Shown one piece after another: positions 1 through 64,000 of a DNA stretch of 64,000 bases. The DNA lies in the NCBI RefSeq assembly GCF_001029505.1, contig NZ_LEKH01000001.1:248001-312000 (forward strand), read 5' to 3'. Position 1 is the stretch's first letter, and each line of letters starts with the position of its first letter. The position numbers were made by a program, and so were the translations under genes. The stretch is from Rubrobacter aplysinae. Its GTDB lineage: Bacteria; Actinomycetota; Rubrobacteria; Rubrobacterales; Rubrobacteraceae. Under the pieces are notes generated by a model. The model was not told the origin of the DNA. It was given only the letters and a program-made list of their open reading frames with translations, and did no database searches.

Positions 1-93
1 TCTCCGATAGCGATGGACGAGGGGCTAAACTTCGCCATCCGCGAGGGTGGCAGGACCGTGGGTGCCGGCGTCGTTACCGAAATAGTAGAGTAA
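1..93 (+). CDS. tuf: Elongation factor Tu, C-terminal end (partial)
   Basis: The first 30 codons are open from base 1 and end at TAA 91-93. The peptide ends in [12 protein letters not shown], the usual end of the third beta-barrel domain of EF-Tu, the GTPase that brings aminoacyl-tRNA to the ribosome. The rest lies upstream of the window. The stop overlaps the ATG of rpsJ by one base, so the two are translationally coupled, as in the str/S10 arrangement of many bacteria. Confidence 0.93.
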
Positions 94-404
94 TGGCCGT
101 ATCCAAGATCAGGATCAGGCTAAAGGCCTATGACCACGAGGTCATAGACACCACGGCCAAGTCCATAGTGGAGACGGCGGAGCGGACCGGGGCCTTCGTG
201 TTCGGCCCCGTGCCGCTGCCGACCAAGCGCAGCGTGTACACGGTTATCCGGGGTCCGTTCAAGGACAAGGACTCGCGCGAGGCCTTCAAGCTGCACACGC
301 ACAAGCGCCTGATAGACATCCAGCAGCCCACGCCGCGCACGGTCGATTCCCTGCAGAGGCTCGACCTGCCGTCCGGCGTGAGCATCGAGATAAGGGCAAC
401 CTAG
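93..404 (+). CDS. rpsJ: 30S ribosomal protein S10
   Basis: This 103-residue protein matches S10, part of the small-subunit head and, as NusE, a partner of NusB and NusG in antitermination. The family motif around HTHKRLIDI is visible near residues 68-76, and the length is normal. It opens the S10 cluster directly after tuf, with its ATG overlapping the tuf stop. rplC begins 5 bases after its stop. Confidence 0.97.
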
Positions 405-408
405 AGTC

Positions 409-1026
409 ATGGCTACGACGATATTCGGAAAAAAGAAGCACATGACCCAGGCCTTCCGCGACGACGGCCGCTTCGTGAGCGTAACGGTCATCGAGGCCGA
501 GCCGAACGTCATCACCGCGGTCAAGACCGAGCAGACCGACGGCTACGAGGCCGTGCAGGTCGGCTTCGGGCAGCACAGGACCGACAAGGTGAACAAGCCC
601 CACGCCGGGACCTTCGCGAAGGTGGGCGTCCCGCCGAGGCGGAACCTGCGGGAGATCCGGGGCGGCACCGGCGAGGCCGGGGAGAGCATCAGCGTGGGCG
701 TCTTTGAGGAGGGCGACAAGGTACACGTTACCTCCACCTCTAAGGGCAAGGGCTTCCAGGGCACCATCAAGCGCCACAACTTCTCCCGGGGCCCGATGAC
801 CCACGGCTCGCACAACATCCGCGAGACCGGCTCGGTCGGCGCTTCGGCGGACCCGGCCAGGATCTTCAAGGGCAAGAAGATGCCCGGCCAGATGGGCAAC
901 AACGACATGACCGTGCGGAACTTGGAGGTCGTGGCCGTTGACCCAGAGAAGAACGAGATCTGGGTCAAGGGCGGCGTGCCCGGCGGCAAGAACACCATCG
1001 TAGAGCTGAGAAAGGCGGGTGAGTAG
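409..1026 (+). CDS. rplC: 50S ribosomal protein L3
   Basis: This 205-residue protein is L3, an early-assembly protein that binds 23S rRNA near the peptidyl-transferase centre. The conserved stretch [13 protein letters not shown] (about residues 113-125) and the MPGQMGN motif near 163-169 identify it. The ATG lies 5 bases after rpsJ. Its stop falls just before the preferred rplD start. Confidence 0.97.
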
Positions 1027-1027
1027 A

Positions 1028-1669
1028 GTGGCCGAAGCTAAAGTTTATGACGCCCAGAGCGGCGAGAGCTCGACGCTCTCGCTCTCCGGGCCGCAGTTCG
1101 AGTCCGAGCCCCGGAATCACGTAATACACCGCGCCGTGGTAACGGAGCTCGACGCCCGCAGGCGCTACACCGCCTCGACCAAGGGCCGGGTGGACGTGAC
1201 GGGCTCCGGCGCGAAGCTGTACCGGCAGAAGGGTACGGGCCGCGCCCGCGCCGGGGACATCAAGCCCCCGAACCGCGTCGGCGGCGGCACCTGGGGCGGA
1301 CCGAGCCCCAAGCCCGACCGCTACGGAAAGCGGATCAACCGCAAGGAGGCCCGCGCGGCCTTCTTCGAGGCGCTTTCGGACAAGGCGGGTAACGGGAACA
1401 TCCACCTCGTGGATTCCCTGTCTTTCGACGCGCCCTCCACCAAGCGGGCGAAGGAGATCCTCTCCGGCATGGGCGTCGAGGGTCGGACGCTCCTGGTCGT
1501 TACCGACTCGGACCAGAATGCCGAGCTGTCGTTCAGGAACCTGCCTGAGGTAGAGCTGGTCTACAGCGGCGACTATGGAGTGTACGAGGTCATGCGCGCC
1601 ACCAACGTCGTGTTCTCGCGAGAGGCTTACGACCGGGTGGCCGCGATAGGCCAGAGGAGGGCTGAGTAA
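1028..1669 (+). CDS. rplD: 50S ribosomal protein L4
   Basis: L4 binds 23S rRNA, lines the exit tunnel with L22 and in some bacteria represses its own operon. The conserved tunnel-loop region is seen as [10 protein letters not shown] followed by GGGTWGG. The GTG at 1028 gives 213 residues, and GGCGGG at 1014-1019 sits 8 bases upstream as its ribosome binding site. An in-frame GTG at 1019 would add three residues but has no spaced binding site. The stop TAA overlaps the rplW ATG. Confidence 0.95.
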
Positions 1670-1956
1670 TGGACTCTCATCAGGTCATCATGGAGCCGGT
1701 CATCTCGGAGAAGAGCTACAACCTCGTCGAGATGGAGGGGCAGTACACCTTCCGCGTGGATCGGCGGGCGAACAAGTTCCAGATCAAGCAGGCCATAGAG
1801 GACGCGTTCGACGTGGACGTGGTGCGGGTCAACACGATGAACATCAAGCGCAAGCCGAAGCGTCAGGGGCTTACCGTCGGCGCTACGGCGCAGTGGAAAA
1901 AGGCCGTCGTAACCCTCGCGGAGGGCGACAGCATAGAGCTTTTCGAGGGGGTGTAG
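1669..1956 (+). CDS. rplW: 50S ribosomal protein L23
   Basis: This 95-residue protein is L23, located at the tunnel exit where signal recognition particle and trigger factor dock. The start EPVISEKSYNL and the KPKRQG segment near residues 64-69 are typical. Its ATG overlaps the rplD stop and rplB follows after 3 bases, so it sits mid-operon without its own promoter. Confidence 0.96.
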   Translation: MDSHQVIMEPVISEKSYNLVEMEGQYTFRVDRRANKFQIKQAIEDAFDVDVVRVNTMNIKRKPKRQGLTVGATAQWKKAVVTLAEGDSIELFEGV

Positions 1957-1959
1957 TAG

Positions 1960-2799
1960 ATGCCGGCGAGACCATATAACCCGGTAACGGCGGGCCGCAG
2001 ATTCTCCTCGGTACTCACCCGGGAGTCCGTGACCCGCGAGGACCCGCAGAAGCAGCTTCTCAGGAAGCTGACCAAGAACGGCGGGCGCAACAACCACGGC
2101 CGCATCACGTCGCGGCACACCGGCGGCGGGCACAAGCGCCGCTACCGGCTCATAGACTTCAAGCGCCGCAAGGACGGCGTGCCGGCGACGGTCGCGGCCA
2201 TAGAGTACGATCCGAACCGCTCGGCCAACATTGCCTTGCTGCACTATCACGACGGCGAGAAGCGCTACATCCTGGCGCCGCGGAACCTCTCGGTCGGCGC
2301 GATAGTGATGAACGGTCCGGAGGCCGAGATAGACGTGGGTAACGCGTTGCCTTTGAACCGGATTCCGGTTGGTACCGTGATCCACAATGTCGAGCTAGAG
2401 GCCGGGCGCGGCGGGCAGGTCGCCCGCAGCGCCGGGAACAGCGCCCAGCTCGTGGCCCGTGAGGGCTCGCTGGTGACGCTCAGGATGCCCTCGGGCGAGC
2501 GCCGCCGCGTCAGGGGCGAGTGCCGGGCGACCGTGGGCGTGGTCGGCAATCAGTCGCACCAGAACATCCGGTGGGGCAAGGCCGGTCGGAGGCGCTACAA
2601 GGGCAAGCGGCCGCACATGCGCGGCACCGTTATGAACCCGGTGGATCATCCGCACGGCGGCGGCGAGGGCAAGTCCACGCCGGGTCGCCCGCCGGTGACG
2701 CCTTGGGGTCAGATCACCCAGGGACAGCCAACCCGAAAGAAGCACAAGAAGTCGGACGCGATGATCGTGCGCCGGCGCAAGAAGGGAAGGAGGCGCTAG
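1960..2799 (+). CDS. rplB: 50S ribosomal protein L2
   Basis: This 279-residue L2 is essential for subunit joining and peptidyl transfer. The [19 protein letters not shown] segment near residue 46 and the C-terminal [10 protein letters not shown] motif, which carries the functionally important His, are both present. The length is normal and the basic C-terminus ends KKGRRR. It abuts rpsS with no gap. Confidence 0.98.
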
Positions 2800-3081
2800 A
2801 TGGCACGGTCCTCCAAAAAGGATCCGGTCGTAGAGGAGCGTCTTATGCAGCGCATCCTCAACATGAACGAGAACAACGAGCGCAAGATGCTCAAGACGTG
2901 GAGCCGGCGCTCCACGATCTACCCCGAGTTCATAGGTCACACCATCGCCGTACACGACGGGCGTAAGCACGTGCCCGTGTTCGTCTCGGAGAGTATGGTC
3001 GGCCACAAGCTCGGCGAGTTCGCCCCGACCCGGACCTTTCGCACCCACAAGCGGGACGACCGGACCGCGAGGCGCCGCTAA
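2800..3081 (+). CDS. rpsS: 30S ribosomal protein S19
   Basis: This 93-residue S19 lies in the small-subunit head and contacts S13. The family core [29 protein letters not shown] is intact from about residue 51. The N-terminus has a slightly longer charged helix than E. coli S19. Its stop TAA overlaps the rplV ATG at 3081. Confidence 0.97.
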
Positions 3082-3458
3082 TGAAGGCGACCGCAAAGTA
3101 CGTGCGCATAGCGCCCCGCAAGGCGCGGCTCGTCGCGGATGAGATCCGGGGCAAGGGCTATCAGGACGCCGAGAACACGCTGCAGTTCATGAACAAGCGC
3201 GCCGCCGGCATCGTCGGCGACGTGCTCCAGAGCGCGGGCGCCAACGCCGAGCACAACGACGACGTGGACCCCGACGAGCTGGTCGTGAGCGAGATTCGGG
3301 TTGACGAAGGCCCGACCATAAAGCGTTACCGGGCCCGCGCCATGGGCCGGGCAACCATGATCCGCAAGCGCACCAGCCACATCTTCGTGAGGCTGGGAGA
3401 CCGCGCGGGTGTGCCGGTCGGCGCGGTAGACACGCCCGGAGACGAGGAAGAGGAGTAG
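3081..3458 (+). CDS. rplV: 50S ribosomal protein L22
   Basis: L22 reaches into the exit tunnel with a long beta hairpin and contacts all 23S rRNA domains. The opening [17 protein letters not shown] and the [10 protein letters not shown] hairpin segment (about residues 82-91) are characteristic. The 125-residue length includes an acidic tail, GDEEEE, beyond the usual end. The start overlaps the rpsS stop. Confidence 0.96.
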
Positions 3459-3459
3459 C

Positions 3460-4128
3460 ATGGGCCAGAAGATACACCCGGAAGGCTTCCGCCTCGGGGT
3501 CACCCGTAAGGGTGAGACCGTGGACTTCAAGAGCAGCTGGTACTCCGAGCGTGAGTTCGCCGAGCTCTTGGGCGAGGACCTCAAGATCCGGGACCACATC
3601 AAGAAGAAGCTCACCCGCGCCGGCATAGCGGACGTGAAGATCCGCAAGGCCGCCGAGCAGGGCGAGGTCGCGGTGGACATCCACACGGCGCGTCCGGGGA
3701 TCGTGATCGGCAAGGGCGGCGCCGAGGTGGACAACCTGCGCGCCCAGCTAGAGAAGCTCACCAAGAAGAAGGTGCAGATCAACGTCCGCGAGGTCAATCG
3801 TCCCGAGCTGAACTCCGCGCTCGTGGCCGAGTCCATCGCCGAGCAGCTAGAGGGCCGGGCCGCGTTCCGGCGGACGATGAAGCGGGCCTTGACCAGCGCG
3901 ATGCGTAGCGGAGCCGAGGGCATCCGCATCCAGTGCTCCGGGCGTCTGGGCGGCATTGAGATGAGCCGGACGGAGACGATCTCCGAGGGCCGGGTTCCGC
4001 TTCACACGCTGGACGCGGACATAGATTACGGCTTTCGCGAGGCGAAGACGCAGATGGGTCAGATCGGGGTCAAGGTCTGGATGAACCACGGCGTCCACTC
4101 CGAGGCCGATTTGGAAGGAAGGCACTAG
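3460..4128 (+). CDS. rpsC: 30S ribosomal protein S3
   Basis: This 222-residue S3 forms part of the mRNA entry channel. It starts [12 protein letters not shown], has the KH-domain signature [12 protein letters not shown] near residues 81-92, and carries the C-terminal domain with LDADIDYGF and GVKVWM. It ends soon after that domain, with no long tail. It follows rplV by one base and precedes rplP by four. Confidence 0.97.
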
Positions 4129-4132
4129 AGCG

Positions 4133-4549
4133 ATGCTGGTACCGAGAAAGCTCAACTACCGCAAGCCCCACCGGGGCCGGATGCGGGGCCAGGCAAAGGG
4201 CGGCACCGAGATCTCGTTCGGTGATTACGGGCTGCAGGCGTTGGAGCCGGCCTGGATCACGAACCGTCAGATAGAGGCCGGTCGTATCGCCATGACCAGG
4301 AAGATCAAGCGTGGCGGCAAGGTGTGGATCACCATCTTCCCGCACAAGCCGGTGACCAAGAAGCCCGCCGAGACCCGGATGGGCTCCGGTAAGGGTAGCC
4401 CCGAGAACTACGTGGCCGTGGTGAAGCCGGGCCGGATAATGTTCGAGATGAGCGGCGTGAGCGAGGAGCTCGCCCGCGAGGCGATGATGCTCGCCGCCCA
4501 GAAGCTACCCATAAAGACCCGTTTCCTCGTGCGCGGGGGTGGTCAGTAA
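4133..4549 (+). CDS. rplP: 50S ribosomal protein L16
   Basis: This 138-residue L16 helps position A-site tRNA. The start [16 protein letters not shown] and the middle ARIAMTR-like segment (here [13 protein letters not shown]) are typical. [12 protein letters not shown] near residues 78-89 is the conserved loop close to the peptidyl-transferase centre. Its stop overlaps the rpmC ATG at 4549. Confidence 0.97.
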
Positions 4550-4743
4550 TGAACACCGCCGAGATCCGGGACCTCGAGGTCGAGGAGCTGGAGCGTCGTG
4601 TCGCCGACACGCGCCGGGAGCTCTTCAACCTCAGGTTCCAGAACGCCACGGGGCAGCTCGAGAACACGGGTCAGCTCAGGGAGGTCCGGCGCAACATCGC
4701 CCGGCTCCTTACCGTTCTGAACCAGAAAAAGCAGGAGAGCTAG
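4549..4743 (+). CDS. rpmC: 50S ribosomal protein L29
   Basis: This 64-residue protein is a two-helix L29, which sits near the tunnel exit beside L23. The motif ELFNLRFQNATGQLENT (about residues 24-40) is the family signature. The ATG overlaps the rplP stop. rpsQ starts 4 bases after its TAG. Confidence 0.95.
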   Translation: MNTAEIRDLEVEELERRVADTRRELFNLRFQNATGQLENTGQLREVRRNIARLLTVLNQKKQES

Positions 4744-4747
4744 TTAG

Positions 4748-5101
4748 ATGACAGAGAGTGCAGAAGGGTTGGAGAACCAGGGCATGGAGCCGGGCGAGCG
4801 GAACCCGGTCGCCGCCCAGGGCGTAACCCGGCCCCAGGGAGAGGTAGACGGGCGCGGCGCCCGCAAGGAGCGTATCGGGATGGTCGTCTCGGACAAGCCG
4901 AACAAGACCATCACCGTCTCGGTGGAGAGCCTTATCCGGCATCCCCGCTACAAGAAGCGCGTGCGGCGCTCCAAGCACTTCATGGTCCACGACGAGGAGA
5001 ACACGGCCAGCAGAGGCGACGTCGTGCGCATCATGGAGACGAGGCCGCTGTCGGCTCGCAAGCGGTGGCGCCTGACCGAAGTCGTCACGAGGGCGGAGTA
5101 G
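4748..5101 (+). CDS. rpsQ: 30S ribosomal protein S17 with an N-terminal extension
   Basis: The S17 OB-fold core begins around [20 protein letters not shown] and runs to the end, binding 16S rRNA early in assembly. From the ATG at 4748 the protein has 117 residues, about 35 more than usual. The extra N-terminus is Gly, Glu and Pro rich and looks disordered. An internal ATG at 4880 has AAGGAG 8 bases upstream but would remove conserved ARKERIG residues, so I keep the upstream start. Confidence 0.9.
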
Positions 5102-5105
5102 AGCC

Positions 5106-5474
5106 GTGATCCAGAACGAGACAAGACTAAGGGTCGCGGACAACTCCGGGGCGCGCGAGATCCTGACGATCAGGGTGCTCGGCGGCAGCCAGCGGAGAAC
5201 CGCCAGCGTGGGAGATACCGTCGTGGCGACGGTCAAGGAGGCTACACCGGGCGGCGCGGTCCGCAAGGGCGAGATCGTGAAGGCCGTTATCGTGCGGGCC
5301 CACAAGGAGACCCGCCGCAGAGACGGCTCGTACATAAGATTTGGCGAGAACGCGGGCGTGATTATCAACCCCGACGGCGCGCCGCGGGGGACCAGGATCT
5401 TCGGTCCCGTAGCCCGTGAGCTGCGCGAGAAGGGCTACACCAGGATCATCTCGCTCGCGCCGGAGGTGCTTTAG
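5106..5474 (+). CDS. rplN: 50S ribosomal protein L14
   Basis: This 122-residue L14 forms intersubunit bridge contacts and the binding site for the silencing factor RsfS. The start [18 protein letters not shown] is diagnostic. It uses GTG at 5106, 4 bases after the rpsQ stop. Length and C-terminus ([16 protein letters not shown]) are normal. Confidence 0.97.
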
Positions 5475-5786
5475 ATGGGTGTCAGGATAAAGCGCGGAGA
5501 TACCGTAAAAGTTATATCCGGGCCCGAGAGCGGCAAGACCGGCGAGGTCGAGCGCGTCATCCCCAAGAGCGGTCGGGTCGTGATCGGAGGCGTGAACATC
5601 CGAACCCGCCACGCCCAGCCCACCCAGAACAACCAGCAGGGGCTGTACACCTTCGAGGCCCCGGTGCACGCCTCGAACGTGATGGTCGTGGGCCCGGACG
5701 GCGAGCCCACGCGGGTCGGCTTCCGGGTGAACGAGAGCGGACAGAAGGTCCGGGTGGCGAAGCGATCCGGGAAGGACATGGACTAG
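5475..5786 (+). CDS. rplX: 50S ribosomal protein L24
   Basis: This 103-residue L24 starts subunit assembly by binding the 5' part of 23S rRNA. The KOW motif [20 protein letters not shown] at residues 5-24 identifies it. It directly abuts rplN upstream and rplE downstream. Confidence 0.97.
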
Positions 5787-6341
5787 ATGGCCAGGCTAAG
5801 AGAACAGTACGACGAGCAGATAGCGCCGGCGCTGCGGGAGAACTTCCAGTACGGCAACGTGATGCAGACGCCGAAGATCGAGAAGGTCGTCGTGAACATG
5901 GGCGTCGGCGAGGCGGTTCAGAACAGCCGTGCGCTGGACGGCGCGATAAACGACCTCACGATCATCACGGGCCAGAAGCCCCAGGTGAGGCGGGCGCGCA
6001 AGTCCGTCGCGGGGTTCAAGATCCGCGAGGGCATGCCCGTGGGCGTCCGTGCGACGCTGCGCGGCGAGCGGATGTGGGAGTTCCTGGATCGTTTGATCTC
6101 GGTCGCCCTGCCCCGCGTGCGGGACTTCCGGGGGATAACCGACCGCTCTTTCGACGGCGGCGGTAACTTTGCGATGGGTCTCAAAGAGCAGCTCATCTTC
6201 CCGGAGATCTCCTACGATTCCATAGACGCCGTGCGCGGCATGGACGTGGCTATAGTGACCAGCGCGCAGACGGACGAAGAAGGCCGGGAGCTACTACGGC
6301 AGCTCGGGATGCCGTTCCGTCAGCAGGGCGACCAGGGTTAG
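5787..6341 (+). CDS. rplE: 50S ribosomal protein L5
   Basis: This 184-residue L5 binds 5S rRNA in the central protuberance. The [11 protein letters not shown] segment near residues 32-42, [20 protein letters not shown] and the DFRGI segment are conserved. It abuts rplX. The next gene is the zinc form of S14, 11 bases downstream. Confidence 0.97.
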
Positions 6342-6352
6342 GAGACTAATAT

Positions 6353-6538
6353 ATGCCGAGAAAAGCACTACTAGAGAAGCAGCGTAAGCCAAAGAAGTTC
6401 AGCGTCCGGGAGTACAACCGGTGCCAGCGGTGCGGCCGGGCACACGGCTACTACCGCAAGTTCGGGGTGTGCAGGATCTGCCTCAGGGACCTGGCGCACG
6501 AGGGCAAGATCCCCGGGGTAACGAAAGCGAGTTGGTAG
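6353..6538 (+). CDS. rpsN: 30S ribosomal protein S14, zinc-binding type Z
   Basis: This 61-residue S14 is the short, zinc-containing form. Two Cys pairs, C24-x2-C27 and C40-x2-C43, hold the zinc. This is the C+ type, so a zinc-free paralogue elsewhere in the genome is possible but cannot be judged here. GGAGAC a few bases upstream serves as binding site. rpsH starts 6 bases after its stop. Confidence 0.97.
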
Positions 6539-6544
6539 GCGACC

Positions 6545-6949
6545 ATGACATCTGTTAACGATCCCATAGCGGATTTTCTGACCCGCATCCGCAACGCGGG
6601 GCTCGCCAAGCACGACACGGTGAGCATCCCGCACTCCAAGCTCAAGGTGGAGCTGGCCCGAATCCTCAAGGAAGAGGGCTACATAGTGGACTTCGAGGAG
6701 CGGGGGAGTAGAGGCCCCGAGCGCGAGATACTCATCACGCTCAAGTACACCGCCGACGGCCAGCGCGCCATCTCGGGCCTGCGGCGCATGAGCCGCCCCG
6801 GCCGCCGGGTGTACCGCAAGCAGGGTACGATCCCGCGCGTGCTGGACGGCCTCGGCGTGGCGATACTCTCGACCTCGCACGGTGTACAGACCGACCACTC
6901 GGCCCGGCGTATGGGCGTCGGCGGCGAAGTGCTCTGCTTCGTCTACTAG
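6545..6949 (+). CDS. rpsH: 30S ribosomal protein S8
   Basis: This 134-residue S8 binds the central domain of 16S rRNA and in E. coli represses the spc operon. It starts [14 protein letters not shown]. The C-terminal stretch [12 protein letters not shown], followed by GGEVLCFVY, is the family signature. Length is normal. Confidence 0.97.
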
Positions 6950-6973
6950 GTATAGAGGAGAGGAGGTAAGAGC

Positions 6974-7507
6974 ATGTCGAGAATAGGCGTGGCGCCGATA
7001 GAGGTGCCGGGCGGCGTCCAGGTGGATATAGGCCGCGACGAGATAAAGGTCTCCGGCTCCCGGGGCGAGCTTACCGTCCCCGTGGGCGGTGGAGTATCCG
7101 TGAAGGAGGAGGACGGTACACTCTCCGTGGAGCGCGAGAGCGAGGAGCCGGAGCACAGGGCCATGCACGGCCTTACCCGGTCGCTACTCCAGAACGCCGT
7201 GACCGGCGTGAGCGACGGCTTCACCCGGACGCTCGTGATAGCGGGTGTCGGCTACCGGGCGCAGCTCTCGGGTCAGGACCTCACGCTACAGGTCGGCTTC
7301 TCGCACCCGGTCAGTATCACCCCGCGCGAGGGCATTCAGTTCGAGGTGCCGCAGCCGACGACGGTGATCGTGCGCGGCATAGACAAGCAGCGGGTCGGCC
7401 AGACCGCGGCGGAGATCCGCGGCGTGCGGCCGCCGGAGCCCTACAAGGGCAAGGGTATCCGCTACGACGACGAGCAGATCCGGCGCAAGGTCGGCAAGGC
7501 CGGTTAG
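6974..7507 (+). CDS. rplF: 50S ribosomal protein L6
   Basis: This 177-residue L6 lies near the factor-binding site. It starts MSRIGVAPIEVPGGV and ends with the conserved RPPEPYKGKGIRY segment. AGAGGAGAGGAGG at 6955-6967 is a strong binding site. The 45 bases after its stop hold a degenerate GTTAGG-like repeat rather than a terminator. Confidence 0.97.
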   Translation: MSRIGVAPIEVPGGVQVDIGRDEIKVSGSRGELTVPVGGGVSVKEEDGTLSVERESEEPEHRAMHGLTRSLLQNAVTGVSDGFTRTLVIAGVGYRAQLSGQDLTLQVGFSHPVSITPREGIQFEVPQPTTVIVRGIDKQRVGQTAAEIRGVRPPEPYKGKGIRYDDEQIRRKVGKAG

Positions 7508-7552
7508 GTCGGTCAGGTTAGTTAGGCTGCTCACGGAAGCTAGGAGTCAGAG

Positions 7553-7912
7553 ATGGCAGTAGCACAGTCAAAGTCAAAGAGTGCTCTGAAGAGCAAGCGC
7601 CGGGCGCGGATACGGTCCAAGATCTTCGGCACGCGCGAGCGGCCCAGGCTCTCGGTGTTCCGCTCGAACCAGGGCATCTACGCGCAGCTCATAGATGACA
7701 TCGAGGGCCATACCCTGGTCGCGGCCGACTCACGCCACGTCGAGCCCGGGGAGAACCGGGTCGAGACCTCCCGCAAGGTCGGGGAGCTCGTGGCGGAGAA
7801 GGCCCTGCAGGAGGACATCGAGGCCGTGGTCTTCGACCGTGGCGGCAACACCTATCACGGACGGGTCGCCGCCCTCGCAGACGGTGCCCGTTCCGGCGGC
7901 CTCAAGCTCTAG
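7553..7912 (+). CDS. rplR: 50S ribosomal protein L18
   Basis: This 119-residue L18 binds 5S rRNA with L5. The segments [20 protein letters not shown] near residues 30-49 and the C-terminal [20 protein letters not shown] identify it. The N-terminus is basic and Ser/Lys rich. It precedes rpsE by 29 bases. Confidence 0.97.
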
Positions 7913-7941
7913 TTCACGGTTATTTCGGTTAGGAGAAGGTA

Positions 7942-8466
7942 TTGGGTAGACAGAGACAGGGCAGCGCTGGCGGGCGCGGCGGCCGGGGACGGGAGGACTC
8001 CGATCTGCAGGATCGGGTCGTCGAGATCCGGCGCGTTGCCAAGGTAGTCAAGGGTGGCCGGCGCTTCAACTTTTCCGCGCTGGTCGTGGTCGGCGACGGC
8101 AAGGGCCGCGTCGGCGTCGGGCTCGGCAAGGCGACCACGGTTCCGGCCGCTATAGGCAAGGGGCAGGACCGGGCCAAGGCCGAGATGTTCCAGGTGCCGA
8201 TGCGGAACACCACGATTCCGCACCACATCCTCGGCAAGTTCGAGAGCTCGGAGGTGCTTCTGAAGCCGGCCTCCGAGGGTACCGGCGTTATCGCGGGCGG
8301 CGGCGTGCGCGCCGTACTGGAGCTTGCGGGCATCCGGGACGTTCTGACCAAGTCGCTGGGCTCCAACAACCCGATGAACGTGGTCAAGGCCACCGAGCAG
8401 GGTCTGAGGGAGCTCAGGAGCAAGGCCGCCATCGAGGAGACCCGGGGGGTGAAGATCACGTCATGA
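7942..8466 (+). CDS. rpsE: 30S ribosomal protein S5
   Basis: This 174-residue S5 is at the mRNA channel and affects decoding accuracy. The KH-like dsRNA-binding start [19 protein letters not shown] and the [18 protein letters not shown] segment are conserved. The start codon is TTG at 7942 with AGGAGAAGG just upstream. Its stop overlaps the rpmD ATG by 4 bases. Confidence 0.96.
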
Positions 8467-8660
8467 GCCCGCTGAAGGTAACGCAGGTAAGGAGCACCAT
8501 AGACTCTGTCGGGAGTCACAAGCGTACGGTGCGGGCTCTGGGTCTGAAGCGGATCCGCGACTCGCGGGTCCACGAGGACACGCCCCAGATGCGGGGCATG
8601 ATCCACAAGGTGCGCCATCTCGTGCGCGTCGAGGAAGTACAGGAGGTGGATAGCAAGTGA
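8463..8660 (+). CDS. rpmD: 50S ribosomal protein L30
   Basis: This 65-residue protein has the L30 pattern [11 protein letters not shown] followed by [13 protein letters not shown]. The protein sits at the periphery of the large subunit. It overlaps rpsE by 4 bases upstream and rplO by 4 bases downstream, showing tight coupling. Confidence 0.95.
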
Positions 8661-9118
8661 GGCTGGACGATCTTACACCGGCCCCGGGGTCCACGACGAG
8701 CCGCAAGCGGCTCGGCCGCGGCAAGGGCTCGGGACATGGCAAGAACGCCGGACGTGGCCACAAGGGCGCGGGTTCCCGCTCCGGGGCCACCAAGAACTCC
8801 GCGTTCGAGGGTGGCCAGATGCCGCTGCAGCGCCGGTTGCCGCGCCTGCGGGGCGAGGCCCGCGGCCAGCACACCCCGGCCAAGCCGAAGGTCTACAACC
8901 CGGTAAACGTCGGGGAGCTCGCGGAAGTATCCGGTGATACTATAGGTATCGAGGAGCTAAAGGCCGCCGGTCTCGTCGGTAAGCGTGACGAGCGGGTGAA
9001 GATACTCGGCGACGGCGAGGTAGGCAAGGCCGTGGCGGTACGAGTCCACGCGGTCAGCGGCACGGCCCGGGAGAAGATCGAGTCCGCCGGAGGCAGCGTC
9101 GAGATACTGGAGCAGTAG
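8657..9118 (+). CDS. rplO: 50S ribosomal protein L15
   Basis: This 153-residue L15 binds 23S rRNA late in assembly. The glycine-rich basic N-terminus [21 protein letters not shown] and the following [13 protein letters not shown] are the signature. The start is GTG at 8657. secY follows 6 bases after the stop, the standard spc order. Confidence 0.97.
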
Positions 9119-9124
9119 CTTACT

Positions 9125-10405
9125 ATGCTAGGAGCGTTGGCGAACGCCTGGCGGGTCCCGGACCTGCGGCAGAAGCTCTTGTTTACGGCGATGATGATCG
9201 CCCTGTACCGGCTCGGGGCCTTCGTACCGCTGCCGGGCGTCTCCGAGCAGGCCCGCGAGAGCGGCCTGCAGAACACCAATGCCGTGACGGGCCTATTCTC
9301 CGCGTTTACCGGCGGGGCTTTCAACAGCCTCTCGGTCTTCGCGCTCGGGATTATGCCGTACATCACGGCGGCCATCGTCATGCAGCTAATGACGGTCGCC
9401 ATCCCGAAGCTGCAGGAGCTCTCCCGCGAGGGCGAGACCGGGCAGCAGAAGATCACGCAGTACACCCGCTACTTTACGCTGGCGCTCGCGTTTATCCAGT
9501 CCATCGCGATGACCCTGTATCTCAGTTCAGGGGCGGGCGGCGTGGCCGCGCTGGCCGGGGCCGGGCCGGTAGACTACTTCCTGGTTATCGTCACCCTGAC
9601 CACCGGTGTGATGCTGACGATGTGGCTCGGCGAGCTCATAAGCCAGCACGGGCTCGGGAACGGCATCTCGCTCATTATCACGGCGGCGATTATCTCCCAG
9701 GCTCCGAGGGCGATACAGAGCCTCATCGAGGGTGGCAACGTAACCGTGATCATAATACTCGGCATCCTGCTGCTGCTGGTAGTCACGGCGATAGTGTTCG
9801 TAAACGAGGGTCAGCGGCGGATCCCGATCACCTACGCAAAGAAGCAGGTCGGGCGCCGCATGAGCCAGGGCGGCACTACTTACCTGCCGATGAAGGTGAA
9901 CATGGCGGGCGTCATCCCGATCATCTTCGCCTCCTCGCTGATGCTGTTCCCGGTGATACTCGGACAGATGGCGGGCGGCGGTACGGACTCGTTGTTGGGC
10001 CGGGTAGCCGCGTTCTTCGAGCCGGGTAGCATACCGTATCTGATCCCGTTCGCCGCGCTTATCATAATGTTCACCTACTTCTACACGGCGGTGCAGTTCA
10101 ACCCCGTGGAGCACGCCGACAACCTGAAGAAGCAGGGCGGCTATATACCGGGCATACGTCCCGGCGAGCCGACCGCGTTGTACCTGAACGGGGTGCTGAC
10201 GAGGCTCACGCTGTTCGGGGCGATCTTCCTCGCCGCCGTGGCGACCCTGCCGTACGCGATCACCGGCACGCTAAATCTGCCTCCGGGGCTGTTTATCGGG
10301 GGTACGTCTATTCTGATCGTGGTCGGCGTGTCGCTAGACTTCCTGCGGCAGCTAGAGAGTCAGCTAATGATGCGCAACTACGAAGGGTTCCTGAAGAAGA
10401 GATGA
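9125..10405 (+). CDS. secY: Protein translocase subunit SecY
   Basis: This 426-residue membrane protein is the channel subunit of the Sec translocon, acting with SecE, SecG and SecA. About ten hydrophobic helices are visible. The segments FVPLPGV, GIMPYITAAIVMQL and NGISLIITAAI are typical, and a cytosolic loop carries RRIPITYAKKQVGRRM. It lies in its usual place between rplO and adk. Confidence 0.97.
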   Translation: MLGALANAWRVPDLRQKLLFTAMMIALYRLGAFVPLPGVSEQARESGLQNTNAVTGLFSAFTGGAFNSLSVFALGIMPYITAAIVMQLMTVAIPKLQELSREGETGQQKITQYTRYFTLALAFIQSIAMTLYLSSGAGGVAALAGAGPVDYFLVIVTLTTGVMLTMWLGELISQHGLGNGISLIITAAIISQAPRAIQSLIEGGNVTVIIILGILLLLVVTAIVFVNEGQRRIPITYAKKQVGRRMSQGGTTYLPMKVNMAGVIPIIFASSLMLFPVILGQMAGGGTDSLLGRVAAFFEPGSIPYLIPFAALIIMFTYFYTAVQFNPVEHADNLKKQGGYIPGIRPGEPTALYLNGVLTRLTLFGAIFLAAVATLPYAITGTLNLPPGLFIGGTSILIVVGVSLDFLRQLESQLMMRNYEGFLKKR

Positions 10406-10412
10406 GGGGTGG

Positions 10413-11069
10413 ATGAGAGTAATACTTCTTGGCCCCCAGGGGGCGGGGAAAGGTACGCAGGCACAACAGCTCGCCGAACAGACCGGCGCGAAGCACGTCT
10501 CCACCGGAGACCTGGTGCGGGCCGAGATCAAAGAGGGCACCGAGCTCGGGCGCAAGATCCAGGAGTACAACGACCGCGGCGAGCTGGTGCCGGATGAGAT
10601 CATCGTCGAGATGGCCCGGCCGCACCTCGAAGGCGACGGCTGGCTCCTGGACGGCTTTCCGCGTAACGAGGCCCAGGCGCGCACCCTCGACGAGGGCCTC
10701 TCGGAAATGGGCCAGAGGCTGGACGGCGTGGTGGCGCTGGAGGCCCCGGATGACGAGCTGGTAGAGCGGCTCTCGGGGCGGCGCACGAGCCAGTCCACGG
10801 GCCGGATATACCACGTCGAGCACGACCCGCCGCCGGAGAACGGTCCCGACGAGGGGCCGTTCATCCAGCGCGAGGACGACGCCGAGGAGGCGATCCGTAA
10901 CCGGCTCGACATTTATCACGAGCAGACCGAGCCCCTCAAGGAATACTATGACGAGCAGGGCCTGCTCGTCACGGTGGACGCCACCCGGAGCATCCCCGAG
11001 GTCACGGAGGAAGTGTTGCGGGCGCTGGGCCACGCCGCCGGCGCCGGGGATCAAAAGGGAGAGTCTTGA
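10413..11069 (+). CDS. adk: Adenylate kinase
   Basis: This cytosolic enzyme converts AMP and ATP to two ADP. The P-loop GPQGAGKGTQ is at residues 7-16, DGFPRN near 84-89 is the NMP-binding motif, and the long LID domain runs from about residue 125. The LID has no Cys tetrad, so this is the zinc-free form. Length is 218 residues. Its TGA overlaps the TTG start of map. Confidence 0.97.
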   Translation: MRVILLGPQGAGKGTQAQQLAEQTGAKHVSTGDLVRAEIKEGTELGRKIQEYNDRGELVPDEIIVEMARPHLEGDGWLLDGFPRNEAQARTLDEGLSEMGQRLDGVVALEAPDDELVERLSGRRTSQSTGRIYHVEHDPPPENGPDEGPFIQREDDAEEAIRNRLDIYHEQTEPLKEYYDEQGLLVTVDATRSIPEVTEEVLRALGHAAGAGDQKGES

Positions 11070-11824
11070 TCGTCCGCAAGAGCAAGGGCGAGATAGAGAC
11101 GATGCGCGAGAGTGGCAAGATCACGGCCGGCTGCCTCGCCGCGCTCACGGCGGCCGTCAGGCCCGGCGTAACCACCGCCGAGCTGGACGAGCTCGCTGAC
11201 TCTTACATCCGCGAGCGCGAGGGCAAGCCGGAGTTCAAGGGCTATCAGGGCTTCCCTCGCTCCATCTGCGCCTCGCCGAACGCCATGATCGTGCACGGCA
11301 TTCCGGGCTCATACACCCTGGACGAGGGCGACATAATCTCGCTCGACGTCGGCACCCGCTTCGAGGGCTTCGTCTCCGACAGCGCCACCACCGTGCGCGT
11401 CGGCGCGGTGTCCGAGGAGGTGGACCGTCTGCTCCAGACCACCCAGGAGTGTCTCACGGCGGCTACGGAGCAGATGCGCCCCGGTAACAAGCTCGGGGAC
11501 GTCGGGTACGCGATACAGTCGCTCGCCGAGGGGCGCGGGTACGGCGTGATCCGGGACCTCGTCTCCCACGGCGTCGGAAGGCAGATGCACGAGGAGCCCC
11601 AGATCCCGAACTACGGCAAGCCTGGCAGCGGCACTCGTCTCCTACCAGGCATGACCTTCGCCATAGAGCCCATGGTCTCGCTGGGTAGCTACGAGATCGT
11701 GCTCGACGAGGAGGACGGCTGGTCCATCTACACCGCCGACGGGTCCATGGCCGCCCACTACGAGCACACCATTGCCGTGACCGAAGACGGCCCCGTGGTG
11801 CTAACCGCCCCGGCAGAAGGATAG
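11066..11824 (+). CDS. map: Methionine aminopeptidase, type I
   Basis: This 252-residue enzyme removes the initiator Met from nascent proteins. Metal ligands sit in the family motifs: LDVGTRFEGFVSDSATT (two Asp), SHGVGRQMHEEP (His), TFAIEPM (Glu) and YEHTIAVTEDG (Glu). It begins at TTG 11066, overlapping adk by 4 bases. It is the last gene before a 169-base gap that probably holds a promoter for infA. Confidence 0.97.
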   Translation: MIVRKSKGEIETMRESGKITAGCLAALTAAVRPGVTTAELDELADSYIREREGKPEFKGYQGFPRSICASPNAMIVHGIPGSYTLDEGDIISLDVGTRFEGFVSDSATTVRVGAVSEEVDRLLQTTQECLTAATEQMRPGNKLGDVGYAIQSLAEGRGYGVIRDLVSHGVGRQMHEEPQIPNYGKPGSGTRLLPGMTFAIEPMVSLGSYEIVLDEEDGWSIYTADGSMAAHYEHTIAVTEDGPVVLTAPAEG

Positions 11825-11850
11825 CTTGGGGGCCGGAAGTTCCAGGAGAG

Positions 11851-11880
11851 TTGGGAAGAGCGTCGGCCGCGTGGTAAGAT
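11851..11880 (+). promoter_or_regulatory. Possible promoter upstream of infA
   Basis: TTGGGA at 11851-11856 and TAAGAT at 11875-11880 are spaced by 18 bases, in the only sizeable gap inside the ribosomal cluster. A second region with two copies of GCGTTTGACT (11891-11910) lies downstream and could supply another -35 element. This is inferred from sequence only. Confidence 0.35.
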
Positions 11881-11890
11881 ATGCGACTGC

Positions 11891-11910
11891 GCGTTTGACT
11901 GCGTTTGACT
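11891..11910 (+). repeat. Two direct copies of GCGTTTGACT
   Basis: The 10-mer GCGTTTGACT is repeated exactly, end to end, between map and infA. Each copy contains TTGACT, a -35-like hexamer. It belongs to a wider pattern of short tandem repeats at gene boundaries in this window. Confidence 0.7.
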
Positions 11911-11993
11911 CCAACTGCATTCGAAAAGATCTGTCAGGCCTGTATACATAGCGGGCTCTGGCGCGGAGAGAAGAGGAGGTCCGGAGGAGGTCC

Positions 11994-12215
11994 TTGGCTA
12001 AAGAAGATGTCATAGAGGTAGAGGGTACGATCACGGAGGCCCTGCCCAACACGCAGTTCAGGGTGGAGCTCGAGAACGGGCACAACGTGCTGGCCCACAT
12101 CTCGGGCAAGATGCGGATGAACTACATTCGGATACTCCCCGGAGACAGGGTCAAGGTCGAGCTAAGCCCCTATGATCTCAGCCGGGGGCGCATCACCTAC
12201 CGGTTCAGGAATTAG
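11994..12215 (+). CDS. infA: Translation initiation factor IF-1
   Basis: This 73-residue OB-fold protein binds the ribosomal A site during initiation. The core [29 protein letters not shown] is nearly standard. The start is TTG at 11994. It is preceded by two near-identical GGAGGTCC blocks (11975-11982 and 11986-11993), giving a duplicated ribosome binding site. rpmJ follows. Confidence 0.96.
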
Positions 12216-12255
12216 AGACAGAGATTAGAAAGTTACAGGAGAGCGGAGGTAAGCG

Positions 12256-12369
12256 TTGAAGGTGAGGGCGAGCGTAAAACCAATCTGTGAGCGGTGCAAG
12301 GTGATCCGGCGCCGCGGCACGGTGCGGGTCATCTGTTCGAATCCCAGGCACAAGCAGAGGCAGGGCTAG
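12256..12369 (+). CDS. rpmJ: 50S ribosomal protein L36
   Basis: A 37-codon frame starts at TTG 12256, with GGAGGT 6 bases upstream, and ends at TAG 12367-12369. The peptide is the zinc-binding form of L36 with C11, C14, C27 and H32 as ligands. It lies between infA and rpsM as in most bacteria. It is easily missed because of its size and TTG start. Confidence 0.95.
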
Positions 12370-12371
12370 TT

Positions 12372-12743
12372 ATGGCGCGAATAGCCGGGATAGACCTCCC
12401 GAGGGAGAAGCGGGTCGAGATCGGGCTGACCTATATATATGGCATCGGCCACTCGACGGCACGCAGGATCGTGCAGGAGACCGGCGTGGACCGGAACACG
12501 AAGGTCCGGGACCTGGCCGAGGGCGAGGTCGGCTCCATCAGGAGCTACATAGACCAGAATCTAGAGGTCGAGGGCGACCTGCGCCGCGAGCAGCAGCAGA
12601 ACATCCGGCGGCTGGTCGACATCGGCTGCTACCGGGGTATCCGGCATCGCCGGAGCCTGCCGGTCCGCGGGCAGCGGACAAAGACCAACGCCCGCCAGCG
12701 CAAGGGTCCGAAGCCGTCCATAGGCGGGAGGAAGAAGAGGTAG
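12372..12743 (+). CDS. rpsM: 30S ribosomal protein S13
   Basis: From the ATG at 12372 the protein has 123 residues and begins [21 protein letters not shown], the standard S13 start. The C-terminal [14 protein letters not shown] reaches towards the P-site tRNA. The frame is open further upstream through rpmJ, but homology starts at this ATG. It abuts rpsK. Confidence 0.97.
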
Positions 12744-13145
12744 ATGGGTAGACAGCGCACCAGAGGAGCCAGCCGGACGCGGCGCAAAGCCCGCAAGAAT
12801 ATCTCGACCGGCGTGGTCCACATAAAGAGCTCGTTCAACAACACCATCGTGAGCGTCTCCGACCAGGAGGGCAACGCCATAGCCTGGGAGTCTGCGGGTG
12901 CTCTGGGCTTCAAGGGCAGCCGCAAATCCACGCCCTACGCCGCCCAGATGACGGCAGAGAGCGTGGCGAACAAGGCGATGGATCAGGGCGTGAAGCGGGT
13001 GGACATCGAGGTCAAGGGCCACGGCTCGGGCCGCGACATGGCCGCCCGGACCTTCCAGGCCATGGGCATCGAGGTGCTCGGCATAAAGGACGTAACCGGC
13101 CAGCCGCACAACGGCTGCCGCGCCTCCAAGCGTCGTCGGGGCTAG
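12744..13145 (+). CDS. rpsK: 30S ribosomal protein S11
   Basis: This 133-residue S11 helps form the mRNA exit path with S7. The segments [24 protein letters not shown] and the C-terminal [18 protein letters not shown] are conserved. An 87-base spacer separates it from rpsD. Confidence 0.97.
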
Positions 13146-13232
13146 CCAGGAGCAGAGTCGGCCCCGGCGCGCTACGCGCGTCCAGCCATACGCACACACG
13201 CAGAAAACCGTTAGAGAGCGTAAGGAGCAGCA

Positions 13233-13835
13233 GTGTCACGTTATCTAGGACCTAGAGGAAGGCGGGACCGCCGCGCCGGGGTGCAACTCTCCGCCATGCG
13301 GAAGAACCCGCTGGAGAGGAAGCCCTACCCGCCGGGTGAGCATGGCCGGGGCAGGATGCGCCAGACGGAGTACGGCGTCCGCCTCCTGGAGAAGCAGAAG
13401 GCCCGCTGGTACTACGGGGTATCGGAGAAGCAGTTCCACCGGACCTACGTGAAGGCGACCAGGATGCAGGGCGTCACCGGCGAGAGCCTGTTGCAGCTAA
13501 TGGAGCTCCGGGTGGATAACGTGGTGTACCGGATGGGGTTCGCCTCCAGCCGGCCCCAGGCCCGGCAGCTCGTCGGCCACGGCCACTTCCAGATAAACGG
13601 TCACAAGCACGACATACCGTCCGCGGCCCTCAAGCCCGACGACGTGCTGACTGTGCGCGAGAAGAGCCGTAATCTCGCCCCGATACAGAACGCCGTCGAG
13701 GAGGTAGTCGCGGTGCCGCCGTGGTTGGAGGCCGACCACGACAACTTTACCGGGCGCGTGCTGCACGTCCCGGCCCGCGACGAGATAGACACTCCCGTCG
13801 AGGAGCAGCTCATCATCGAGTTCTACAGCCGCTAG
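13233..13835 (+). CDS. rpsD: 30S ribosomal protein S4
   Basis: This 200-residue S4 starts small-subunit assembly. The S4 RNA-binding domain is seen as LELRVDNVVYRMGFASSRPQARQLVGHGHFQINGHK from about residue 90. The N-terminus has no Cys ligands, so it is the zinc-free type. The start codon is GTG at 13233, after GTAAGGAGCAGCA. rpoA is 107 bases downstream. Confidence 0.96.
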   Translation: MSRYLGPRGRRDRRAGVQLSAMRKNPLERKPYPPGEHGRGRMRQTEYGVRLLEKQKARWYYGVSEKQFHRTYVKATRMQGVTGESLLQLMELRVDNVVYRMGFASSRPQARQLVGHGHFQINGHKHDIPSAALKPDDVLTVREKSRNLAPIQNAVEEVVAVPPWLEADHDNFTGRVLHVPARDEIDTPVEEQLIIEFYSR

Positions 13836-13942
13836 GCTCGAAGAGCTCCGGTCGGACCAGATGGTTTGGCCGATGATCCGGGCGCTACAGAGGTGCAGGG
13901 GCCTGGAGGCATTCAAAACACGGCAGAGGGTAGAGAAAGAGT

Positions 13943-14881
13943 ATGTTGGATATAGCGCCACCCCGTTTCAGGGTGGAAGAGGAAGAACAGAACAGGGCGG
14001 TCTTCGTCGCCGAGCCGCTCCCGAGGGGGCTGGGCCACACGCTGGGCAACTCCCTGCGGCGGGCGATGCTCTCGGGGCTTACCGGCTCCGCCGTCACCAA
14101 GGTGCGTATAGAGGGTGTCTCCCACGAGTTCTCGACGCTCGAAGGCGTCAAGGAGGACGTTGTGGACCTCATCCTCAACGTCAAGGAGCTGAAGTTCAAG
14201 CTCGAACGGGACGAGCCGATAGAGCTCGAGATCTCCAGGAGCGGGCCGGCCCAGGTTACCGCCGAGGACATAGAGCTCAAGGCCGACGTGGAGACCGTGA
14301 ACCCCGACCAGTACGTCGCCAGCGTCTCGGAAGGCGGTACTCTCGAGATGCGCCTGACGGTCGAGCGGGGCCAGGGCTACGTGCGCGCCGAGCAGAACAA
14401 GTCCGACGCCGATCCCATAGGTGTGATCGCGGTAGACTCCTTGTTCTCGCCGGTCCAGAGGGTCAACTACACCGTCTCCGAGACCCGCGCCGGCTCCCGG
14501 ACGGATCTCGACTCGCTCTCGATAGAGGTGTTTACCGACGGCCGCGTCGCGCCCCAGGACGCCCTACAAGAGGCCGCCAAGCAGCTTACCGAGGTTCTCG
14601 GGCTATTTACCGACGATCAGGGGGTGCAGCAGAGCGGGCAGCCCCAGGGCGGGCGCACCGGGCGTCCGGTCATAAACGACGAGCGTCCCGTGGAGGATCT
14701 GGAGCTCACCGTGCGCTCCTACAACTGTCTCAAGCGCGAGGGCGTGGACACCATCGGGCAGCTCGCGACGATGACCGAGGAAGAGCTCATGAACATCCGG
14801 AACCTCGGCATGAAGAGCGTGGACGAGATCCGCTCGAAGCTCACCGAGTACGGGTATTCCATGGAGAGTGAGGGGCTGTGA
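13943..14881 (+). CDS. rpoA: DNA-directed RNA polymerase subunit alpha
   Basis: This 312-residue alpha subunit forms the dimer that nucleates RNA polymerase. The N-terminal domain shows PLPRGLGHTLGNSLRRAMLS near residues 28-47. A linker rich in Gly and Gln follows. The C-terminal domain (from about 245) carries LELTVRSYNCLKREGV and NLGMKSVDEI, which bind UP-element DNA and activators. Its stop overlaps the GTG start of rplQ. Confidence 0.97.
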   Translation: MLDIAPPRFRVEEEEQNRAVFVAEPLPRGLGHTLGNSLRRAMLSGLTGSAVTKVRIEGVSHEFSTLEGVKEDVVDLILNVKELKFKLERDEPIELEISRSGPAQVTAEDIELKADVETVNPDQYVASVSEGGTLEMRLTVERGQGYVRAEQNKSDADPIGVIAVDSLFSPVQRVNYTVSETRAGSRTDLDSLSIEVFTDGRVAPQDALQEAAKQLTEVLGLFTDDQGVQQSGQPQGGRTGRPVINDERPVEDLELTVRSYNCLKREGVDTIGQLATMTEEELMNIRNLGMKSVDEIRSKLTEYGYSMESEGL

Positions 14882-15249
14882 GACACGCTAAGAAGGGACG
14901 CAGGCTGGGCAAGGACTCCCAGCACCGGCGGCTGATGCTAGGCACGATGGCCGGTCAGGTCATAAGCCACGGCCGCATCAAGACCACCCCGACCCGGGCC
15001 AAGGAGGTCCGGGGCGTGGTGGACCGGCTGGTAACCATAGCCAAGCGCGACGACATCGCCTCGCGCCGGCGGGCGGCTGTAGTGGTCAAGGACAAGCAGA
15101 TCGTGCGCCAGCTATTCGAGGACGTTGCGCCGGATCTGGACGACCGCAACTCCGGCTACACCCGCATCCTCAAGCTCGGCCCGCGCAAGGGCGACGGGGC
15201 GGAGCAGGTGTACCTGGAGCTGGTCAACTACGATCCGTCCCAGAGCTAG
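14878..15249 (+). CDS. rplQ: 50S ribosomal protein L17
   Basis: This 123-residue L17 begins RHAKKGRRLGKDSQHRRLMLG and contains GRIKTTPTRAKE. It lies near the tunnel exit. The start is GTG at 14878 with a 4-base overlap to rpoA. It is the last gene of the ribosomal run, and a strong hairpin follows at 15327. Confidence 0.97.
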   Translation: MRHAKKGRRLGKDSQHRRLMLGTMAGQVISHGRIKTTPTRAKEVRGVVDRLVTIAKRDDIASRRRAAVVVKDKQIVRQLFEDVAPDLDDRNSGYTRILKLGPRKGDGAEQVYLELVNYDPSQS

Positions 15250-15326
15250 CGGCGGGCTAGCTGTAAGCCGGCGGTAAGAAGAGGTAAACGTAGCCGGCGG
15301 GAGGAAAAGTCCCGGGCTGTACGAAC

Positions 15327-15357
15327 GGGGGGTCCGCCATTGCGGGTCCCCCATTTT
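15327..15357 (+). terminator. Intrinsic terminator after rplQ, overlapping the ecfA1 start
   Basis: Arms 15327-15337 and 15342-15352 form an 11-base-pair stem (two G-U pairs) with a CATT loop, followed by ATTTT. This is a classic rho-independent terminator for the alpha operon. The T-run includes the TTG start of ecfA1 at 15356. Confidence 0.75.
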
Positions 15358-16177
15358 GCGCTGCGAGGGGCTCCGCTTCCGCTATCCGGGTGCTGAGTCT
15401 GACGCCCTGGTTGATGTGGGATTCGGGATCCACCCCGGAGAGTACGTCGGCGTCGTCGGGGCCAACGGGGGCGGGAAGTCCACCCTGGTGCGGCTGCTGA
15501 ACGGGCTGCTGATCCCGGGCTCCGGCCGGGTCGAGGTGGCCGGGTACGATCCCGCATCGCGGCCCGCCGATGTACGCCGCGTGCTGGGAATACTGTTCCA
15601 GAACCCCGACAACGGGCTCGTGGCGCCTTTCGTCGAGGACGACGTCGCGTTCGGACTGGAGAACCTCGGCGTCGAACGCTCCCGAATGCGGCAGAGGGTG
15701 GGCGAGGCCATAGCCGGGGTCGGCCTCTCGGGCTACGAGCGCCGGGAGGTCTCCACGCTCTCCGGCGGGGAGAAGCAGCGCGTCGCACTCGCCGGGCTAC
15801 TGGCCGTGGAGCCCGAGATACTGGTACTCGACGAGCCGACCTCGATGCTCGACGCGGCCGGCAGGCGTGAGGTGCTGGAGCGGGTCCGCTCCCTGCGCGG
15901 GGGGCGGACCGTGTTGCACGTCACCCACCACCTCGACGAGCTACTGTACGCGGACCGGGTGCTCGTGCTCGGCGGCGGGCGCATCGTCGCCGAGACCAAC
16001 CCCGCCGCGCTGGTCTCCGATCCCGAGCTGATGGCCGAGAACCGGCTCGTCGCGCCGCCAGTGCAGCGCCTGGCCGCCGCCCTTGGTCTGGAGGCGGGGG
16101 ATTTCCGGGAGGCGGAGGACCTCGCAGAGGCCGTGCTGGAGCGTCTGGAGAGTACGGGGAGCGTGGGCCGGGCGTGA
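15356..16177 (+). CDS. ecfA1: ECF transporter ATPase, first copy
   Basis: This is one of two ATPases of an energy-coupling-factor vitamin or metal importer. It has Walker A GANGGGKST near residues 36-44, the Q-loop LFQNPDNGLVAPFVEDDVAFG, signature LSGGEKQRVALAG and Walker B ILVLDEPT. The only workable start is TTG at 15356, inside the T-run of the upstream terminator and without a ribosome binding site. That suggests leaderless or reinitiated translation. It overlaps ecfA2 by 4 bases. Confidence 0.93.
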   Translation: MRCEGLRFRYPGAESDALVDVGFGIHPGEYVGVVGANGGGKSTLVRLLNGLLIPGSGRVEVAGYDPASRPADVRRVLGILFQNPDNGLVAPFVEDDVAFGLENLGVERSRMRQRVGEAIAGVGLSGYERREVSTLSGGEKQRVALAGLLAVEPEILVLDEPTSMLDAAGRREVLERVRSLRGGRTVLHVTHHLDELLYADRVLVLGGGRIVAETNPAALVSDPELMAENRLVAPPVQRLAAALGLEAGDFREAEDLAEAVLERLESTGSVGRA

Positions 16178-17004
16178 GGCTGGAGCTGGATAAGGTGAGC
16201 CACGTGTACGCGGCCGGCACGAGGTCGGAGAAGGCGGCGCTCCATGACGTCTCGGTCTCGGTGGAGTCGGGGGAGATGCTGGGTATCGTGGGCGGCACGG
16301 GCTCCGGCAAGAGCACTTTGGCCCAGCATTTGAACCTCTTGCTGGAGCCTACCTCCGGGCGTGTGCTAGCCGATGGCGTGGACGCCGCCACGCTGAACAG
16401 GAGCGAGCTCAGGCGGAGGGTCGGGCTCGTGTTCCAGTTCCCGGAGCAGGCGCTCTTCGCACCGACGGTAGAAGAGGACGTTGGCTTCGCGCCGCGACAG
16501 ATCGGGCTCGAGACGGAGGAGACCGGGAGGCGGGTGCGGGAGGCGCTCGCCGCGCTATCCGTGGAGCACCTGTCGAGCCGCGCCCCGCACGCCCTCTCCG
16601 GTGGGGAGCGGCGCCGGGTCGCGATAGCGGGGGTGCTGGCGATGCGGCCCGAGGTTCTGGTCCTGGACGAGCCGACGGCGGGGCTGGACCCTGCAGCCCG
16701 CAGGGATCTCCTCCAGGTGCTGCGCAACATCTGGGCCGGTGGGGGCTCGGTGGTGCTCGTCTCGCACGATCTGGACGAGGTGGCCGAGGTCGCGGACCGG
16801 GTGTGCGCGCTGGAGGATGGCTCCATCCGGGCGCTCGGGACCCCGGCCGAGGTATTCTACTCCGAGCCCGGGCTGCGGCCAGAGACGGTCCGGGTGGCGT
16901 CGCGCGTCGGCGAACGGGCGCCGGAGGTCGGTCGTCCCGTGACCTACGAGCAGACGCTACGGAGCCTGGGAGAGCTGTTGGAGAGCCGGGAGGGGCGGGG
17001 GTGA
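16174..17004 (+). CDS. ecfA2: ECF transporter ATPase, second copy
   Basis: The second ATPase of the ECF module, 276 residues. It has Walker A GGTGSGKST near 34-42, the Q-loop VFQFPEQALFAPTVEEDVGF, signature LSGGERRRVAIAG and Walker B VLVLDEPTAG. It pairs with EcfA1 as a heterodimer that powers EcfT. It starts at GTG 16174 within the end of ecfA1. No substrate-binding S component is nearby, so the module may serve several S proteins encoded elsewhere. Confidence 0.95.
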   Translation: MRLELDKVSHVYAAGTRSEKAALHDVSVSVESGEMLGIVGGTGSGKSTLAQHLNLLLEPTSGRVLADGVDAATLNRSELRRRVGLVFQFPEQALFAPTVEEDVGFAPRQIGLETEETGRRVREALAALSVEHLSSRAPHALSGGERRRVAIAGVLAMRPEVLVLDEPTAGLDPAARRDLLQVLRNIWAGGGSVVLVSHDLDEVAEVADRVCALEDGSIRALGTPAEVFYSEPGLRPETVRVASRVGERAPEVGRPVTYEQTLRSLGELLESREGRG

Positions 17005-17011
17005 GTCATCC

Positions 17012-17809
17012 GTGAGCTTCCGGGGGCTCGGGCAGTTCCACGCGGCCGACTCGCTGCTGCACCGTCTGGATCCCCGGGCGAAGATCCTGGCCGTGCTCCT
17101 GATCGCCGCCGGGCTGTTCTTGGTCGAATCCATAGCCGGTTTGCTCGCGGTCGGAGCTTTCGTGACGGCCCTGGTGGTGGTCGCCCGGATACCGCTCCCG
17201 GGCTTTCTGCGGATGCTGCGGCCGGTCGCCCTCGTGGTGGCGTTTACCGCGATCTTCCAGGTGCTGTTCGTGCGGGAAGGGGATCTGCTCTTCTCTCTCT
17301 GGGTGGTCGAGGTGTACTCGGGAGGGCTGCGGCTGGCGCTCTTCCTGGCGCTCAGGATACTAGTGCTCGTCGCCGCGGCCGCGCTGCTGACCGCGACTAC
17401 ATCCCCGATCTCGCTGACGGACGGGCTGGAGGACCTGCTTTCGCCGCTGAAAAAGCTGAGGTTCCCTTCCCACGAGGTTGCGATGATGATGACGATAGCC
17501 CTGCGCTTTATCCCGACGCTCTACGATGAGGCCCGGAAGATCACGACCGCCCAGAAGGCGCGCGGGGCGGACTTCGAGAGCGGTGGCCTGATAGGCCGGC
17601 TGCGGGCGTTGCTACCGATGCTAATACCCCTGACGGTGGGCGCGTTCGCCAGAGCCGACGAGCTGGCCGAGGCGATGGAGAGCCGGGGATACGCCGGGGG
17701 CGGGGGACGCACCCGCTACCGGGAGCTCCGCTTCGGCGCGCTTGACGCGGCCGCCCTCGTAGTAGCCGCGCTCGTCCCTCTCGGGGGCCTCCTGGGAGAC
17801 CTCGTATGA
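17012..17809 (+). CDS. ecfT: ECF transporter transmembrane protein EcfT
   Basis: This 265-residue membrane protein couples the two ATPases to an S component. It starts SFRGLGQFHAADSLLHRLDPRAKI, the usual EcfT start. Several hydrophobic helices follow. Two coupling motifs are present: KARGAD near residue 187 and MESRGYAGG near 226. Gene order ecfA-ecfA-ecfT-truA matches group II ECF loci of Firmicutes. Confidence 0.95.
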   Translation: MSFRGLGQFHAADSLLHRLDPRAKILAVLLIAAGLFLVESIAGLLAVGAFVTALVVVARIPLPGFLRMLRPVALVVAFTAIFQVLFVREGDLLFSLWVVEVYSGGLRLALFLALRILVLVAAAALLTATTSPISLTDGLEDLLSPLKKLRFPSHEVAMMMTIALRFIPTLYDEARKITTAQKARGADFESGGLIGRLRALLPMLIPLTVGAFARADELAEAMESRGYAGGGGRTRYRELRFGALDAAALVVAALVPLGGLLGDLV

Positions 17810-17846
17810 CGAGGTCATCCCGGCGTCTGCAAGGTTCCTGGGGCCT

Positions 17847-18602
17847 ATGAAGCTGGCCGGCGTGGTCGAGTATGACGGCTCAGATTTCTCGGGCTGGGCA
17901 GCCCAGCCGAGCCGGCGAACCGTAGAGGACACGCTCTCGCAGGCCCTTTCGACGGTGTTGCGCCAGCCGGTAAAGCTCGCCGTGGCGGGCCGCACCGACG
18001 CCGGGGTACACGCCACCGGACAGGTCGTATCCTTTTCCGCCGACATCCCGCTCGACCCCGGAGAGATAGCCTACAAGGCGACCGCCGTAATGCCGGGGGA
18101 CCTCGCGCTCAGGCGCTGTGTAGAGGCCCCCGCAGACTTCGACGCCCGCCGGTGGGCGTCGAGCCGCAGCTACGAGTACCGGGTGCTGAACGCGGCGGTC
18201 CGCTCCCCGCTGGCCTGGGGCCGCTCGGTGTATATCTCCCGCAGACTGGACGAGACGACTCTCACAGAGGCGGCGGGCAAGATCCTGGGCGAGCACAACT
18301 TCCGGGCCTTCACGCCGTCCAGGACCTACCACTCATACTTCGTCCGCCGGGTCTCGGAGTCGCGCTGGGATCGGGAGGGAGAGGAGCTGGTGTACCGCAT
18401 CACCGCCAACTCGTTTCTATACGGCATGGTGAGAGCCCTGATAGGCACCATGCTGGAGGTTGCGGACGGTAAACGCTCCCCGGAGGACTTCGGACGATTG
18501 CTCGATTCCCCGGAGGCCCGGCGCAGCTCCGCCGGACCCTCCGCCCCGGCCCACGGGCTGACACTTACTGGGGTGGGCTACGAGGACGTGCCGGGGCTCT
18601 GA
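17847..18602 (+). CDS. truA: tRNA pseudouridine(38-40) synthase TruA
   Basis: This 251-residue enzyme makes pseudouridine at positions 38-40 of the tRNA anticodon arm. The start GVVEYDGSDFSGWAAQP and the catalytic motif GRTDAGVHATGQ (Asp51) are clear. NFRAFTPSR is a later family segment. The start ATG is 37 bases after ecfT, so it is probably in the same transcript. Confidence 0.96.
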   Translation: MKLAGVVEYDGSDFSGWAAQPSRRTVEDTLSQALSTVLRQPVKLAVAGRTDAGVHATGQVVSFSADIPLDPGEIAYKATAVMPGDLALRRCVEAPADFDARRWASSRSYEYRVLNAAVRSPLAWGRSVYISRRLDETTLTEAAGKILGEHNFRAFTPSRTYHSYFVRRVSESRWDREGEELVYRITANSFLYGMVRALIGTMLEVADGKRSPEDFGRLLDSPEARRSSAGPSAPAHGLTLTGVGYEDVPGL

Positions 18603-18621
18603 GTATCTCCAGACTGCGACA

Positions 18622-18677
18622 CGGGTGAGAGGACCGGCGGAGTAGCCAACCGCAGGCGTCTCACCCGAATCACGTTT
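18622..18677 (+). terminator. Inverted repeat between convergent truA and sortase genes
   Basis: Arms CGGGTGAGA (18622-18630) and TCTCACCCG (18659-18667) pair perfectly over 9 bases around a 28-base structured loop. TTTT lies at 18674-18677. Its place between two convergent genes fits a terminator, though the T-run is offset by six bases. Confidence 0.5.
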
Positions 18678-18702
18678 TGCGGCACGCTCCGCGTGGAGAC
18701 CC

Positions 18703-19533
18703 CTAGGCCTGGCTGGTGCCCACGAGCGTACCCCGGACCACCATGCGCTGGCTCCAGTTGGGGCCGACACAGGTTTGCAGGGAAACGATGTTCTGACCGG
18801 TAGACTCGGCCACCCAGACGTCTGTCGGGGCGACGGTCAGGATCTCGCTCACCTGGTACTCGTAGGTCGTGCCGTTGGAGTCGGTCAGGTAGATTGGGTC
18901 TCCCATACCCATATTCGGAACCCTGGCGAACTGCTGCCAGCTACCGGTGCCGGGATAACCGTAGACGTGGGCCGCGATGAACGTGTTGGCCCCGGACTGC
19001 CACGGGAAGCCGGTGGAGGGGATCTTACCCGCGCCTGTGGCCAGGACGCCCTCGGCTATGCTGTTCGTAACCGGATCGTTCTGGATGCCCGCGGTTGGCG
19101 CGGATAGGCTCAGGGCCGTGTTTGCGGGTACGGCCGGTTGCTCCTCTTCCGCCGCCTGCTGCTCGGCGGCGCGCCTCTGGGCGGCGTCCCTCTCCTCTGC
19201 CTCGCGCTGTTCGGCTAGCTCCCGCCACCGCTGCTCCTGCGCCGCTTGCTGCTCGGCTGCCTGCTGCTCGGCTGCCTGCTGCTCTTCGTTGGCGGTCTCT
19301 TCCTCTGTTTCCTCTTTCTTGGTATCTTCCTTGGTCTTCTCTTCCTTTGTTTCTTCCTTCTTGGTCTCTTCGGTGGTCTCGGGGGACTCTGGTTCAGCCA
19401 CCGTGGGGGTACTAGCCTGCTTCACTTTGGCCTGATCGTCGTTGTTTAGGGCCACCCCAATCCCTGCTGCGAGAACACCGACCAGGGCCAGCGAAGCCAG
19501 GGCTATAAGCGAATAGAGACCGATCCTGCGCAA
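18703..19533 (-). CDS. Class E-type sortase with a charged stalk
   Basis: Sortases are membrane-anchored transpeptidases that join surface proteins to the cell wall. The protein has a signal anchor near residues 8-28, then a long Glu/Lys and Gln/Ala-rich stalk (about 40-130). The sortase domain has His189 (IAAHVYGYP), Cys255 (SLQTC) and Arg267 (MVVRG), the complete catalytic set. It begins at TTG 19533 with GGGAGG 8 bases upstream. It interrupts the usual truA-rplM neighbourhood. The target is unknown, as no LPxTG-type protein is in the window. Confidence 0.9.
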   Translation of the reverse strand: MRRIGLYSLIALASLALVGVLAAGIGVALNNDDQAKVKQASTPTVAEPESPETTEETKKEETKEEKTKEDTKKEETEEETANEEQQAAEQQAAEQQAAQEQRWRELAEQREAEERDAAQRRAAEQQAAEEEQPAVPANTALSLSAPTAGIQNDPVTNSIAEGVLATGAGKIPSTGFPWQSGANTFIAAHVYGYPGTGSWQQFARVPNMGMGDPIYLTDSNGTTYEYQVSEILTVAPTDVWVAESTGQNIVSLQTCVGPNWSQRMVVRGTLVGTSQA

Positions 19534-19726
19534 GGTAACATCCTCCCGGTTACTCGTAGAACTATCTCCATGATCACCACTAGATTACGGACAACTATTA
19601 CCACAAACGATGCCCTGGGCACAAGCTATTGAGGCCCTCCGGGGTAAACCCGCCCGATATGTTGAAAGATGCCTCAACCGGTACACACAAACATACAAAG
19701 TGTCTGTAGTATGTCTTCAGACCTAC

Positions 19727-19750
19727 CTTTCTAGCTTTCTAGCTTTCTAG
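19727..19750 (+). repeat. Three tandem copies of CTTTCTAG
   Basis: The 8-mer CTTTCTAG occurs three times without spacers at 19727-19734, 19735-19742 and 19743-19750. It lies in the divergent promoter region of the sortase and methyltransferase genes. It may be a simple slippage repeat or a tandem protein-binding site. Confidence 0.8.
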
Positions 19751-19766
19751 TCTTGGACTAGGCGTC

Positions 19767-19772
19767 TACAAT
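19767..19772 (+). promoter_or_regulatory. -10-like hexamer TACAAT before a small open frame
   Basis: TACAAT lies 7 bases before an ATG at 19780. This spacing would place the transcription start at the ATG itself, as in leaderless genes. No clear -35 element was seen. Confidence 0.4.
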
Positions 19773-19779
19773 AGCAACG

Positions 19780-19875
19780 ATGGCAAACAAGGTACGGATC
19801 AAACCGGGAGGCTGGATCACGAATTACTGGATTACTCTCCTGTATATAGAGGATGGTACCGATGCAACGGGATGA
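19780..19875 (+). CDS. Possible 31-residue upstream open frame
   Basis: A frame from ATG 19780 to TGA 19873-19875 encodes a short peptide with two Trp and a hydrophobic end (NYWITLLYI). It overlaps the start of the methyltransferase gene in another frame. The preceding TACAAT hexamer suggests leaderless expression. It could be a regulatory leader that couples or blocks translation of the next gene, or chance. No family is recognised. Confidence 0.25.
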   Translation: MANKVRIKPGGWITNYWITLLYIEDGTDATG

Positions 19876-20530
19876 TCTCGGTGAGCTTTTGTCGGAGGTG
19901 GAAGGCTACATAGGTGGGCTGTTCTCTCCGCAGGACCACGCCCTCGAAGCTGCTCTGGAGGAGTCGCGGCGGGCCGGGCTGCCAGAGATACACATCTCGC
20001 CCGCGCAGGGACGCCTGATGCAGTTTCTGGCCGAGCTAGGCGGCGCGCGCCGGGTGCTGGAGATCGGGACTCTCGGCGGCTACAGCGCCATCTACCTCGC
20101 CCGGGCTTTACCGGAGGATGGGGAGATGATCTCCCTGGAGCTCGAAGAGGACCACGCCCGCGTTGCCCGCGCCAACCTGGAGCGCGCCGGTCTCGATACA
20201 AAGGTCGAGGTGCGGGTTGGGGACGCGCGCGAGTCTCTCGATAAGATTCAAGCCTCGGAAGAGGGGCCTTTCGACCTCGTGTTCATAGACGCCGACAAGG
20301 AGGCGTACCCGGAGTATCTGGATTACGCTCTGCGCCTGACCCGTCCCGGCTCCGTGATAATGGCCGACAATACCATCTGGGGCGGCGCCGTCATGGACGA
20401 CTCTGACGAGGAGGGGAGCGCGCTACACGAGTTCAACCGGCGGCTCGCATCCGAAGGGCGGCTATCGGCGACCATCATACCCCTCCTGCGCGAAAGGGTG
20501 GACGGGCTGGCGGTCGCCAGGGTGATATAA
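19853..20530 (+). CDS. O-methyltransferase, caffeoyl-CoA OMT-like family
   Basis: This 225-residue protein is an SAM-dependent O-methyltransferase of the family-3 (metal-dependent catechol/caffeoyl-CoA) type. Motif I is VLEIGTLGGYSAI near residues 63-75. The metal and SAM motif is FDLVFIDADKEAYPEYLDYAL near 141-161, followed by NTIWGGAVMD. A second ATG at 19862 gives three fewer residues. The substrate cannot be told. It is transcribed towards rplM but separated from it by a probable promoter. Confidence 0.9.
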   Translation: MVPMQRDDLGELLSEVEGYIGGLFSPQDHALEAALEESRRAGLPEIHISPAQGRLMQFLAELGGARRVLEIGTLGGYSAIYLARALPEDGEMISLELEEDHARVARANLERAGLDTKVEVRVGDARESLDKIQASEEGPFDLVFIDADKEAYPEYLDYALRLTRPGSVIMADNTIWGGAVMDDSDEEGSALHEFNRRLASEGRLSATIIPLLRERVDGLAVARVI

Positions 20531-20572
20531 AGGGTTCCACAAGGAATCTCCGGGTGTTTTCCGGCGTTTTGG

Positions 20573-20583
20573 TATGCTAATAT
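20573..20583 (+). promoter_or_regulatory. Possible -10 region of the rplM-rpsI operon
   Basis: TATGCTAATAT sits 46 bases before the rplM ATG in an AT-rich patch. It contains two overlapping -10-like hexamers, TATGCT and TAATAT. No strong -35 hexamer was found at standard spacing. Confidence 0.35.
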
Positions 20584-20628
20584 CTACCGGTTTGATACTA
20601 ATGCAAATCGTGTGAAACTTGGAGGGCT

Positions 20629-21069
20629 ATGAAGAGTTACATGGCGCGGCCCCAGGGTCCGCAGGCCGTGGAACGCAAATGGTATGTGGTGGATGCCGAG
20701 GGTCAGACCCTGGGGCGGCTGGCCACGGAGTTGGCGGTTATCCTGCGTGGCAAGCACAAGCCCCAGTACACGCCGCACGTGGACACCGGCGACTTCGTGG
20801 TCGTGGTGAACGCGGACAAGGTCGTGGTGACCGGCCGCAAGGCGGACAAGAAGATCTACCACCGGCACACCGGATACCCCGGCGGTCTCAGGAAGACCAG
20901 CTACGAGGAGATGATGCGGCGCAAGCCTGCAGAGGTGCTGCGTAAGGCGGTGTTCGGGATGATGCCCAAGAACCGGCTCGCCCGGCAGCAGGCCAAAAAG
21001 CTAAAGGTGTACGCGGGGCCGGATCACCCGCACGAGGCCCAGACGCCTGAGATATACGAGGTGAGGTAA
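20629..21069 (+). CDS. rplM: 50S ribosomal protein L13
   Basis: This 146-residue L13 is an early assembly protein of the large subunit. The segments [41 protein letters not shown] and [13 protein letters not shown] are diagnostic. GGAGGG is 4 bases before the ATG. rpsI starts 2 bases after the stop. Confidence 0.97.
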
Positions 21070-21071
21070 GA

Positions 21072-21491
<420 letters not shown>

Positions 21492-21673
21492 ATCCCCGGC
21501 CCTGAGTGGCGCTGGATACTACGTTAGATACTCTCTGAACAGTTTGCCTTACGGTCCGGTTCGTTCCGCTTCCGGGGAACCGTGGACCGTGCAGGCCCGT
21601 GGGGCCTGGAGGCTGGGATGGATCGGGCCCATTTCGTGCTCGGAGCGGTTCGTAGAGTGTGTTGGAGGCGTGT

Positions 21674-23095
21674 TTGGCACAGGGTCGTAGCCCCGGAGTG
21701 AAGTTCGGCACCGACGGGGTACGCGGCGTCGCCAACACCGAGCTCACCCCGGAAGACGCCCTGCGTCTCGGCTACGCCGCCGCGAGGGTCTTCGGAGGCC
21801 AGTTGCTGGTCGGGCGTGATACCCGGATCTCGGGCAGCATGCTCGCCGGGGCCCTGGCCGCGGGGGTCGCGAGCGGCGGGGGTGACGTCCTTGACGCCGG
21901 CATCCTGCCCACGCCCGGGGTAGCCGCCCTGGCCCCCAGACTCGAAGCCAGCGCGGGCGCGGTGGTCAGCGCCTCCCACAACCCGTTCCCGGATAACGGT
22001 ATCAAGTTCTTCTCCGCGAGAGGCAGAAAGCTGCCGTCCGAGACCGAGCGCGAGATAGAGAGGTTCGTGGCGGAGGCCGGGGAGCCCGCCCCGGAGGTCC
22101 GCCCGACCTCGGAAGGGGTAGGGGAAGTGCGGCGGCTGGACGACGCCTCGGACCGGTACGTGGCGGGTGCTCTAAAGCTGCTCAGGCCCCGGGCGGAAGG
22201 GCTGAAGGTAAGGCTCGACTGCGCAAACGGCGCGGCATACCGCGCCGCGCCGATGCTCTTCTCCGAGCTCGGGGCCGAGGTGTCGGTCGCCGGGGCCGAG
22301 CCGACCGGGACGAACATCAACGACCGCTGCGGCTCTACCAACATAGGGGAGTTGGATGGCCGGGGGGCGGACGTCTCGTTCGCCTTCGACGGCGACGCCG
22401 ACCGGGTGCTGGCGCTCGACGAGCGGGGCGAGGTCGTGGACGGGGACAGAATCATCGCTCTCCTGGCCCGGGACATGTTCGAGCGGGGTGTTCTTGCCCC
22501 CGCCGGGGCCGTGGTTACTGTGATGAGCAACCTCGGCTTCTTCAAGGCGCTGGACTCGCTCGAAATACCGTACGAGGTTACCCCGGTCGGGGACCGGCAC
22601 GTCGCCGAGACCATGTACCGCGACGGCGCCTCGCTGGGAGGAGAGCAGTCCGGGCACGTTATACTCTCGGACTACGTCACCACTGGCGACGGGCTCATGA
22701 CGGCGCTCGCCATCCTGGACGTGATGACGCGCACCGGCAAGCCGCTCTCGGAGCTCGCGGGGGTCATGGATGTGTACCCGCAGGAGCTGATAAACGTCCG
22801 GGTGGCGGGCACGGATCTGGCCCAGAGTCTCTCGGAGAGCGAGCGGGTCTCCGGTGCGGTGCGGGATGCCGAGTCCAGGCTCGGCTCCGAGGGCCGGATA
22901 CTCCTGCGCCCGAGCGGGACAGAGCCCCTGGTGCGCGTGATGGTGGAACACGCCGACCCCGACACCTGCCGGGAGGTCTGCGAAGCGGTGGCCGGAGTCG
23001 TGGAGGCGGCGGGCTCGGGAGGTTCTGGGTCTAGAAAGACTCAAGAAGCCAAAGAGGCGAAACAGGCGAAAGAAGTGAAAGAGGAGGAAGCTTGA
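21674..23095 (+). CDS. glmM: Phosphoglucosamine mutase
   Basis: GlmM converts glucosamine-6-phosphate to glucosamine-1-phosphate for peptidoglycan precursors. It has the start FGTDGVRGVAN, the phosphoserine loop SASHNP (Ser101 with the start used here), the Mg loop DGDADRVL and the sugar-phosphate loop RPSGTEPLVRVMVE. TTG at 21674 is chosen because GGAGG lies 5 bases upstream. GTG 21659 and TTG 21662 are in-frame alternatives. The last 19 residues are a Lys/Glu/Ala repeat tail outside the family fold. Confidence 0.95.
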   Translation: MAQGRSPGVKFGTDGVRGVANTELTPEDALRLGYAAARVFGGQLLVGRDTRISGSMLAGALAAGVASGGGDVLDAGILPTPGVAALAPRLEASAGAVVSASHNPFPDNGIKFFSARGRKLPSETEREIERFVAEAGEPAPEVRPTSEGVGEVRRLDDASDRYVAGALKLLRPRAEGLKVRLDCANGAAYRAAPMLFSELGAEVSVAGAEPTGTNINDRCGSTNIGELDGRGADVSFAFDGDADRVLALDERGEVVDGDRIIALLARDMFERGVLAPAGAVVTVMSNLGFFKALDSLEIPYEVTPVGDRHVAETMYRDGASLGGEQSGHVILSDYVTTGDGLMTALAILDVMTRTGKPLSELAGVMDVYPQELINVRVAGTDLAQSLSESERVSGAVRDAESRLGSEGRILLRPSGTEPLVRVMVEHADPDTCREVCEAVAGVVEAAGSGGSGSRKTQEAKEAKQAKEVKEEEA

Positions 23096-24018
23096 GGTTC
23101 GTTGGTTGCGCGCTGGCCTGGAGGCCGGGAGAGGCCGAGGACAGGACATCGTGTCTGGTGGTGCTGGACGAGCGTGGCAGCCTCGTCGCCAACTCTTTCG
23201 CCGGGAGTGCGCCTGAGATCTCCACGGCCGTGGAGGGCTACGTCGCCGAGAACGAGGGCGTGGTCGTGGCCGTGGACGCGCCGCTCTCGGTGCCGAACGC
23301 GCGTGGCACGCGTCAGGTAGAGCGGGTCCTGTCTAAAGTGGCGCTGCCCGCGTACTCCGCGAGCCGCAAGATGTTCGGCGAAGGCTCGACTTACGCCGAG
23401 GAACTCCTGGCCTCGCTGGAGGAGATCGGCATCGGTTATACCGACTATCCGTTCCTGCGCGACCGTGATCAGCGTGTCGCCGTCGAGGTAGACGCCGCGG
23501 CCACCTTGAAGGTCCTCGCCTTCGAGCGTAGCCGGGAAGGGTCCGGCAACCGCTCCGGCGGCAAAAATGGCCGCAGTGGCCACGGCGAGAAGAAGAATGG
23601 CGCTCAGGAGCCGGAGGACCCCGAGCAACGCCTGCGCGAGATGCAGGAGATCAAGCTCCGCAAGGGAAACAAGGAGGCCCGGGCCGTCGCTATCCGGGAG
23701 GCCGTGGAGCTTCTGTGGAACACGCCCGGTCTCAGGCTGCGCACCAACAGCCTCACCGCCGACCTGGACGCTCCGGAGAACCTGGACCTCTCCCGGCTGG
23801 AGATCTCCCAGAGCCTCTCCCACGCCCAGCTCGACCGGGCCGTAAGCCTCGTGGAGGGTACGCTCGCCGCCTACACCGCCTACCGGCACTGGAAGGGCCG
23901 CGACGGCTCCCTCGTCGTCGGCGCGGGAGACCAGGGCTCGCTGCTCCTGCCCGCCGGACCGCGGCTGCACGAGCGGGTGGCTGAGGAGTGCCGGACGGCG
24001 AAGATCCCGTTCGTCTAA
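23092..24018 (+). CDS. DUF429 family protein (predicted RNase H-fold nuclease)
   Basis: The 308-residue protein resembles DUF429, a family predicted to have an RNase H-like fold. Visible are the start FVGCALAW, the VVAVDAPLSVP strand with an Asp, and YSASRKMFGEG. The first-strand position usually seen as GxDLAW reads GCALAW here, so one expected Asp is missing. A charged insert rich in Gly, Lys and Glu (about residues 143-185) interrupts the domain. Its TTG start overlaps the glmM stop. The function is unknown. Confidence 0.75.
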   Translation: MRFVGCALAWRPGEAEDRTSCLVVLDERGSLVANSFAGSAPEISTAVEGYVAENEGVVVAVDAPLSVPNARGTRQVERVLSKVALPAYSASRKMFGEGSTYAEELLASLEEIGIGYTDYPFLRDRDQRVAVEVDAAATLKVLAFERSREGSGNRSGGKNGRSGHGEKKNGAQEPEDPEQRLREMQEIKLRKGNKEARAVAIREAVELLWNTPGLRLRTNSLTADLDAPENLDLSRLEISQSLSHAQLDRAVSLVEGTLAAYTAYRHWKGRDGSLVVGAGDQGSLLLPAGPRLHERVAEECRTAKIPFV

Positions 24019-24044
24019 TGGGTAGTTCGTCTGGTGAATAACTG

Positions 24045-24833
24045 ATGGGGCTGACCGTCAGGATAATACCCTGCCTCGACGTCGACGCCGGGCGGGTCGT
24101 GAAAGGTACCCAGTTCGAAAACCTCCGTGACGCCGGGGACCCGGTCGAGCTCGCCGCCCGCTACGACGCCGCAGGGGCGGACGAGATCGTGTTCTACGAC
24201 ATCACCGCCTCGGCGGAGCAGCGGGACACGGCGACCGCCCTCGCCCGTGCGGCCGCGGAAGAGGTCTTCATCCCGTACACGATAGGCGGGGGGGTGCGTA
24301 CCCCGGACGACATGCGCTCCATGCTGCGCGCGGGTGCGGACAAGGTCTCCATAAACTCCGCCGCCGTGCGGACGCCAGAGATAATAGACGAGGGCGCGGC
24401 CCGCTTCGGCAGCCAGTGCGTAGTCCTCAGCGTGGACGTGAAGCGCAGCGAGAGCGACGAAAGCATCGGAGAACGGCCTGAATCCCCGCCGAGCTGGGAG
24501 GTGTACCTCAACGGTGGTCGGGTAAACACGGGCCTGGACGCCGTCGAGTGGCTCGTAGAGGGCGAGCGTCGCGGGGCCGGGGAGTTCGTGCTGAACAGCA
24601 TGGACTCCGACGGCATGGAAACCGGCTACGACCTGGACCTGATCTCCGAGGTCGCCGCCCGCACAGAGGCCCCGATCATAGCCTCCGGTGGGGCCGGCAG
24701 CCCGGAGCACATGGTCGCGGCCGTGAAGGCCGGCGCGGGGGCGGTGCTGGCCGCCAGCATCTTCCACTTCGGTGAGTACACGATAGCGGACGTAAAACAC
24801 GAGCTGGACGCGGCGGGGATACCCGTTAGATGA
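24045..24833 (+). CDS. hisF: Imidazole glycerol phosphate synthase subunit HisF
   Basis: HisF is the cyclase subunit that, with HisH, makes IGP and AICAR in histidine synthesis. The barrel shows IIPCLDVDAGRVVKG near residues 6-20 with the first catalytic Asp. NSMDSDGMETGYDLDL near 185-200 carries the second. The phosphate-binding IASGGAGSPEHMV follows. Length is 262 residues. HisH and the earlier his genes are not in this window. Confidence 0.96.
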   Translation: MGLTVRIIPCLDVDAGRVVKGTQFENLRDAGDPVELAARYDAAGADEIVFYDITASAEQRDTATALARAAAEEVFIPYTIGGGVRTPDDMRSMLRAGADKVSINSAAVRTPEIIDEGAARFGSQCVVLSVDVKRSESDESIGERPESPPSWEVYLNGGRVNTGLDAVEWLVEGERRGAGEFVLNSMDSDGMETGYDLDLISEVAARTEAPIIASGGAGSPEHMVAAVKAGAGAVLAASIFHFGEYTIADVKHELDAAGIPVR

Positions 24834-24889
24834 GGTCGTTGGATTCATTGAGGTCGTTTGAATTGTATAAAGCTCAAGGTGAAGGTTAG

Positions 24890-25527
24890 ATGGACAAGCT
24901 AGACGAGCTACGCTTCGACGAGACGGGGCTTGCGCCGGTGGTAATGCAGGACGCCGGGACCGGCGAGGTGCTGACCCTGGCCTACGCCAGCCGCGAGGCC
25001 GTCGAGAAGACGCTGGAGAGCGGCGAGGCGCATTTCTACTCGCGCTCGCGCGGGGCGCTGTGGCGCAAGGGCGAGACTAGCGGCAACACCCAGAAGGTGG
25101 CCGAGGTCCGGCTGGACTGCGACTCGGACTCCTTGCTCTACAAGGTCCATCCGGAAGGCCCCGCCTGTCACACGGGCGAGCATAGCTGCTTCTACACCAC
25201 GCTCGCGGGTGAGGGCGTGGGGGTCGAGAAAAGCCCTGCCGGGACTGAAACGGCGGGGGAGATGCTCGACCGGCTAGCCGCCACCGTCTCCGCCCGGCGC
25301 GGCTCTTCCCCGGAGGAGTCGTACACCGCCAAGCTCCTCGCCAGCGGCACGAACCGTGTCGCCCAGAAGGTCGGAGAGGAGTCGGTGGAGGTCGTGATCT
25401 CTGCCATGTCGGACGACCGGTTGGCTGAGGAGTCCGCCGACCTCCTGTACCATCTGATGGTTCTCCTGGAGGAGCGCGGCGTGGGCTTCGAGAGGGTCGG
25501 CGAGGTGCTGCGTGACCGGCACCGCTA

Positions 25528-25528
<1 letters not shown>
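24890..25528 (+). CDS. hisIE: Bifunctional phosphoribosyl-AMP cyclohydrolase / phosphoribosyl-ATP pyrophosphatase
   Basis: This 212-residue fusion does the second and third steps of histidine synthesis. The HisI domain (about 1-115) has the zinc and Mg motifs LDCDSDSLLYKV and GPACHTGEHSCFY. The HisE domain (about 120-212) has EESYTAKLLASG and KVGEESVEVVISA. It follows hisF by 56 bases. Its TAG overlaps the GTG start of trpE. Confidence 0.95.
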
Positions 25529-27072
<1,544 letters not shown>

Positions 27073-27240
27073 CCCCGAGCCACAGCCCCGGACGAACTTC
27101 TGCATAAACTTCAAGTAAATGGTTTAACCTCCGGTTGCATGCGATTGATTTCGGCGTAGGTGATCCGATCGGGAGCTGGAGACTGCTGCTGTTTCACGAT
27201 CCGTATACCACTCTTACGTGACCGGGGCTTACCAGGCTTA

Positions 27241-27266
27241 CCGGGGCGCCTGATCGAGGCCCCCGG
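27241..27266. other. GC-rich hairpin downstream of trpE
   Basis: CCGGGGCGCCT (27241-27251) can pair with AGGCCCCCGG (27257-27266) with one bulged C. It lies about 170 bases after trpE and lacks a T-run. It may end trpE transcription or stabilise the mRNA end. Confidence 0.35.
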
Positions 27267-27280
27267 AAAGAGCATAGAAA

Positions 27281-27315
27281 AGAGCCGCCGCGCATTACGA
27301 AGACGCGGCGGCTCT
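27281..27315 (-). terminator. Intrinsic terminator of the selenoprotein glutaredoxin gene
   Basis: AGAGCCGCCGCG (27281-27292) and CGCGGCGGCTCT (27304-27315) form a perfect 12-base-pair stem. On the minus strand the stem is followed by TTTTCT, a proper terminator tail 15 bases after the glutaredoxin stop. A T-run only on the minus side shows its direction. Confidence 0.85.
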
Positions 27316-27329
27316 TGCGCTGGGGGTGG

Positions 27330-27566
27330 CTAGAGTCCTAGCTTCTCGCTGATCTTCTGCTGGTCGAAGCCTATTATGACCTCGCCGTCTATAACGGTCG
27401 TCGGGGTGGCCTGAGAGTTCATCGCGACCATCTCCTGCATGGCGTCGAGGTCGCTGCGGATGTCCTTCTCCGTATACTCCACGCCGTTTCGAGATAGAAA
27501 CTCCATCTCCTGGTGGCAGGAGGGTCAACCGGGCTGGTGGTAGACAACCACTTCGTGGTCGGCCAT
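27330..27566 (-). CDS. Glutaredoxin-like selenoprotein (Sec encoded by in-frame TGA)
   Basis: From ATG at 27566, with AAAGGAG 5 bases upstream, the frame runs 78 codons to TAG at 27330. Codon 14 is TGA (27525-27527). The product is a glutaredoxin/NrdH-like thiol-redox protein: strand VVVYHQPG, then U14-P-S-C17 in place of CxxC, and later ATPTTVIDGEVIIGFDQ, the cis-Pro and GSH-site region. TGA replaces exactly the catalytic first Cys. A SECIS-like hairpin follows (see 27491-27509). Otherwise it would be a glutaredoxin gene killed by a nonsense change. Its own strong terminator and intact frame argue that it is alive. Confidence 0.8.
27491..27509 (-). promoter_or_regulatory. Candidate bacterial SECIS element
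   Basis: On the minus strand GAGATGGA and TCTATCTC pair over 8 base pairs (one G-U) around the loop GTT. The loop G is the 24th base after the TGA at 27525-27527. Bacterial SECIS rules ask for a short stem-loop 16-37 bases after UGA with a G at the start of the loop, often GU, and this fits. SelB would bind the loop. Confidence 0.7.
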
Positions 27567-27766
27567 ATCTGCTCCTTTGCGATTACTACATTGCGGTTCC
27601 AATGCTATCACCCGTATGGGCTACACTAACCGCCGTGTCTACGGGGGAGGAGAAAAATCGTAAACGCTGAACGCGTAAGGGCAAAGGTCACCTCGGCGTC
27701 TGGGACCCGACCGGAGGGGAGCGCCGGGAGGGGAGTGGTCTGCCGGTCGATCAGGGCGCGGAAGAG

Positions 27767-28749
27767 GTGCGTTTGCGGCTGTTCTCTCCCGGGGATGGGC
27801 TCCGGGAGATAGGCCGTGGGGAGCTGGGAGAGGCGCTCGCAGACGGCGACTCGGCGGTGTGGATCGACCTCCTGAGACCCAGGGAGAGTCGCGCGGGCTC
27901 TTGACGCAAGGGCTCGGCCTCGGGCCGCTGGTGGTCGAGGACTGCCTGTCTCCGTTGCGGATGCCCAAGATGGACGCCTCTGGCGGCGGCGCGTTCGTGG
28001 CCGCGTTCGCCGTGCGGCTAGACCGCGAAACGCCCCCGGCGCACTTGCGGGCTGTGGAGTTGGATCTCGTGATCGGCGAAAACTACCTCGTGACCGTGCG
28101 CGACGGCCCGGTGCGCGAGATAGAGGAGGGGTTAGAGCTCAGGTTGAGGTCTATGGGGGACGAGGCTTGGAGCGCGGGCTGCGGAGGGGGCTCCGGCGAG
28201 CGGCTCGCCCACGCCGCCCTGGATGCTCTGGTGGACGGGCATTTGCCGGGGTTGGTTAGCGTCGCCACCACCGCGGAAGAGCTCGAAGAAGGCCTGGACC
28301 CCCGGAACGAGCGGGCCTCGACCGCCGCGTTGGAGAATCTGATCCTGCTCCGACGCGATCTGTCCGCATTTCGGAGGCTGGCCGTGGCGCAGCAAGAGTC
28401 TCTGAAGCGGTTGGGGCGCTGGCCGCGGAGCCAGCGGGGTCGCCTTTCGGACGTGGCGGACAACCAGCGGGAGGCCGTGGACATGGGCGACGCCACCCGG
28501 GACTACGTGGACGGCGCGGTGGAGTCCTACCGCATGCGCCGAGATGAGCGTTCCGAGGTCGGAATCCGCCGGCTCACGGTGCTGGCCGGGATCATCGGCC
28601 CGCTGACGCTGCTCGCCGGATGGTGGGGGGCAAACTTCGAGAGCATCCCCGGCTCCGGCTCGGAGTGGGGCTTCACGATCTTCGTCGGGGTGCAGCTAGT
28701 GTTCGTGGCCCTCGCGGTGTGGCTGATGAGCCGGCGCGGGCTACTATAG
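27767..28749 (+). pseudogene. CorA-like Mg/Co transporter gene with a frameshift
   Basis: Translation from GTG 27767 gives a CorA-like start (RLRLFSPGDG, then AVWIDLLRPRES) and stops at TGA near 27902. The CorA match continues one frame back, from about 27890, as GLLTQGLGLGPLVVEDCLSPLRMPK through to the two C-terminal membrane helices. One missing base between about 27885 and 27900 explains it. The pore motif before the last helix reads WGANF where CorA proteins normally have YGMNF. No slippery heptamer is present, so decay, an assembly error or unusual recoding are the options. Confidence 0.75.
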
Positions 28750-28917
28750 GCTGCTGTGAGGCGCCACGATACGAAAGGCCGGTCTGGCGGCTTTCGCGGG
28801 CTCGCGAGCTCCGTAGCGTGAGCCTTACTCGCTGGGGATCTGGAGCCGCCGGCGTCCCGGTCCGGGGCGTGACTCCGAAGGGCCTTGATGCGGCGGGCCA
28901 AAGCGTTTGTGGTCCGT

Positions 28918-28923
28918 TATACT
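28918..28923 (+). promoter_or_regulatory. -10 hexamer TATACT for leaderless plsY
   Basis: TATACT ends 7 bases before the plsY ATG at 28931. A start of transcription at the usual distance would fall on the ATG, giving a leaderless mRNA. No ribosome binding site precedes the ATG. Confidence 0.5.
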
Positions 28924-28930
28924 CAGCGGC

Positions 28931-29569
28931 ATGTTGGCAGTAATCCTTGTATTGATCGGGTATCTGGTAGGGGCCATCCCCACGGGTTATCTGGTGTGCC
29001 GGGCGCTCGGGGTGGACCTGCGCACGGTCGGCAGCGGTAACATCGGCACGGCGAACGCCTACCGGGCGGCGGGGAAGAAGGCTTTCGTCGCCACCCTGGT
29101 CGGTGATCTGCTCAAGGGCCTCGCGCCGGTCGTTTTCGCCCGGTTGCTCACGGACAACGACTGGGTAGTGGCGGCGGTGGCTCTCGCCGCGTTAATCGGG
29201 CACTGCTGGCCGGTGTATCTCGGGTTCAAGGGGGGCAAGGCCGTGGCGACCGCCGCCGGCACCTCGATAGGGCTCGCCCCGCCGGTCGGCCTCCTGATGT
29301 TCGTGGTGTGGTGGGCCGTGGTGCTGGTCAGCCGCTATACCTCGCTGGCTGCGCTGGTGCTGGCCGTGATCGGACCCTTGCTGTTTATCGTCACCGGGCA
29401 GCCCGTGGCCTACCTGGTGTACGCGGCCTGCGCCTGCATCCTGATAGTCGAGCGTCACAAGGGCAACGTGAAGGCGCTCTTGAACGGCACCGAAAGAAAG
29501 TTCGGAGCCTCTAAATCCGGAACATCCCGTACGTCTAAAACATCCAAGAGTCCCGCCGGAAAGGGTTGA
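28931..29569 (+). CDS. plsY: Glycerol-3-phosphate acyltransferase PlsY
   Basis: PlsY transfers an acyl group from acyl-phosphate to glycerol-3-phosphate in the membrane, the first step of phospholipid synthesis. From ATG 28931 it has 212 residues with about five to seven hydrophobic helices. The motifs VGSGNIGTANA and LGFKGGKAVATAAG are both present. A TTG at 28907 would add eight residues but overlaps the -10 hexamer. The C-terminus is a Ser/Thr/Lys repeat tail. It lies just before an acyl-CoA reductase-like gene. Confidence 0.93.
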   Translation: MLAVILVLIGYLVGAIPTGYLVCRALGVDLRTVGSGNIGTANAYRAAGKKAFVATLVGDLLKGLAPVVFARLLTDNDWVVAAVALAALIGHCWPVYLGFKGGKAVATAAGTSIGLAPPVGLLMFVVWWAVVLVSRYTSLAALVLAVIGPLLFIVTGQPVAYLVYAACACILIVERHKGNVKALLNGTERKFGASKSGTSRTSKTSKSPAGKG

Positions 29570-29577
29570 GTTAGATA

Positions 29578-31875
29578 TTGTCTGTTGGAGCCGCTGAAGA
29601 TGGATCCGTGGCCGGTGGTGCGCTGGACGGGGGCCTTAACGAGGTCTACCGGGGCAAGAATGTCCTGCTCACGGGCGGCACGGGTTTCGTCGGGACGGCG
29701 CTGGTCGAGAAGGCGCTCAGGAGCCTGCCCGACCTCGGCCGGCTGTATCTGCTCGTAAGGCCCGCGGGGTCCAAGACCGCCGCCGAACGCTTTGACCAAG
29801 ACGTGCTCGGCTCGCCGGCCTTTGGGCGGCTGCGCGAGTGTTTCGGCGAGGACTTTGACGAGCGGGTGTGGAGCAAGCTGAGGATCGTTGCGGGCGACGT
29901 ACACGCCCCCTCCGCCGGGCTCGGGGAGGATGATCTCGCCGAGCTCTCAAGGGAGGTGGACGTCGTGATCCACTCCGCCGCCTCGGTCGTCTTCGACGCG
30001 CCGCTGGACGCCGCGCTCGACTCCAACGTGGACGGCACGCTCGGGATGCTGGGGCTGGCCCGGGGCTGGGAGCGGAGCCCACTTTTCGTCCACGTCTCGA
30101 CGGCCTACACCGCCGGTAAGCGCAGCGGGCTCGTCGAAGAAGAGACCCCGGGAGCATACTCCCCGAACGGCACCCCGATAGACGCCGCCAGCGAGGTGGC
30201 CTCGCTCCGGCGGGTAGTCGAGGAGGTCGAGCGCGCCTCGCGCGAGAAGGGTGTCACGGATCGTCTCAGAGATGAAGCGCGGCGTGACGTCTCTGACTCT
30301 TCCGGCGAGACCAGGGAGAAGAAGGCCGAGGAGCTTCGTCTGGAGTGGGTGCGCGAACGCCTTGTCGAGCGCGGCAACAGCCGGGCTTCGGAGCTCGGCT
30401 GGCACGACGTGTATACGTTTACCAAGTCACTGGCCGAGCGGCGGGTGCTGGCCGAGCGCGGGGATCTGCCGGTCGTGATCCTGCGACCGGCGATCATCGA
30501 GAGCAGCCACCGTGAGCCTTACCCGGGTTGGATCCAGGGCACCCGCATGGCAGACCCCATAATCATGGCCTACGGGCGCGGGCTACTCCAGGAGTTCCCC
30601 GGCGACCCCGAGAGCCAGGTGGACGTGGTGCCAGTGGATCACGTCGTAAACGCTACCCTGGCCGTTGGGGCGCTGCGCCCCGATACTCCCGAGGTGTTCC
30701 AGGTAGCCTCCGGCGACCGCAACCCGCTCAAGTACCGGGAGTTCTACGAGCATGTCCGGGACTACTTCACCGAGAACCCGATGCGCGACTCCGGCGGGCG
30801 CCCGATACAGGCCCCCGAGTGGAGCTTCCCGGGCCGCCGCGCCGTCGAGGGCCGCCTCAAGGCGGAGCTCATAGGGCTCTCTCTCGGAAACAAACTCGCC
30901 GCCCGCCTGCCGGACGGCCACCTCGTGGCCGACCTCCGGGGCCGCATGACCCGCGCCGAGAAGCGCGCCAGGATGAACCTCTACTACAGCAGCATCTACG
31001 GTGGATACGCCAACGTCGCCGCCATATTCTCCACGAAGAGAACCATAAGCCTGTACCGCAGGTTGAATGAGAGTGACCGGCAGGAGTTCCCGTTCGACAT
31101 CACGGAGCTCCACTGGGGGCGCTGGCTGCGGGAGACGCACCTGCCCGCGCTGACCACGAGGCCGGATCGCAAGAAGCGCCGGGCGAAAGAGGAGGGCGGC
31201 GAGGTGGCCGCGATCTTCGACGTGGACGGCACCATGCTGCGCTCCAACGTCGTCGTGAGCTACGCGATGCTCAGGATGCAGGAGATGCCGCGGGCGCTGC
31301 GTCCCGTGTGGATGCTGCAGTTCCTGGCCCGGGTGCCGTACTACTGGGGCCTGGATCAGCTCAGCCGCGCCCATTTCAACCGCGCCTTCTACAAGAACTA
31401 CGCCGGGTGGACCCCGGAGCGGGCCCGGCGGCTGGCCAAGGGCCGCTTCGCCGAGCACACCCTGGAGAAGATGTACCCCGAGGCGCTGGAGAACCTGCGC
31501 GAGCACCACCGCCAGGGCCACCGGGTCGTGATCCTGTCGGGCGCGCTGGACTTCGTGCTCGAACCCCTCGGCGATCTGGCCGACGACGTGCTCTGTGCCA
31601 GCCTCAAGCAAGAGGACGGCGTGTACACCGGTGAGATCTCGGGCCCACCCGTAGCCGGAGACGCCCGGGCCAGAATGCTCGCCTCCTTCGCCCGCAAGCA
31701 GGGCATAGACCTCTCACGGTCCTACGCCTACGCCGACTCCATCTCCGACCTGCCGATGATGGAGGCCGTGGGAAACCCCGTAGCCGTGAACCCAGACCGC
31801 CGTCTAGCCGCCGCGGCCAGGGGCAAGGGCTGGGAGGTCCGGCGCTGGGAAAACGGAGCCGGAGGCCCCGAGTAG
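29578..31875 (+). CDS. Acyl-CoA reductase (SDR) fused to a HAD-IB phosphatase
   Basis: The 765-residue protein joins two enzymes. Residues about 25-420 are an extended SDR of the fatty acyl-CoA reductase type: LTGGTGFVG (31-39) binds NAD(P), and VSTAYTAG plus Y279-x3-K283 form the active site. Residues about 540-750 are a HAD-IB hydrolase with FDVDGT (Asp548, Asp550) and YADSISDLPMMEAVGNP. Such reductases make fatty alcohols from acyl-CoA. With plsY 8 bases upstream, a role in ether lipid or lipid head-group synthesis is likely but inferred. It starts at TTG 29578. Confidence 0.88.
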   Translation: MSVGAAEDGSVAGGALDGGLNEVYRGKNVLLTGGTGFVGTALVEKALRSLPDLGRLYLLVRPAGSKTAAERFDQDVLGSPAFGRLRECFGEDFDERVWSKLRIVAGDVHAPSAGLGEDDLAELSREVDVVIHSAASVVFDAPLDAALDSNVDGTLGMLGLARGWERSPLFVHVSTAYTAGKRSGLVEEETPGAYSPNGTPIDAASEVASLRRVVEEVERASREKGVTDRLRDEARRDVSDSSGETREKKAEELRLEWVRERLVERGNSRASELGWHDVYTFTKSLAERRVLAERGDLPVVILRPAIIESSHREPYPGWIQGTRMADPIIMAYGRGLLQEFPGDPESQVDVVPVDHVVNATLAVGALRPDTPEVFQVASGDRNPLKYREFYEHVRDYFTENPMRDSGGRPIQAPEWSFPGRRAVEGRLKAELIGLSLGNKLAARLPDGHLVADLRGRMTRAEKRARMNLYYSSIYGGYANVAAIFSTKRTISLYRRLNESDRQEFPFDITELHWGRWLRETHLPALTTRPDRKKRRAKEEGGEVAAIFDVDGTMLRSNVVVSYAMLRMQEMPRALRPVWMLQFLARVPYYWGLDQLSRAHFNRAFYKNYAGWTPERARRLAKGRFAEHTLEKMYPEALENLREHHRQGHRVVILSGALDFVLEPLGDLADDVLCASLKQEDGVYTGEISGPPVAGDARARMLASFARKQGIDLSRSYAYADSISDLPMMEAVGNPVAVNPDRRLAAAARGKGWEVRRWENGAGGPE

Positions 31876-31981
31876 CGAGAGTCTCGGGAGAAAGAGGCGG
31901 CGCGGTGACCCGCTCCCCGCCACCCGAACAGTTCTATCCGCAGACGTAGACCTGTCCGCTACGCCGCTACGCCTACCAATC

Positions 31982-31999
31982 CCGGCCTTGAAAGGCCGG
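31982..31999. terminator. Hairpin between convergent genes
   Basis: CCGGCCT and AGGCCGG form a 7-base-pair stem with a TGAA loop, 5 bases beyond the stop of the MFS gene. It lacks a T-run on either strand, so it is a weak or factor-assisted terminator at best. Confidence 0.4.
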
Positions 32000-32003
32000 A
32001 TGC

Positions 32004-33128
32004 TCAGATCACCCGCCTGACCCACAGTAGCGCCAGCACGCAGACCCCGGCCAGCGTGAGGTAGGCTAGGGAGTCGCCGCCCGCGTCGGAGAGCGCGCCG
32101 CCCACCGGGGCGCCAATGGCGAAGCCCGAGGCCCAGGCCACATTGGTGACGCCGAACCCCAGCGCCTGTCCCACACCGGCCTGCTCGGAGCTCTTGGTGA
32201 ACAGCGCCGTGCCCGGGGTGAGCGAGAAGTTGAAGGCCCCGGCGCAGAGCACGACGAGCAGGGCTATTATCCACGCCCCACCCGCGAGCGGGAGCGCCAG
32301 CAGCAGCAGCGCGGAGAGCACGAGGCCCGAGAGCACCGGCAGTCGGTAACCGGCGCGATCCGAGACCCGCCCGAGCAGAGGATGTACCGTGGCCTCGAAA
32401 CCCGCCCCGACCAGAAAGACCGCGCCTATGGCGGCCGCGCCCCAGCCGAGCCCGGAGAGCTCCAGCGGCGCGAGCACCACCAGGATGCTGAAGAGCAGGG
32501 GGCTAAGAGCTATCAGGGCCATCCCCAGGGCGGGCCGAGGGCGGAGCAGAGCCCCCAGCGAGCGGAACGAGGGCTCGGTCTCCGGGGAGTCCGGAGGAGG
32601 CACGAGGAGCGTGGCCGCCAGCGTCAGGGCCCCGATCCCCGCCACGCCGGCCAGAACCGGGGCTATGCCGAATGCGGCGGCCGCGCTCCCGACCACGGGT
32701 CCGAGCAGCGAGCCTACGACCGCCGATCCTATGAGCGTCCCGATCATCTGCCCGCGACGTTCCTCTGGGGCCGCCGACACCAGCCAGGTGAAGGCCGCGA
32801 TCCAGGAGAACGCACTCCCGAAACCTTCGCCGAGCCGCAGCAGGACCAGGGCCTCGACGTTGCCCGCGAAGCCGAAGAACAGGCTCGTGACCGAGAGCAG
32901 CGCGAGCCCGGCTATCGCTGTCGGCCGCACCCCGATGCGGGCGGCGAGCACGGCCCCCGGCGCCGCGCCGAGCAGGATGCCGGCCCCGAAGGACCCGTTC
33001 ACCACCCCGACCGCGAACTTCGAGAGCCCGAACTCTTCGGAATAGTACGGTACCAGGGGCACGAGAGCCGTAAAGAAGACCGTATCCACCAGTACTATGG
33101 CGCAGGTAAGGATCAGTAATCGTCGCAT
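32004..33128 (-). CDS. Major facilitator superfamily transporter
   Basis: This 374-residue membrane protein has about 12 hydrophobic helices. Loop motifs are typical of drug or sugar efflux MFS proteins, such as RIGVRPTAIAG after helix 2 and GRVSDRAGYRLPV between helices 6 and 7. It lies alone on the minus strand between two plus-strand groups. The substrate is unknown. The ATG at 33128 has no binding site but a TAGAAT hexamer 6 bases upstream, so it may be leaderless. Confidence 0.88.
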   Translation of the reverse strand: MRRLLILTCAIVLVDTVFFTALVPLVPYYSEEFGLSKFAVGVVNGSFGAGILLGAAPGAVLAARIGVRPTAIAGLALLSVTSLFFGFAGNVEALVLLRLGEGFGSAFSWIAAFTWLVSAAPEERRGQMIGTLIGSAVVGSLLGPVVGSAAAAFGIAPVLAGVAGIGALTLAATLLVPPPDSPETEPSFRSLGALLRPRPALGMALIALSPLLFSILVVLAPLELSGLGWGAAAIGAVFLVGAGFEATVHPLLGRVSDRAGYRLPVLSGLVLSALLLLALPLAGGAWIIALLVVLCAGAFNFSLTPGTALFTKSSEQAGVGQALGFGVTNVAWASGFAIGAPVGGALSDAGGDSLAYLTLAGVCVLALLWVRRVI

Positions 33129-33134
33129 CCGGCG

Positions 33135-33140
33135 ATTCTA
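33135..33140 (-). promoter_or_regulatory. -10 hexamer TAGAAT for the MFS gene
   Basis: On the minus strand TAGAAT ends 6 bases before the ATG. The arrangement resembles the leaderless starts elsewhere in the window. Confidence 0.4.
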
Positions 33141-33197
33141 CCGCTCCCTCTACCGGAGTCTGAGATAAGCCTCACCCGGAGGCCGCCGGTCGCCTGC

Positions 33198-33203
33198 TAA
33201 TAT
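33198..33203 (+). promoter_or_regulatory. -10 hexamer TAATAT for the small membrane protein gene
   Basis: TAATAT ends 7 bases before the ATG at 33211, with no ribosome binding site between them. This points to a leaderless transcript. Confidence 0.45.
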
Positions 33204-33210
33204 CTGTGTC

Positions 33211-33591
33211 ATGCAGGTGAGGGTTGCCAGGGAGGCGGTAAAGAGCACGGTGCGGTCCACCGGAGGGGCGCTCAGGGAGTGGCTGGCCTGGGGACGGCGC
33301 GGGCGGGCGAACAGGGTCCTATTTACCGTCTCGCTCGCGCTCGCGGCCTTCGTGACCGTGATGTTCGCGTGGGCCTCGCTCTTCCCCAACCATGGCGACT
33401 TCCTCGTCTACTTCGCCCTGTACTGGGTGTGGGGGCTGTGCGCCGTGGCCATAATCCTGGGCATGGCGGAGTACAAGACGAGCCCGCTGCGCAAGAACCG
33501 CGAACGCGGGCATCTGTTCATCCTGCTCTACGTCGGGTCGCTGCTCATCATCACCCGCATGCTGAACGCCGTCCTCTACTACGGGATGTAG
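33211..33591 (+). CDS. Small membrane protein of unknown function
   Basis: The 126-residue protein has a basic N-terminus and three predicted membrane helices: about residues 37-56, 66-84 and 101-119. I do not recognise the family. A charged loop, EYKTSPLRKNRERGH, separates helices 2 and 3. It precedes a HAD phosphatase gene by 12 bases, so they likely share a transcript. Confidence 0.75.
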   Translation: MQVRVAREAVKSTVRSTGGALREWLAWGRRGRANRVLFTVSLALAAFVTVMFAWASLFPNHGDFLVYFALYWVWGLCAVAIILGMAEYKTSPLRKNRERGHLFILLYVGSLLIITRMLNAVLYYGM

Positions 33592-33603
33592 GGGATCGAG
33601 ACG

Positions 33604-34293
33604 TTGGCCGCCTCCAGATTCTCCGAAACCCCGAAAGCGACGAGAGCGGTGAAAGCCCTGCTGTTCGACCTCGACGGCACCCTGGCCGAGACCGACAGCC
33701 TGCACTTTCCGTTGTGGGCGGAGCTTCTCGGCGGCCACGGCGTCGAGGTGGACTGGGAGTTCTACCAGGAGCGGGTGAGCGGCCGCCTCAACCCGGACAT
33801 CGTGGCCGAGCTACTGCCCTGTGTACCGCGGTCCGAAACCGAGATCCTGCTCCAGAACAAGGAGGACGAGTTCCGGCGGCGCGCGACAGAGCTTGCGCCG
33901 CTGCCGGGGCTGATGCGGGTGCTGGAGGAGAGCCGGCGGCTGGGGTTCGCCACGGCTCTGGTGACCAACGCGCCGGAGGAGAACGCCCACGCCATGACCG
34001 GAGCCCTGGGCCTCGAGGACTTTTTCGACGTCGAGGTTCTCGCCGGGGAGCTCTCCGCCGGTAAGCCCGACCCGCTGGCCTACGGCACCGCGCTCCGGCG
34101 GCTCGGGATAGGGCCGGAGGCGGCGCTCGCCTTCGAGGACTCCTCTTCCGGCATCGCCTCGGCCGTGGGCGCCGGCATCACGACGGTCGGCATCGCCTCG
34201 ACCCACGAGCCGCAGACTCTGCTAGCCGCCGGGGCGAGCTACACCTACCCGGACTTCGACAGCCCGGAGCTGCGCGCCTTGATCTTCGGCTGA
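33604..34293 (+). CDS. HAD family phosphatase, beta-phosphoglucomutase-like
   Basis: This 229-residue hydrolase has motif I LLFDLDGTLAETDS near residues 20-33 with both catalytic Asp, a helical cap domain, motif II ALVTNAP and motif III/IV GKPDPLAYGTAL plus AFEDSSSGIASA. This is the pattern of sugar-phosphate phosphatases and beta-phosphoglucomutases. The substrate cannot be set. It starts at TTG 33604 with GGGATCGAG upstream. Confidence 0.85.
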   Translation: MAASRFSETPKATRAVKALLFDLDGTLAETDSLHFPLWAELLGGHGVEVDWEFYQERVSGRLNPDIVAELLPCVPRSETEILLQNKEDEFRRRATELAPLPGLMRVLEESRRLGFATALVTNAPEENAHAMTGALGLEDFFDVEVLAGELSAGKPDPLAYGTALRRLGIGPEAALAFEDSSSGIASAVGAGITTVGIASTHEPQTLLAAGASYTYPDFDSPELRALIFG

Positions 34294-34321
34294 CTCTATT
34301 ACTGGCCTTACTATCTTGGCG

Positions 34322-35320
34322 TTACCGTAACGCCCCGGCGCTTCTTAGGAACCCGAGCAGACGGTCCTCGTAGCGGGGATGGGTGTACGCCTGGACGTGC
34401 TCGTAGCCCGTAAGACGCCACAGCTCAGAGCCCGGATACGCCTCCCGGAAGAGCCGGGCGTGCTCGTAGGGTACGGTCTCGTCGGCGGTGGAGTGGATCA
34501 CGAACAGCGGCACCTCCCGCTCCCGGAGCACGAAGGCTTCCTCCACGGGCCGCACCTCGCTGGCGTCGAGGCCGAGAAAGAGGTCCGCGCTCAGGAGCAC
34601 GCCGGGCGTGAAGAAGCCCGGCAGGCCGCTCCGCTCCGGTATCTCCTCTCTGAGAAGCAGCGGCAGGTCGGCGTATCCTGCCTCCTCGACGACCGCCGCG
34701 ACCCCCGTGCCTGGCGCCGCCCCGACGACCGTGGCCGCGCCCATCGAGAACCCGTGCAGCACCGTAGCCTCCGGCGCGAAGCCCCGTTCTCTCACCCAGG
34801 AGAGCGCGGCCCGCACGTCGTCCTTCTCGCGGTCGCCGAGGGTACGTCTCACCCTCTCCGAGCCGCCGTGGCCGCGCAGGTCGGGCATCAGCACCGCGTA
34901 CCCGGCCTCTCTATAGATCTCCGCCGTCCTCAAGACGTGCTCGTCGGAGCGGTCGCCGCCCCAGCCGTGGACCAGGATCACGGCCCGCTCAGGACCGCCC
35001 GAGTCCCCGCCCGTCCACCAGCCTTCGAGGTCCGTGCCGTCGGCGGCCTCGAACGATATCTCCCGGGCCGTAAGGCCGACCGACTCAGGCGTGCGCTCCG
35101 GCTCGGAGGGTTCTGGTGCCGTGAGTCGGGCGGCGACGAAGAGCGAGACGCCGAGGTATCCCGCAGCGAGTACTATGACCAGCGCGAGAACTCCGAAAGC
35201 CCACCGCCTCCCGCGCCGATTGTTACTCCGAACCGCCGTGGCTAGATCCTCAATCCGACTACAGCGGCCACGCTGGTGCCAGGGAAGCTCCGCACGACCG
35301 TGGCTCTGCTTATCGACCAA
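34322..35320 (-). CDS. Alpha/beta hydrolase with an N-terminal membrane anchor
   Basis: A membrane helix (WAFGVLALVIVLAAGYLGVSL) is followed by an alpha/beta-hydrolase domain with the oxyanion segment ILVHGWGG, the nucleophile elbow HGFSMGA and the late motif HSTADETVPYEHA (Asp) with GYEHVQAY (His). The start is uncertain: TTG at 35320 gives 332 residues, but the fold begins near 35233. The DNA between 35242 and 35320 also encodes a decayed paralogue in another frame. A shorter form from a rare start near 35233 is therefore possible. Confidence 0.75.
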   Translation of the reverse strand: MVDKQSHGRAELPWHQRGRCSRIEDLATAVRSNNRRGRRWAFGVLALVIVLAAGYLGVSLFVAARLTAPEPSEPERTPESVGLTAREISFEAADGTDLEGWWTGGDSGGPERAVILVHGWGGDRSDEHVLRTAEIYREAGYAVLMPDLRGHGGSERVRRTLGDREKDDVRAALSWVRERGFAPEATVLHGFSMGAATVVGAAPGTGVAAVVEEAGYADLPLLLREEIPERSGLPGFFTPGVLLSADLFLGLDASEVRPVEEAFVLREREVPLFVIHSTADETVPYEHARLFREAYPGSELWRLTGYEHVQAYTHPRYEDRLLGFLRSAGALR

Positions 35321-35384
35321 CCGTGCATTACTACGTCCTCCGAGGCTAAGCCTTTCATTTCTAGCCAGTCGAGGACCCCCCGAC
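35242..35384 (-). pseudogene. Fragment of a second alpha/beta hydrolase, C-terminal part
   Basis: In this frame the minus strand reads LDWLEMKGLASEDVVMHGWSIS and then VVRSFPGTSVAAVV, ending at TAG 35242-35244. It aligns with LSWVRERGFAPEATVLHGFSMG and GAAPGTGVAAVV of the intact neighbour hydrolase. It is a short remnant joined directly to a truncated TetR gene. The matching first half is at 36310-36490. Confidence 0.65.
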
Positions 35385-35474
35385 CGCGCGGATGACATCA
35401 TCGTAGAACAGCCGCGACATAGACGCCAAAAGATGTTCACGGGTGATGGACCCTTGCTCATAGACTCGATCCAC
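35361..35474 (-). pseudogene. Truncated TetR-family regulator
   Basis: From GTG 35474 a 37-residue frame reads like the first helix of a TetR DNA-binding domain (TREHLLASMSRLFYDDVIRAVG), then stops at 35361. The helix-turn-helix that should follow is missing, and the hydrolase fragment begins instead. It sits divergent from the dehalogenase-like gene, the classic place for its repressor. Confidence 0.6.
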
Positions 35475-35482
35475 CGCTCATA

Positions 35483-35512
35483 TTGACACATTACTATACT
35501 GACTGGTATATA
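35483..35512 (+). promoter_or_regulatory. Consensus sigma-70 promoter of the dehalogenase-like gene
   Basis: TTGACA at 35483-35488 and TATATA at 35507-35512 are spaced by 18 bases. This is one of the best promoter matches in the window. A palindrome fills the spacer. Confidence 0.7.
35495..35510. promoter_or_regulatory. Palindromic operator TATAC-N6-GTATA
   Basis: TATACTGACTGGTATA is a perfect 5-base inverted repeat around six bases. It lies between the -35 and -10 elements of the dehalogenase-like gene and 21 bases from the truncated TetR start. A TetR-type dimer would block transcription here. Confidence 0.55.
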
Positions 35513-35566
35513 TACCCTTAACGCGCCGAGCTGTACGGCGTCCCGTGAAACGTGAAGGAGTCCCGC

Positions 35567-36232
35567 ATGACTGATCGTCTCGACGCCGTTGCCTTCGACG
35601 TACTGGAGACTCTGCTCGACCTCGACCCGATCGGGGCCCGGCTCGAGGAGGTGGGGCAGCCCGCTGCGGTGCTGGGGCCGTTCTTCATGCGGTTCCAACG
35701 TGATGCGATGGCGCTGACGCTGGCCGGCGACAACCCGGACTTCACCGCGACTGCCCGTCAGGCGCTGCGCACCGAGACCAAGCAGGCGATGTCGGAAGAC
35801 GCTATCGCCCACGTCCTGGAGGGATTCGCGAAGGTCCCGGCGTTCCCGGATGCCCTCCCGGCGCTACGGAAGCTCTCCGAAGCCGGGGTGACCATCGGCT
35901 GTCTGACCGTCGGCGACCCGGAAAACACTCGGTCGTTCCTGGCCGGGGCCGGCCTTGAGACCTACGTCGACCATGTGGTGACCTCCGATGCGGTCGGTGT
36001 GTGGAAGCCCGCCCCTGACGTCTACCATCACACCGCGAAGGCTCTGGGCTGCGGGCTTGACCGTATGGCGCTGGTCGCGGTACACGCCTGGGACTGCCAC
36101 GGCGCCAAGCGGGCTGGCGCTCTCGCTGGCTGGTGCTCTAGGCTAGAGGGCGAGCCCGGTGAAGTCTTTCAGCCCGCCGACGTCCGGGGCGATGACCTCG
36201 TCGAGGTCGTCGACGGGCTGCTGGCGCTCTGA
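35567..36232 (+). CDS. Haloacid dehalogenase-like hydrolase (type II)
   Basis: From ATG 35567, with AAGGAG 6 bases upstream, it has 221 residues. The first motif AFDVLETLLDL has the nucleophile Asp11. The later motif VGVWKPAPDVYHHTA carries Lys147, and AVHAWDCHGAKRAG is the last motif. The pattern matches L-2-haloacid dehalogenases and their unspecialised relatives, so dechlorination is possible but not shown. It has its own strong promoter and operator and lies between two halves of a broken hydrolase gene, which suggests acquisition by insertion. Confidence 0.82.
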   Translation: MTDRLDAVAFDVLETLLDLDPIGARLEEVGQPAAVLGPFFMRFQRDAMALTLAGDNPDFTATARQALRTETKQAMSEDAIAHVLEGFAKVPAFPDALPALRKLSEAGVTIGCLTVGDPENTRSFLAGAGLETYVDHVVTSDAVGVWKPAPDVYHHTAKALGCGLDRMALVAVHAWDCHGAKRAGALAGWCSRLEGEPGEVFQPADVRGDDLVEVVDGLLAL

Positions 36233-36309
36233 GCGCCTCCCTCACATGGGCGAGCGCGATGAGTGATGTAGGTTACCCGGCGAAAAGGGGCCGTTGAATT
36301 CGCCGTCCG

Positions 36310-36490
36310 TCCGAAGGCCCAAAGCGAGGATAAGGCGTCCAGCCTCGACGTAGACTGGGGCCGGGACCATAACTTGCTCGTTGGACTTACCCCCGTTCCA
36401 GCTGTGAACCAGCACCACGGCCCGCAAAGAACTCGGCTAGGGAATCCACCAGCCGGCGAGTCGGAGGCCGTCGGTGCTCTTCGTCTCTAC
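36310..36490 (-). pseudogene. Fragment of a second alpha/beta hydrolase, N-terminal part
   Basis: The minus strand reads TKSTDGLRLAGWWIP, a TAG stop at 36437-36439, then RAVVLVHSWNGGKSNEQVM and VYVEAGRLILALGLR. It aligns with DGTDLEGWW, RAVILVHGWGGDRSDEHVL and IYREAGYAVLMPDLR of the intact hydrolase at 34322. The in-frame stop and missing rest show it is dead. Its other half is at 35242-35384. Confidence 0.65.
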
Positions 36491-36564
36491 CGGGCGTAGT
36501 AATCGAACCCTGAGATAGACCAGGGTCAGTCCGGCATGACGGTGAGGACTCAACAGCGACGCGG

Positions 36565-39081
36565 CTACGTATCAACATTGTCCTGCAGAAGCATCTCTAC
36601 CGTCGACTCCCCCGGCGCCTCTTGCAGGGTTACGGTTAGCCTCCGAGCCTCTTCATCGTATGCGAAGTCTGCCTCTCCGCCGTTTACCTGAACACTCTCC
36701 GGGGCGTGGACGCAGTGGAGTTCGAACAGTATCGCTCGACGTTCGGGATCGAACGAGCCTTCGCGCTCGCTGACGCGAACTCTTATCTTGTTCTCAGAGG
36801 CCTCGCAGGAGACCGTGCGCCGGGCGTACTCGCCCCTCTCGTACCCGAATCCGTCGCCTGCATCCTCGTATAGCGTGGTCTCTCCGCTCTCCGCGCCCTC
36901 CGCCGGATACACGAGGAGCGTGAGCGGGTCGGCGGGCTTCTCCTCGACGTGGTTCATCTCGGGCCACAGGGGAACGGCGGTGTTGGCCTTCACGTAGATC
37001 GGAGGCTCCCCGAGTGGGGCGTGGGCGAGGACGTGATCCGGGCCATCGTGGCGTTCGCCCGTCCAGTAGTGGAACCAGGTGCCCTCCGGCAGGTAGACGT
37101 GACGGTACTCATTTGCCTCGCCGGGGCGGGTCACGGGGGCGACGAGCATCGCCGGGCCGAAGAGGAACTCGTCGTCGGCGGTGCGGGCGACCCCGTCCGC
37201 GGGGTACTCGTACAGCAGCGGGCGCAGGATCGGGGCGCCGGTACGGTGGCACTCCTCGAAGAGCGTGTAGAGGTACGGGATCAGACGCTGCCGGAGCTTG
37301 AGCATCTTGCGGATGGACGCCTCGTAGCGCTCGCCGAACAGCCACGGCTCCTGGTGGCGAGTCCCCTTGGCGGAGTGGTTGCGGCAGAAGGGCTGGAAGA
37401 TGCCCATCTCGTACCAACGGGCCAGGAGCTCGCCGCTCGTGTCGTCGAAGAACCCTCCTATGTCCATCCCGGCCCACGACACGCCCGAAAGCCCCATGTT
37501 CATGAGCTGTGGCATGGTCATGTACAGGTGCTCCCACCACGAGGAGTTGTCGCCGGTCCACTGCATGGCGTGGCGCTGCACCCCGGCGAAGGCCGAGCGG
37601 GTGATGACGAACGGCCGCCGCTCGGGCCGGAGCTCCAAGAGACCCTCGCGGGTGGCGCGGGCCATCAGGGAGCCGTAGGCGTTGTGTACCTCGGCATGGT
37701 AGCGGCGCTCTCCGGTGGAGCCGCCGGGATGTACCGCATCCTCGGGCATCGTGGACTGCTCGGGGATGAAGAACGACGGCTCGTTCATGTCGCACCACAC
37801 CCCGTCCACGCCCACGTCCGTGAGCGCGCGGTGATTCTCGCCCCACCACTCGCGCACCTCCGGGCTCGTAAAGTCCGGGAACGCGCACACGCCGGGCCAG
37901 ACCGCGTTGTGCAGCTCTTCGCCCCCGGCGGTGAGGCAGAAGAAGCCCCGGTCACGGCCCTCCTCGTACACCCGGTAGCCCTCGTCCACCTTTACGCCGG
38001 GATCTATGATGGTCACCACCCGGAAGCCCTCGTCGGCGAGCCGGGAGACGGTCTCCTTGGGCTCCGGGAAGCTCTCCGGCCCCCAGGTGAAGACCCGGAA
38101 TCCGTCCATGTAATCTATGTCGAAGTACATCACGTCGCACGGCAGATCACGCTCCCGGTACCCGCGGGCGACCTCCTCGACCTCGGCGGCCCCCTCGTAG
38201 CCCCAGCGTGACTGCTGGTTGCCAAGCGCCCACAGGGGCGGCATGGGGGTGCGGCCGGTCAGCTCGGTGTAGCGCCGTAGCACGTCCTTGGGCGTCGGGC
38301 CGCAGAACACGTAGTAGACGAGATCCCCGCCTTCCGCCTGGAAGCTCGCCTCTTTGTCGGTCTCGTGGGCGAGATCGACGTGGGTGCGGTGGGTGCTATC
38401 CAGGAGCATGCCCCAGGCGGTGCCAGTCTCCTCGTCCAGGGTCAGCACGAACGGTACGGAGGCGTAGAGGTTATCGTAGGAGGCGGTGTGGCCCTCGGGC
38501 GGGTCTGCGTTCCAGAAGGTGAGCGTGGTGCCGGTCTTCTCCAGCCCACCCGTGCGCTCGCCGCAGCCGAAGTAACGCTCGCCGGGCCTGCGCTTTTTGT
38601 GCAGCCTGACGGGCTCGCCTACCGGGTCGCCGCCCGGACCGGCGCCGGGACGGGGGACCGTGCCCATCCCGCCTCCCGGGCCCTCGGTGTCGGCGGCGAA
38701 CTCCCACCCCTCGCCGTCCGCGAAGCCGATGCGCAGCGGCGAGAGCGAGACCGTGGCCGAGGCGGAGTCGGTGGCCAACGTCACGGAGTCCGCGGACCCT
38801 GCAGAGCCGCTCGCATCGCTATTCGAGTCGACTATCGAGACCTCGACCTCCGGCCAGTCCTCTTTCGCCACGGCCTCGGAGGAGTACCGGACCGGCCTGC
38901 CGGAGGGGAACATCCCGACGCGGAACAGGTCCGGGGCGAGCACGGCTATCTCGACCGTCGTCTGTCCCGGACCGGACCCGTCTCGCAGCGTCAGGCTGCT
39001 TCCGTCGTGGTCCGAGATCTCCGCCGCTCCGACGGGCCTGTAGCCCTCCGCGCTGGTCGGCTTCTTCTGGAATTCGGTCAA
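36565..39081 (-). CDS. Glycoside hydrolase family 31 alpha-glucosidase
   Basis: This 838-residue protein is a GH31 enzyme, which cleaves terminal alpha-glucosidic or related bonds. The nucleophile Asp431 is in GVWCDMNEPSFF. WTGDNSSWWEHL carries the acid/base region, and SWAGMDIGGF follows. An N-terminal beta-sandwich comes first, with a Ser/Asp-rich insert near residue 85-100. There is no signal peptide, so it acts in the cytosol. The start is TTG 39081 after GGGAGGAG. It is divergent from a sugar-importer ATPase. Confidence 0.93.
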   Translation of the reverse strand: MTEFQKKPTSAEGYRPVGAAEISDHDGSSLTLRDGSGPGQTTVEIAVLAPDLFRVGMFPSGRPVRYSSEAVAKEDWPEVEVSIVDSNSDASGSAGSADSVTLATDSASATVSLSPLRIGFADGEGWEFAADTEGPGGGMGTVPRPGAGPGGDPVGEPVRLHKKRRPGERYFGCGERTGGLEKTGTTLTFWNADPPEGHTASYDNLYASVPFVLTLDEETGTAWGMLLDSTHRTHVDLAHETDKEASFQAEGGDLVYYVFCGPTPKDVLRRYTELTGRTPMPPLWALGNQQSRWGYEGAAEVEEVARGYRERDLPCDVMYFDIDYMDGFRVFTWGPESFPEPKETVSRLADEGFRVVTIIDPGVKVDEGYRVYEEGRDRGFFCLTAGGEELHNAVWPGVCAFPDFTSPEVREWWGENHRALTDVGVDGVWCDMNEPSFFIPEQSTMPEDAVHPGGSTGERRYHAEVHNAYGSLMARATREGLLELRPERRPFVITRSAFAGVQRHAMQWTGDNSSWWEHLYMTMPQLMNMGLSGVSWAGMDIGGFFDDTSGELLARWYEMGIFQPFCRNHSAKGTRHQEPWLFGERYEASIRKMLKLRQRLIPYLYTLFEECHRTGAPILRPLLYEYPADGVARTADDEFLFGPAMLVAPVTRPGEANEYRHVYLPEGTWFHYWTGERHDGPDHVLAHAPLGEPPIYVKANTAVPLWPEMNHVEEKPADPLTLLVYPAEGAESGETTLYEDAGDGFGYERGEYARRTVSCEASENKIRVRVSEREGSFDPERRAILFELHCVHAPESVQVNGGEADFAYDEEARRLTVTLQEAPGESTVEMLLQDNVDT

Positions 39082-39489
39082 GGCTCTCCTCCCGGATCTA
39101 AAGTCCCCTCGATAAACGCCGGGTACGCCGCACCGGCAAGGCGGAGTATAGGTCCGCTAAAAGGCTCGCCGCAATGTCCGGGTTCTACAGTGTCTGGCCG
39201 TAACTACCCGTAGTGCTCCGGCCTGACCTTCCGGACTCACCTATGCCGACCCGTACCTTTGCAACGCATTGCGGGGTAATATGTCGCAGTACGTCGCAAA
39301 GATGTTGACGGGGGCGAGGAGTAGGGACCGTCCTCCGTAATAGCCATGATGGTTCGAAATCGTGGCCCGTGGCCCGTCAACCTGTATGCCGTTCCGTTAA
39401 GCTACAACCAGGCTCTCCACGGTCCGGGAAAGAGACGTGGCGGGAGTCTCTAGAATCTCTAAAAGGCACACGGGTAAAGGGGCAGGAAG
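39082..39489. other. 408-base region between divergent GH31 and MalK-type genes
   Basis: It should hold two promoters. An AT-richer patch near 39258-39300 has TTTGC at one end and GCAAA at the other, with GTAATATG between. It could be a LacI-type or similar operator, but no clean 14-16 base palindrome is present. The rest shows no gene. Confidence 0.4.
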
Positions 39490-40788
39490 GTGGCAGAGGT
39501 ATTGCTAGAGGATGTGTGTAAGGTCTACGGCGAGGGCGTGGTAGCGGTAAGAGACATGAACCTGGTCATCCCGGATGGAGAGTTCGTAGTCTTCGTAGGC
39601 CCATCGGGGTGCGGCAAGTCCACGGCCCTCAGGATGATCGCGGGCCTCGAAGTTATAACCTCCGGCCGGGTACACATCGGTGAGCAGGTGGTTAACGACC
39701 TTCCGCCCCGTGACCGGGACATAGCCATGGTCTTCCAGAACTACGCTCTGTACCCTCACATGAACGTGCGCGAGAACATGGGCTTCGCCCTGAAGCTCAA
39801 GAAAGAGGACAAAGAGGAGATAAACCGCCGCGTCGAGGAAGCTGCAAATATCCTGGGTATACAGAGCTTTCTGGACCGTAAGCCGAAAGCACTCTCGGGT
39901 GGCCAGAGGCAGAGGGTTGCCCTCGGCAGGGCGATAGTGAGAGAGCCCAAGGCATTCCTCATGGACGAGCCGCTATCCAACCTGGACGCAAAGCTCCGGG
40001 TAAACATGCGAACCGAGATCAGTAAGCTGCACAACAGGCTCGGGACGACGACCATCTACGTCACCCACGATCAGACCGAAGCCATGACGATGGCCGACCG
40101 GATAGTGGTCTTAAAGGATGGCGAGGTACAGCAGGTGGCAGACCCCCAGACCATGTACGAGCATCCGGTAAACGTGTTCGTCGCGGGTTTCATAGGGTCA
40201 CCGGCGATGAACTTCTTGAGGGCTCACCTGCAGAGGGATAAAGAGAGCGAGTCTGGATACGCGGCAGTATTTGGAGAGGGGGCCAGGGAGACCAGGATAC
40301 CGCTGCCCGAGAGGACTTTATCCGAGCACCCGGAGGTAGGGGAGTACGCGGACAGGGGGGTGATTCTCGGTGTCAGGCCCGAGCACATGGAAGACGAGAG
40401 CGTGACAAACGGCCACCGCTCAAACTGTTCTGGTAGCTCTTTAGAGGTAGAGCCCGAGGTCATAGAGAGCATGGGGTCTGAGAAGTACGTGTACTTCTCG
40501 CTCGGCGAAGATCAGATTGCCCACTCAAAGACCCTGGATGCGATGGTCAGCGCGGATGCCGGCGATGCTGGCGAGGGTAATAACGGCTCAGGCGGTTCAG
40601 GCCGTTCAGTGGAAGAGCCCGGGGGTGACTCTTCTAGTTTTGCTGGGGCTGCCGGTAGCTTTGGCGAGATGATGGTGGCGAGGATAGCCGCCGAGAGTGG
40701 GGCGAGGAAGGGTGGGAGTCTTAGGCTGCGCATGGAGGCGGACAAGGTACGCCTTTTCGACCCCCAGACCGAGCGGGCCATAGGCTAG
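39490..40788 (+). CDS. Sugar ABC transporter ATPase, MalK/UgpC/MsmX type
   Basis: This 432-residue ATPase has Walker [10 protein letters not shown] (36-44), Q-loop [19 protein letters not shown], signature [19 protein letters not shown], Walker [16 protein letters not shown] and the H-loop [15 protein letters not shown]. The C-terminal TOBE part has GVRPEHM and a Gly/Ser-rich insert of about 40 residues (near 355-395). No permease or binding-protein gene is near, so it may serve several sugar importers. It starts at GTG 39490 after GGAAG. Confidence 0.93.
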
Positions 40789-40819
40789 TGGACCTTGCCC
40801 TGTCTATGGTCGTGGCCGC

Positions 40820-40840
40820 AACCACCGCTGAGTGGTTTTT
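40820..40840 (+). terminator. Intrinsic terminator after the MalK-type gene
   Basis: AACCAC (40820-40825) and GTGGTT (40832-40837) form a 6-base-pair stem with loop CGCTGA, running into a five-T tail. It is 31 bases after the stop. Confidence 0.75.
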
Positions 40841-41068
40841 ACTGCCCGCACCGTAAGCTTGGGCCTCACTCGGGGAGCCGGCGGTCTACCCCGAGCAACT
40901 CGCCGCGGTGCAGCCCAGGCTACATCAAGTGGGCGACTTTCGGCGTGCTCGGGGTCAAATATACGGTCTCTTTTGTCCGGGGGCTCAGGGTAACAGGGTA
41001 ATAGCCACCGCTAATCCCCAGCACAAGGACGACTGGTGAGGGACGGCTGCGGGAGGATATATGGAGCT

Positions 41069-41815
41069 TTACAGAGCCCGGCTGGTCTCCTGAGAGCCCG
41101 GGGAGTCTGCGCCGGATAGCCCGGAGGATTTCAGGAGATGAATCCTGCCGTTGCGGGTGACTATTACGCCGCGCTCGCGCAGCCGGGCCATCGCGGAGGT
41201 CACCGACTCGCGGGTGGAGGCGACCATTGCGGCCAGGTCCTCGTGGCTGAGACGGAGCCGGATGGTCGTCGCGCCGTCCGACTCGATGCCGAACCTCCCG
41301 GCGAGCTCCTCCAGCAGGTGCGCCACCCGGACCTCGGTGCGGCGCGGCAGCAGGCGCTGCATGAGCTCCCGGTGACCGGCGAGCTCCAGCTCCATGAGCT
41401 TCAGGAGGGTGGAGGCGACCTCGGCGTCGCGGCGGGAGGCACGCTCGACGAACACCTTTGGCACCTTGAAGATCTCACACTCGGTGAAGGCTTCCGCGCC
41501 GGTCCTCTGGGTGGTGGTCGCCTCGTGTACCAGGTCTCCGAAGATGTCGTTCGGCCCGAGGAGCGCCAGGGTGGCCTCTTTATCCCCCTCGTAGCGCCGG
41601 CTGAGACGAACCGCTCCGCTAGAGACCACGTACAGCGCGTCGCCGTACTCGCCCTCGTGGTAGATCACGTCCCCGCCTTCGTACCGTCGGCGCGACGGCG
41701 TGAGACCCATGTCGCCGAGCATCCCGAGCAGCTTCCTTACCTCGCGCTCCTTCAGGCTGGCGTGATCCTCTGGCTCTGGCGACTCGGGGACCCGGTGTGA
41801 CTCGCCCGCTAGCAT
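41069..41815 (-). CDS. Crp/Fnr family transcription regulator
   Basis: The 248-residue protein has a cyclic-nucleotide-binding-type domain (about 40-155) and a C-terminal winged helix with LSHEDLAAMVASTRESVTSAMARLRERGVI (about 190-219). The sensing domain has VIYHEGEYGDALYVVSSGAVRLSRR, so it keeps the fold, but no Fe-S Cys cluster is visible, which argues against Fnr proper. The target genes are unknown. A stretch with 10-base repeats lies upstream. Confidence 0.9.
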   Translation of the reverse strand: MLAGESHRVPESPEPEDHASLKEREVRKLLGMLGDMGLTPSRRRYEGGDVIYHEGEYGDALYVVSSGAVRLSRRYEGDKEATLALLGPNDIFGDLVHEATTTQRTGAEAFTECEIFKVPKVFVERASRRDAEVASTLLKLMELELAGHRELMQRLLPRRTEVRVAHLLEELAGRFGIESDGATTIRLRLSHEDLAAMVASTRESVTSAMARLRERGVIVTRNGRIHLLKSSGLSGADSPGSQETSRAL

Positions 41816-42135
41816 CCGCGGCTCTCCCGGGAGGGTGTCGTCGTAGCGGGCAAACGGAGGCTCGTCGTGGCTTGCAAGTGCATCCTTTCCCTGACTCTCT
41901 GCGGCGGACGAGACGCGGGGTCAAGCGGGGTCAAGCCCGGCACTCCGCGAGTCTCGCGTACCCGCGAAAACCTCCCCGCACAGCCCGACCGTACCGCAGC
42001 TTCTGCTACATCTCCGCCGCGTCTTTCTGCGTCTTTCTGCGTTTTTCGACGCATGGCTCTGTAAGAGAATCTACTACCGGGGGATCAAGCCCGGGTCTCC
42101 AAAAGTTCAAGATTGGATCAAGTTTTTCATGCTCT
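41816..42135. other. 320-base region upstream of the Crp/Fnr gene
   Basis: This lies between the Crp/Fnr start and the end of the histidine kinase gene. It holds two sets of 10-base repeats: GCGGGGTCAA twice near 41916-41935, and GTCTTTCTGC twice at 42021-42040. On the minus strand the first repeat gives TTGACC twice, a -35-like hexamer. A 24-codon frame overlaps the crp ATG but has little support. No other gene is seen. Confidence 0.45.
42021..42040 (+). repeat. Two direct copies of GTCTTTCTGC
   Basis: The 10-mer GTCTTTCTGC is repeated exactly, with a degraded third copy (GTTTTTCGAC) next. It is one of several 10-base repeats at gene boundaries here. Confidence 0.7.
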
Positions 42136-43254
42136 TCAAGACTTTCGGGAGCCTTCGGAAGCCGTGCCGCGCGAGATCGGCAGGGTGAAAGCGAAGGTCG
42201 TGCCCTCTCGCGCGCCCCTGCTCTCGGCCCAGATCTCACCGTGCATGGACTGTACGAGCGCCCGGGAGATGGCGAGCCCGACGCCGGAGCCGCCGCCCTC
42301 GCGGGAGCGGGACTTCTCGACCCGGTAGAAACGCTCGAAGACGCGGTCCAGATGCTCGGGTGGTATGCCGGAGCCGGTGTCGGATATGGTAAAGAGGACC
42401 TCAGCGTTGCGCGGGCTCGCGGCCACGGTGACCTTCCCGTCCGCAGGGGTATAGTGGAGGGCGTTTCTCAGGAGGTTCGTCAGCACCTGCACCACCCGGT
42501 CGGAGTCCGCAAAGACTTCCGGCAAACCTTCCGGCAGACTCGTCTCCAGCCGCACGCCGCCCTCGGCGAAGAGCGGGGCCAGGCTTTCGGTGGCGCGGCA
42601 GACCATAAGCTCCGCAGATGAGGAGGCCGGGTGCAGGTCGAGTTGCCCGGCCTCGACGCGCGAGAGCTGACGGAGGTCCTCGACGAGCCGCCGCATGCGC
42701 TCGGACTCGGCGTACAGCAGGCCCCAGGTCTCCTCGTCCGGCTCGACCACCCCGTCCAGGAGACCTTCCATGTAGCCCTGTAGCGTCGAGAGCGGGGTGC
42801 GTAGCTCGTGCGAGACGTCGGCGATAAACTCCTGGCGGCGCAGCTCACCGTCGCGCAGGGCGGCGGCCATCGCGTTGAAGCTCTCCGAGAGCTCGCCGAG
42901 CTCGTCGGACTCCTGCACGGGGACCTGCTCGCCGTAGCTGCCCCCCGAGATACGCCGGGTCGCGGCGAGCATGTACTTCAGGGGGCGTGTGATCCTGCCC
43001 GCCACGAACAGGCTCGCCGCCATCGCGCTGACCATCGAGGCGGCCGTCGCGAGCAGGAGGTAGAGCAGCGTGTGGAGCAGATCCGCCGCGCCGTTGCCGC
43101 CGAAGATCAAGGGCGCCACAAACGAGACCACCCCGAAGGTGATCATCCCGATGAGCGTTACCAGAAGGTGCGAGAGCAGCAGCTTGGGGCCTAGATTGTA
43201 CGAGGAGACGTAGGCGGAGAGCCGGGCGATGGGCGACTTCATGCGGGGCCTCAT
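42136..43254 (-). CDS. Two-component sensor histidine kinase
   Basis: From ATG 43254 this 372-residue protein has two membrane helices (about 25-50 and 60-88) with almost no extracellular loop, a HAMP domain, and the H-box DVSHELRTPLSTLQGYMEG. The ATP-binding domain has LTNLLRNALHYTP, ISDTGSGIPPEHLDRVFERFYRVEKSRSREGGGSGVGLAI. The short periplasmic part suggests it senses the membrane. ATG 43242 is an alternative start. It follows its response regulator by 8 bases. Confidence 0.92.
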   Translation of the reverse strand: MRPRMKSPIARLSAYVSSYNLGPKLLLSHLLVTLIGMITFGVVSFVAPLIFGGNGAADLLHTLLYLLLATAASMVSAMAASLFVAGRITRPLKYMLAATRRISGGSYGEQVPVQESDELGELSESFNAMAAALRDGELRRQEFIADVSHELRTPLSTLQGYMEGLLDGVVEPDEETWGLLYAESERMRRLVEDLRQLSRVEAGQLDLHPASSSAELMVCRATESLAPLFAEGGVRLETSLPEGLPEVFADSDRVVQVLTNLLRNALHYTPADGKVTVAASPRNAEVLFTISDTGSGIPPEHLDRVFERFYRVEKSRSREGGGSGVGLAISRALVQSMHGEIWAESRGAREGTTFAFTLPISRGTASEGSRKS

Positions 43255-43262
43255 GCGGGTAT

Positions 43263-43967
43263 CTATCCGTACTCGCGGGCGAACCTGTAGCCGACCCCCC
43301 GGACGGTCTGGACGTAGACGGGGGCGGAGGGGGTGGGTTCGATCTTGCGCCTGAGGTTTGCGACGTGTACGTCCACGACGTGGTCGCTGCCGTAGTAGTC
43401 CTCCCCCCACACGCGCTCCAGAAGCCGCGAGCGGGAGAAGACGAAGCCGGGCCGTGAGGAGAGCACCCGCAAGAGGTCGAACTCGATGGCCGTAAGCTCC
43501 GCCTCCTCGCCCTCCACTTTTACCGTGCGGCCGTCGCCGTCCACGACGAGGCCCCCGAACTGCTCTGACGGCGGGTCCTGCTCCACGTCCCCGGCGCGCG
43601 GCCGCCGGAGCATGGCCCGGATGCGGGCGACGAGCTCGTCCGGGGAGAAAGGCTTGGTAACGTAGTCGTCGGCCCCGGCTGAGAGCCCCACGATGCGGTC
43701 GGTCTCCTCGGAGCGGGCGGTCAGCATCAGCACGTAGGCGTCCGTGAAACGCCGCAGCTCCCGCAGCACCTCCACGCCGTCGCGGCCCGGCAGCATCCAG
43801 TCCAGAACCACGACCTCCGGTGAGAACCGCCGCGCCTCCTCTATGGCCGTGGGGCCGTCGGCGGCCTCGCTCATCTCGAACCCCTCCCGCTCCAGGTAGC
43901 CCCGGAGCAGGTTCACGAGGTTCCTCTCGTCGTCCACGACGAGCACCCTGTTCGCCCTAATGCCCAC
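43263..43967 (-). CDS. Two-component response regulator, OmpR/PhoB family
   Basis: The 234-residue protein has a receiver domain with VVDDE and the phosphorylation site Asp56 in VVVLDWMLPGRDG. The C-terminal winged helix has LTAIEFDLLRVLSSRPGFVFSR and DVHVANLRRKI with VRGVGYRF. It is the partner of the adjacent kinase, which is transcribed just downstream. The regulated genes are not evident. Confidence 0.95.
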   Translation of the reverse strand: MGIRANRVLVVDDERNLVNLLRGYLEREGFEMSEAADGPTAIEEARRFSPEVVVLDWMLPGRDGVEVLRELRRFTDAYVLMLTARSEETDRIVGLSAGADDYVTKPFSPDELVARIRAMLRRPRAGDVEQDPPSEQFGGLVVDGDGRTVKVEGEEAELTAIEFDLLRVLSSRPGFVFSRSRLLERVWGEDYYGSDHVVDVHVANLRRKIEPTPSAPVYVQTVRGVGYRFAREYG

Positions 43968-44317
43968 GCCGCCATTCTATATCGTCGCCCGGCGCAGGCT
44001 CCGGCCCGGACGCCCTAAATGGCCTCTGATGCGGGCCGCACTGGAATGCTCGTCTCCACCGGGTAGCCGGATATGGTGGGAGCCGAAAGCGACGCGCTCC
44101 GGCGTGGCCGGACGGTGCAGGTCCGGGCTACGCTGTACCGCGAGGATGCGATACGAGGCATCCCGGACACGGAGGCCGCTCGCCCGGTGGCTCCTCTCTA
44201 ACGGCGGCGGAGGCGGGCCACATCTCCGGCGAGGCTGCATTTCCCCGAACCCCCGGCGTCGGCCGGAAGAGGCCGACGGGTTACCGTGGAGTCTTGACTA
44301 GAGCCAGACCGGAAAGC
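43968..44317. other. 350-base gap with no gene found
   Basis: The stretch lies between the response regulator start and the end of the ornithine cyclodeaminase-like gene, both on the minus strand. It contains one hairpin (44257-44278) and no convincing protein frame. Confidence 0.5.
44257..44278 (-). terminator. Hairpin downstream of the ornithine cyclodeaminase-like gene
   Basis: CGTCGGCC and GGCCGACG form a perfect 8-base-pair stem with a six-base loop, about 40 bases past the gene end. No T-run follows on the minus strand, so its role as terminator is uncertain. Confidence 0.4.
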
Positions 44318-45268
44318 CTAGAAATCCACCTCCCGGCCGACGCCCCGTTCGCGGGCGCGGTCGTAGACCAGGCGGGCGGCGGCCATGTCCTGCAGCGCGA
44401 GTCCCTGGCTGGCGAAGAGGGTTATATCCTCCTGGCTCCGGCGTCCCTCCACGTGTCCGCAGACGACCGAGCCGAGCTCGAAGACGGCCTCCGGCAGCAG
44501 ACCGCCGGTTTCGAGCGACGCTAGCAGGTCACCGGCCTCCAGACCGAGCTCCTCTTTGGAGTCCACGCATACGAAGGAGGCGCGGCGGATCACCTCGCGG
44601 TCCACCTCGCTTTTGAGGAGGGAGTTGGATCCGGCGGCGGTGACGTGCGCTCCCGGAGAGAGCCACTCGCCCTTTAGAACGGGATCTTTCGAGGAGGTCG
44701 CGGTGACCACGATGTCCTGGGCGGCTGGCTCCTCGGGCTGGTCGGTGGTCTCGACCTCCAGCCCGATTCTCTGGCCGAGCTTCCGTGCGAACTCCTTGCG
44801 GGACTCTTCTTTTCGGCTGTACACGATGACGCGGGAGAGGCTCTTTACGGCGGCGACGGCCTCTAGCTGTGACTCGGCCTGCCAGCCCGCCCCGTACAGT
44901 CCGAGGGTCGAGGCCCCGTCGCGGGCGAGGTACTTGGCCGCGACGCCGGTGGACGCGCCGGTGCGGAGCTGACCGAGACGGTCGGAGCGGAGGATCGCGA
45001 GCAGCTCGCCGCTCTCGGGGTGGAAGAGCATGGTGTAGAACCGGGCCCCGGAGGAGGAGACCGAGTACGCCTTGAGGCCCATCGCGTCCATGCCCGGGGC
45101 CCCGGCGAACATCACGTGCAGGCCGCCGGTCGGGAGCGCGACGCGGCGGCGGGCGTGGTTGGTGGCCCGGCCCTCGCCGTGGGCGCGGAACACGTCCTCG
45201 ACCACGGGCAGGGTCGAGGCCATGTCCAGCAGACCGTCCACCTCTTCTTCGGTCAAAAGCAGCGTCAT
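44318..45268 (-). CDS. Ornithine cyclodeaminase / mu-crystallin family protein
   Basis: This 316-residue protein is of the ornithine cyclodeaminase/alanine dehydrogenase family. The NAD-binding motif is LGLYGAGWQA near residue 122. RSDRLGQLRTGASTGVAAKYLA precedes it, and the substrate region MGLKAYSVSS is near 63. Members deaminate ornithine, reduce imines or bind ketimines, so the substrate cannot be set. The ATG at 45268 follows GGAGACACG. No amino-acid transporter is adjacent. Confidence 0.88.
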   Translation of the reverse strand: MTLLLTEEEVDGLLDMASTLPVVEDVFRAHGEGRATNHARRRVALPTGGLHVMFAGAPGMDAMGLKAYSVSSSGARFYTMLFHPESGELLAILRSDRLGQLRTGASTGVAAKYLARDGASTLGLYGAGWQAESQLEAVAAVKSLSRVIVYSRKEESRKEFARKLGQRIGLEVETTDQPEEPAAQDIVVTATSSKDPVLKGEWLSPGAHVTAAGSNSLLKSEVDREVIRRASFVCVDSKEELGLEAGDLLASLETGGLLPEAVFELGSVVCGHVEGRRSQEDITLFASQGLALQDMAAARLVYDRARERGVGREVDF

Positions 45269-45339
45269 CGTGTCTCCTCTCGTCTGTGTTTGTCGCAGGT
45301 GCCGTAGCCAGAGGCCATGTAGCGGCCCGTCCGCCTTGT

Positions 45340-45345
45340 TAGAAT
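45340..45345 (+). promoter_or_regulatory. -10 hexamer TAGAAT for the trpG operon
   Basis: TAGAAT ends 10 bases before the trpG ATG and no ribosome binding site is visible. The transcript would have a leader of only a few bases. There is no Trp-codon leader peptide, so classic attenuation is not seen. Confidence 0.4.
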
Positions 45346-45355
45346 CCGCCCAACC

Positions 45356-45976
45356 ATGCGGGTTCTCATAATAGACAACTACGACTCCTTTACGTATAAC
45401 CTCGTCCAGTATCTGGGCGAGCTCGGCGCGGAGGTCGTCGTCCGGCGCAACGACGAGGTCTCACCCGGCGACGTCACCGCCATACAACCGGACAGGATAG
45501 TCATCTCGCCCGGCCCGTGCACCCCGAACGAGGCCGGTGTCTCGCTCTCGCTGCTCGAAAGCCTGCCGGAGACGATGCCGCTGCTCGGGGTGTGCCTCGG
45601 TCATCAGGCGATAGGCCAGGCGTACGGCGCAGAGGTCGTGCGGGCGGAAGGAGGCCCGGTACACGGCAAGACCGCTCGCATCCACCACGACGGAGAGGGG
45701 GTGTACCGGGGGCTGGATCAGGGCTTCCTCGCCACCCGCTACCACTCGCTCGTGTTGGAGCCGGGCTCGATACCGGAGTCTCTGGAGGTCACCTCGCGCA
45801 CCGAGGACGGCGTGATTATGGGTGTCCGGCACAGGACGCTGCCCGTGGAGGGAGTGCAGTTCCACCCAGAGAGCGTACTGACCGACGCCGGTAAACGTCT
45901 GCTCGCGAACTTCCTCGGCGTCGAGTATCCGGCGGATTCCGGAGAGAGCCTGGCCGGGGCCGGAGAGGTGGCTTGA
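45356..45976 (+). CDS. trpG: Anthranilate synthase component II (glutamine amidotransferase)
   Basis: TrpG frees ammonia from glutamine for TrpE. The 206-residue class I amidotransferase has Cys80 in LGVCLGHQAIGQAYG, the oxyanion segment SPGPCTPNEAG, and the His-x-Glu pair in VQFHPESVLT. It starts a trp cluster that lacks trpE, which lies 18 kb away. It might also serve PabB. Its stop overlaps the TTG start of trpD. Confidence 0.95.
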   Translation: MRVLIIDNYDSFTYNLVQYLGELGAEVVVRRNDEVSPGDVTAIQPDRIVISPGPCTPNEAGVSLSLLESLPETMPLLGVCLGHQAIGQAYGAEVVRAEGGPVHGKTARIHHDGEGVYRGLDQGFLATRYHSLVLEPGSIPESLEVTSRTEDGVIMGVRHRTLPVEGVQFHPESVLTDAGKRLLANFLGVEYPADSGESLAGAGEVA

Positions 45977-47049
45977 GCGACGTTCCCGGAGGTCTGCTGC
46001 GCGCCGCGCTGAGCAAGGCGGCCTCTGGAAAGCATCTCTCCCTCGAGGAGGCGGAGCGGGCCCTGGCCGAGATCATGGCCGGCAACGCCTCTCCTTCGGT
46101 GACGGCGGCCCTGCTCACGGCGCTCCGGGTGCGCGGCGAGTCCGTCTCCGAGATCGCGGGCTTCGCCCGCTCCATGCGGCGTTTCGCCGAGAAGGTCGAG
46201 CCGCCGGCCGAGCAGCTCGGCACCCTCGTGGATACCTGCGGCACCGGCGGCGACGCCAAGGGTACGCTAAACGTCTCGACCGCCGCCGCCTTCGTCGCCC
46301 GGGGAGCCGGTGCTCCGGTCGCAAAGCACGGCAACCGCTCGGCAACGAGCAGCTCGGGCTCGGCGGACGTGCTGGAGGCGCTCGGGGCCGGGATAGAGCT
46401 CGGCCCCGAAGCCGTCTCCCGGTCGCTGGAGGAGTCGGGGGTGGGCTTCATGTTCGCCCGCACCCATCATCCGGCCATGCGACACGTCGCCCCGGTGCGC
46501 GCCGAGCTCCCGTTCCGCACCGTCTTCAATTTGCTCGGCCCGCTCACCAACCCGGCCGGCGCGAGGCACCAGCTCGTCGGGGTCTTCTCCGAGGGCTACG
46601 TCCGCCCGATGGCCGAGGCCCTGCTGGAGCTCGGCGCGGAGAGGGCGATGGTCGTCCACGGCGCGGACGGGATGGACGAGATCACGGTCACCGACAGAAC
46701 CCACGTCGCCGAGGTTTCTGATACCGGCATCACCGAGTACGAGCTGACCCCGGAGGGTATGGGCCTCTCCCGCCACGATCCCACCGGGCTACTCGGCGGC
46801 GACGCTAGCGAGAACGCGCGCCTGCTGCGGGGTGTCCTGCGCGGAGAGCCCGGGGCCGCCCGCGACGTCACCCTGGCGAATGCGGGCGCCGCGATATACG
46901 TCTCCGGCCTCGCCTCCTCGGTCGCGGAGGGCGTGGCCCTCGCCGCCGAGTCCGTGGACTCCGGTGCGGCCCGTGAGTCGCTCGAAGCCTTCATAAGGAC
47001 CACCCGCCGGCTCTCCGGCCTCGGCCCCCTCTCCGGGAGTGTGCTGTGA
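45973..47049 (+). CDS. trpD: Anthranilate phosphoribosyltransferase
   Basis: TrpD joins anthranilate and PRPP. The 358-residue protein has the signature TCGTGGDAKGTLNVSTAAAFVA near residues 79-100, then KHGNRSATSSSGSADVLEALG, and HHPAMRHVAPVRAELPFRTVFNLLGPLTNP. It starts at TTG 45973, overlapping trpG by 4 bases, and overlaps trpC by 4 bases. Confidence 0.96.
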   Translation: MSDVPGGLLRAALSKAASGKHLSLEEAERALAEIMAGNASPSVTAALLTALRVRGESVSEIAGFARSMRRFAEKVEPPAEQLGTLVDTCGTGGDAKGTLNVSTAAAFVARGAGAPVAKHGNRSATSSSGSADVLEALGAGIELGPEAVSRSLEESGVGFMFARTHHPAMRHVAPVRAELPFRTVFNLLGPLTNPAGARHQLVGVFSEGYVRPMAEALLELGAERAMVVHGADGMDEITVTDRTHVAEVSDTGITEYELTPEGMGLSRHDPTGLLGGDASENARLLRGVLRGEPGAARDVTLANAGAAIYVSGLASSVAEGVALAAESVDSGAARESLEAFIRTTRRLSGLGPLSGSVL

Positions 47050-47825
47050 GCGCCGGAAACCGCCCCGCCACGGTGCTCGAAGAGCTCGCCGCCGCCGCCC
47101 GAGAGCGCGCCGCCGCCCTGTACGAGAGCCCCGGCTATGGCGAGCTGTACGAGCGGGCAACAGGCTTCGAGAAGCGGGACTTCGCCGCCGCGCTCTCCGA
47201 GCCGGGGCTGTCCGTCGTCTCCGAGATAAAGCGCGCCTCGCCCTCCGCGGGCGACATCCGGGAGGTGGATCCTGCGGGCTGGGCGGAGCGGTACGAGGGC
47301 GGAGGAGCGTCCTGCCTCTCGGTCCTGACCGAGCCGGATCGCTTCAAGGGCAGCCTCGAAGACCTGGACTCCGCCCGCGCAAGCGTCTCCCTACCCGTTA
47401 TCCGCAAGGACTTCACCGTGGACGAGATACAGGTCGTCGAGGCCGCTACCCGCGCCGACGCCGTGCTGCTGATCGCGGCCCTCTTCGATCCCGCCGCGCT
47501 CGCCCGCTACGTCTCGCTCGCCCGCGAGCTTGGCCTGACGGCGCTGGTCGAGATCCACGACGAGCCGGAGGCGGAGACGGCTCTCGGAGCCGGAGCCCGC
47601 GTAATCGGCGTCAACAACCGCGATCTGCGCGACTTTACGGTGGACCTCGGAACCTTCGAGCGCCTCGCCCCGCGGCTGGCGGGCGCAACCCTGGTGGCCG
47701 AGAGCGGCGTAAAGACCGCCGACGACGGACGCCGCCTGCGCGGAGCCGGGGCCGACGCCGTGCTCGTGGGAGAGGCGGCGATGCGCCGCCCGGAGCTGGT
47801 GGCGGAACTCTCTATCTCAGAGTAA
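47046..47825 (+). CDS. trpC: Indole-3-glycerol phosphate synthase
   Basis: TrpC closes the indole ring. The 259-residue barrel has SEIKRASPSAGDI near residues 59-71, LPVIRKDFTVDEIQV, GVNNRDLRDFTVDL and LVAESGVKTADDG, all family motifs. It starts at GTG 47046. The trp order is broken after it by a sortase-like gene 85 bases downstream. Confidence 0.96.
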   Translation: MSAGNRPATVLEELAAAARERAAALYESPGYGELYERATGFEKRDFAAALSEPGLSVVSEIKRASPSAGDIREVDPAGWAERYEGGGASCLSVLTEPDRFKGSLEDLDSARASVSLPVIRKDFTVDEIQVVEAATRADAVLLIAALFDPAALARYVSLARELGLTALVEIHDEPEAETALGAGARVIGVNNRDLRDFTVDLGTFERLAPRLAGATLVAESGVKTADDGRRLRGAGADAVLVGEAAMRRPELVAELSISE

Positions 47826-47910
47826 TTGCAACCGAGAACGCTCCTCCAGCGTAGTGGCCTGGGTTGGCCACCGTGCAAGTAGAATAGAGAACAGGAAGGT
47901 TTAGGCAGGT

Positions 47911-48525
47911 TTGCTAAAGGGTCTCGTCAAGATCTCGGGCCTGGTCGTTATGGTTCTGGGCTTGGCCTTGCTCGCATTCTACGCCTTCCAGAGCTTCGAC
48001 GGCTACACCGCCGAAAAGCAGCGGGAGGCACCTGGCGGCTCGCCTCCCGCGACGCAGGGTGTCGAGCAGCAATCTCCCGCGGGGCCGGAGGATAAGACGC
48101 TAGAGCTGACCGTGCCGGAGGCGGGAGTCGAGGATGCCACCATACCCACCTCGCCCCCGACCGAGGCGGCGCTCAGGGACAACGCCGCCGTGCGCCTACC
48201 GGGTACCGGTCTACCCTGGCAGGAGGTGGCCAACGTTTACATCGCCGGTCACGAGCTCGGCTATCCCTTCACCGATAGCTTTAGAGCCTTCTACGAGATC
48301 AAGGACATGGAAGAGGGGGATGAGATCTTCCTGACCGACGCCGCCGGAACCAGATACACCTACGAGGTCTTCGAGGTGCTAATAGTCCAGCCCGGCGAGC
48401 TGTGGGTTCTGGACCCCGTGCCCGGCAGAAATATCGTGAGCCTCCAGGTGTCCGAGACCCAGCAGAAGCAAGGGGACGTCACTCCGAAGCGGGTCGTGCG
48501 GGGCAGGCTAATCGAGAAGAGCTAA
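47911..48525 (+). CDS. Sortase-like protein lacking the catalytic Cys
   Basis: The protein (204 residues, TTG start) has a signal anchor near residues 8-27, a Pro/Gln/Glu linker and a sortase fold. It parallels the sortase at 18703: LPGTGLPWQEVANVYIAGHELGYP aligns with IPSTGFPWQSGANTFIAAHVYGYP, keeping His114. NIVSLQVS aligns with NIVSLQTC, so Ser181 (TCC) replaces the catalytic Cys. Arg197 (KRVVRG) is kept. It is probably inactive as a transpeptidase, or a serine variant. It lies inside the trp cluster on the same strand, with no obvious link to tryptophan. Confidence 0.82.
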   Translation: MLKGLVKISGLVVMVLGLALLAFYAFQSFDGYTAEKQREAPGGSPPATQGVEQQSPAGPEDKTLELTVPEAGVEDATIPTSPPTEAALRDNAAVRLPGTGLPWQEVANVYIAGHELGYPFTDSFRAFYEIKDMEEGDEIFLTDAAGTRYTYEVFEVLIVQPGELWVLDPVPGRNIVSLQVSETQQKQGDVTPKRVVRGRLIEKS

Positions 48526-48560
48526 ACGGGTCAAGCCTCTGTGTAGCGCCGGGCCGCACT

Positions 48561-48600
48561 CAACTGACCTCAACTGAACTCAATTGACCTCAACTGACGC
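48561..48600 (+). repeat. Four 10-base repeats of CAACTGACCT type
   Basis: CAACTGACCT, CAACTGAACT, CAATTGACCT and CAACTGACGC follow each other without gaps just before the trpF promoter. Exact 10-base spacing puts the copies on the same face of the helix. They could be tandem binding sites or a slippage product. Confidence 0.8.
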
Positions 48601-48611
48601 ATTCACGGGGG

Positions 48612-48617
48612 TACAAT
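48612..48617 (+). promoter_or_regulatory. -10 hexamer TACAAT for trpF
   Basis: TACAAT ends 7 bases before the trpF ATG at 48625, with no ribosome binding site. It suggests that trpF-trpB-trpA-accD-accA have their own leaderless promoter, separate from trpG. Confidence 0.5.
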
Positions 48618-48624
48618 AGCCTCT

Positions 48625-49257
48625 ATGGTTTTCTTGAAAGTTTGCGGCATAACCGGCCCGGAGGATGCGCGAGCCGCCGCGGGGAGCGGGGCGGACGCCA
48701 TAGGTCTGCTGTTCACCGAGAGCCCGCGCCGGATAGGCGTGGGGCGGGCGCGGGAGATCTCCGCCGCGCTGCCGCCGGGCGTCGCGAAGGTCGGTGTATT
48801 TGTGAACGCCTCCGTCAAAGAGGTGCTGAGCACCGCCCGCGAGGCCGGGCTCGACTACGCCCAGCTACACGGCGAGGAGACGCCACGGACGGTCGCGGAG
48901 ATAAGGGAGGGCGGAGTCCGGGTGATAAAGGCCCTGCGGGTGCGGGATGAAAGCTCCCTCGTCCTCATACGGGACTATGCAGCTGACCTGTATCTGCTCG
49001 ACTCGTGGAGCAAGGAGGCTCGCGGCGGGACCGGCGAGAGGTTCCAGTGGGGTCTGGCGGAGAGGGTACGTGGCTATGATAATATCCTCATCTCTGGAGG
49101 AATTACGCCCGAGAACGTGGGCGAGGCGCTGGAGTTCTTCGAGCCGTACGGGGTGGATGCTTCGAGCTCCCTGGAGCAGGCGCCCGGAGAGAAGGACGAC
49201 GAGCGGGTTCGGAGGTTCGTGAGTGCAGCAAGAAGTGCAGCAAAAAGCAGAGGGTAA
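48625..49257 (+). CDS. trpF: Phosphoribosylanthranilate isomerase
   Basis: TrpF isomerises phosphoribosylanthranilate. The 210-residue barrel starts [12 protein letters not shown] with catalytic Cys7. It has [25 protein letters not shown] and the phosphate-binding [10 protein letters not shown] followed by GVDASSSLE. Its 3' end overlaps the trpB start by 35 bases, an unusually long overlap. Confidence 0.96.
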
Positions 49258-50464
49258 CGAGCATAACGAGCGTAATGCAGATAATCGTCCGGGGTACTTC
49301 GGGGAGTTCGGCGGCCGCTACGTCCCCGAAACCCTGACCCACGCTCTCGAGGAGCTGGAGGAGTCCTACGAACGGTACCGCAACGACCCGGAGTTCGTCG
49401 AGGAGCTGGACCGGCTGGCGCGGGACTTCGTCGGACGTCCGACGCCGTTCATGTTCGCCGAGCGCCTGACGGAGAAGTGGGGCGGGGCCGACGTGTACTT
49501 CAAGCGCGAGGACCTGGCGCACACGGGGGCGCACAAGATCAACAACACTCTGGGCCAGATCCTGCTGGCCGAGCGCATGGGCAAGAGCCGCATCATTGCC
49601 GAGACCGGGGCAGGCCAGCACGGGGTCGCGACCGCGACCGTGGCCGCGCTCTACGGCAAGGAGTGCGTCGTTTACATGGGCGAGGAAGACACCCGCCGCC
49701 AGCGGCTGAACGTCACGCGCATGGAGCTCATGGGAGCGACGGTCGTGCCGGTCAAGAGTGGGTCGGCGACGCTAAAGGACGCGGTGAACGAGGCGATCCG
49801 GGACTGGGTGGCGAACGTCGAGGACACCCACTACATCATCGGGAGTGTGGTCGGACCGTCGCCGTACCCGCGCATCGTGCGCGACCTGCAGGCCGTGATA
49901 GGGCGGGAGATCGAGCACCAGTCCCGCGAGCGGCTCGGCGGCGTGCCGGACGCCATCGTGGCCTGTGTGGGGGCGGGATCCAACGCAATCGGCGCTTTCC
50001 ACCCGTTCGTCGGCCGCGAAGGAGTCCGGCTCGTGGGTGTGGAGGCGGCCGGGCGCGGCATCGAGAGCGGCGAGCACGGCGCGTCTCTGGCCGCCGGCAA
50101 GCTCGGCGTCCTGCACGGCGCGATGTGCTACGTCCTCCAGAGCGAGGACGGCCAGATCACGGAGGCCCACTCCATCTCCGCCGGGCTCGATTACCCGGCG
50201 GTCGGCCCGGAGCATTCCTTCCTGCGGGACGGCGAGCTTGCCGAGTACGTCAGCGTCACCGACGAGGCGGCGCTCGAAGCGTTTACCCTCTGCTCCCGCA
50301 AGGAGGGCATAATCCCGGCGCTCGAAACGGCGCACGCCATAAGCCACGCCGAGAAGGTCGCCAGGGAGCTCGGACCGGGCAAGAGCCTGGTAATAAACCT
50401 TTCGGGCCGCGGCGATAAGGACGTGGAGACCGCCTCGGAGGCGCTCGGTGCCGCCCGCGAATAA
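49223..50464 (+). CDS. trpB: Tryptophan synthase beta chain
   Basis: TrpB condenses indole and serine using PLP. The 413-residue protein has [28 protein letters not shown] with the PLP Lys105, [13 protein letters not shown] and [15 protein letters not shown]. It has two possible GTG starts, 49223 and 49235, both inside trpF. The first 20 residues are an unconserved Gln/Asn/Glu repeat encoded by short 9-12 base DNA repeats. Confidence 0.96.
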
Positions 50465-51281
50465 GCCGGCAGACAATGTCAACGCGGCGGAGAGTCTGAG
50501 AGCCGCCTTCCACCCCGAAAGAGCCGCTCTCATACCTTATCTCACCGCAGGCTACCCTACGCTGGACGCCGCCTACGAGGTGGGGGAGGCCTACATACGG
50601 GCCGGCGCGGACGTGGTCGAGATCGGGGTGCCGTTCTCCGACCCGCTCGCGGACGGCCCGACCATCCAGGGCACGGCCTCCCGGGCGCTAAAAAACGGTG
50701 CGAACCTGGACTACTGTCTCGAACTGGCGGACGGTCTCTCCGGTGAGGCAAGGCCGCCCATTGTACTTTTGATCTACTACAATAATATAATCGCCCGGGG
50801 AACGAGCAGGTTCTTCGAGGAGGCCGCTGCCTCCGGGGTGACGGGGCTGGTGGTGCCGGATCTCCCGGTGGACGAGATACCTTACCTTGGAGATAGGGCG
50901 CTTAACAGCGGGGTCGCGCTTTGTCCGCTTGCCGCCCCGACCTCGACCGACGAGCGGCTCTCTCAGATAAGCTGGGCCACCACGGGTTTCGTGTACTGCG
51001 TCTCCGTCGCCGGGGTAACCGGGGTGCGCGAGGAGTTGCCGGGTGGGGCCGTGGATCTCCTGCGGCGCGTGAAGTCCTTCGTGGAGGCCCCGGTTGCCCT
51101 CGGGTTCGGTATAGGTTCGGCCGCCGCCGCGTCTCAGGCCGCCGCGGAGGCGGATGGCGTGATCATCGGCAGCAAGCTGATGCAGCTCGTCGGCGAGCGT
51201 GGCGCGGAGGGCGCCGGAGACTGGCTGCGCGAGGTGAAAGAGGCGCTGGACGGGGCCCGGTCCACCGGGACGGAGGCTTAG
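50448..51281 (+). CDS. trpA: Tryptophan synthase alpha chain
   Basis: TrpA cleaves indole-3-glycerol phosphate and channels indole to TrpB. The 277-residue barrel has [30 protein letters not shown] with the catalytic Glu and Asp, LLIYYNNI and [11 protein letters not shown]. It starts at GTG 50448, overlapping trpB by 17 bases. accD begins just after its stop. Confidence 0.96.
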
Positions 51282-51282
51282 C

Positions 51283-52140
51283 ATAAGGAGCTGGCTCAAC
51301 AGGCGGCGGGAGTACTCGCGCTTCGGACCGGAGAGTGGCTCCGGGGAGACCGAGAGCGGCGTCGGGCCGCTCGACGGCGTGTTTACCAAGTGCGAGGGTT
51401 GCAAGGAGCCTATCTACGAGAAGGAGCTCCGTAACCGCTACAACGTCTGCCCCCACTGCGAGTTCCACTACCCGCTGGGAGCGCCCGAGCGGATACGCCT
51501 GCTCACGGACGCCGAGAGCTTCGAGGAGCGGGATGCGGGCATGGTATCCGGCGACCCGCTGGAGTTCGAGGACTATGAAGAGAAGCTACAGAAGGCCCGT
51601 AAGAAGAGCGGCCTCGACGACGCTGTGCTCGGTGGCGTCGGCCGGGTAGGCGGCAGGTCCGTGGCGCTGGCCTCCATGGACTTCAGGTTTATCGGGGGCT
51701 CGATGGGGAGCGTGGTCGGCGAGCGGGTGGCGCGTACCGTGGAGACGGCGACAGAGGAAGGTCTGCCGCTGGTGGTGGTATCCGCCTCAGGCGGGGCCAG
51801 GATGTTCGAGGGGATCTACTCGCTGATGCAGATGGCGAAGACCAGCGTCGCGCTGTCGCGATTCGTGGAAGGTTCGCAACCGTTCATCTCCATCCTCACG
51901 GACCCGACGTTCGGGGGAGTGACGGCCTCGTTCGCCACGGCGGCGGACATTATCGTGGCGGAGCCGGGGGCGCGCATCGGGTTCGCTGGGGCGAGGGTCA
52001 TAGAGCAGACCACCAAGGAGAAGCTGCCCGAGGGCTTTCAGACGGCGGAGTTCCAGCGCGAGCACGGGATGGTGGACCGCATCGTCCACCGGCTCTCGCT
52101 AAAGAACGACCTGGAGCGGCTCCTGGGGATGGTCTCGTGA
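51283..52140 (+). CDS. accD: Acetyl-CoA carboxylase carboxyltransferase beta subunit, probable AUA start
   Basis: AccD with AccA moves CO2 from biotin to acetyl-CoA to make malonyl-CoA. The zinc finger has KCEGC and VCPHC, and a crotonase-like domain follows (SASGGARMFEG). The first standard start, GTG 51379, would begin at residue FTKCEGC and has no binding site. The frame is open upstream and encodes the usual AccD start SWLNRRREYSRFG. The only placed start is ATA at 51283, 6 bases after GGAGG. I use that start, giving 285 residues. It overlaps accA. Confidence 0.85.
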   Translation: MRSWLNRRREYSRFGPESGSGETESGVGPLDGVFTKCEGCKEPIYEKELRNRYNVCPHCEFHYPLGAPERIRLLTDAESFEERDAGMVSGDPLEFEDYEEKLQKARKKSGLDDAVLGGVGRVGGRSVALASMDFRFIGGSMGSVVGERVARTVETATEEGLPLVVVSASGGARMFEGIYSLMQMAKTSVALSRFVEGSQPFISILTDPTFGGVTASFATAADIIVAEPGARIGFAGARVIEQTTKEKLPEGFQTAEFQREHGMVDRIVHRLSLKNDLERLLGMVS

Positions 52141-53096
52141 TACTGGACTTCGAGCGGCCCATAAAGGAGCTCGAGGAGCGGATCTCCGGGCTGCACAAGC
52201 TCGCCGGCAAGAGCGAGGAGATGCAGGAGGAGATCTCCCGCCTCGAAGAGGCGCTTGAGAACGCGAAGAAGCGTATCTACGCGAACCTCACGCCCTACCA
52301 GCGGGTTCAGGTCGCCCGTCACCCCGAGCGTCCCGGCTTCCGGGCGTACCGCGACGCCCTGACGGAGGACTTCTACGAGCTCTCCGGCGACCGCACGGGC
52401 GGCGACGACCCGGCTGTGCGCGGCGGCTTCGCCCGGCTAAAGCACGGCGGAAAGAGCGTCGTGCTCATAGGTCACGACAAGGGGGCGGATACCAAGAGCC
52501 GGGTAGAGGCTAACTTCGGCATGGCCCACCCGGAGGGTTACCGCAAGGTCCGGCGGCTTTACGGGCTCGCGGAACGCTTCGGGCTGCCCGTCGTCACGCT
52601 GGTGGATACCCCCGGCGCGTTCAGCGGGCGCAAGGCCGAGGAGCAGGGTCAGGCGTGGGCGATCTCCGAGGATCTCATGACACTCGCGGGATCGCGGGTT
52701 CCGGTGGTGTCGCTCATCATAGGGGAGGGTGGATCTGGCGGGGCGCTCGCCATGTGCCTGGCGGACCACGTCGGGATGCTGGAGAACTCCTACCTCTCGG
52801 TGATAGCGCCCGAGGCCTGCGCCTCCATAATCTTCCGGGACTCATCCCGCGCCGAGGAGGCCGCCGAGTCCATGAAGATTACGGCCCGCGACCTCAAGGC
52901 CCGGGGGATCGTGGACGAGGTGCTGCCCGAGCCGCTCGGCGGCGCCCATCAGGAGCCCGAGGAGGCCATAGAGGTGGTAGGCGAGGCGCTTGAGCGGGTC
53001 CTGGACGGGCTGTCGGGGGCCGGGCCGGACGAGCTCGTGGACGCCCGCTACGAGCGGTATCGGGACATCGGCGCGCACTTCGTGAGCCAGATCTAG
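52137..53096 (+). CDS. accA: Acetyl-CoA carboxylase carboxyltransferase alpha subunit
   Basis: AccA is the partner of AccD. The 319-residue protein has the start LDFERPIKELEERI, QVARHPERPGFRAY, VTLVDTPGAFSGRKAEEQGQ and IGEGGSGGALAMCLAD. The start GTG 52137 overlaps the accD stop. The biotin carboxylase and carrier subunits are not in this window. It is convergent with the alanine symporter gene. Confidence 0.96.
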   Translation: MILDFERPIKELEERISGLHKLAGKSEEMQEEISRLEEALENAKKRIYANLTPYQRVQVARHPERPGFRAYRDALTEDFYELSGDRTGGDDPAVRGGFARLKHGGKSVVLIGHDKGADTKSRVEANFGMAHPEGYRKVRRLYGLAERFGLPVVTLVDTPGAFSGRKAEEQGQAWAISEDLMTLAGSRVPVVSLIIGEGGSGGALAMCLADHVGMLENSYLSVIAPEACASIIFRDSSRAEEAAESMKITARDLKARGIVDEVLPEPLGGAHQEPEEAIEVVGEALERVLDGLSGAGPDELVDARYERYRDIGAHFVSQI

Positions 53097-53143
53097 CGGC
53101 TCACGAAGTTATCGAGCTTCTCGAACTCCCCGAACTTTCTGGT

Positions 53144-54568
53144 CTACCTGACCCGTCCGCTCCCCGGTTCGTCCGAGTCTCCCCAGCACTCGACGTTCTT
53201 GAGGCCGGGGATGTTGTTGACGTGGAAGCTCGGGTCCTTGCCGGCCCTACGTTGCCTACGGTAGTCCGTGAGCGCTGAGAAGGCGATCTTGCCCAGTAGG
53301 GCGATGGCAATCAGGTTCACCAGCGCCATCGAGCCCATGAACAGGTCTGCCAGCGCCCACACCAGGTCTATGGAAGCCAGAGACCCGAAGAGTATCAGGA
53401 GGAGCACGGCCACCCGGTAGATGAGGATGGTGCGGTCGCCTTCGCCCCGGCCGAAGATGAACTGGATGTTCGTCTCACCGTAGTAGTAGTTCGCGATGAT
53501 CGAGGAGAAGGCGAAGAAGAACACGGCGAAGGCTATGAACGCCGGCGCCCAGCCCCCGATCTGGGTGCCCAGCGCCTGCTGGGTCAGGACGATGCCATCG
53601 GACTCGCTGGACTCGTAGATGCCGCTGAACAAGATGACGAACGCCGTTGCGGTGGCGATCACCAGCGTATCCACGAACACGCCGAGCGACTGGATGAGCC
53701 CCTGCTTCGCCGGGTGCGAGACGTCGGCGGTGGCCGCCGCATTCGGGGAGCTGCCCATCCCGGCCTCGTTCGAGAAGAGCCCGCGCTGCACACCGATTAC
53801 TATGGCCGCTCCGAACCCGCCGCCTATCGCCTCCTGTAGCCCGAATGCGCTGGTGACGATCAGGTATAGCACCCGCGGTATCTCCGTGAAGTTGATGACC
53901 ACGATAAACAGCGCCATCAGCACGTAGGGGATGGCCAGCACCGGAACGAGGATCTGGGAGACCCGCGCGATGCGCTTGATGCCGCCGAAGATCACGAGTG
54001 CGCTGAGGACGACGATAGCGAGGCCGACCACGAAGCGGTTCACGCCATATGAGGACTCGACGGAGAGCGAGATGGTGTTCGCCTGTACGGCGGTAAAGAT
54101 CAGGCCGAAGCACAGCGTTATGAGGACGGCGAACAGGATGCCCATCCACCGTGCCCCGAGCGCCTTCTCCATGTAGTAGGCCGGGCCTCCACGGAAGGTG
54201 TCGCCGTCGCGGACCTTGTAGATCTGGGCCAGCGTGCTCTCCACGAACGACGACGCCGCTCCGACCAGCGCGATCACCCACATCCAGAATATTGCCCCCG
54301 GGCCGCCGACCCCGATAGCCAGCGCGACGCCTGCCAGGTTGCCGGTGCCGACCCGCGCCGACATGCCGACGGCGAATGCCCCGAACGACGAGACCCCGCG
54401 ACCGCCGCCGCTGTTCACCAGCAGCCGCAGCATCTCCCGGAACAGCTTGAACTGCACGAAACCGGTACGGTACGTGAAGTACAGCCCGAGCGCTATCAGG
54501 AGCCCCACCAGCAGGTAGCTCCAGATCACGGTGTTTACGCCGTCAACCAGACCCTGGAGTGCCGTCAC
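53144..54568 (-). CDS. Sodium/alanine symporter, AGCS family
   Basis: This 474-residue membrane protein has about 11 helices and matches amino acid carrier proteins that import alanine or glycine with sodium. VGTGNLAGVALAIGVGGPGAIFWMW near residue 75 and FSNEAGMGSSPNAAATAD near 275 are family motifs. It is transcribed alone. The regulator and substrate range are not evident. Confidence 0.93.
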   Translation of the reverse strand: MTALQGLVDGVNTVIWSYLLVGLLIALGLYFTYRTGFVQFKLFREMLRLLVNSGGGRGVSSFGAFAVGMSARVGTGNLAGVALAIGVGGPGAIFWMWVIALVGAASSFVESTLAQIYKVRDGDTFRGGPAYYMEKALGARWMGILFAVLITLCFGLIFTAVQANTISLSVESSYGVNRFVVGLAIVVLSALVIFGGIKRIARVSQILVPVLAIPYVLMALFIVVINFTEIPRVLYLIVTSAFGLQEAIGGGFGAAIVIGVQRGLFSNEAGMGSSPNAAATADVSHPAKQGLIQSLGVFVDTLVIATATAFVILFSGIYESSESDGIVLTQQALGTQIGGWAPAFIAFAVFFFAFSSIIANYYYGETNIQFIFGRGEGDRTILIYRVAVLLLILFGSLASIDLVWALADLFMGSMALVNLIAIALLGKIAFSALTDYRRQRRAGKDPSFHVNNIPGLKNVECWGDSDEPGSGRVR

Positions 54569-54730
54569 AATCTTCCCTCCCCGTTATCTCCCCATGACGG
54601 CTGCCGACACCGCGAACCCAGGCGCCCGGCAAGCCTCTAAAGTAGACGTAACCTAACAGAAAGTTCTATTCCGGTCTCCCCGCACGACGTGACGAGAGAG
54701 GACGCGGAAGAAGGCGAAAGAAGGCAAAGA

Positions 54731-54756
54731 AAAGGGAGGGCCGGAGCCCTCCCTTT
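54731..54756 (-). terminator. Intrinsic terminator of the sigma factor gene
   Basis: AAAGGGAGGGC and GCCCTCCCTTT form a perfect 11-base-pair stem with a four-base loop. On the minus strand it runs into TTTCTTT. A second hairpin, GAAAAC-loop-GTTTTC at 54757-54772, stands just before it. Confidence 0.85.
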
Positions 54757-54779
54757 GAAAACGCGAGTTTTCTATTTGC

Positions 54780-55685
54780 TTATGCGGCGGCGTTGCCCGC
54801 GCCACCCCGGGAGTAGGCCCGGGAACGGAGCCGCTGCTCGGCCTCGCGCTGGAGCTGGCGCACCCGCTCGCGGGAGATGCCGAGCTCGCGGGAGAGCTCG
54901 TTGAGCGTGGCCGCCTTCTCGTCCCCGAGACCGTAGCGCCGTACGAGCACGTACCGCGCCCGCTCTGGCAGGGTGGAGATCGCCTCATCCAGATGTGCGG
55001 TCTCCATCTCCCGCATTACCTCGCCAGCGGTGTCCGAGGACTTCTCGTCCTCGACGAACGAGCCGATGTCCGAGGAGTCCTCGTCGGAGTTTGCGGGCTT
55101 GTCCAGGCTGGTGGCGTCGGGCATGACGCTCTTGATGTCCCGGACCTGCTCGATGGGCCACTCCAGCCGCTCGGCAACCTCCTCGTCCGACGGGTCGCGG
55201 TTGAGCTCGGCCGAAAGCGCGTTGAATGTGCGGGCCATCTTCTGGATCTTCTCCGACATGTGTACCGGTACCCGGATCGTCCGGCCCTTGTCCGTTACAG
55301 AGCGCTGCACGGCCTGCCGCACCCACCACGTCGCGTACGTCGAGAAGCGATAACCCCGGTCGGGGTCGAACTTCTCTATGGCCTTCATCAGCCCGATGTT
55401 GCCTTCCTGGATGAGATCCTCGAAAGTCAGCCCGTAGCCCCGGTACTTCTTGGCGACGCTCACCACCAGCCGGAGGTTCTTCTCGATCAGCCGGTCCCGC
55501 GCCCGCTTGTCTCCCTCGCGGGCGCGGTTGCTTAACTCTATCTCTTCCTTGTGTGTGAGAAGCTTGCCACGCTCGCCCTGACTTATGTAAGCCAGGTAGC
55601 TGGGGAGGAGCTCCGGCGTCTCCCCGGTTCTCTCGGCCGTTCTCGACGACCTCTGCTCCGTGTTATTAATAGTCTTGGTAGCCAA
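54780..55685 (-). CDS. RNA polymerase sigma-70 factor, group 1/2
   Basis: The 301-residue sigma factor has region 1.2 ([22 protein letters not shown]), region 2 with ENLRLV-type [38 protein letters not shown] and [13 protein letters not shown], region 3, and region 4.2 [24 protein letters not shown]. It lacks the long region 1.1 of a primary sigma, so it could be the housekeeping factor in short form or a group 2 factor. It has a near-consensus promoter with a palindrome over the -10. Confidence 0.92.
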
Positions 55686-55773
55686 CCCGGCACCTCCTGT
55701 AGTCTCCCCGCCGCCCCGCTACATCCCCTGAGAAGTTCTGAGAGGTGGGACCGCAGCATCTTGGGTGTATAAA

Positions 55774-55792
55774 GTACAGTATAGTGATGTAC
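55774..55792. promoter_or_regulatory. Palindrome GTACA-N9-TGTAC over the sigma gene -10
   Basis: GTACA (55774-55778) and TGTAC (55788-55792) are perfect inverted arms around nine bases. They cover the -10 element of the sigma gene. An operator here would let a dimeric repressor control the sigma factor. Confidence 0.5.
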
Positions 55793-55805
55793 AAGGTAAA
55801 GTCAA
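55778..55805 (-). promoter_or_regulatory. Promoter of the sigma factor gene
   Basis: On the minus strand TTGACT (55800-55805) and TATACT (55778-55783) are spaced by 16 bases, close to consensus. The leader to the ATG would be about 85 bases. Confidence 0.7.
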
Positions 55806-55881
55806 GAGGACGATGTTAACAGTTTACGTCGCCGCACCCGGCGTTCCAGACCGAGGGTCCAGAGGGTGTCCAGACCTCTGG

Positions 55882-56214
55882 TTAGGCTTCTAGTTGCACC
55901 GGCAGCCACGTCTGGCCGAAGGCGCGCATATCCTCTACGACGGGAAGCAGAGCGAGGCCGCGTTCGGTCAGGGAGTACTCGACTCGGGGCGGTATCTCGG
56001 AGAACCGCTCGCACCTGATCATGCCCGCCTGTTCCAGGGCTTTTAGCCTCTGGGCCAGGGTGCGTGAGCTTACACCCTCCAGAGAGGCGAGAAGCCCGTT
56101 GAAGCGCATGCTCTGCCGACCAAGGTCCCGCACTATGAGCAACGTCCAGAAATCGCCCACGAGCTCCGCCGTGCGCGCTATAGGACAATCGTTCGGGTGA
56201 TCCCGCCTAGACAT
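55882..56214 (-). CDS. HxlR-family winged-helix regulator
   Basis: This 110-residue protein belongs to the HxlR/DUF24 group of small MarR-like regulators, several of which sense thiol-active compounds by a conserved N-terminal Cys. Cys10 is in the expected NDCPIAR segment. The core DFWTLLIVRDL, MRFNGLLASLEGVSSRTLAQRLKALEQAGMI is standard. It lies upstream of the sigma gene on the same strand and has its own palindrome-rich control region. Confidence 0.9.
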   Translation of the reverse strand: MSRRDHPNDCPIARTAELVGDFWTLLIVRDLGRQSMRFNGLLASLEGVSSRTLAQRLKALEQAGMIRCERFSEIPPRVEYSLTERGLALLPVVEDMRAFGQTWLPVQLEA

Positions 56215-56237
56215 GCTACTAGCCTCTCTGATCTCAC

Positions 56238-56280
56238 GTTTACTTTGCGAAATACACTGCTAATAGTGTAACAAGTAAAC
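56238..56280. promoter_or_regulatory. Nested inverted repeats upstream of the HxlR gene
   Basis: GTTTACTT (56238-56245) and AAGTAAAC (56273-56280) are perfect arms. Within them TACACT (56253-56258) and AGTGTA (56265-56270) form a second palindrome. The position just upstream of the HxlR start fits operators for autoregulation. Confidence 0.55.
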
Positions 56281-56315
56281 CGCCACTTACAAGGCCGACT
56301 CGCGTCAAGTTGACG

Positions 56316-56692
56316 CTAGGTTAGCGGTAGGCGGGGGAGCGGCGCGCAGAACGAGGGCACAGGGGATTCGCTTTCGAACCTCCCGGCGAGATCCCGGGAG
56401 AGTCGTTGGCGCAGGTCCTCCAGCTCGCCGGCGCTGAGCATCTGTTTCATCATCTCGGTGACGGCCCGGGAGCTGTCGCGCACCGCCTCGATGGAGACGT
56501 CCGTCCGGCTCCCCGCGCGCCTGAAGAACTCCTCGGCAGAGAAGGGCTCACCCCGGCTCTCTCCTTCGTGCCGCAGGTACTCCGCTACCCCCTGCGGGAG
56601 CTGGGCGGCGAGGCCCTGGCCTCTTCGCGGGAGCCGAGCCCGGCGCGGCACTGTACGCCTTTTACGAACTTTACGAGCTCGTCGTGCTTCAT
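56316..56692 (-). pseudogene. DUF2267 gene with internal deletion and frameshift
   Basis: ATG 56692, with GGGAGG 4 bases upstream, starts KHDELVKFVKGVQ and SREEARA, a typical DUF2267 start. It then leaves frame and hits TAG within 14 codons. Another frame picks up at about 56635 with GLAAQLPQGVAEYLR and runs to TAG 56316. Compared with the intact copy at 56888, about 20 residues are missing at the junction. It is therefore a broken paralogue. Confidence 0.65.
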
Positions 56693-56887
56693 TGGCCTCC
56701 CTTTTTCTAGAGATTCGACGTGGTGCGCCGTGGAATATTCTTGGGCGTGGCAGAGGCTGGACCTCGAATCGTCCGCCCCGGCGGAGCGGGCTTTGTGTAA
56801 CTCAATGTAGGTTTCACCCGAGCCGGGCGCGGGTATGCGGGGCGCTGTATCTTTTGCAACCGAAAACGTTAGAGGTCGGGAGTCAGA

Positions 56888-57262
56888 TTGCAGTACGAGG
56901 AGTTCATAGAGAGTGTCGGAGAGCGGGCCGGAATAGGTTATCTGGAGGCCGAGTCTGCCACGGGGACGGTGCTGAACACGCTGGCCGGTTTCCTGGTGGA
57001 TAGCGAGGGCCTGGATCTCTCGGAGCAGCTACCGAAGGGCGTGGCGGAGCATCTGCGTCAGCGGCCCCCGGAGCGCAGCGAGTTTTTCTCCGTCGAGGAC
57101 TTCGTGCAGCAGGTCGGCGAGGATGAAGGCATCGGTCCCGACAAGGCCGAGACCCGCTCCCGCGCCGTGCTCGTCGTGCTGCAGCAGGCGGTGAGCGGAG
57201 GCGAGATGGACGACGTGCGCCGCCAGTTCCCGAGCGAGTTCGACCGCCTCTTCGAAGGTTAG
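56888..57262 (+). CDS. DUF2267 family protein
   Basis: The 124-residue protein matches DUF2267: an N-terminal YEEFIESVGERAGI, a middle SEQLPKGVAEHLR and a FFSVEDFVQQV half that repeats the helical pattern. The family is widespread in actinobacteria and of unknown function. The start is TTG 56888 after GGGAG. The divergent gene at 56316-56692 is a broken copy. Confidence 0.85.
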   Translation: MQYEEFIESVGERAGIGYLEAESATGTVLNTLAGFLVDSEGLDLSEQLPKGVAEHLRQRPPERSEFFSVEDFVQQVGEDEGIGPDKAETRSRAVLVVLQQAVSGGEMDDVRRQFPSEFDRLFEG

Positions 57263-57483
57263 CGCGACCGACTGCTTTCCGGCTATGCCCAGCCTCCGGC
57301 CACATTATTAGTCGGAGTTAGCCAGGGCGCTAGCCGCCGGCAGGCACGCGGCCGTCGGACTGGACAGGCCGGCAACCATGCATGCCCACATTCTGCCCGA
57401 GAGGCGGGTCAATACCGGCTTCCGCCACCGGCAACGAGATGCGCCCCGGGGGGGCGCCGGTGCTTTTCCAGCCCGGCGTGCCC

Positions 57484-57645
57484 CTAGCGCCTGACGACCA
57501 GCACGACGGCGATAACGGCCGCGACCAGCGCGGCGAGCGCCGAGGCCAGCGCCAGACCCTGTCCGACAAAGACCAGCGCGGCGTAGCTCACGCCGGAGAA
57601 GAGGAGAACCGCCGCGTAGGCGATCATCCACGCCGGGGTCCGCAT
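57484..57645 (-). CDS. 53-residue membrane protein
   Basis: An open frame from ATG 57645 to TAG 57484 encodes two hydrophobic helices: about residues 6-27 and 30-51, ending VVRR. No family is recognised. It starts 34 bases after the phosphofructokinase gene on the same strand and may share its transcript. Composition and the two clean helices make it a likely gene. Confidence 0.6.
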   Translation of the reverse strand: MRTPAWMIAYAAVLLFSGVSYAALVFVGQGLALASALAALVAAVIAVVLVVRR

Positions 57646-57678
57646 CGCCGCGCCCGGACCTTACGAAACCCTGGCGTG

Positions 57679-58734
57679 CTAGCCGAAGAAGGTGTCGAGG
57701 ACCTTGTAGAGATCCTCGGGTACGGTCTTTGTCTCGTCCGTCGCTTCGGAGAGGGAGACGGTGACCACGTCGTTGCCGCGCAGGGCGACCATCTGGCCCC
57801 ACTCGTCAGCCTTTACGGCTTCGGCGGCGCGCAGGCCGTAGCGGGTAGAGAGGATGCGGTCGTTCGCCGTAGGGGTGCCGCCGCGCTGGAGGTGGCCGAG
57901 CACGACGTGGCGGGTCTCGATTCCGGTGCGGTTCTCAAGCTCCCCGGCGAGGGTCTCGCCGATGCCGCCGAGCTGGACGTGGCCGAATTCGTCGCGCTCG
58001 GGGGCCTGGGTCATAAACTCCTCGCCCAGGGTTACGCCCTCGCTAACGGCCACGAGGCCCCATTTCTCGCCGCGGGCGGCGCGGTCCTTGAAGACCTTCT
58101 GCATGCGGTCGAGGTCCGGGTCTACCTCCGGGATGAGGGTGAAGTTGGCGGCGGAGGCGAGGCCCGCGCCCCAGGTGATCCAACCAGCATGCCGCCCCAT
58201 CACCTCGACGACCACGATCCGCTCGTGGCTCTTCGCCGTGGTCCTGAGCTTATCTATGGCGTCTGTCGCTATGGACACGGCGGTGTCGTAGCCGAAGGTG
58301 GTGTCCGTGGCGGAGAGGTCGTTGTCTATGGTCTTGGGGCAGCCGACGACCTGTACCCCGAAGTCGTCGTTCAGCCGCCGCGCCACGCCCAGCGTGTCGT
58401 CGCCGCCTATCGCCACCAGCGCGTCTATGCCCTGGGCCTTCATGTTCTCTACGACCTTCTCGGCGTCGCCCTCGTTCTTGTAGGGGTTCGTGCGCGAGGA
58501 GCCGAGGATGGTGCCGCCCTCTTCGAGGATGTTTCGCACGCCGTCGGTGTCGAGCGGCACGAAGGAGTCCGACTCGGGCGAGAGCAGCCCCTTCCAGCCG
58601 CGCTTGACGCCGACCACCTCGTAGCCGTACTCCTCACAGCGCGTGGTGACGGCCCGGATCACGCCGTTCAGCCCCGGCGCGTCGCCGCCGCCCGTGAGCA
58701 TGCCGACCTTCCTTACCTGCCTCGACTCGGACAT
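57679..58734 (-). CDS. 6-phosphofructokinase, probably PPi-dependent
   Basis: The 351-residue enzyme phosphorylates fructose-6-phosphate. It has GGGDAPGLN near residue 15, GGDDT at 110-114, PKTIDND at 133-139 and MGRHAGW. ATP enzymes have Gly at the second-last position of GGDG and PGTIDND. Asp in GGDDT with Lys in PKTIDND marks the pyrophosphate-dependent type. This assignment is from motif knowledge and not proven. AGGAGG lies 8 bases before ATG 58734. A 53-residue membrane protein follows. Confidence 0.93.
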   Translation of the reverse strand: MSESRQVRKVGMLTGGGDAPGLNGVIRAVTTRCEEYGYEVVGVKRGWKGLLSPESDSFVPLDTDGVRNILEEGGTILGSSRTNPYKNEGDAEKVVENMKAQGIDALVAIGGDDTLGVARRLNDDFGVQVVGCPKTIDNDLSATDTTFGYDTAVSIATDAIDKLRTTAKSHERIVVVEVMGRHAGWITWGAGLASAANFTLIPEVDPDLDRMQKVFKDRAARGEKWGLVAVSEGVTLGEEFMTQAPERDEFGHVQLGGIGETLAGELENRTGIETRHVVLGHLQRGGTPTANDRILSTRYGLRAAEAVKADEWGQMVALRGNDVVTVSLSEATDETKTVPEDLYKVLDTFFG

Positions 58735-58955
58735 CTTCCGAACCTCCTGATCTCTGGTTTTCTATGTTTCCCTGATCCAGGCTAGCAACAGCAGTCGCCA
58801 GTCTAGCAAAACCGGGCGGCACGACCGCCCTGGCGGTGATGGTGTCGGGGAGAGGTTCGGGGCGGCGACAAGCGGGGAGCGATTGACCGCCGCGCCTTAT
58901 CGGGGGAGAATTCCGGGCGAGCCGTTGTCGCGGGAGTACGAGCCGGGAGGCGTTT

Positions 58956-59447
58956 TTGGTCCGAGTTCTGTTCGTTTGTGCGGGTAACATCTGCCGGAGC
59001 CCGATTGCGCAGCGGGTGTTCGAGGACGTGGTAAAGCGCGAGGGGCTCGAAGCCGAGATAGAGGCGGACTCCGCCGGGACCACAGCCTTTCACGTCGGGT
59101 CGCCGCCGGACCGCCGGGCGTACAGTGCGGCGCGGGACCGCGGGATAGACCTGGACGGTCAGTGGGCGCGCCAGCTCGCTCCGGCTGATCTCCAGGACTT
59201 CGACTACCTGCTGGTGATGGACCGGGGTAACTACGAGGACGTGCTGATGCTCGCCCAGGAGGGCGGGATGGGGGCCAGTTTCGGCATGTTCCTGGACTAC
59301 GCTTCCGGGATCCCCGACGACGAGGTGCCCGACCCCTATTACGGGAGCGGCGACGGCTTCGAGCGTACGATGGACATGGCGGAGCTCGCCTCGGTCGGCC
59401 TCCTCGAGGACATCAAGCGGCGTTATCTACAGACCGTAGAAAGCTGA
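58956..59447 (+). CDS. Low-molecular-weight protein tyrosine phosphatase family
   Basis: The 163-residue phosphatase has the P-loop CAGNICRS (Cys8, Arg14) and a late Asp-Pro in VPDPYYGSGDGFE. TTG 58956 is the start. It is followed after one base by a fructosamine-kinase gene. In bacteria such pairs can act in protein deglycation, the phosphatase removing the 5-phosphate from ribulosamine 5-phosphates. Tyr- or Arg-phosphatase activity is the alternative. Confidence 0.9.
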   Translation: MVRVLFVCAGNICRSPIAQRVFEDVVKREGLEAEIEADSAGTTAFHVGSPPDRRAYSAARDRGIDLDGQWARQLAPADLQDFDYLLVMDRGNYEDVLMLAQEGGMGASFGMFLDYASGIPDDEVPDPYYGSGDGFERTMDMAELASVGLLEDIKRRYLQTVES

Positions 59448-59448
59448 C

Positions 59449-60312
59449 TTGTCCGAGAGGATAGTCTCCCAGGGGGTAGAGGCCGCGCTCGGGCAACGGC
59501 TGACCAGCGCCCGCCCGATGGGCGGCGGCTGCGTGGGCGAGGTGTACCGGGCTACCCTGTCGGACGGCTCGACCGTCGTCGCCAAGGTAGACCGCACCGG
59601 CGGCGAGGCGAAGCTGCCGCTCGAAGGGTATATGCTCGGGTACCTCGCCGAGCACAGCCGGCTGCCCGTTCCAGAGCTGTACCACGCCTCTGACGAGCTC
59701 CTGATAATGGAGTACGTCGAGGGCGGGGGAGGCCGCTCGGGACGGATAGAGCGTGACGCCGCCGAGCTGCTCGCGGACCTGCACGGCGTCACCGCCAGTG
59801 AGTTCGGCCACGAGCGGGATACCCTGATCGGGGGTCTGGATCAGCCCAACCCGCCTACGACGTCCTGGATCGAGTTCTTCCGCGAGCACCGCCTGCTGTA
59901 CATGGCGCACGAGGCCAATCGGGCCGGTAACCTGCCGGACGAGGACCTGCGGCGGATAGATGGTATCGCCGGGAGGCTGGAGGACTATCTGGAGGAGCCG
60001 GAGTCGGCGGCCCTGATCCACGGCGACGTGTGGGGCGGGAACGTGATCGCGGGCGAGACCGGAATCTCGGGCTTTCTGGACCCTGCAATCTACCACGCCG
60101 ACCCCGAGATAGAGCTCGCCTTCATAACCCTGTTCGGCACCTTCGGCGAGGCCTTCTTCGAGCGGTACGGTGAGATCCGGCTCATCCGCGACGGGTTCTT
60201 CGAGGCCCGCCGCGACCTGTACAACCTGTATCCTCTCCTTACCCACGTCCGGCTCTTCGACGGTAAGTACCTCGAAGCCACCCGGAGCATCCTGAACCGG
60301 TTCGGGGCCTAG
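59449..60312 (+). CDS. Fructosamine/ketosamine-3-kinase family protein
   Basis: The 287-residue kinase belongs to the fructosamine kinase family, with an aminoglycoside-kinase-like fold. GGGCVGEVYRATLSDGSTVVAKV near residues 25-47 binds ATP. ALIHGDVWGGNVI near 188-200 is the catalytic loop, and GFLDPAIYHADPEIELAF binds metal. Bacterial members phosphorylate ribulosamines or erythrulosamines on glycated proteins, starting their removal. TTG 59449 is one base after the phosphatase stop. Confidence 0.9.
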   Translation: MSERIVSQGVEAALGQRLTSARPMGGGCVGEVYRATLSDGSTVVAKVDRTGGEAKLPLEGYMLGYLAEHSRLPVPELYHASDELLIMEYVEGGGGRSGRIERDAAELLADLHGVTASEFGHERDTLIGGLDQPNPPTTSWIEFFREHRLLYMAHEANRAGNLPDEDLRRIDGIAGRLEDYLEEPESAALIHGDVWGGNVIAGETGISGFLDPAIYHADPEIELAFITLFGTFGEAFFERYGEIRLIRDGFFEARRDLYNLYPLLTHVRLFDGKYLEATRSILNRFGA

Positions 60313-60532
60313 GGGGCCTGGCCACGACGTTTGCCCGGGACGCCACCCAGGTACTAACGGTAGGACATAGCAGGGCGTGGACGCCCCGGCCGGCGGGTTT
60401 GAACGCGCCGGACCCCGAAAGGCGCCCGAACGTGCCGTGAGCCGGGGGAGCGTGGAGCCCTTGTAGTACCTCGCGGTGCTTTGCGGGGTTTTGTGGCGTT
60501 CTCGCGCCGGAGCAAATCCTGAAGGAGGCTTC

Positions 60533-61411
60533 ATGTTCAACGCCGAACACCCGAACGCGGTGCTCGAGTTGCCCGCCGACGATTCGCCGGGCTTTGACGA
60601 GGGTAGCGTCACCTTTATCGGCAACGCTACCACCATTATCCGCTTTGGCGGGTTTACGATTCTGACCGATCCGACGTTCTTGCACCAGGGGGATCACGTC
60701 CACCTCGGCCACGGCATCTACGCCCGCCGTGAGGTCGAGCCCGCCTGCCAGCCCGCGGACCTGCCGGACCTCGACCTCTGCGTCCTCTCGCACCATCACG
60801 GCGACCACTTCGACGACGTGGCTGCCCGCGAACTACGGAAGGACCTGCCCATAATCTCCAACCACCACGGGGTCGGCCTCCTCGAGGAACAGGGTTTTAT
60901 GCAAGGCTACGCCCTCGATACCTGGCAGGCCCAGGACGTGGTCAAAGGCGGGGCCCGGCTTACGGTAAGCTCGACGCCCGGCAAGCACGCCCCCGACTAC
61001 GTCAACCACCTACTGCCGCCGGTCATGGGTAGCGTCCTCGACTTCAGTGAGCGAACCGGCGGGGGAGAGCAGCGCCGCTTCAGGGTGTACATAACCGGTG
61101 ACACGCTGGTCTACGACAGGCTCCACGACATCCCGCGCAACTTCCCCGGCATAGACCTCATGCTCATCCACACCGGCGGCACGACCCTGCTCGGCATCGT
61201 CGTCACCATGACCGGCGAGCAGGGAGTGCGACTGGTCGAGATGGTCGGGCCCCGCGCGGCGATCCCGATCCACTACAACGACTACTCCGTGTTCCTCTCG
61301 AACCTGGACGACTTCAAGGAGGCCGCGGCAGGCTCTTCGGCCTCGACGGAGTTCCACTATCTCTCCCACGGTGAGACCCACACCTTTCGTCCTCCCCATT
61401 TGGGAGACTGA
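60533..61411 (+). CDS. Metallo-beta-lactamase fold hydrolase, UlaG/RomA-like
   Basis: From ATG 60533, with GAAGGAGG 5 bases upstream, it has 292 residues. The metal site reads LSHHHGDHFDD near residue 84. TFIGNATTIIRFGGFTILTDPTF precedes it, as in the UlaG/NAPE-PLD-like group. Later His and Asp in YITGDTLVYD and IPIHYNDYSVF complete the site. The substrate is unknown. The 220 bases upstream hold GC-rich hairpins but no clear RNA element. Confidence 0.85.
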   Translation: MFNAEHPNAVLELPADDSPGFDEGSVTFIGNATTIIRFGGFTILTDPTFLHQGDHVHLGHGIYARREVEPACQPADLPDLDLCVLSHHHGDHFDDVAARELRKDLPIISNHHGVGLLEEQGFMQGYALDTWQAQDVVKGGARLTVSSTPGKHAPDYVNHLLPPVMGSVLDFSERTGGGEQRRFRVYITGDTLVYDRLHDIPRNFPGIDLMLIHTGGTTLLGIVVTMTGEQGVRLVEMVGPRAAIPIHYNDYSVFLSNLDDFKEAAAGSSASTEFHYLSHGETHTFRPPHLGD

Positions 61412-61513
61412 CCCGGACCGGGCCTGTATGCTGTGGGCGCCGTGGAAGTGTAGGAAGTTCCGGGTCCTGCGGCCCGGACGTGTACTCGGGTGATTGTGAG
61501 AGGAGATCTAGCT

Positions 61514-62278
61514 GTGGGACTCATGGACGGAAAGAACGGGCTGGTAACCGCCTCGGGCAGCGGTATTGGCCGCGCGAGCGCGCTGACCTTCGCCCGGGAG
61601 GGAGCGAGGGTGCTCGTCTCCGACGTTGCGGACGAGGCCGGCGAGGAGACCGTGCGCCAGATCCGCGCGGCGGGCGGGGAGGCCGAGTATCTGCACGCGG
61701 ACGTTAGCCGGGAGGAGGACGTGGCGGCGCTCGTCGGGCGTGTCGTCGAGCTCTGGGGGAGCCTGGACTTCGCCCACAATCACGCCGGCATCTCTTCAGA
61801 GAACAAGCCGATAACCGAGCAGGAGACCTCCGCGTGGCGGAAGGTCCTCGACATCAACATCCTGGGCACGGCCAACGGGATGAAGTACGAGCTTGATCGT
61901 ATGCACGAGCAGGGTACCGGCGGGGCGGTGGTGAACACCTCGTCAATGGCGGGCCTGAGCGGCACGCCGGGCATGACGCCGTACATTACGAGCAAGTGGG
62001 GGATAATCGGAATGTCGCAGTCCGCCGCGATGGAGTTCGCGCCCGAAGGCATCCGCGTGAACGTAATATGCCCCGGCCTGACCGTTACCGCCTCGCTCGA
62101 AAAGTGGTCGGAGGAGTCACCCGAGGCCTACGCGCAGTACCTCGAAGGGATACCGATGAAAAAGGGCGGCGAGGCCCAGGATCAGGCCGACGCCGCCGTG
62201 TGGCTGTGCTCGGAGAAGTCCAAGTACATCACTGGCGTTGCCCTGCCGATCTCTGGCGGCTCACAGATCCTGGGATAG
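61514..62278 (+). CDS. Short-chain dehydrogenase/reductase
   Basis: From GTG 61514, with GAGGAG 8 bases upstream, it has 254 residues. The NAD motif is TASGSGIG (usually TGxxxGIG), then NNAG-like NHAGIS, Ser in NTSSMAG and Tyr-x3-Lys in YITSKWG. The C-terminal segment GVALPISGG is typical of classical SDRs. The substrate cannot be set. It is convergent with the next gene. Confidence 0.88.
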   Translation: MGLMDGKNGLVTASGSGIGRASALTFAREGARVLVSDVADEAGEETVRQIRAAGGEAEYLHADVSREEDVAALVGRVVELWGSLDFAHNHAGISSENKPITEQETSAWRKVLDINILGTANGMKYELDRMHEQGTGGAVVNTSSMAGLSGTPGMTPYITSKWGIIGMSQSAAMEFAPEGIRVNVICPGLTVTASLEKWSEESPEAYAQYLEGIPMKKGGEAQDQADAAVWLCSEKSKYITGVALPISGGSQILG

Positions 62279-62318
62279 AGCCGGTACAACCCCGTTCCAG
62301 ACCCCGCGCAGGGCGGCG

Positions 62319-63392
62319 TTAGGCCAGCGCGCTCCAGACCTCGCGCTTGTTCCTGACGTGCCGGATCACCTCGTCGGTGAACTCCGAGGTGCCGGTGGAG
62401 CCGCCGAGATCGGCGGTTCGGACGCCGTCCAGAATTATCTCGAAGGTGGCCTCGTAGATGGCGCGGCTTATGAGGCTGGCCTGATCGTCGTCCATGAACG
62501 AGAGCAGGGCCGCTCCGGCCAGGATCATGGCCATCGGGTTCGCGACGTTCTTACCTTCCAGAGCCGGGGCGGTGCCGTGCGGGGCCTCGCTCATTATCGT
62601 CTGGGCGACGAAGTCCTCGTCCAGTGAGATCAGGAGGCTCTCCGCCCCCGCGATGGAGCCGAACATCTGCAGCACCATGTCCGAGAGACAGTCGCCGTCG
62701 CGGTTCAGCGTCGGGATCACGAGCGGCTCGCCGTAGGTGCCGAGGAGCAGCGCGTAGGTTGCGTCTATGAGCTGGGGGTCATAGCGGGTGTCGCGGTTCT
62801 TCTCGGCGGCGCGGTCCATCTCCTCCTTGAGCATCCCCTCGTACACGGGTGAGACGGTGTACTTCGGGCCGCCGAAGACCTTTGCCCGCATCTTGCGCGC
62901 CTGGATGAACGCGAACTCCGACACACCCCGGCACACGCCGCGCGTGATCTTCTCCGTACGGTACGCGACCTCGTCCAGGTCCTCGCCCTCCCGCCACTCG
63001 GTCGCGCCGTAGGCGTCGTCCACGGCCATGCGCACGACGGAGATGGGGGCGTGTACGCCCGACATCGGGTTTATACCGGGGATTCGCCTGCCGGTGCGTA
63101 CGATCACGGTCCCGTCTATCCCCTTGCGCAGGATGGCGTTCGGCGATCCGAGCGAGCCGGCCTCCGGGGTGACGGTCGCCGCCTTTATGCCGAAGCCGTG
63201 CTCCTTCATGGCCGCGGCGGCCTCGTGTACCACCCCGTTGTCGGTGGCCTTGCGGTTCTCCAGCGACAGGTCGTACCGCTCGAAATCCAGCTCTAGCTGG
63301 GTTACCGCCGGATCCAGCACCCGCAAGGCCTCTTCGAGCAGCTCCTGCCCGGTCTGATCGCCCTCCATCACCACGATGGTCTTTCTGTCCAT
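62319..63392 (-). CDS. Isocitrate/isopropylmalate dehydrogenase family protein
   Basis: The 357-residue enzyme is of the beta-decarboxylating dehydrogenase family. GDQTGQELLEEALRVL is near the start, the substrate segment RTGRRIPGI lies near 95, TLNRDGDCLSDMVLQMFGS binds metal and EAPHGTAPALEGKNVANPMAMILAGAALL binds NAD. Isocitrate, isopropylmalate, tartrate and homoisocitrate types cannot be told apart here. No TCA or leu genes are adjacent. ATG 63392 follows GAGGTGCG. Confidence 0.85.
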   Translation of the reverse strand: MDRKTIVVMEGDQTGQELLEEALRVLDPAVTQLELDFERYDLSLENRKATDNGVVHEAAAAMKEHGFGIKAATVTPEAGSLGSPNAILRKGIDGTVIVRTGRRIPGINPMSGVHAPISVVRMAVDDAYGATEWREGEDLDEVAYRTEKITRGVCRGVSEFAFIQARKMRAKVFGGPKYTVSPVYEGMLKEEMDRAAEKNRDTRYDPQLIDATYALLLGTYGEPLVIPTLNRDGDCLSDMVLQMFGSIAGAESLLISLDEDFVAQTIMSEAPHGTAPALEGKNVANPMAMILAGAALLSFMDDDQASLISRAIYEATFEIILDGVRTADLGGSTGTSEFTDEVIRHVRNKREVWSALA

Positions 63393-63554
63393 TAACGCAC
63401 CTCTGGGTTTCTGAAACGTGTACTACTGCAATACCGTGGAACGACCCCGGCCGGGCTCCACAGGCAGTATACGTTTTCGAAGCCCCGGCTCACAGGCTCG
63501 CCTCGCAATGCTACTATTCTTCCGAGTAGGAGCTGTAGGGAGAGGTGGTGGATC

Positions 63555-64000
63555 TTGATCGCTCTGCTTGAGAGGTTCTGGAAGGGCATTGGCACCGTAG
63601 TCTCGGGTGACTGGAGGCATCCAGATCGCCGTCCATTGTGGGCCTTTGCCTCGGAGCGTACCAAGGGGGTTGAGATCAGGGCTCTCGGAGAAGCCCGACG
63701 CTCTGGCCACGAGCGTATCGGCACCGAGCACTTGCTGGTAGCAATACTCGCCGAAGAGGTGGGAGAGGCTGCCATGAGCCTCCGGCGGCGTAACGTTTCT
63801 CTACCAGAGGTACGTTCACTCGTAGAGTTGCTCAATGGAACAAAACCAGTCGAACCGAAGCGGTCGAAGTGGCTCAATACACCACAGCACACGGCCGCCA
63901 TGTTTGCAGCCGATGGACGCAGCCGCCAGCTTGGATATACGGACATTGAGCCCGAGCATGTATTGTACGGAATCCTCCTGGATGAGGATGCTGTGGCAAC
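63555..64000 (+). CDS. Clp N-terminal domain protein (partial)
   Basis: An open frame from TTG 63555 continues off the window. After about 40 basic residues it shows a Clp N repeat with GHERIGTEHLLVAILAEE, then LGYTDIEPEHVLYGILLDED, the two halves of the Clp repeat domain that binds adaptors or substrates in ClpC. Whether an AAA+ part follows cannot be seen. The N-terminal extension is unusual for ClpC, so a stand-alone Clp N protein is possible. Confidence 0.75.
   Translation, partial: MIALLERFWKGIGTVVSGDWRHPDRRPLWAFASERTKGVEIRALGEARRSGHERIGTEHLLVAILAEEVGEAAMSLRRRNVSLPEVRSLVELLNGTKPVEPKRSKWLNTPQHTAAMFAADGRSRQLGYTDIEPEHVLYGILLDEDAVA

Follow-up and report, generated by a model that had tools for sequence, protein, structure and literature searches.

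Within the window, by which we mean the whole 64,000-nucleotide stretch of Rubrobacter aplysinae DNA analysed here, the minus strand carries a short gene whose reading frame is interrupted by an in-frame TGA (Table 1). The conceptual translation of positions 27566-27330 on the minus strand reads MADHEVVVYHQPG*PSCHQEMEFLSRNGVEYTEKDIRSDLDAMQEMVAMNSQATPTTVIDGEVIIGFDQQKISEKLGL*, and the TGA at codon 14 (27527-27525) is the sole internal stop in the 78-codon frame, just as the initial annotation of this DNA had claimed; it opens, as was also proposed there, a UxxC motif, here UPSC. The flanking signals named in that annotation are present as well: a ribosome-binding site, AGGAG, at 27576-27572, and, after the stop, a terminator-like element, recovered by folding as a 13-bp hairpin with a T-rich tail. 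A promoter and terminator scan of the region listed nothing, and the terminator-like hairpin is missing from this simple scan, with its loop limit of 8, because the loop is 11 nt long. The gene's neighbours in the window are trpE, a CorA-like gene and plsY, a neighbourhood that offers no clue to the substrate. Judged by motif, plsY (window positions 28907-29569) also lies near several of the orthologues described below.

Table 1. Features of the predicted selenocysteine (Sec) glutaredoxin locus, in window coordinates.
Feature	Position	Strand	Remarks
Predicted Sec-glutaredoxin gene	27330..27566	minus	78 codons; ATG 27566-27564; TAG stop 27332-27330
In-frame UGA, predicted selenocysteine	27525..27527	minus	codon 14; first residue of UPSC
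Ribosome-binding site AGGAG	27572..27576	minus	from sequence; ATG five bases downstream
Intrinsic terminator-like hairpin	~27276..27316	minus	13-bp GC-rich stem, 11-nt loop, T-rich tail; from sequence and fold
Bacterial SECIS apical hairpin (predicted)	27491..27509	minus	8-bp stem; GUU loop whose first base is the 24th after the UGA
Possible extended SECIS, lower stem	27477..27522	minus	CUCCUGCC paired with GGCG.GGAG; conservation lower than in the apical stem

With Cys placed at the UGA, the protein matches the Pfam Glutaredoxin family PF00462 (E 3.3e-12; 46.9 bits against a cut-off of 22.9), which bears out its earlier description as glutaredoxin-like. The best NCBIfam model, scored with the same substitution, is the YruB-family glutaredoxin-like model TIGR02196, and at 70.2 bits against a curated cut-off of 88.55 we do not assign the protein to that family. 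Four Uxx-star models, built for glutaredoxin-like (seleno)proteins (NF041212, NF041211, NF041114 and NF047338), match weakly across most of the protein and all score below cut-off, the best being NF041212 at 54.8 against 66; the mycoredoxin (TIGR02200, 38.4 against 89.5) and NrdH redoxin (TIGR02194, 36.4 against 85.75) models were rejected on the same grounds. The sequence features by which a bacterial Sec-glutaredoxin is recognised (PF00462 plus UxxC) are found here, namely the domain, a UGA at UxxC with Cys homologues, a candidate SECIS after the UGA (loop GUU, 23 nt), and selA, selB, selC and selD in the genome.

All four of these sel genes are present in the same genome assembly (3.19 Mb, 33 contigs), including selB and selC, on whose presence the initial annotation had staked its reading. 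A tRNA-Sec gene with a UCA anticodon lies at G000:C5:185230 (61.1 bits with the Rfam model, over the cut-off); because the Rfam search matches ordinary tRNAs too, we take the anticodon reported by ARAGORN as the deciding evidence. The genes for SelB (317.6 bits; NCBIfam cut-off 242) and SelA (488.6 bits; cut-off 268) directly adjoin the tRNA-Sec gene in one cluster. SelD (353 bits) has an in-frame TGA of its own, in YSTKAG*ASKFSP, at the expected active-site position, and a search for selenoprotein genes among named families also returned two formate-dehydrogenase-like genes, each with an in-frame TGA followed by His. These further candidate selenoprotein genes are L067 (selD) and L071 and L072 (the formate-dehydrogenase-like pair), on contigs C22 and C4 of genome G000. 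Since the machinery is accompanied by TGA codons in selD and both formate-dehydrogenase-like genes, the genome is, judged from its sequence, that of a Sec user with at least four candidate selenoprotein genes. For R. xylanophilus, use of Sec with five selenoproteins (PMC1794560) and a tRNA-Sec (PMC5330540) had been reported earlier.

Homologues were sought in 61 genomes and in public genome contigs, and matches were translated through their match coordinates. Some loci are common to both searches by contig (L019 and L039, for example), and we therefore take the Rubrobacteraceae count from the genome search alone. The same codon is TGA in another 13 orthologues from Rubrobacteraceae (L038, L039, L040, L042, L043 and L045-L052), and in a Chloroflexi (L025) and a deltaproteobacterial (L026) genome; L054, L055, L059, L061 and L062 are more distant Sec homologues. 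Within the family, L041, L044 and L053 have Cys (TGC or TGT) at the homologous position, as do homologues from Bacillaceae, Methanocalculus and others. The alignment at position 14 that the initial annotation had proposed as a check thus holds Sec or Cys. Two loci, L056 and L057, do not enter the counts: in one frame their alignment starts no earlier than residue 24, a second stretch lies in a different frame, and both resemble an L053-type Cys gene that has suffered a frameshift.

This distribution bears directly on the proposal that the TGA is a true nonsense mutation in a pseudogene, or a misread TGC or TGT. Relatives with Cys codons at the same place (L041, L044 and L053) speak for such a slip, but many genomes, each sequenced on its own, carry TGA at the homologous codon, and the sequencing error that the initial annotation had allowed for is thereby ruled out. 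At the same time, the codons 3' of the UGA are under purifying selection (dN/dS after the UGA of 0.12-0.47 against the gap-free, comparable Rubrobacteraceae UGA orthologues), and a hairpin tied to the TGA and the full Sec machinery of the genome likewise argue against a broken or misread gene. We consider both forms of this explanation refuted by the conservation of the TGA, and their probability very small.

The hairpin itself was found as the initial annotation had described it, on the minus strand with an 8-bp stem and a GTT loop: GAGAUGGA-GUU-UCUAUCUC at 27509-27491, the loop being separated from the UGA by 23 nt. A SECIS directly after the UGA is a feature described for a Sec-glutaredoxin in PMC1088965. 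We compared hairpin stability with that in 400 codon-preserving (synonymous-codon) shuffles, taking the best apical hairpin of each homologue. In the window sequence the apical hairpin has p = 0.005, and the 57-nt fold has p = 0.018. When 48 nt are folded, a competing hairpin (CUCCUG/CAGGAG) has the lowest energy; extending the input to 55 nt makes the SECIS fold the minimum, at -21.3 kcal/mol. A hairpin is present in 21 of 21 UGA homologues, its loop 20-23 nt after the UGA and a G as the first or second base of the loop. Among the near Rubrobacteraceae UGA orthologues, most shuffle p values are 0.015 or less, and the weaker UGA cases are L039 (0.09), L062 (0.085), L050 (0.10), L025 (0.2), L059 (0.44), and L055 and L061 (0.12-0.18). 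For the 12 Cys homologues, p runs from 0.34 to 1.0, and most of them are without a comparable hairpin. The SECIS candidate, in other words, accompanies UGA and not Cys. Across 18 UGA sequences, 88% of the stem cells are paired, 8 of them with two-sided changes, a level of covariation reached in none of 500 shuffles and lying above every slid register; because the shuffle control ignores relatedness, we regard this as support for a SECIS rather than proof. The lower helix is poorly kept, with 67% of cells paired across sequences.

An alternative that would leave the gene intact is that the UGA is a true stop, with a shorter protein made from Met21, or that it is read as Trp, Cys or a similar residue. 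There is indeed an ATG at codon 21, but many homologues have Val, Thr or Lys in place of Met21, and a protein starting there would lack the active site. Nor is TGA a general sense codon, because it terminates ordinary nearby genes (24045-24833 and 28907-29569), and a UGA-reading tRNA-Sec is present. Downstream restart and a general UGA sense code are rejected on these points, and we regard them as very improbable. The reading of the codon-14 UGA as selenocysteine, first predicted in the initial annotation, is almost certain and is supported by the sel machinery, the kept TGA and the UGA-linked hairpin.

We are highly confident that the product is a glutaredoxin-fold selenoprotein that would depend on SelB/SECIS decoding and carry out Sec14/Cys17 exchange, and less confident that it is recycled by thioredoxin reductase. 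In the general bacterial scheme, SECIS-bound SelB brings Sec-tRNA(Sec) to the UGA (PMC9312934). Here, Sec-tRNA(Sec) would be made by SelA with selenophosphate from SelD, and SelB, on the hairpin just 3' of the UGA, would deliver it; the machinery and the signal for this decoding are both seen in the sequence. Translation would then pass codon 14 with Sec inserted and continue to the TAG. By analogy with the family, Sec14 of UPSC would attack a protein disulfide and Cys17 would resolve it, in a dithiol-type exchange. The oxidised protein would most likely be recycled by thioredoxin reductase, not glutathione, a step we put forward with lower confidence.

The assignment of thioredoxin reductase as the probable partner is an inference of moderate strength. 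We prefer it because a thioredoxin reductase is encoded in the same genome, because two Sec homologues, L026 (3001-3850) and L061 (1501-2350), each have a thioredoxin-reductase-like gene directly downstream, an arrangement that hints at the redox partner, and because, in a survey whose genomes include R. xylanophilus, non-actinomycete actinobacteria other than Acidimicrobium are reported to lack the mycothiol pathway (PMC4255298). The selenoprotein might instead be coupled to glutathione or another thiol, as the Pfam Glutaredoxin match would allow and as the title of a work cited in PMC13188914, on a C. oremlandii glutaredoxin solved with bound GSH and GSSG, would suggest; the adjoining thioredoxin-reductase-like genes and the reported lack of mycothiol genes in this part of the actinobacteria stand against such coupling, which we think unlikely. 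Going beyond thioredoxin reductase as the partner in this one genome, we suggest tentatively, and with some doubt, that the Rubrobacteraceae-wide Sec-glutaredoxin is a redoxin that needs neither glutathione nor mycothiol and is supplied by thioredoxin reductase, and that Sec and Cys have been exchanged in it repeatedly at one residue while the Sec machinery was kept.

Among proteins of solved structure, Clostridium oremlandii Grx1 (cGrx1; PDB 7c10, 7c12 and 7c13) is nearest in sequence: it matches over residues 4-78 (E 2.1e-17 for 7c10), is of similar length, carries U(C)PxC at the same position and is a native selenoprotein according to its authors (PMC7642778). The two differ in lineage, cGrx1 having a Clostridium host, and in partner, since Sec-MsrA is proposed for cGrx1 and the partner of the Rubrobacteraceae protein is one we infer. 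More broadly, Sec-glutaredoxins (UxxC, PF00462) have been on record from the Sargasso Sea study (PMC1088965) onwards and are included in two later surveys (PMC1794560, PMC13188914), with members from the Sargasso Sea, Geobacter sulfurreducens, Alkaliphilus and Moorella; the glutaredoxin domain, the UxxC motif, the SECIS directly 3' of the UGA and the Cys homologues are shared with the protein described here. The Rubrobacteraceae protein is a further example of this family, and it is less novel than the initial annotation implied, because UxxC Sec-glutaredoxins were already known. In the available parts of the same three papers we found no glutaredoxin selenoprotein for Rubrobacter, R. xylanophilus being given only as having five selenoproteins, and in the literature searched we found no paper naming a Sec-glutaredoxin in Rubrobacteraceae, where others may already have annotated one. 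The finding thus adds a conserved Sec-glutaredoxin to Rubrobacteraceae. Standard gene calling would shorten or overlook this 78-residue protein, and other selenoproteins are likewise at risk.

The best tree of the homologues has five Sec/Cys changes, and its well-supported branches force only two. The close Cys orthologues L041 and L044 (genomes G002 and G022) have a weakened hairpin and still have selB in the genome, and their sequences likely record a recent change from Sec to Cys. Cys relatives that retain selB (G002, G022 and G008) offer a natural comparison for the benefit of selenium in a small redox protein. Rubrobacteraceae also hold a second, more distant group of UGA-containing glutaredoxins (L054, L059 and L062, in genomes G018, G029 and G012), with ULFC or UVPC motifs and a hairpin 3' of the UGA.
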